DNA of 22,865 bases from IMG/VR virus record IMGVR_UViG_3300035698_010789, positions 1-22,865 of that record; one strand, given 5' to 3'. This document shows, in pieces, positions 1 to 22,865 of this stretch (position 1 is the first letter of the stretch; each line of letters starts with the position of its first letter). The stretch is from a virus. The notes beneath the pieces are model-generated. The model had not been told where the DNA came from and searched no databases. It saw only the letters and a list, made by a program, of their open reading frames with translations. Both the position numbers and the translations under genes were made by a program.

Positions 1-1
1 C

Positions 2-3000
2 GGCGCTCAAGGATTTCAAGGTACTGATGGCCGTGGTTTTGACGGATTTCAAGGAACACAAGGAGAAACCGGCGAAGGTATCCAGGGTTTACAGGGCCGG
101 CGAGGTATCCAAGGTATCCAAGGATTTCAAGGTGTACAGGGCATTCAGGGAAACCAAGGAATGCAAGGAATGCAAGGCATTCAGGGACTTCAAGGAAATC
201 AAGGTGTCCAAGGTATGCAGGGCATCCAAGGAGTACAAGGATTCCAAGGCATTCAAGGAGACCAAGGAGTACAAGGTACTGGGGGTCTAGGATCTCAAGG
301 ATTCCAAGGTACTACTGGTGAACAAGGTGTCCAAGGTAGAGCTGGATATGGTAACCAAGGACTACAAGGTATCCAAGGATATACTGGCGACCAAGGTATT
401 CAAGGAACCCAAGGTTCTCAAGGAAACCAAGGCTTTCAAGGTATACAAGGATATCTAGGTATACAAGGCGACCAGGGCGTTCAAGGTGTACAAGGTATTG
501 CAGTTCAAGGTACTACTGGTGCTGGGTTTCAAGGTACTGTTGGGCAACAGGGCCTCCAAGGCGTACAAGGTATGCAAGGATTCCAAGGTATTCAAGGTAC
601 TCAAGGTGTACAAGGTCTTATGGGAGAGCAAGGCCTCCAAGGAGATCAGGGACTTCAAGGCGCGTTTGGCCCCGCTTTAAACATTATTGGTGCAGTAAGC
701 GATGTTAACGCAAATCCGCCAAACGACCCAAATACATTATTAAACGCAGGATTTCCGTCAGCAGGAGTTGGTGAGACTGTTATAGATGAAGCTTCAAACG
801 ATTTGTGGGCATATACTGGCAATAGTGTTTGGATAAATGTTGGACCAGTAAGAGGCGTTCAAGGGTTTCAAGGGATACAAGGGGCGGCTATTCAAGGCAT
901 ACAAGGTATGCAAGGTACACAAGCGGCGCAAGGTTCGCAAGGTGTCCAAGGAAATCTCGGAACACAAGGTACGCAAGGTACACAAGGCATCCAAGGTATG
1001 CAGGGGATGCAGGGTATGCAGGGGTTCCAAGGAATTCAAGGAGAGCAAGGCGTACAAGGTGCTATTGGTATTGGTACACAGGGTATTCAAGGTCGCCAAG
1101 GTATTCAAGGTTTTGACGGTATCCAAGGTATCCAAGGCGAGCAAGGTATTCAGGGCCTTCAAGGTGGCCAAGGTATGCAAGGCTTCCAAGGTATGCAAGG
1201 CATACAAGGAACGCAGGGTATACAAGGCGGTGGCGGCCAGCAAGGATTACAAGGAAGCCAAGGATTACAAGGCTTCCAAGGTATTCAAGGTAAAACTGGA
1301 GATCCATTTAGAATACTTGGATCTATTGAAGACGTTAATGTTAATTTCCCAGCACGTACTCCTGAAGAAATAATAAGAGAAGCCTTTGGGCCTACGTTAG
1401 ATGGTCAGCCGCCGACAGAAAGGCCAGCTATTGCAAGCCCAGATTTGTCTGACGGCATAATCGATGAAGAACTAAATGAATTTTGGCTGTGGAACGGTAC
1501 TGAATGGATTAACACTGGTAATATTGTCGGGCCGCTAGGTATTCAAGGTATTCAAGGTCGCCAAGGTATTCAAGGTGTACAAGGTATTCAAGGTGTACAA
1601 GGTATCCAGGGTCCGGTTGGACAGGGTCTTCAAGGTAGTCAGGCTTCACAAGGTATCATAGGAAATCGTGGTTTCCAAGGATTTCAAGGTATTCAAGGTC
1701 GCCAAGGTTCTCAAGGTACTCAAGGCATGCAGGGTATCCAAGGTGTACAAGGTGTACAAGGTAACACAGGTAACCCGTTTAGAATACTTGGAACTATAGC
1801 AGACGTAAATCAGGCTCCTACATTTGACCCACAAGTAATATTGGAAACAGCCTTCCCAGATGCTGTACCAGGTGATGCGGTTATAGATGAATTGGAAAAC
1901 GACCTGTGGACGTTTACTCCTGACGATGGTGGAGAATGGATAAACGTAGGAAATATCGTTGGTCCTCAGGGTATTCAAGGTATTCAAGGTATCCAAGGCA
2001 TGCAAGGTATGCAAGGTATTCAAGGCGAACAAGGCACGCAAGGCAGCCAAGGTGTTCAAGGCTCGTACGGTCGGCAAGGTATTCAAGGTACTGGTAATGC
2101 TGGTTTCCAAGGTATTACTGGTGACCAAGGTGTACAAGGTATTCAGGGTTTACGTGGCCCTGGGCAAGGTGTGCAAGGTATTCAGGGCGAACAAGGTATT
2201 CAAGGCATACAGGGAACGCTAGGTATTCAAGGTCGCCAAGGTATTCAAGGTCGTCAAGGATTACAAGGTATTCAGGGTCGCCAAGGTATTCAAGGTATGC
2301 AAGGCGAGCAAGGTATTCAGGGTGTGCAGGGTATGCAGGGTACTCAAGGTCGCCAGGGTATTCAGGGTCGCCAAGGTATTCAAGGTGTACAAGGTATCCA
2401 GGGTATTCAAGGACTACAGGGTATTCAGGGCATTCAGGGACTTCAAGGAAATCAAGGTGTCCAAGGTATGCAGGGCATCCAAGGAGTACAAGGATTCCAA
2501 GGCATTCAGGGTCGCCTAGGCGAGCAAGGTACTCAAGGTAAGACCGGGGCTGGTACTCAAGGTGCCCAAGGTCGCCAAGGTATACGAGGTGATACTGGCT
2601 TACAGGGTATTTATGGAGTTCAAGGTTCTCAAGGTACTCAGGGTTCTCAAGGGAATCAGGGATTTCAGGGATTTCAAGGATTTCAAGGATTTCAAGGATT
2701 TCAGGGTTTCCAAGGATTGGTTGGCCATGGCCTTCAAGGACAGGCAGGGTCGACGCAGGGTACCCAGGGCTCTATAGGACCGGGCGGTGGGACAACATTA
2801 CCGATAGGTCAAGAAGGTGAAGTACTCTATAATACTCAGGATGATACAAATAACGCAGCGTTTGATGATCTTGTAAATATAGAACCTATTATTGTAACGA
2901 GTGAAAGCGAAGCTGCAGCCTATTTTACCGAACCCGGCCCATCGGCACCGACGCCACAGGAGATCTTTAACAATTGGTATAGGTTTTCACACAATTCAGG

Positions 3001-4696
3001 AACAAATTATCCAGCAAACGCGGCTGAAACTGCTTCGTCGCAATGGCAGTTTGATGCCGGAACACAAGAAATCGTTGGGGTAACCAACACGGGCACTGCT
3101 GTTGGCTTTGTTTCGGATCTTGAGTATTCATACTATACCTTATCATACACTTTAAGAAGTGGCCAGTACGACAACGATACGATTGGTGTTGTTCTTGCGT
3201 ATATAACAGAAGGAACTTTTGGGCAGGCAGGTTATAGAGAACACACACTAACAGCATTTAGAACTGGCGGCGGTACTCAAGGAGCGCGTACATGGGGTGT
3301 TTCATATAATATTCTGCAAAGCGATGAGCAGATTATTGCCGACGGATCTCCTGCGGTGCCAACGACCGGTGTTTGGCATTCACTTGGATCTACGATCGTT
3401 GACGTAGATAGGCAAGGCGATATAATAACTGTAAAAACTTCTCCATTTGGTAGTGCATTATTGAGCCAAGCTTCAACTCTTACCATTGATCTAACTAGCA
3501 ATCCAGTTCTCGAAAAGTTTAGAGGTCCAAAAGCTTACGGTTACATGGCTCATAGTCAAGGGGATGCGAGATTTAAAGGTGATTTTAGCGGTGTTTCATC
3601 CACAGACAATGTTGTTTATGATGTTGTATCTGGTAAAGTTTACGGCTCACAAGTAACCCTGCCGTATTATAAAGAGTTAGTAGGAGCTGCGTCGTTTAAT
3701 GACATTACAGAACCAGGCCGTTTCTATAACAACCCAGATAACAAGATTACTACCTGGAGATCTTCCTTTGATGAGAATAATTATCTAATAGGGGGCAGTG
3801 GAAGTGGAGGTACACAGGGTACACAAGGAACTACCGGGGCAGGCAGCATTGATTGTGTAGATTGCTACTATGATGAACCAACAGATACAACTAATAGTGT
3901 GGCGTTTCACTCAAAACAATCCATGTATTTGTTTATTGATGATAACAATAATGTGGGTGAAGATTCGAATTACTTTGGCTTCTATAATGACTTAGATCCT
4001 TATACTGACACGGTGAATAGGGATAATACAATCTTTAGGATAGATCAAGACGGGTCTGTTAGAACAACGAATGCGATATACGCAACAACGAGCGGTATTA
4101 AGTTTCCTGTTGATGCGTATGGGGGGTCGGGTGATACCGCAATGATTGATTTAAGAACAGGTGGCGGAGAAGCTACTCAACTTACTCTTCAAGTGACAAA
4201 CGACGCGGATGACGAAATACATTTTAGAGCTCCAACGGATAATGGTGTAAAAGTTAATGGATACACTGTATGGCACGAGGGAAATCATGACTGTAGTGGC
4301 GGCGGCGGCACTGGCCTTGCTTCAAGAGCCAATTTAACAACAACGACATCTTCATTAGCAAATGATGTAAGTGAAAACGTTGACTTAACTGGCTATAAAG
4401 GATATGTGGTCTACACAATCACAACTGACCGGGCAGCTTGGGTTAGATTATATATCAATGCGGCGAGCAGAACGGCCGATGCAAGTAGAAACGAGCTTAC
4501 AGACCCAGATCCAGATGCAGGCGTAATCCTAGAAGTTATAACAAATGGCGCTGAAACCGTTGTCATTTCACCGGGTGTATTTGGATATAATGGAGAAGCT
4601 CCAGCAACAACAACTATACCAATGAGAGTAACAAATAAATCAGGATCAACTAGCACAGTGCAGGTAGCAGTTACTGCGCTTCAATTAGAGGCATAA
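2..4696 (+). CDS. Collagen-like tail fibre protein (5' end outside window)
   Basis: The frame is open to the first base of the window, so the start is missing; 1564 codons are visible. The first ~930 residues are Gly-X-Y collagen-like triplets, mostly G-I/F/V/M/L-Q, with Gln nearly always in the Y place. Three globular modules (671-850, 1301-1531, 1772-1963) interrupt them. From about nt 2795 the protein is non-collagenous (~630 residues), with a short return of [11 protein letters not shown] near nt 3810. It contains the phage-fibre motif VWHEGNH (nt ~4268) and ends in a beta-rich domain ([39 protein letters not shown]) that I recognise from fibres of T4-like marine phages. Inferred role: trimeric distal fibre for host recognition. 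The product itself is clear; which host structure it binds is unknown. The protease gene follows after 3 nt, suggesting co-transcription. Confidence 0.9.
176..255 (+). repeat. 80-bp perfect direct repeat, copy 1
   Basis: Matches 2429-2508 base for base by eye. The bases just outside (175 vs 2428, 256 vs 2509) differ. The offset of 2253 nt is a multiple of three, so both copies encode the same triplet series (starting [16 protein letters not shown]) and recombination between them would keep the frame. Confidence 0.85.
671..850 (+). repeat. Fibre globular module 1 (coding)
   Basis: First of three related inserts in the collagen-like region. It runs from [13 protein letters not shown] to WINVGPV. 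It shares with the other two a start like x-I-x-G-x-I/V-x-D-V-N, a central VIDE..NDLW strand and a closing W-I-N-V/T-G before triplets resume. Similar 'short loop, then W-x-W/F-x-G...W-x-N/D-V-G' inserts occur in other phage collagen-like fibres. Confidence 0.7.
1301..1531 (+). repeat. Fibre globular module 2 (coding)
   Basis: Second insert, from [13 protein letters not shown] to [10 protein letters not shown]. It is the longest of the three (77 codons) because of extra sequence around [19 protein letters not shown]. It keeps the shared [10 protein letters not shown] and W-I-N-T-G signatures. Confidence 0.7.
1772..1963 (+). repeat. Fibre globular module 3 (coding)
   Basis: Third insert, from [13 protein letters not shown] to [10 protein letters not shown]. 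Closest to module 2: PFRILG at the start and EWIN-GNIVGP at the end are nearly identical. It also shares the [10 protein letters not shown] strand with module 1. Confidence 0.7.
2429..2508 (+). repeat. 80-bp perfect direct repeat, copy 2
   Basis: Second copy of the repeat at 176-255, in the same frame of the fibre gene. Neighbouring triplets encode the same amino-acid pattern but use mixed codons (CAA/CAG, GGT/GGC/GGA). Identity over 80 nt therefore points to a recent duplication or gene conversion rather than selection on the protein. Confidence 0.85.
2660..2713 (+). repeat. (GFQ)6 tandem 9-bp repeat
   Basis: Six successive Gly-Phe-Gln triplets. The unit GGATTTCAA/G is repeated nearly perfectly, and only the last unit uses GGTTTCCAA. 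It is a slippage-prone in-frame minisatellite at the end of the collagen-like domain. Confidence 0.8.
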
Positions 4697-4699
4697 CAA

Positions 4700-6412
4700 A
4701 TGTTAAGAGAATGGATCGTTACTCTTTATAATCGTGAAGATCTGGACGATTTTTACGAAGATATGCAAACGCCAGGTGGAAATTTATATATTCCAGACAG
4801 AGCTGTTGATGTTGCCAAGCAAAGACCTATAAGCAGAAATACTCACTACATGTTAACTGACGAAGAAGCAGAAACGATACGCCAAGACGAAAGAGTTTGG
4901 GGAGTTGAACTCCTTGAGCTTTTAGAACTATCAACTCGGCCGGCTGGATATAAAATTGAAAATGGTTTGTTTGCTAAAGATTGGGGTGCAGGTGGGCCAC
5001 CATACACTTCTGATACTGATATAAACTGGGGATTTTTAAGACAAACCGAATCTTCAAACAGATCTAACTGGGGAGATAACGGTACGTCAGTAATAACAGA
5101 TGATGTAACAATAACCGCGTCTGGGAGGAATGTTGATGTAGTTATTTTTGATGGGCACATAGATCCAAATCACCCAGAATTTGCTGCCAACTCAGATGGC
5201 TCTGGCGGATCGAGAATTAATCAATATAACTGGTTTCAAAATAACATAGGATTTGGAACTGGCACATACACTTATACACCGTATGTTGATTCTAGTAACG
5301 CTGGAAGAACTAGCGATAATGATCATGGTGTTCACGTGGGCGGAACCGTAGCGGGGAATACTCAAGGTTGGGCTCGAGACGCCAATATATACAATATAAG
5401 TATATATGGAACAAATCCAAGTTTTGGTACTCTTGGTCTAGACTCTTCAACTTATTGGGATTACGTAAGAGCTTGGCATAATAATAAACCAATTAATCCA
5501 GTGACTGGAAGGAAAAATCCTACTGTTACAAATCATAGTTACGGGTCAGCAATTACATACAATACCGGTTCTTTTGGGGCGGTGACTTCAGCAACTTTTC
5601 GTGGTGTAACGTACTCACCAGGAAGAGCACTAACCGTCGCAGAGCTGCAAGCGCGAGGTTTCTTTACAAATGACACTTCACCCGGACCGATCCCATATTA
5701 TTCTACATCAAGAACTTCAGATTTCGAAGATGCAATAAACGATGGCATAATTACGATGTCGGCCGCTGGCAATGAATCATGGAAAATAGTTAATTCATCA
5801 GACCAAGATTATAATAATTCGTTTCTTGCAGCATTTAACGGAAGTACTTTTTCATGGTGGTTACATCGTGGAAACGGTGGCGGTGCTGGCATCGCTCTTA
5901 ATATAACTGTTGGCGCCGTTGGAATTAATAAAGAAGATTATAAAGGTAATTTTAGTAATTGTGGTAGCCAAGTAGATATATTTGCCGCAGGTACTGCAAT
6001 ACAGAGTTCCCTTCATACCGCTTCCGGTACTGCCGGATCATCTGTCTATGACGCAAGAAACAATGCTTACTACCTTGGAAAGTACCAAGGAACTAGTATG
6101 GCTACTCCTCAAGTGTGTGGCATGCTTGCATGCCTTGCTGAGCATTGGCCCAATATGACTCAGACAGAATCAATTCAGTGGCTCGTAGATTTTTGTAACG
6201 AAAATCAAATGGGTGATACAGGCGAAGACGATCCCATGGAAGTTTTAAGTCTTCAAGGGGCGCCAAACAAGTTTGCTAGATGGGCAAATCAAAGACCGAT
6301 AAATGGGGGAACGTTTCCAACAAGAAACTTTAGGCCGCGAACGGTTGATGGAGATCCTGTTTATTATGGAAGAAGAGTTTATCCGCGACCAAGGATACGA
6401 CGAAGAGGTTAA
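4700..6412 (+). CDS. Subtilisin-family (S8) serine protease
   Basis: A 570-residue protein with the subtilase catalytic set: Asp151 in VVIFDGHID, His209 in DHGVHVGGTVAG, the oxyanion Asn358 in SAAGNES, and Ser466 in GTSMATP. Residues 1-~100 are a non-catalytic N-terminal region containing LTDEEAETIRQDERVWGVE, which resembles an inhibitor-type propeptide. The last ~20 residues are very basic (RRVYPRPRIRRRG). No signal peptide is visible, so it probably works in the virion or the host cytoplasm rather than being secreted. An SD-like AGAGG (4687-4691) sits 8 nt before the ATG, and the fibre gene stops 3 nt upstream, so the two are probably co-transcribed. The family call is firm. Its target (fibre processing, host surface protein or virion maturation) is inference. 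Confidence 0.93.
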   Translation: MLREWIVTLYNREDLDDFYEDMQTPGGNLYIPDRAVDVAKQRPISRNTHYMLTDEEAETIRQDERVWGVELLELLELSTRPAGYKIENGLFAKDWGAGGPPYTSDTDINWGFLRQTESSNRSNWGDNGTSVITDDVTITASGRNVDVVIFDGHIDPNHPEFAANSDGSGGSRINQYNWFQNNIGFGTGTYTYTPYVDSSNAGRTSDNDHGVHVGGTVAGNTQGWARDANIYNISIYGTNPSFGTLGLDSSTYWDYVRAWHNNKPINPVTGRKNPTVTNHSYGSAITYNTGSFGAVTSATFRGVTYSPGRALTVAELQARGFFTNDTSPGPIPYYSTSRTSDFEDAINDGIITMSAAGNESWKIVNSSDQDYNNSFLAAFNGSTFSWWLHRGNGGGAGIALNITVGAVGINKEDYKGNFSNCGSQVDIFAAGTAIQSSLHTASGTAGSSVYDARNNAYYLGKYQGTSMATPQVCGMLACLAEHWPNMTQTESIQWLVDFCNENQMGDTGEDDPMEVLSLQGAPNKFARWANQRPINGGTFPTRNFRPRTVDGDPVYYGRRVYPRPRIRRRG

Positions 6413-6418
6413 AAACTA

Positions 6419-6447
6419 TTGACATTTTTTTAATATTAGTATATATT
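6419..6447 (+). promoter_or_regulatory. Sigma70-type (early) promoter
   Basis: TTGACA at 6419-6424, a 17-nt spacer and TATATT at 6442-6447. It belongs to a family of four such promoters here (also 7154, 8655, 8894), all preceded by CTA. It serves the exonuclease gene, with a leader of only ~20 nt. Confidence 0.8.
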
Positions 6448-6472
6448 GGAACTAGTATTAAAGGAATCAAAA

Positions 6473-7141
6473 ATGTTTAATCATGTAGAGCACGGATTAG
6501 TGCTCCCAAAACTCACTCGCAAAACTAGTGAAACAGGCCGTAAGTATTTTACACCTGACGGTAATGCATATCCATCTATCACAACGGTATTAGGTATATT
6601 AAGCAAAGAAGGAATTCTAGCTTGGCGGGCCCGCGTTGGCGAAGAAGAAGCAAACAAAATTTCTCGTCAGGCCGCTGGGCGAGGAACAGCTGTTCACACA
6701 CTAGCAGAAGATTACCTAAACAATAAAGAAGATTGGAAAGGCAAACACATGCCTGCCAACTTAAATACGTTTAATGACTTACGAAAAATAATGGATGGAC
6801 GTATAGATAACGTATGGATGCAAGAAGAATTCCTTTATAGTGATAAACTAAAATGTGCAGGACAGGTAGATTGTATTGCAGAATATGACAATGAATTATC
6901 AATTATAGATTTTAAGACATCTCGAAAACCAAAGAAAGAAGAATGGATTCAGTCATACTTCATTCAAGCCTCGTTTTACGCGGCGGCTTTTCTCGAGCGC
7001 ACCGGAATTCCAATCAAACAGGCCGTGATCCTAATCGCGGTTGACGGATCAGAATCGCAAGTATTCAAAATTAATACGTTTGACTATCTTAAGCACTTTC
7101 TTGCGGTCCGTAAAAAATACAAAGAAATAAAAGGAGTTTGA
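6473..7141 (+). CDS. PD-(D/E)XK exonuclease, MGME1/RecB-nuclease-like
   Basis: A 222-residue protein with the Cas4/RecB/MGME1-type nuclease core: GTAVH at residues 71-75, GQVD (Asp133), IIDFKTS (Asp146-x-Lys148) and the downstream Q-A-S-F-Y motif (Gln165, Tyr169). These are the expected metal-binding and catalytic residues of the PD-(D/E)XK fold. Likely role: single-strand-specific DNA exonuclease in phage recombination, repair or host DNA breakdown, acting in the cytoplasm. The start was chosen at ATG 6473 because AAGGAA (6461-6466) is correctly spaced. An upstream in-frame TTG (6446) lies inside the -10 box and cannot be in the transcript. It is transcribed from its own promoter. The nuclease call is strong; the precise activity is inferred. 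Confidence 0.85.
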   Translation: MFNHVEHGLVLPKLTRKTSETGRKYFTPDGNAYPSITTVLGILSKEGILAWRARVGEEEANKISRQAAGRGTAVHTLAEDYLNNKEDWKGKHMPANLNTFNDLRKIMDGRIDNVWMQEEFLYSDKLKCAGQVDCIAEYDNELSIIDFKTSRKPKKEEWIQSYFIQASFYAAAFLERTGIPIKQAVILIAVDGSESQVFKINTFDYLKHFLAVRKKYKEIKGV

Positions 7142-7153
7142 GGTAATTAACTA

Positions 7154-7182
7154 TTGACATTTTGTTTAGAATCAGTTATATT
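7154..7182 (+). promoter_or_regulatory. Sigma70-type (early) promoter, leader copy A
   Basis: TTGACA at 7154-7159, a 17-nt spacer and TATATT at 7177-7182. Together with the following leader to about 7206 it is nearly identical to 8652-8707, with two differences in about 55 nt. The shared part includes the SD-bearing stretch ATGAAAAGGAATA. Confidence 0.85.
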
Positions 7183-7210
7183 GATATTAACAAATGAAAA
7201 GGAATAGATT

Positions 7211-7549
7211 ATGACAAAGTTCAACAAAGCAGACTTCAACTTCCACGGTGGATACCTTACATACACAGGAGAGTACTATGGTCGTCCAGTATATGAAGAT
7301 GGTCCTAATGTTCACCCAACTCGTGTAGGAAAAGGTAAAGATCTTTTCATCGCTCGCTTCAAGCACAAGGGTCCGATCACTAAAGCAAAATTTCTTAAAG
7401 AACTTATTAAGAACCATGCTGTTGAGGATTATGCAAATGCTTCCTTGTTTGGCATGGCTCCGGTAGCTATCCTTAAAGATAAGAACCCAGATTGGTATGA
7501 AAATATCATGACCAATTTTAGAACTCTTAGCCGCGTTGGATTAATGTAA
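7211..7549 (+). CDS. Hypothetical protein, 112 aa
   Basis: I do not recognise this protein. It is soluble and basic, with a Tyr/Gly-rich N-terminus (FHGGYLTYTGEYYGRPVYEDG) and no membrane segment or metal-binding motif. The ATG is set by AAAAGGAAT shortly upstream, within a leader shared with the gene at 8711. Its own strong promoter (7154-7182) and short leader suggest early expression. The next gene starts directly at its stop codon (TAAATG), so the two are probably translated together. Reality is well supported by promoter, SD and coding character; function is unknown. Confidence 0.8.
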   Translation: MTKFNKADFNFHGGYLTYTGEYYGRPVYEDGPNVHPTRVGKGKDLFIARFKHKGPITKAKFLKELIKNHAVEDYANASLFGMAPVAILKDKNPDWYENIMTNFRTLSRVGLM

Positions 7550-7762
7550 ATGAAATATTTTAAATCTAAATATATTGGTACAGAAAACCACCTGTTTAAT
7601 GGATTTTCATGGCCATACCGCAACTGCGAGGTTACAATGAGTCAAAAAGGATTTTCATGTACTTGCATGAAGAGAATGATATATAAATGCAATCATATCA
7701 AATCAGTAGAATTAGGAATTTTAGGAGTAGGACAGACACACTATGAACTTATTCATTCTTGA
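7550..7762 (+). CDS. Small SWIM-type zinc-finger protein
   Basis: A 70-residue protein with Cys37-x-Cys39, seven residues, then Cys47-x-His49. This fits the SWIM zinc-finger pattern CxC-(n)-CxH, used for DNA or protein binding, for example in recombination-mediator proteins. Nothing else is left of a larger SWIM protein, so it is a stand-alone finger with ~35 flanking residues on its N side. The ATG directly abuts the previous stop, and the 3' end overlaps the next gene by 20 nt. Expression is therefore probably coupled to both. The motif is seen directly; a role as DNA-binding regulator or host-takeover protein is inference. Confidence 0.7.
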   Translation: MKYFKSKYIGTENHLFNGFSWPYRNCEVTMSQKGFSCTCMKRMIYKCNHIKSVELGILGVGQTHYELIHS

Positions 7763-8300
7763 TAAATCCCCAATTAAATCTGCACAATTGCAATGTGATA
7801 AGCATATTCTAAAAATGATTGTTGAATCTGCGCAGATGCTTTCTACGACCCACAGGATGCTAGACGGGGAGCTAGAACGTCGTCCATCAAAATCGGGTAG
7901 GACTATAGTTAAGTATTGGAAGCTTCCTGATAGGCGCGAAAACTTCTTCTACAAGGCTGTTCATATGTACCATCCGTGTACTGTATGGACTGCTGAATCT
8001 AATAATAACTATAACTGGCATTGGGTGCATTTTTCTGCACTTTGTGATGAATATAAATATCGTTATGGAAAGATACATGCAACCGATAAATTACTTCGTG
8101 AAGAATTACGTTCCTTACCTAAGAACATACCGATTGGTTATTTAACATCACAGCCGTTGGCTATGAAGGCGTATCCTGAATGTATGGATCCAAATAATAT
8201 AGTAGAATCATATAGAAAGTTTTATCAAACAAAACAGCATCGTTTTAAAATGGTTTGGACTAAAAGAGAAATACCAGAATGGTTTGAGTTTGCTGCTTAG
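7743..8300 (+). CDS. Conserved phage protein of unknown function, 185 aa
   Basis: I recognise this family as common in tailed phages, but cannot name an established function. Landmarks are an N-terminal strand MNLFILDKSP, a C-D-K-H-x(2)-K-M motif (residues ~18-25), a Leu-Ser-Thr-Thr-His-Arg segment, HPCTVW, a W/Y-rich stretch (NYNWHWVHF) and a C-terminal W-T-K-R-E-I-P-E-W-F. The conserved Cys, His and Lys residues suggest an enzyme. Relatives are sometimes labelled pyrimidine-dimer glycosylase, which I cannot confirm from sequence. The start overlaps the SWIM gene by 20 nt, with AGGAG (7723-7727) upstream. Confidence 0.75.
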   Translation: MNLFILDKSPIKSAQLQCDKHILKMIVESAQMLSTTHRMLDGELERRPSKSGRTIVKYWKLPDRRENFFYKAVHMYHPCTVWTAESNNNYNWHWVHFSALCDEYKYRYGKIHATDKLLREELRSLPKNIPIGYLTSQPLAMKAYPECMDPNNIVESYRKFYQTKQHRFKMVWTKREIPEWFEFAA

Positions 8301-8321
8301 TATTATAGTAGGAGAAGATAA

Positions 8322-8627
8322 ATTTTAATACGATATATAGTAGCTGAAGAGGAACTTGGCGTTTTTCTAGGTGCTTTTAAAAACCAAGGTGTTTTTGCAA
8401 AAACAGATATATTCGGTATATCAAAAGCTTTTAGCTTTAATTCTAAAGAAGATGCTAAAGAATTCATAAGTGATTACGCTGGTGATAATAACGGCAGTTG
8501 GTCAGTTATTGGAATAAAAACCAACAACAAATACGTTGATGTTATTGATCTTATAAAAAACGGTCATTCAAAATATACTCATGGAATGATAGATTCCATG
8601 CACATGTATTCTACAGAGCTACACTAA
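8322..8627 (+). CDS. Hypothetical protein, 101 aa, apparent AUU start
   Basis: The frame has no ATG, GTG or TTG at its 5' end. An in-frame stop TAA lies at 8319-8321, and the next codons are ATT (8322), TTA and ATA (8328). A perfect AGGAG (8310-8314) is 7 nt from the ATT, the ideal spacing, so I choose AUU as start. ATA at 8328 is the alternative. The product reads as a normal soluble protein (IRYIVAEEELGVFLGAFKNQ..., later NNGSWSVIGIKTNNKYVDV), with coding-like composition up to a clean TAA. The first in-frame ATG lies near the 3' end (8583) and would leave only ~15 residues. It could otherwise be a 5'-truncated remnant. No family is recognised. Confidence 0.6.
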   Translation: MLIRYIVAEEELGVFLGAFKNQGVFAKTDIFGISKAFSFNSKEDAKEFISDYAGDNNGSWSVIGIKTNNKYVDVIDLIKNGHSKYTHGMIDSMHMYSTELH

Positions 8628-8654
8628 TTTTTATATTTAATTTCATTTTATCTA

Positions 8655-8683
8655 TTGACATTTCGTTTAGAATCAGTTATATT
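8655..8683 (+). promoter_or_regulatory. Sigma70-type (early) promoter, leader copy B
   Basis: TTGACA at 8655-8660, a 17-nt spacer and TATATT at 8678-8683. It is followed by a leader almost identical to that of the gene at 7211, including AACARATGAAAAGGAATA. The unrelated proteins behind the two copies show that the promoter-leader unit itself was duplicated. Confidence 0.85.
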
Positions 8684-8710
8684 GATATTAACAGATGAAA
8701 AGGAATACAC

Positions 8711-8890
8711 ATGCAATCTTATACTATAAAAGCATACGTTTGGAAGAATGGAGCTGAAGAACTGGTTGAATGGGCGTCTGGATTTGGACACCGTCAAGCG
8801 GATCAATATTTTAAAGCTCTTCGTGCTACCAAAGATTTTGCTAAAATTGAAATGACTATGATAGATAAAAATGAAATTAAATCAAATTAA
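8711..8890 (+). CDS. Small hypothetical protein, 59 aa
   Basis: ATG 8711 lies behind AAAAGGAAT and a strong promoter and reads 59 codons to TAA. The sequence begins MQSYTIKAYVWKNGAEELVEW and contains FGHRQADQYFKALRATKDF. It is a short alpha/beta-like soluble protein with a mix of acidic and basic residues. It matches no family I know. The duplicated leader and tight fit between two promoters (8655 and 8894) support it as a real early gene. Small phage early proteins of this kind often inhibit host enzymes, but nothing here shows a target. Confidence 0.7.
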   Translation: MQSYTIKAYVWKNGAEELVEWASGFGHRQADQYFKALRATKDFAKIEMTMIDKNEIKSN

Positions 8891-8893
8891 CTA

Positions 8894-8922
8894 TTGACAT
8901 TTCGTTTAGAATCGGTTATATT
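8894..8922 (+). promoter_or_regulatory. Sigma70-type (early) promoter
   Basis: TTGACA at 8894-8899, a 17-nt spacer and TATATT at 8917-8922. The core is the same as at 7154 and 8655 with one base change in the spacer (CGG for CAG), but the downstream leader is different. It drives the DUF932 gene. Confidence 0.85.
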
Positions 8923-8957
8923 AATTATATCAAAACAAACAAACTAGGAATTATATT

Positions 8958-9911
8958 ATGTCACATGAATTAGAAATGGTTAACGGCGAAGCACAAATGG
9001 CTTACCGCTCTTCTCAAGGTAAGCCTTGGCACGGTCTTGGTACACCAGTATCAGACGATATGTCTCCACAACAAATGATGCAAGCTGCTGGTTTAGATTG
9101 GGGTGTTGAAAAAGTTGACACGTTTATTCGTTATAACGGTGATAACGTTGCAACAGGCCAACAAGCATTGGTACGTGATACTGATGGGAAAATCTTAACA
9201 CAAGTTGGCCAAGGCTGGAATCCTGTTCAAAACGCTGCGGCGTTTGAGTTCTTTAATGATTTTGTTTCCGCCGGCGACATGCAAATGGATACAGCTGGTT
9301 CTCTAAAGGATGGCCGTTTGGTTTGGGCTTTAGCTGATGTAAAAGATGGCTTTTCGTTGTTTAACGGTGACGAAGTAAAAGGCTACTTGCTATTTTCCAA
9401 CCCTCACATTTACGGAAAATCTATTGATATTAAGTTTGTAATGGAACGTGTTGTTTGCAATAACACTTTGTCTGTTGCACTGAACGAGGCAGGTCAACCA
9501 TCTGTCCGTGTCAATCATCGCTCAGTATTTAATCCTGATAGCGTCAAGGAAATTCTTGGCTTGGGTCACAATAAGGTCGAAAAGTTTAAAGAAGCTGCGG
9601 AATTCCTTGGCTCAAAACGTTACACCGACGATCAGCTTACTCAGTTCTTTGGAGTTGTTTTTGGCAAATCAACAAAAGAAAAAGAAACACTTGCTCGTAA
9701 TGCTAAAGAAGCAATGGAAATCGTTGAAAACCAGCCAGGCGATCATTTTGTACCAGGTACTTGGTGGAATGCGTATAACGCGGTTACTTACATGACAGAC
9801 CACAAGCTAGGTCGTTCAGCAGATACACGAATGGCTTCTGCATGGTTTGGAGGTAACGCTAAGCGTAAGGTTGATGCGTTGGATTTGGCACTGTCTATGG
9901 CAGATGCATAA
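8958..9911 (+). CDS. DUF932 / phage-plasmid-like protein (TIGR03299 type)
   Basis: A 317-residue protein recognised by its opening MSHELEMVNGEAQMAYRSSQ, then KPWHGLGTPV, with WGVEKVDTFIRY, the long conserved middle (VGQGWNPVQNAAAFEFFNDF) and VCNNTLSVALNE. Length and order fit the DUF932 family found on phages and plasmids. The biochemical function is not established; relatives are sometimes suggested to act in nucleic-acid metabolism. It has its own strong promoter and a ~35-nt leader, with AGGAAT upstream of the ATG. An 11-bp hairpin follows at 9937, so it is probably a monocistronic early gene. Confidence 0.88.
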   Translation: MSHELEMVNGEAQMAYRSSQGKPWHGLGTPVSDDMSPQQMMQAAGLDWGVEKVDTFIRYNGDNVATGQQALVRDTDGKILTQVGQGWNPVQNAAAFEFFNDFVSAGDMQMDTAGSLKDGRLVWALADVKDGFSLFNGDEVKGYLLFSNPHIYGKSIDIKFVMERVVCNNTLSVALNEAGQPSVRVNHRSVFNPDSVKEILGLGHNKVEKFKEAAEFLGSKRYTDDQLTQFFGVVFGKSTKEKETLARNAKEAMEIVENQPGDHFVPGTWWNAYNAVTYMTDHKLGRSADTRMASAWFGGNAKRKVDALDLALSMADA

Positions 9912-9936
9912 ATTAAATTCTAAAAAAATGGTTTTT

Positions 9937-9964
9937 CATGGAGTAGCCTCAAAGCTACTCCATG
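9937..9964 (+). terminator. 11-bp perfect hairpin after DUF932 gene
   Basis: CATGGAGTAGC (9937-9947), six-base loop, GCTACTCCATG (9954-9964). The stem is perfect. It is followed only by TTCTAATAAAA, so the U-tract is weak. It may be an inefficient terminator or an mRNA 3'-end stabiliser separating the early block from the hemA row. The stretch 9912-10060 has no gene. Confidence 0.5.
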
Positions 9965-10011
9965 TTCTAATAAAACCGTCGTATGCTACATAATTTACGT
10001 TGAGCCTTTTA

Positions 10012-10019
10012 AATAAATA
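10012..10019 (+). promoter_or_regulatory. Possible late promoter (AATAAATA) for hemA row
   Basis: One mismatch from the TATAAATA box that precedes the minus-strand late genes, and located ~42 nt before the hemA ATG, the usual distance here. The same variant precedes the tail-tube gene. A TTGACA (10038-10043) is also present but has no -10 box in range before the start codon. The region is A+T-rich, so chance is possible. Confidence 0.4.
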
Positions 10020-10060
10020 TATTTTTAAACCGGTTATTTGACATTAGTGAGAATTAATTT

Positions 10061-11260
10061 ATGGAATATTTAGAATACTTTAAAAACACAATTAAAGACT
10101 TTAGAGATGATGGTCGTTATAGAGTTTTTAACGATATATTGAGAGAAAGAGGCAAATTCCCACGTTCAGTGTGGTATGGTAAATATGCTCCTAAAAATAT
10201 AATTAATTGGTGTTCTAATGACTATTTAGGTATGGGTCAAAATAAGCATGTTATTGATTCTATGCATACAGCGTTGAATCAAACGGGCGCTGGTTCTGGT
10301 GGTACACGAAATATCGGTGGGACTTCTCATTATCACGTAACACTCGAAAGAGAATTGGCTTCTTTACACGACAGAGATGCATCGTTACTGTTCACTAGCG
10401 CATATGTAGCAAACGAATGGACACTCATATCACTTTCGCGTATCATACCTAATATATGTTTCATTTCAGATAATAAAAACCACGCTTCTTTAATCATGGG
10501 TATTAAACACTCAAGATCTGAAAAGAAAATCTTTCAGCATAACAACATGGAAGATTTAGAAACACAGCTAAAACTTACAAAAAAAGAAAAATTAAATCCT
10601 GTAATTGTTTTTGAATCTGTCTATAGTATGGACGGCGACATCGCACCAATAAAAGATATTGTTGCGTTGGCAAAAAAATACAATGCATTAACATATATTG
10701 ATGAAGTACATGCTGTAGGACTATACGGCAAACGCGGTGGTGGATTATGCGAAGAGCTTAATTTGTGGGCAGACGATATTGACATTATTAACGGAACTCT
10801 TGGAAAAGCCTTCGGAGTTCAAGGAGGATATATTGCTGCAAGTAAAGAGATTGTTGATGCTATTAGGTGTGTTGCTAGCGGGTTTATATTTACTACATCA
10901 ACCAGTCCAGTCATTTGCGCCGGGGCCTTGGCATCCATCAGATATCTCCGTGACAATCATAGATTAAGAGTTCAACATCGAGAACGAGTTGCAAAATTAA
11001 AAGAAATGCTAGCTGATGCGAATATACCTATTCATCCAAATGCATGCACTCATATTATTCCAATTATGGTAAATGATGCATTTAAAACAAAAGAAGCAAG
11101 CGATAGACTTCTTAACGAATATGGCATATACATCCAAGCAATTAACAGTCCTACGGTTGAAGCTGGTACCGAAAGATTGAGAGTTGCTCCAACTCCTTAT
11201 CATACAGATGTTATGATGATGGAATTAGTAACAGCATTAAAAACTATATTAAACACATGA
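10061..11260 (+). CDS. hemA: 5-aminolevulinate synthase (ALAS), phage-encoded
   Basis: Condenses glycine and succinyl-CoA to 5-aminolevulinate (PLP enzyme, C4/Shemin pathway), the first step to haem, bacteriochlorophyll and cobalamin. Its 399 residues match the ~400 of bacterial ALAS end to end. Landmarks are the N-terminal GRYRVF (Arg21, succinyl-CoA site), [11 protein letters not shown] (50-60), [10 protein letters not shown] (76-85), [12 protein letters not shown] (185-196), [11 protein letters not shown] (213-223; Asp214 and His217 hold the cofactor), and GTLGKAFG (245-252; Lys249 forms the PLP aldimine). The end has INSPTV and [29 protein letters not shown] and the TERLR..PTP block distinguish ALAS from related oxoamine synthases (KBL, BioF). 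All catalytic residues are kept, so it is probably active. The SD is weak (GTGAG/GAGAA). It overlaps the next gene by ATGA. It was probably acquired from an alphaproteobacterial host. Confidence 0.96.
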
Positions 11261-11637
11261 TAAACAAAAAGGGTGGTTCATTGTTTTCAAGTAACCCATA
11301 TTCTGCTTCCATAAACGCGTTGTTACAAGCAACTGCTTTATTTGCTTCGTCACAAGGTGTAATCTGGGCAATGTATCCAATCATGGCAATGCTATGTTAT
11401 ATTGGATTTATGCAATCCATCGCCGCCGCTAGCCTATTTTCAGGCTTTATCGAAGGAAGCACTGAAAACGAAGATCCTAACTACAGCATTTCAATATTAG
11501 TAGCGATTTTATATTTAGTATCTTCTTATCATGTATATACTCTAGGGTATGGCGTTATCGCCGGCATTATGTTTACACATGCTGTAATATTTTTAATTAC
11601 GAATATACTTGGTGTCTTGAAAGAGTATAAGGATTAG
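11257..11637 (+). CDS. Small multi-pass membrane protein, 126 aa
   Basis: Not recognised. Hydrophobic segments at residues ~20-38 ([20 protein letters not shown]), ~39-60 ([20 protein letters not shown]), ~78-93 ([13 protein letters not shown]) and ~98-120 ([20 protein letters not shown]) predict three or four inner-membrane helices. A short acidic loop [10 protein letters not shown] lies between the second and third. The ATG overlaps the hemA stop (ATGA), so translation is probably coupled to ALAS. The kinase gene follows after 2 nt. Position suggests a membrane partner of the cassette, such as a transporter-like or scaffold protein, but no sequence motif supports a specific role. Confidence 0.75.
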
Positions 11638-11639
11638 CA

Positions 11640-12074
11640 ATGAAAATATTAATCATGGGTCTACCAGGATCCGGTAAAACATGGCTAGCTGAAAGACTGC
11701 AAAAGCATCTAAGCTGCGCATGGTATAATGCTGATGAAATTCGTAAAATGGCTAACGACTGGGAATTTACAGACTTAGCTCGGTTTCGTCAAGCAAATCG
11801 AATGGCTGTACTTGCAGACACGGAAGTATTGTTTGATCGTGTAGTAATCTGCGATTTTGTCTGTCCTACGAATACCCTTAGAAATGTATTTAACGCGGAC
11901 TATACTGTATGGATGGACACTATTAATACAGGCCAATTTGAAGATACTAATAAAGTGTTCGAAAAACCAAACTTGTCTAGTGTAAATTATCACGTTTCAA
12001 GATGGTTTGATAACACTGATGAAACTTTAGCAGACGCTATTCATCGGCATATAAGGTTAGAACAGAATGTTTAA
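11640..12074 (+). CDS. P-loop kinase resembling adenylylsulfate kinase
   Basis: A 144-residue protein with a Walker A motif GLPGSGKT (residues 7-14), then WYNADEIRKMANDWEF, resembling the LDGDNVR...L..DLGF region of CysC. It also has DLARFRQANRMAVLAD (like DR.ENIRR...A.L) and VVICDFVCPTNTLRN (like ..V.FISP....R). The C-terminus is short and departs from CysC after VWMDT. CysC phosphorylates adenylylsulfate to PAPS, but phage homologues are often smaller and their substrate is unproven, so other nucleotide or sugar-nucleotide substrates are possible. It overlaps the nucleotidyltransferase gene by 8 nt, implying a joint pathway. Confidence 0.8.
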   Translation: MKILIMGLPGSGKTWLAERLQKHLSCAWYNADEIRKMANDWEFTDLARFRQANRMAVLADTEVLFDRVVICDFVCPTNTLRNVFNADYTVWMDTINTGQFEDTNKVFEKPNLSSVNYHVSRWFDNTDETLADAIHRHIRLEQNV

Positions 12075-12477
12075 TTACCAAGCTCCAACTACTATGCTGC
12101 TTGGGCGGTGGCAACCTTGGCACAATGGACATACAGAACTGTTCAGACGCGCGTTAGCCGAAACAGGCCAAGTATGTATTCAAGTACGAAACGTCAGTTT
12201 TATTTTAGGCGAAGATGCAGGTGGCGGCCGCACAGTAACACAGGACGATAATCCGTTTAGTTATGATTATGTAGTAGATAGCATTGAAGATGGATTGCAT
12301 GATGCGGGTTTTACACGTGGCGTAGAATATATTATAATGCAAGTACCAAACATTGTCGATATTAGTTATGGTAGAGGTGTGGGATATACCTTGACAGAAC
12401 ACAACTTAGGTGATACAATACATAGTATAAGCGCAACAAAAATTAGAAAACAAATGAGAGAAGAAGGAATATTATGA
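12067..12477 (+). CDS. HxGH nucleotidyltransferase (NMN adenylyl-/cytidylyltransferase-like)
   Basis: A 136-residue protein of the HIGH-type nucleotidyltransferase superfamily. LLGRWQPWHNGHTEL contains the T/H-x-G-H nucleotide-binding motif (His19-Asn-Gly-His22), and ISATKIRKQM (121-130) is the C-terminal ISxTxIR motif. GRWQPWHNGH most resembles the GRFQPxHxGH form of NadM/NadR NMN adenylyltransferases. The size is near the small cytidylyltransferases (TagD-like, ~130). Transfers a nucleotidyl group from NTP to a phosphorylated acceptor; whether the product is NAD or a CDP/ADP-activated compound is not decidable here. Its start lies inside the kinase gene and its stop overlaps the dsbA-like gene (ATGA), so the three are translationally linked. 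Confidence 0.85.
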   Translation: MFNYQAPTTMLLGRWQPWHNGHTELFRRALAETGQVCIQVRNVSFILGEDAGGGRTVTQDDNPFSYDYVVDSIEDGLHDAGFTRGVEYIIMQVPNIVDISYGRGVGYTLTEHNLGDTIHSISATKIRKQMREEGIL

Positions 12478-12803
12478 ATACCAAAGTAACACAAACTTTG
12501 CCATCTGTTATTACAAATAATGATCGTAAAGTTATTCAAAATGCGTTAAAAGAAATGTCAGATTCTATGACAAGAATTTCAGCTGAGAAAGATCTACAAA
12601 AAGAAATTTCAGAACAAATGGTTGAAAAACTAAACGTGCCAAAACGTGAATTCAATAGACTTGCTAAAATTTTTCATGCTTCTAATCTCATGGAAGAAGC
12701 CGCGAGGAATGAAGAATTCATGGAATTTGCAGAAGCTGTTATGGCCCCGGTTTCTAATAGAATTGAAGATAATAACAAATTACCCGAAGTTGAAATTGTA
12801 TGA
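12474..12803 (+). CDS. dsbA: DsbA-like late-transcription dsDNA-binding protein
   Basis: A 109-residue charged protein. Residues ~38-88 (ISAEKDLQKEISEQMVEKLN, then VPKREFNRLAKIFHASN) align with T4 DsbA (KISGYNELIKDIRIRAKDEL, then GVDGKMFNRLLALYHKDN). Both have the same spacing to a following acidic helix. T4 DsbA (89 aa) binds double-stranded DNA at late promoters and helps late transcription. This protein has extra N- and C-terminal tails of about 15-20 residues. It overlaps both neighbours by ATGA (12474 and 12800). In T4, dsbA lies next to gene 33, whereas here it ends a metabolic row. The T4 comparison is from memory of the family; confirmation needs a profile search. Confidence 0.7.
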   Translation: MNTKVTQTLPSVITNNDRKVIQNALKEMSDSMTRISAEKDLQKEISEQMVEKLNVPKREFNRLAKIFHASNLMEEAARNEEFMEFAEAVMAPVSNRIEDNNKLPEVEIV

Positions 12804-13024
12804 AGCCGAACAGAAACTTTGACTTTGATGTAAATGAATTGGACTTAGTAGAATATTCTATGAAATATCGTATGTCTCGTTTACAAAAACGCCGGGCAAC
12901 TGTAAAAAAAGAAACAAGCCGATTAGCTATTGACAATGAAATAAAACAGATATATACACTACTAGGAAAGATACATAATCAAAAAGTTTGGTATAGACCT
13001 AAGGGGTTTGTTCCAGGCGGGTAA
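12800..13024 (+). CDS. Hypothetical protein, 74 aa
   Basis: A basic, helical small protein: NFDFDVNELDLVEYSMKYRM, then a Lys/Arg-rich stretch (RLQKRRATVKKE), NEIKQIYTLLGKIHNQKVWY and the tail RPKGFVPGG. It looks like a nucleic-acid-binding or protein-binding helical hairpin. I think similar small proteins sit near dsbA-type genes in other T4-like marine phages, but cannot name it. The start overlaps the dsbA-like stop (ATGA), so it is translationally coupled. Clearly not the T4 gp33 co-activator by sequence. Confidence 0.7.
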   Translation: MKPNRNFDFDVNELDLVEYSMKYRMSRLQKRRATVKKETSRLAIDNEIKQIYTLLGKIHNQKVWYRPKGFVPGG

Positions 13025-13086
13025 AATGCTATTTTGGAGCTCCAAGGCAGCTATCAATGATAATATTCAAATAAGAAAGAAAAGCA

Positions 13087-13296
13087 ATGAATCGCGAAGA
13101 TAGAAATGATTTTACTATATTAGAAACAAATCGTACTACCGGTCAAAAAATATGGCAAATAATTTTAGGAGGCAAAGCTATTACAGTCTGTGTTACTGAA
13201 AAGCAAGCAGTTGACCTTGCAAAAAATTTAAATTTAGATCCATATTTTTTAAACAGAGGTCAAACACGTTCGGATGTAGCTGCGCGGTATAATTAA
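13087..13296 (+). CDS. Hypothetical protein, 69 aa
   Basis: A small soluble protein starting MNREDRNDFTILETNRTTGQ, with a predicted beta-rich first half (KIWQIILGGKAITVCVTEKQ) and a helix (AVDLAKNLNLD). No family is recognised. It follows the operon after a 62-nt gap, with a purine-rich AAGAAAGAAAAG before the ATG as the ribosome site. It is the last plus-strand gene before the convergent terminators. Coding character is acceptable but without independent support. Confidence 0.6.
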   Translation: MNREDRNDFTILETNRTTGQKIWQIILGGKAITVCVTEKQAVDLAKNLNLDPYFLNRGQTRSDVAARYN

Positions 13297-13306
13297 AACC
13301 AAAGAT

Positions 13307-13333
13307 AAAAAAAGGGAGATCCGAAGATCTCCC
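13307..13333 (-). terminator. Intrinsic terminator of the capsid operon (minus strand)
   Basis: Read on the minus strand: GGGAGATC, TTCG loop, GATCTCCC, then seven T (13313 down to 13307). It has an 8-bp perfect stem closed by C-G around UUCG, the very stable C(UUCG)G tetraloop. It lies ~50 nt beyond the gp23 stop. Confidence 0.9.
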
Positions 13334-13353
13334 TAGTATTCGTAAAGAATTGT

Positions 13354-13384
13354 AGAGGAGGGGTTTATCCCCTCTTCTTTTTTT
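13354..13384 (+). terminator. Intrinsic terminator of the hemA-dsbA row (plus strand)
   Basis: AGAGGAGGGG (13354-13363), loop TTTAT, CCCCTCTTCT (13369-13378), then a T run to 13384. The stem is ten pairs with one G-T wobble. It stops plus-strand transcripts before the head genes and ends right at the gp23 stop codon. Confidence 0.88.
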
Positions 13385-13385
13385 A

Positions 13386-14696
13386 TTAGAACAAGTTGCT
13401 TACGCGAACTCTGCGGTAGTATACGTTAGTGTTATCTGTAAGAGCACCTTCACTGCGTGTTGGGCCTGCTGCGAACGGGTTAGCAACCATGCCGTAACGT
13501 GTTTTAAAGCCGATTTTTGGCTGGAAGGAATTCTCACCAACTGCGCGGTACATTTGCAATGGTACGTATGGGCAATAGAAGAGTCCTGCGTCGAATGCAG
13601 AAGAACCTTTATAACCAACAACCAGATAATTGCTACCTGCATATGGATCGATATATACTCTGTAACGACCGTTTAGGATACCTGCGAATGTATTGCCTGT
13701 ATCATCAACGTTAAGTGCGTTGCTGTTAAGAGCTGGAGTATAATCAAGAACACCAGACATCTGAAGTGCCGATGCAACATCGGAAGAACAGATAACGATG
13801 TTACCTTTACCGCGACGAGTTGCTTTTGCAATCGCGTTGGCTTCGATTTCAACTTGGAACATCAAGCCTTTGAATTTCTCAACTGACCAACGACCGTTTG
13901 CGTCAACATCCAAGTCAAACACACCAGCTGATGCAGTAGATGCAGCACCGGTTACGGCTGTGTTATAGATTGTACGAACAACTTCACGGTTGATTTCTGC
14001 GAGGATTTCAGATTGAAGAATGTTTGCAAGCTCAGTTTCTGCGTCAAGACCATGAACAGCACGAAGATCTTGTGCAAGCTCAGTGGTATATTCTGCTTTC
14101 AATGCGCGGCTTTTTGCAGCAACAGTAACTTTTTCGATAGCAAGAGCCATCTCTGCAAAGTTTGTACCGCCACCGTCGCCAAGTGCTTCAGCATCCGCAG
14201 TAGCAAGACCAGTACCAGTTGGGGCTGTTGCGCCTCCACCAGTAGAGCCTGACATTGCGCCTGTACCTGAGAAGTCGGTATCAGCTTCGTTATAAAACGC
14301 TTCTTGTGCAGTGTTACCTGTCATTGCATTCATGTTAGAACGCATTGCGAAGATAAGACCTGTTGGGCCTGTCATTGGCTGTACACCAGCAATGTCGTAT
14401 GCCATCAAGTTTGGCATTGAACGGCGAACCAAGCTGATTAGAACTGGGTCATAACCTGCTGTTGGAGTTGCTGAACCAGAACCAAATCCGCCAGTTCCAG
14501 CTGCGTTTGTTGGAGCTTCTTGTAAAAGCGAAGTCATATTGATTGACTGATCGCCACTTTCTACAAGTGCCTTTTCTGTGTTTTCAAGAAGAGTAGCAGT
14601 AACTGCTTTTCTGTGCTCGTCTTTGATTGTTGCGAAAGATGAGTGCTCAAGAAGAGGACCCCACTTTTCGATTAATGATCTGCTAGATTGACTCAT
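13386..14696 (-). CDS. 23: Major capsid protein gp23
   Basis: A 436-residue T4-family capsid protein. Landmarks are the N-terminal IEKWGPLLEH, then YDPVLISLVRRSMPNLMAYD, GVQPMTGPTGLIFAMRSN, KAEYTTELAQDLRAVHGLDA, the C-terminal YIDPYAGSNYLVVGYKG and GLFYCPYVPLQMYRA, and KTRYGMVANPFA. It is shorter than T4 gp23 (521), as in marine T4-like phages. The first ~60 residues are the scaffold-type delta domain. LLQE|AP at residues 57-62 fits the gp21 cleavage rule (L/I-x-E) and would give a mature chain starting at Ala61. AGGAG lies before the ATG, with an exact late promoter 38 nt upstream and a strong terminator behind. It forms the hexamers of the head shell. Confidence 0.97.
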   Translation of the reverse strand: MSQSSRSLIEKWGPLLEHSSFATIKDEHRKAVTATLLENTEKALVESGDQSINMTSLLQEAPTNAAGTGGFGSGSATPTAGYDPVLISLVRRSMPNLMAYDIAGVQPMTGPTGLIFAMRSNMNAMTGNTAQEAFYNEADTDFSGTGAMSGSTGGGATAPTGTGLATADAEALGDGGGTNFAEMALAIEKVTVAAKSRALKAEYTTELAQDLRAVHGLDAETELANILQSEILAEINREVVRTIYNTAVTGAASTASAGVFDLDVDANGRWSVEKFKGLMFQVEIEANAIAKATRRGKGNIVICSSDVASALQMSGVLDYTPALNSNALNVDDTGNTFAGILNGRYRVYIDPYAGSNYLVVGYKGSSAFDAGLFYCPYVPLQMYRAVGENSFQPKIGFKTRYGMVANPFAAGPTRSEGALTDNTNVYYRRVRVSNLF

Positions 14697-14733
14697 TTTG
14701 TCACTCCTATCTCTGTTGTTTTAATTATAGTGG

Positions 14734-14741
14734 TATTTATA
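14734..14741 (-). promoter_or_regulatory. T4-type late promoter for gene 23
   Basis: TATAAATA on the minus strand, ~38 nt before the gp23 start. It is an exact match to the T4 late -10 box used by the gp55/gp33/gp45 system, in the intergenic gap. Confidence 0.85.
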
Positions 14742-14753
14742 ATTTGTTTATTT

Positions 14754-15689
14754 TCACTTTTGTTTGTTATTGATCGCTTCAACGATTGCAGAAACCGAAG
14801 AATATTGAGAAACTGGTTTTCTTGTTTCAGTCTCTTCAGTAAGAACTTCATCTTCTGTTTCTTCGCTTATTACTTGCGCCTTTTTAGCTTTAAAGAATGA
14901 TTCCTTAAGGGTACCAAGATCTGCCTCATATGCTTGAATGTCGTCGTTATCAAGCTTTTCTGACAAAGATTTTAATCTTTCTTTCTGAGAGACTGTAAGT
15001 CCTTCTGAAATATCATCAAAAACTTTTTCAGCTTTGAGACTGGCTATTTCCTTTGCAAGGGAAATATTTTCGTTGATAGCTTCATTTGTTTGATTTTGAA
15101 GTTCACCAACTTGTTCTTCTAACCCAGCAACCACATCAACTGTTTCTTCATCAATGTCAATATTGTGAGCAGAGAAAATATCTCTGAGACCGTCCATTAA
15201 TGATTCTGCCATTTCTACTTTAATGCCAGACTCTACAGCCACTTTATTTTCTTCCATCCACTGCTCAACAACATAGTCGAGATACGAGTCTAGGTTTTCG
15301 GTAATTTCTTCTATAGCTTCGTTAACAGTTTCAACTAATTTGTTATCAAACTCTTCTTCAAGAGCGGTAACAGCTTCGTTCACTTTTGTGTTTGTTGCTT
15401 CTCTAACAGCTGTTTCAAATACTAATGATACTTTAGATTTGAACTCTTCAGAAAGATCTGTACCTTCAAACATTGAAGCAATAGACTCTTCAACAGATAC
15501 AACTTCTTCTGCATCAACGTCGTCAGTTTCTTCTGACATAGGTGGCGCTTCTACAGTATCCGCTTTAGGATCTACTTTCTTTTTAACATCAGCTTTTTTC
15601 TTTTTAACTTCGCCGCCTGCTGGTGTCGTTGGTTCTGGAACCTCGGATACACCGTCGTCAGCAACGAATTTTTCTTCTAACTCTGACAT
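14754..15689 (-). CDS. 22: Prohead scaffold protein gp22
   Basis: A 311-residue, very acidic, helix-rich protein. The N-terminal 60 residues are low-complexity, with a Lys cluster (VKKKKADVKKKVDPKAD) and acidic stretches. The conserved core has YLDYVVEQWMEENKVAVESG and AESLMDGLRDIFSAHNIDID, typical of T4-like gp22. Next comes a coiled coil (VAGLEEQVGELQNQTNEAIN) and a C-terminal segment (LTVSQKERLKSLSEKL). It assembles the prohead core that gp21 later degrades. It is somewhat longer than T4 gp22 (269). It has AGGAG before the ATG and its own exact late promoter, consistent with the high amounts needed. Confidence 0.92.
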   Translation of the reverse strand: MSELEEKFVADDGVSEVPEPTTPAGGEVKKKKADVKKKVDPKADTVEAPPMSEETDDVDAEEVVSVEESIASMFEGTDLSEEFKSKVSLVFETAVREATNTKVNEAVTALEEEFDNKLVETVNEAIEEITENLDSYLDYVVEQWMEENKVAVESGIKVEMAESLMDGLRDIFSAHNIDIDEETVDVVAGLEEQVGELQNQTNEAINENISLAKEIASLKAEKVFDDISEGLTVSQKERLKSLSEKLDNDDIQAYEADLGTLKESFFKAKKAQVISEETEDEVLTEETETRKPVSQYSSVSAIVEAINNKQK

Positions 15690-15729
15690 ATTTACTCTCC
15701 TCTTATTTGGATTCGTGTTATATTATCCA

Positions 15730-15737
15730 TATTTATA
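15730..15737 (-). promoter_or_regulatory. T4-type late promoter for gene 22
   Basis: TATAAATA on the minus strand, ~41 nt before the gp22 start and just after the gp21 stop region. Confidence 0.85.
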
Positions 15738-15741
15738 ATTT

Positions 15742-16428
15742 TTAATTTTTCAGAGAAGTAAGGAATTTCTCAAAGAGTTTGGCGGCGTGTGACTCGTCAA
15801 TTACTCTAACAGTTTTCTTATATTCCCTTTTCACTTCTTGAACTATTTCCTCAACAACCTGTTGAACAGCATATTGTCTCCAAGTCCCAGCGGCAATATC
15901 ATAATAATATTCCGTATTTTCCATTATACCATTCACAAAACAATCAGGTCCAGAAGGATCTGTTACAATATCAACAGTTGCTAAATGAAAGTCGTCTTGC
16001 ACTTCCATTACGCCGTCTTTAGTAGGTTTGACAGAACCAAGACCACGCGTAGAAACACCAACCCTTACACCTTCATCTACGAAAGTTTTAACAATCTCAC
16101 CCATTGGTGTCGACAAGATTTTTGCCTTCCCAATAAAGTTTGATCCTTCACGCTTCATTTCAGTAATAAGATGAGAAACTCTATCACCGTTAATTTGCGG
16201 TCCGTCAGGATGTCCTAATTCACCAAGAGCTCTTTTTGGTTCAATAAAGTTCTTTTGGTATCTATTCATTTCTTTTTCAAGAATAGTTGAAGGATATATG
16301 CGACCGTTACGATTTTTCATATCGCCTTGCATGAAGATACCTTCAATGAAGTAATTCTTCTTACCATTTTCAGCTGCTTCGGTAACAACCTCGCAATCTT
16401 CATTGAATACTTCAGTAATTAACTTCAT
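15742..16428 (-). CDS. 21: Prohead core protease gp21
   Basis: A 228-residue member of the T4 prohead protease (herpesvirus assemblin-like, S77/U9) family. NRNGRIYP at ~39-46, RALGELGHPDG (66-76, catalytic His73) and VGVSTRGLGS (123-132, catalytic Ser126) are the family signatures. They are followed by TVDIVTDPSGPDCFVNGIME. It cuts capsid, scaffold and core proteins after (I/L)-x-E during head maturation and then itself. Its length is near T4 gp21 (212). GAGGAG lies before the ATG. The late promoter 25 nt upstream lies inside the end of the preceding small gene. Confidence 0.95.
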   Translation of the reverse strand: MKLITEVFNEDCEVVTEAAENGKKNYFIEGIFMQGDMKNRNGRIYPSTILEKEMNRYQKNFIEPKRALGELGHPDGPQINGDRVSHLITEMKREGSNFIGKAKILSTPMGEIVKTFVDEGVRVGVSTRGLGSVKPTKDGVMEVQDDFHLATVDIVTDPSGPDCFVNGIMENTEYYYDIAAGTWRQYAVQQVVEEIVQEVKREYKKTVRVIDESHAAKLFEKFLTSLKN

Positions 16429-16452
16429 GTATATACTCCTCGTTGTATCTTT

Positions 16453-16460
16453 TATTTATA
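16453..16460 (-). promoter_or_regulatory. T4-type late promoter for gene 21
   Basis: TATAAATA on the minus strand, 25 nt before the gp21 start. It overlaps the last codons and stop of the 74-residue gene upstream. Confidence 0.8.
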
Positions 16461-16680
16461 CTCTAGCATCGTAGTAGTTTTTAGATAATTCGCCGCGTTC
16501 AGTAGTTTCTCCAGCTTTCCTAACTTTAACATACGTTTTTTGTACGTTTCCAAGAGGAGTTGTGAAAGTTCGAACACCAGCTGCTGTAGTTCCGTTTGCG
16601 CCTGAATATGTTGCTGCGGCCGTGGCAGCATTATCATATTCCCATATGCTGTTTGATCCTGGAACTACTACCCAAGCCAT
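16456..16680 (-). CDS. Small protein at the gene 68 position, 74 aa
   Basis: I place the start at the ATG giving MAWVVVPGSNSIWEYDNAAT, one base after the upstream gene's stop (TAATATG). The longer in-frame reading adds 13 residues that lie inside the preceding gene and is less likely. The rest is Ala/Gly/Thr-rich (TYSGANGTTAAGVRTFTTPL) and ends with TYVKVRKAGETTERGELSKN YYDARV. It sits between the core-protein gene and gp21, where T4 has gene 68 (141 aa, prohead core), but no similarity to gp68 is evident. It is probably a minor virion or head protein; that is inference from position. Confidence 0.7.
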   Translation of the reverse strand: MAWVVVPGSNSIWEYDNAATAAATYSGANGTTAAGVRTFTTPLGNVQKTYVKVRKAGETTERGELSKNYYDARV

Positions 16681-16681
16681 A

Positions 16682-17599
16682 TTACATTGCTTCTCTTGCG
16701 AAACCAAGAATTTCTTCAAACCCTGACTTATCTGTCATCGCAGTACTTTGCATTTTCTTACGGTTCGTAGAAGAAAGATCTTTGAACATTTGGTTTAAAA
16801 GATCAGCATCTTGTTTCTTTAGAATAACAGAAGAACCGTCCTTAAATTTTACCATTCCGGTTGCAAACTTTTCGTTTAAGTCTTCGTCAATTTCGGCTTC
16901 TTCGGACTTGTCCCAAGGTGCTTTCTTCAAAGATACTTTACCTTTAGGCTGCACCTTCATTCCTTGAAGAGCTCTTGTAATTGTTTTTTGCGAAATTTTT
17001 ACAGTTTTTTTCGAACTTTTTGCTTCATCAATTTCGGCTTCTTCGCCCATAGACATTACTTCAGCTGTAGCGTAACTATATAATGTTTGCATTTCTTTAG
17101 CAACACCAGCTAATTTGTTTTGGAACCATTCTTCAGGATCTTGTGTTGATTGAACATAACGAGCAATACCCTGTACATTGTGTGACATTGAACGCAACGC
17201 ATTCATCATCATTGGCTTTTCTTCCATTGGGTTTTCAGAAAGCTCAACTTCTTCTTTAGCAATAGCTTTAGAAATAGCTTTGCGGCGCTTATGTAGATAT
17301 TCGTCAGAATCGTCAACATCGCCATCATTGTCAATATCTTTATCTTTACGATCTTTGTGCTTACCTTTAAGGGCTTTTGCATCTACTGGATCTATAGCTT
17401 CGTATACAGATGCATCTTCTCCAGGTGCAAGATCTGCCCTACGCTTGAGTTTAGCTGTCCCAGGTATTTCACCAGTAAACTGATGATCTAAAGCAACAGG
17501 ATGGCCAACTTTAGTTACGATGTGTTTATCCTTAAATGCTTTTTCGTCGCCTGCTTTTGGCTGAGCAACTTCAGATATTAAATTCTTAAAGGTTTTCAT
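16682..17599 (-). CDS. Putative prohead-core protein at the gene 67 position, with EF-hand-like loop
   Basis: A 305-residue, highly charged protein in the place of T4 gene 67 (prohead core, 80 aa) but much larger. Residues 88-99 (DIDNDGDVDDSD) form a perfect EF-hand/dockerin-type calcium loop, followed by EYLHKRRKAISKAIAKEE. Two copies of EEAEIDE (residues 186-192, 233-239) contain I-D-E, matching the gp21 cleavage rule, so the protein may be cut during maturation. The start overlaps the portal stop (ATGA). It has an upstream exact late promoter and a weak SD (AAGAAAG). I recall similar D-I-D-N-D-G-D-V-D proteins in this spot in other marine T4-like phages. The core-protein role is inferred from position and cleavage sites. 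Confidence 0.75.
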   Translation of the reverse strand: MKTFKNLISEVAQPKAGDEKAFKDKHIVTKVGHPVALDHQFTGEIPGTAKLKRRADLAPGEDASVYEAIDPVDAKALKGKHKDRKDKDIDNDGDVDDSDEYLHKRRKAISKAIAKEEVELSENPMEEKPMMMNALRSMSHNVQGIARYVQSTQDPEEWFQNKLAGVAKEMQTLYSYATAEVMSMGEEAEIDEAKSSKKTVKISQKTITRALQGMKVQPKGKVSLKKAPWDKSEEAEIDEDLNEKFATGMVKFKDGSSVILKKQDADLLNQMFKDLSSTNRKKMQSTAMTDKSGFEEILGFAREAM

Positions 17600-19272
17600 T
17601 TTTGAGGCTTTCTTTTAAATGATTTTGTTTTATTTATAACTTTAAGTGATTCTTCAGCATCGATTTCGGTATTATCATCTGCTGGCTCATCATCTGTAGG
17701 CTCTTGTTCTGAATCATCAAAATCGTCTTCTGCATCCATGCCCGGATCGTCTGGGTCATTGTATAGACCAGCCGATCTTTCTTGATCAATTTGCAGTTGC
17801 ATTTCGCGCATTTCATCGTCAGTCATGAATAGAACATTTTTGGTAATCCATTGTCTTGAATAATATTTACCTACTTGTTCTTCCATATCTCTTAACGTTG
17901 TTATTTTTTCGCGTAGAATTTCAGTCTGTTTTAATTCTTCAAAATAGTTATCTTTCATAAAGTCATAACGTATTTTGTTTTTAATATCGCCCCACTCTTC
18001 AGGATCTAAAACACCTTTTAAGATTAATTGCTTTTCAAGTAGAGAATCAAATAAACCTGAGAATCTGTTTCTTAATCTACGAATAAACTTACTAAACTTT
18101 ATTTCATCACGCGTCATTTCAGAAACACGGCCCATACTATACATATTTTCTGGCTCTAATCTAGAAACAGGAACTTTTAGCGATTTATATAATTTTCTTT
18201 GGAAATACGAAAGATTTTCATCACCACTTAGCGCTGCAGCATTACCACCAGCTAAAATATCCACTTCTGTAGATCTTTCTCCACCTCGGCGAGGAAACCA
18301 AAAATCTTCAGTCATAGTCATAAACTTACGACCATCTGTGATATCGCCACTATCTGAATCATACTGCAGTTTATTTTTATGGCGAGTCATCATGTCATGT
18401 AAGTATTGTTCAGCTTTTGCTTTTGGCAACTGACCTACATCGATATAAAATATTCTTCTTTCAGGAGCTCTTGTAATTGTATAAATTACAGTAGCATCTT
18501 CCAACATACGAAGTTGGTTTAACGGTTTAATAGCAGGATGTAAATACGAAAGAATTAGCGAATTATTTTCGTTCATATACCCAGAAGTTATTCTTGCTAC
18601 TGAATCTTTTGCAATTCTATAACCCTGAACAGTTTGCCCAGATGAAACATTGGAACTAACCGCTTTGGATCCAAACCCTGAATCGGAATAAAGATAATAT
18701 TCTTTCTTAACTTTTTTCAAAGGAATTCCAGAATGAGGATCTTTTTGTTTTTCATCCATTTCTTTAATAAGACGAAGTTTCCGCGGATCTATATAACGAA
18801 CTTCTTTTATGCCATCTTTTAAGTTTTCATTGTCTATGATAACATGATAATTTAATCTGCCATCTACGTAAAACTTTTGAAAAATGTCATATCCATAATT
18901 TGAAAAGTCAAGAAAACGAAGAATTTCTTCAAATTCCTCTATTATTCTATCTTTTACTTTGTCTGGTAAATTCGTATCATCTAAAACAACTTCAACAGCG
19001 TTTTCATGCGAATCAATGTTTATAGCTTCGTTAATAACTTCATCAACGGCCTGTGAAATTTCGGGCTGCAACATCATACCACGGTATTTTGTCACTAATT
19101 CGCCTTCAGACTTGGCATCGCCATCCATATTAATAGAAATACCATAGGATCCCCCGAGAGAGTTTCCTATGGTAATTGCGCCTTCGTCGTTAGTCGGTTC
19201 TACAAAAGAAACCGCAATGTCTTCATCAGCGCCGCCGATATCTTTTTTTATTTCAAAGCCAAAAATTCGCAT
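17596..19272 (-). CDS. 20: Portal protein gp20
   Basis: A 558-residue T4-family portal (T4 gp20 is 524). Family landmarks: VEVVLDDTNLPDKVKDRIIE, YIDPRKLRLIKE, IKPLNQLRMLEDATVIYTIT followed by RAPERRIFYIDVGQLPKAKA, DFWFPRRGGERSTEVDILAG, SYFQRKLYKSLKVPVSRLEP, and EMTRDEIKFSKFIRRLRNRF. The C-terminus is a long acidic tail (DDFDDSEQEPTDDEPADDNT). Forms the dodecameric gate through which gp17 pumps DNA and where the neck attaches. AGGAT stands before the ATG. No exact late box is in the 20-nt gap to gp19, so it is probably transcribed with gp19. Confidence 0.97.
   Translation of the reverse strand: MRIFGFEIKKDIGGADEDIAVSFVEPTNDEGAITIGNSLGGSYGISINMDGDAKSEGELVTKYRGMMLQPEISQAVDEVINEAINIDSHENAVEVVLDDTNLPDKVKDRIIEEFEEILRFLDFSNYGYDIFQKFYVDGRLNYHVIIDNENLKDGIKEVRYIDPRKLRLIKEMDEKQKDPHSGIPLKKVKKEYYLYSDSGFGSKAVSSNVSSGQTVQGYRIAKDSVARITSGYMNENNSLILSYLHPAIKPLNQLRMLEDATVIYTITRAPERRIFYIDVGQLPKAKAEQYLHDMMTRHKNKLQYDSDSGDITDGRKFMTMTEDFWFPRRGGERSTEVDILAGGNAAALSGDENLSYFQRKLYKSLKVPVSRLEPENMYSMGRVSEMTRDEIKFSKFIRRLRNRFSGLFDSLLEKQLILKGVLDPEEWGDIKNKIRYDFMKDNYFEELKQTEILREKITTLRDMEEQVGKYYSRQWITKNVLFMTDDEMREMQLQIDQERSAGLYNDPDDPGMDAEDDFDDSEQEPTDDEPADDNTEIDAEESLKVINKTKSFKRKPQK
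17631..17638 (-). promoter_or_regulatory. T4-type late promoter for the gene 67-position protein
   Basis: TATAAATA on the minus strand, 32 nt before the start at 17599. It lies inside the 3' end of the portal coding sequence. Confidence 0.75.
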
Positions 19273-19291
19273 TAATTAATCATCCTATAAA

Positions 19292-19825
19292 TTAAGTAGT
19301 TGAAGTGCCAGTAGTTCCTTCAACTCTCCACAGATCGTATTGGAATGTAACTCCAAATTCTTCGATAACATCTGTAGATTCCCATGAAAGGGGTATCGCG
19401 TCAACTGTGACAGGATATATACCCTCGAATACGTATGTTCTAAGCAAAGATCCATCTTTACCAAACTGTGTTACAATCGCGTTTGATTTGTAATCTTGTG
19501 GTAACGACCGTGCATTAGAATCATGAGTATTTATCGCATTTGACCATGTTTCCATCGCGTTGCGAACTAAAAAGTCCTCATCGTTGATACACGTAACGGG
19601 CCAATCTTCAAACGTCCTATCTCCAGCATATTTGACTTGACGACCAAAGTATGGAACCACATAAGAACCTAGAGTTGATCCAGGTAATGCTGCAGTTTTA
19701 ACCATAAATGGTACTTTCAAATCAGCAAGGCCAGTGATTGGATTTGTGATTTGCACTTGGAAGAGGGTAGGTCTTGCCCCACCCCCTACTAATTGCGATT
19801 TAAATTCGTTGATATTAAATGCCAT
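19292..19825 (-). CDS. 19: Tail tube protein gp19
   Basis: A 177-residue protein with the T4-like tube signature: GARPTLFQVQITNP near the N-terminus, KTAALPGSTLGSYVVPYFGR, VKYAGDRTFEDWPVTCINDE, FLVRNAMETWSNAIN, and IYPVTVDAIPLSWESTDVIE. T4 gp19 is 163 residues. Polymerises in hexamer rings to form the inner tail tube. AAGGAG lies before the ATG. It is preceded by a one-mismatch late box. The sheath gene is directly upstream, giving the standard 18-19-20 order. Confidence 0.95.
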   Translation of the reverse strand: MAFNINEFKSQLVGGGARPTLFQVQITNPITGLADLKVPFMVKTAALPGSTLGSYVVPYFGRQVKYAGDRTFEDWPVTCINDEDFLVRNAMETWSNAINTHDSNARSLPQDYKSNAIVTQFGKDGSLLRTYVFEGIYPVTVDAIPLSWESTDVIEEFGVTFQYDLWRVEGTTGTSTT

Positions 19826-19843
19826 GATTATCTCCTTTTCTTT

Positions 19844-19851
19844 TATTTATT
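19844..19851 (-). promoter_or_regulatory. Possible late promoter (AATAAATA) for gene 19
   Basis: AATAAATA on the minus strand, ~19 nt before the gp19 start, one mismatch from the late consensus. It overlaps the gp18 stop. It is closer to the gene than the exact boxes, leaving a very short leader. Confidence 0.45.
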
Positions 19852-21691
19852 AGAGTGGCTGACCAACGATTTCATCAAACTCAACGCCAGTTCTTGTGGC
19901 AACGAATGTCAATTCAATAACGTTAATTGAACGAGCAGGCTTAATAAAGATATTGCCTCTAAACAAGTTTTTATCAACAACATCTGGGGTATTTACAGTT
20001 GCATCAGATACAACCCTGAAATCAATAATACCACGCTTTCCTTGAATATCGCGAAGGAATGGTTCCACTAAGTTTTTAAACTGCGTTTGAGTAAACTCAT
20101 CGTTAAAGTCAAAGAGGAACGACGCCGACACCGTAGATATAGCTTTCTCAACTGTGATGAAGAGGCGGCGAACATTAATACGAGTAAATGCGCTCCCAGT
20201 TGCTGTACCAAGTCCAGTTTTATCACCAAAGAGTAATACACCTTGGCCTACTTGAGTAATAACTGGGTTAATATCAGCACCGTATAATTGGTCTCTTTGA
20301 GCTTTATTTGGATTAAATGCTAATTTAACAACATTTTTAATAATACCTCTTTTAAAACCAGCTGGTGATACCCAAGGTTCTACTCTCACAGAAAGACCTG
20401 CAATGTCACCGTTTAAAGGTACCCAACGATATTCGTCGTTATATTTGTCGTAACGATATTTATATCCGCTGTCCATAAACCAATAAGACGAAGATTGCAC
20501 AAGATTTCTAAATGCAATAACATTTGTCATTTTAGTTTCAGGATTTGATGGAGTAACAGCATCAGCTAAAGGCGGCGAAAAGTAAACAACGCAATCTTTT
20601 CTATGTTCAGCAATATTTGCTACAACATAGTTTGCGAGATTTGAGCTATCAGATTTACCACAAATAATAGCTGAAATATCAACTTCATTAGCATCTTTAT
20701 ATAAATCGTAACCTAATGCTACTTGTCCAAACGGTACCGCAGCTTCGCCAAGACCGTCTGTGCCATCTGCCATACGATCATAAATTGGAATTGTAATAGC
20801 AGTACTAACCAATGTGCCAAGAGCTATTTGGTTAACCCATGCAGAAGAATTAAATATCACAGTAGGATAATAATTGTTTGTGCCGTCCGGGAGTTTTGCA
20901 TTGGAATTAACTGATAAGTTTTCATATAATTCAAGAACAGTACCAGCAGTTCCAGTGATTTCGCCACCAGCATCAATAACAGCAATGTGAATATTGTTTG
21001 CATTTGACGGCGCAGATTGCGCTATATTTGCATATCCCCATTTTCTTGTTATTTTTAATAGTGCAAGATCTGTTTCAGCTAACGTAAATCTGTTTTTTGT
21101 TGTTATTGTATAGTTAAATGGTGCAGAGCCAGGACTTGCGGTATCATCAGAAAATGCGGATACAATAAGTTCTTGGTACCCTACTGAATCGTTTCCTATT
21201 CGTATAATATCATCTTGTTGAATTTCACCAATTTCGGCTGTTAAACCAGTTATGCTAAAAGATGTTGAGTTAAACGTAATAGTACCTGCTATATCGCCTA
21301 TAGCCACAATCGCTTCCTCATAAGATGTAGAAGTTACTACGGAAACTTCAATGCTATTTCCTAGTTCTCCTGGATACTTTGCCTGAAAATACGTATTATC
21401 AGCGATTGCAGTATTTGCCCCATCAGTGACGCGAGTTACATATAACGCGTTTGAATATGACAAAAAGTCTGCTGCACTAAAAAAGGTTTCATGGTTTTGC
21501 CAAGTAGTGTTTGCGTGTGGTTTACCAAAACGACTAGCTAGTTCTTCTTCCGAAGAAACTAAAATGCGTTCGTTAACTGGACCCCAACGAAAAACACCGG
21601 CAATAGCGGCAGGTGGTGTTCCAATGGCCGGTATTACTGCCGACGCATCTACTTCCCTGACGATGACGGATGGACTTACAGAAAAAGTCAT
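19850..21691 (-). CDS. 18: Contractile tail sheath protein gp18
   Basis: A 613-residue protein (T4 gp18 is 659). The N-terminus MTFSVSPSVIVREVDASAVI and GTPPAAIAGVFRWGPVNERI are typical. The C-terminal domain has INVRRLFITVEKAISTVSAS, FDFNDEFTQTQFKNLVEPFL, QGKRGIIDFRVVSD and INVIELTFVATRTGVEFDEI. These are strong hallmarks of T4-like sheath, the conserved inner domain that contacts the tube. The variable central domain (roughly residues 100-330) carries Ser/Thr/Asn-rich segments. GGGGAG precedes the ATG, with an exact late promoter 55 nt upstream. Confidence 0.97.
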   Translation of the reverse strand: MTFSVSPSVIVREVDASAVIPAIGTPPAAIAGVFRWGPVNERILVSSEEELASRFGKPHANTTWQNHETFFSAADFLSYSNALYVTRVTDGANTAIADNTYFQAKYPGELGNSIEVSVVTSTSYEEAIVAIGDIAGTITFNSTSFSITGLTAEIGEIQQDDIIRIGNDSVGYQELIVSAFSDDTASPGSAPFNYTITTKNRFTLAETDLALLKITRKWGYANIAQSAPSNANNIHIAVIDAGGEITGTAGTVLELYENLSVNSNAKLPDGTNNYYPTVIFNSSAWVNQIALGTLVSTAITIPIYDRMADGTDGLGEAAVPFGQVALGYDLYKDANEVDISAIICGKSDSSNLANYVVANIAEHRKDCVVYFSPPLADAVTPSNPETKMTNVIAFRNLVQSSSYWFMDSGYKYRYDKYNDEYRWVPLNGDIAGLSVRVEPWVSPAGFKRGIIKNVVKLAFNPNKAQRDQLYGADINPVITQVGQGVLLFGDKTGLGTATGSAFTRINVRRLFITVEKAISTVSASFLFDFNDEFTQTQFKNLVEPFLRDIQGKRGIIDFRVVSDATVNTPDVVDKNLFRGNIFIKPARSINVIELTFVATRTGVEFDEIVGQPL

Positions 21692-21745
21692 ATTTTTCTC
21701 CCCTGTGTAAGGTTATTTGACACTTGTTTTCAATCTATTCTTGTC

Positions 21746-21753
21746 TATTTATA
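21746..21753 (-). promoter_or_regulatory. T4-type late promoter for gene 18
   Basis: TATAAATA on the minus strand in the gap between genes 17 and 18, 55 nt before the gp18 start. Confidence 0.85.
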
Positions 21754-21764
21754 AAAAACCGTTT

Positions 21765-22865
21765 TTACATCATCCAACGTTCATCTTCTTCGATGGGCTG
21801 AAATCCTGTGCTTAACGCGTTTTCACCACTATCAATGAATCCAAATGGAAGAAGATCATCTTGTATTTGCGCTTCGGTCTTTGCTCTTAGTTTATGTAGT
21901 GTATTTATATCTGTTATTTCTTTGAAATATGCTTGGCTTGTTAACCATCCAAATATTACCAAATTCATTACAAGATCGTCGTGAGATCCTGGTTCTGCTT
22001 CATACGAATTACCCTTTTTAGAAAATCTTGATAACTCTTGAATAGTTTCAAAATCGTTTATAATAAATTGGTTTTGTTCAATCAACATTTTCAACATTGA
22101 ACAACCAACCGCCTTCACGGATTTTGTAGTCCTAACACCGGTATCAGCCATTTTGCCAAAACCAGAAGAAATTCTTTTACCTTCTCGGCCTGCGCTTTCT
22201 GTATGAAGTAAACTTTCGTAACCAAAGTCCATCAAAAGAGTATCGGATACTTGAGAACCAATATCATTAATTTCAACTAAAACCAATGCTTGGTTATATG
22301 CAGTACCTACGCGATATATAATAGATGCAAAATCTATTGGAGATATGTAATTATCTCTAAAAGTACAAACCTGCCTATACGGCATTGTTGTAATATCTAT
22401 TACGTTAAACGTGGAATAATCTAAACCCTTTCCTCGGGAAACGTCAACAGTCATTGCGTATATGTGATTTTTTTCTGCTTGTGCGTATTGGCTAATACCT
22501 TCACTTGCATATAATGGTGTAGAAAACGCCAATTCTTTCAATTTGGAGCCAGAAATGAGTGTACCAGAAGATCCTAAAAATTGTCCGTTGTATTCTTGAT
22601 TAAACTTTTCTTCATCATGATCTAACGCTTCTAGTGTTTCAGTTTTCCATTTTTCGTTTCTTCCTGGTACGTCACTCCATACAACTTTTACAAACTCGTA
22701 TCCATTCGTTCCTTCTTCGGCCCCCTTACAAGTTTTCCAAAAATGGTTTAAACCGTTTGGTGTAGAGGTCATTAAAAGCTTTGTAGATTCACCCGATGAA
22801 ATAGTAGGATATACTGACGCGAAGAATTCGTCATACCCCTCAATGAAGGCTACCTCATCTAGATA
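21765..22865 (-). CDS. 17: Terminase large subunit gp17 (C-terminal part, cut by window edge)
   Basis: The frame is open to the last base, so the N-terminal Walker A region lies outside; 366 codons are visible. It begins inside the ATPase at YLDEVAFIEGYDEFFAS (Walker B region), followed by TISSGESTKLL and the coupling motif TSTPNGLNHFW. The nuclease domain follows: YAMTVDVSRGKGLDYSTF (first catalytic Asp), ALVLVEINDIGSQVSDTLL, SVKAVGCSMLKMLIEQNQFI and GSHDDLVMNLVIFGW (C-terminal catalytic Asp). This is the T4 gp17 packaging motor and headful nuclease. An apparent start at MTSTPNG (22772) is internal, since the coding frame continues upstream without a stop. Confidence 0.96.
   Translation of the reverse strand, partial: YLDEVAFIEGYDEFFASVYPTISSGESTKLLMTSTPNGLNHFWKTCKGAEEGTNGYEFVKVVWSDVPGRNEKWKTETLEALDHDEEKFNQEYNGQFLGSSGTLISGSKLKELAFSTPLYASEGISQYAQAEKNHIYAMTVDVSRGKGLDYSTFNVIDITTMPYRQVCTFRDNYISPIDFASIIYRVGTAYNQALVLVEINDIGSQVSDTLLMDFGYESLLHTESAGREGKRISSGFGKMADTGVRTTKSVKAVGCSMLKMLIEQNQFIINDFETIQELSRFSKKGNSYEAEPGSHDDLVMNLVIFGWLTSQAYFKEITDINTLHKLRAKTEAQIQDDLLPFGFIDSGENALSTGFQPIEEDERWMM

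Follow-up and report, generated by a model that had tools for sequence, protein, structure and literature searches.

5-Aminolevulinate synthase (ALAS) starts haem synthesis in alphaproteobacteria. A gene for this enzyme in a viral contig therefore raises the question whether its product is a genuine ALAS, whether the gene belongs to the phage, and what it might contribute to infection. The analyzed record, the whole of which we call the window, is a linear virus contig of 22,865 bases (Table 1). An earlier note on this DNA described a full-length ALAS with an intact active site encoded among phage genes, and mentioned earlier reports of ALAS in aquatic phage genomes. Such reports exist: viral alaS genes (valaS) have been described in marine and freshwater phages, either alone or together with hemO and pcyA/X, and one freshwater-phage valaS complements an E. 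coli ALA auxotroph, with ALA formation demonstrated (Wegner et al. 2024, PMC11480375). Because valaS was described and shown to work in 2024, the window ALAS is not new in kind; it belongs to the same enzyme family and viral clade as the valaS of that study, in which the enzyme of phage CB_2 was tested, and also has the active-site residues and the setting in an aquatic myovirus in common with it; stand-alone copies have already been described there. The window nevertheless provides a clean example of a virus, here a T4-type phage with rhizobial phages among its relatives, that carries the gene for the first committed step of haem synthesis. The additions to what was known are the pairing of viral ALAS with DUF454, a relative (L005) with hemO, bilin reductase and DUF454 genes, a viral-clade ALAS in the bacterium Neisseriaceae PsAf, and the probable phage contigs in the Water_Bin34 bin.

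Table 1. Features of the window around alaS, and the DUF454 genes of other viral loci
Feature	Position	Strand	Basis or remark
Promoter-like TTGACA-17-TATATT site preceding the DUF932 gene and alaS	8894..8922	+	repeat family
Phage/plasmid-like protein (DUF932 / TIGR03299), encoded before alaS	8958..9911	+	profile matches
Hairpin CATGGAGTAGC-CTCAAA-GCTACTCCATG in the gap from the DUF932 gene to alaS	9938..9964	+	sequence inspection
AATAAATA, which fits the late-promoter motif of S-PM2; 41 bases upstream of the alaS start	10012..10019	+	weak evidence
valaS, 5-aminolevulinate synthase, intact	10061..11260	+	ATG start, 399 aa; TIGR01821, tree, model, dN/dS
Small membrane protein with three hydrophobic peaks; its gene overlaps the stop codon of alaS	11257..11637	+	matches no family
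P-loop kinase	11640..12074	+	matches N-terminal half of phrog_10255
Nucleotidyltransferase (NMNAT-like)	12067..12477	+	matches C-terminal half of phrog_10255
T4 DsbA-like transcription regulator	12474..12803	+	PF11126, phrog_639
Major capsid protein gp23	13386..14696	-	phrog_138; 67% identity to Sinorhizobium phages
Portal protein gp20	17596..19272	-	phrog_213; 53% to Sinorhizobium phages
Large terminase subunit, incomplete at the contig end	21765..22865	-	58-59% to Sinorhizobium phages phiN3, phiM19, phiM7, phiM12
DUF454/YbaN gene of viral loci	L008-L080 (downstream of alaS), L171, L263:5389-5808		

The predicted product of alaS is a full-length ALAS, as the earlier note had claimed: it matches the TIGR01821 profile with 551.3 bits (E 1.2e-165), above the curated cut-off of 338.55, whereas the bioF and KBL models yield 313 bits (cut-off 426) and 252 bits (cut-off 493), respectively, and serine palmitoyltransferase and other alpha-oxoamine synthase models also match below their cut-offs. 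When numbered by alignment with the Rhodobacter capsulatus enzyme (2bwn), R21, T82, N84, S136, H141, S189, D214, H217, T246, K249, T365 and R374 are the same as in that ALAS, and nearly all of them are invariant across an alignment of 39 viral and 27 bacterial ALAS. The PLP lysine (K249), the Asp/His pair (D214, H217) and the glycine- and succinyl-CoA-binding residues (R21, T82, N84, S136, T365, R374) are all present. K249, D214, H217, R21 and R374, which lie at the positions or in the sequence blocks that the note had named for an intact active site, are invariant in all aligned viral (one of which ends before R372/R374) and bacterial ALAS. The ALAS-specific residues R21, T82, N84 and S136 differ or are gapped in two KBL/BioF-like outgroup sequences. 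An AlphaFold model built from 68 sequences (pLDDT 94.6; it supersedes a model from 11 sequences with a pLDDT of 68) finds its best PDB matches in the bacterial ALAS (HemA) of Rhodopseudomonas palustris (7x98) and R. capsulatus (2bwn), with a TM-score of 0.97 at 1.2-1.3 Å, 48-51% sequence identity and all catalytic residues shared.

In a maximum-likelihood tree, the window ALAS is nested within a viral clade (support 100/98). The sister group of this clade is Pelagibacteraceae (100/99), and the KBL/BioF outgroup lies apart, so the phylogeny that the earlier note proposed as a check places the protein with ALAS. The 51 rows of the clade comprise every viral row, Water_Bin34, a further two MAG rows and Neisseriaceae PsAf. 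The ALAS of the sister group, which is 58-60% identical, is a cellular gene; its flanks, retrieved to 5 kb at most, contain no DUF454 homolog. Where dS is measurable (not saturated), the dN/dS values between the window ALAS and its relatives are 0.06-0.20, showing purifying selection on the close viral copies. The search for the same gene in related phage genomes, also proposed in the note, shows that the gene order around alaS is common to contigs L001-L007, the first of which has DNA 99.99% identical to the window over 17 kb. A single IMG/VR scan detected at least 456 viral ALAS loci; the note's description of the gene as rare was thus too strong, and viral ALAS, to judge by the survey, is common, although valaS is far less abundant than phage psbA (Wegner et al., PMC11480375). 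A search of the phage records collection gave nothing nearer to ALAS than 32-34%; its matches are KBL/BioF and other genes of bacterial type.

These results leave little room for two trivial explanations of the locus. It is hardly credible that the enzyme is another alpha-oxoamine synthase, of the KBL, BioF or serine palmitoyltransferase type: the fold and the PLP lysine are indeed common to both, with KBL structures aligning at a TM-score of ~0.93, but every such model scores below its cut-off, the succinyl-binding residues are of the ALAS type and the tree sets the protein apart from the outgroup, so that this identity was rejected on profile scores, residues and tree. A bacterial gene residing in a contaminated or chimeric contig, an idea invited by the metagenomic origin of the sequence, is less probable still, to the point of being negligible: gp23, portal and terminase are encoded on the same 22.9 kb record as alaS, and the recurrence of the gene order in the independent contigs L001-L007 led us to discard this origin.

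As the earlier note stated, alaS lies between phage genes: a DUF932/TIGR03299 gene is upstream, and kinase, nucleotidyltransferase and T4-like DsbA genes are downstream. By their profile matches, gp23 (phrog_138), gp20 (phrog_213) and the terminase assign the contig to the T4 superfamily, as a myovirus fragment; from 13386 onward, the gp23, prohead, portal, sheath and terminase genes are all on the minus strand. The best matches to the capsid, portal and terminase proteins are from Sinorhizobium phages phiM12/phiN3 (Emdodecavirus), at only 53-67% identity, and these phages are absent from the matches of the whole-collection ALAS search. Hence the structural genes, independently of alaS, point towards phages of alphaproteobacteria. 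The note had taken ALAS itself to indicate such a host; the host assignment is favored by the capsid, portal and terminase, but the gene alone is no proof, given that a gammaproteobacterial host has been proposed for another valaS phage (Wegner et al., PMC11480375). As separate observations, the two halves of phrog_10255, kinase and nucleotidyltransferase, are represented by separate, slightly overlapping genes at 11640-12477, and a subtilase (Peptidase_S8) gene is located directly 3' of the gene for a 1,564-residue collagen-like tail-fibre protein with GxQ repeats (4700-6412). Rfam and tRNA scans of the window produced no matches.

Examination of the other viral loci revealed a recurrent neighbor. 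In 62 of the 74 viral loci with enough sequence, valaS is followed, on its own strand, by a gene for a DUF454 membrane protein (PF04304, YbaN). Counted from where the alaS match ends, this gene starts at -25 to +300 bases in 38 loci and at 0.8-2.6 kb in the other 24. The count is drawn from the 80 closest of the at least 456 viral ALAS loci, and because these are related to one another, the 62 pairs are not independent events. The main text of Wegner et al. (PMC11480375) does not mention DUF454 beside valaS. The pair is absent from the window (PF04304 matches nothing in G000, nor in G001, a 28 kb contig that is nearly identical), and in L005 the DUF454 gene is ~35 kb from alaS. In the clade of the window, the place of DUF454 after alaS is held by an unrelated small membrane gene (11257-11637), which adjoins alaS in this clade only and distinguishes it from the valaS loci of Wegner et al.; we considered whether it could be a divergent DUF454 and rejected this, given a profile score of 2 bits and no Pfam match. 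Nor is viral DUF454 confined to the vicinity of valaS: 39 of 80 viral DUF454 loci are in other places, in many cases following tail-fibre or PAAR genes, and among the records behind 38 of these 39, three carry ALAS farther off. Bacterial DUF454 is found together with haem oxygenase and TonB domains in the vicinity of T11SS genes (PMC12282271), and in Avibacterium it rises when iron is restricted (PMC7970244). We tentatively propose, as a conjecture with somewhat less than an even chance of being correct, that viral ALAS usually forms a two-gene unit with DUF454/YbaN, replaced in the window lineage by the unrelated membrane protein. If so, DUF454, a widespread uncharacterized bacterial family, would act in membrane tetrapyrrole or iron handling. 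On one valaS-bearing contig (L075:2219-3997), we also noticed an apparent fructose-bisphosphate aldolase and a GAPDH-like gene, judged on their first residues only.

Some bacterial records fall within the viral clade. The ALAS of Neisseriaceae PsAf (L090:4983-6167), a bacterium living in symbiosis with the louse Polyplax serrata (PMC9376444), is nested in this clade, and its placement outside was rejected with a p-AU of 0.02, in a test chosen after the tree had been seen. The flanking genes (LptD, patatin, ABC transporters) are bacterial. The draft genome encodes HemB; HemA and HemL gave no match over the cut-off in this incomplete draft. The symbiont apparently runs on a viral-clade ALAS without C5-pathway genes, and the gene was probably transferred from a phage, in which case it would replace the cell's own C5 route. 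The three ALAS genes of the MAG 'Rhodobacteraceae Water_Bin34' (L086, L087, L152) are a different case: the bin holds nine gp23 matches and one of its ALAS proteins is identical to that of the viral contig L012, so these entries most likely represent misbinned phage contigs. The bacterial exception to which Wegner et al. refer (PMC11480375) may be Water_Bin34.

What would such a gene do for the phage? The family assignment, residues, model, viral clade and purifying selection uphold the auxiliary metabolic gene reading of the earlier note, as do the complementation by a freshwater-phage valaS and the louse symbiont with HemB and a viral-clade ALAS. On these grounds it is very probable that the T4-superfamily phage carries a working ALAS in this capacity; that this particular copy is active and expressed during infection we infer. 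The enzyme, a homodimer in its relatives, would hold PLP on Lys249 and join glycine and succinyl-CoA to yield ALA, CoA and CO2, and host enzymes from HemB onward would then convert ALA to haem and other tetrapyrroles during infection. The presumed benefit is that tetrapyrrole supply and respiration would be kept going; perhaps ALA would also feed a haem oxygenase and a bilin reductase of the phage itself.

Two other purposes have to be weighed against this one. In the model of Wegner et al., the phage infects a host with the C5 pathway, and ALAS bypasses the glutamyl-tRNA route, sparing charged tRNA-Glu. The proposed gammaproteobacterial host of one valaS phage (PMC11480375) and the symbiont that appears to depend on a viral-clade ALAS are in line with this model, but the capsid, portal and terminase are nearest to those of Sinorhizobium phages and the viral ALAS clade has Pelagibacteraceae as its sister group, each an alphaproteobacterial connection, so for the window phage we consider it rather improbable. 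A somewhat better, though still unlikely, candidate is a route in which ALAS mainly serves bilin and iron metabolism of the phage, from ALA to haem, then to haem oxygenase with release of iron, and on to bilin reductase. Complete and broken hemO-pcyA/X-alaS cassettes are known in phages (Wegner et al. 2024, PMC11480375), and in the nearest long relative, the 201 kb record L005 with an ALAS 85% identical to that of the window, hemO and a bilin reductase gene (FDBR) are side by side ~68 kb from alaS; FDBR is also present in L007. Against this route, neither hemO nor FDBR is found in G001 or seen in the ORF list of the window, a fragment with no cassette partner within its 22.9 kb, and 41 of 50 valaS records, most of them fragments, have no FDBR; many phages seem to carry valaS alone. 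Because L005 has hemO, FDBR and DUF454 far from its alaS, the phage of the window, seen here as a fragment, may carry them too. The general tetrapyrrole supply remains our preferred reading.

With respect to regulation, the window ALAS differs from the R. capsulatus enzyme in the lack of the C-terminal tail that holds Cys400 and in a Lys in place of His342. These two are the proposed haem-feedback residues, and many viral ALAS are without one or both (Wegner et al. 2024, PMC11480375). Only 5 of the 27 aligned bacterial ALAS have His at the position equivalent to 342, and therefore the change is not phage-specific and says little on regulation; we dismissed it as a phage trait. A loss of haem feedback in the window enzyme is conceivable, but only faintly suggested by these differences.

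The intergenic sequences offer some candidate expression signals. Four TTGACA-17-TATATT sites (6419, 7154, 8655, 8894; 0.01 expected) are all on the plus strand and within repeated sequence, none of them directly before alaS. The stretch 8301-8957, 650 bases of low GC without a clear gene, contains two of the promoter-like repeats and has no Rfam match. The hairpin preceding alaS, which is absent from the terminator-scan output, is possibly a terminator or processing site. The late-promoter motif of S-PM2 is NATAAATA (PMC2984593), and the motif nearest to alaS is AATAAATA at 10012; AAATAAATA is also found in L003, L004 and L005, and not in L006 or L007. The T4 late-promoter motif TATAAATA occurs 8 times in the window versus 2.3 expected, with 7 of the 8 on the minus strand and several just 5' of structural genes. 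Given that the TTGACA/TATATT sites are on the plus strand and the TATAAATA sites mostly on the minus strand, the alaS unit is separate from the late structural genes. The terminator scan identified two strong terminator-like hairpins at 13313-13381, between the converging units.
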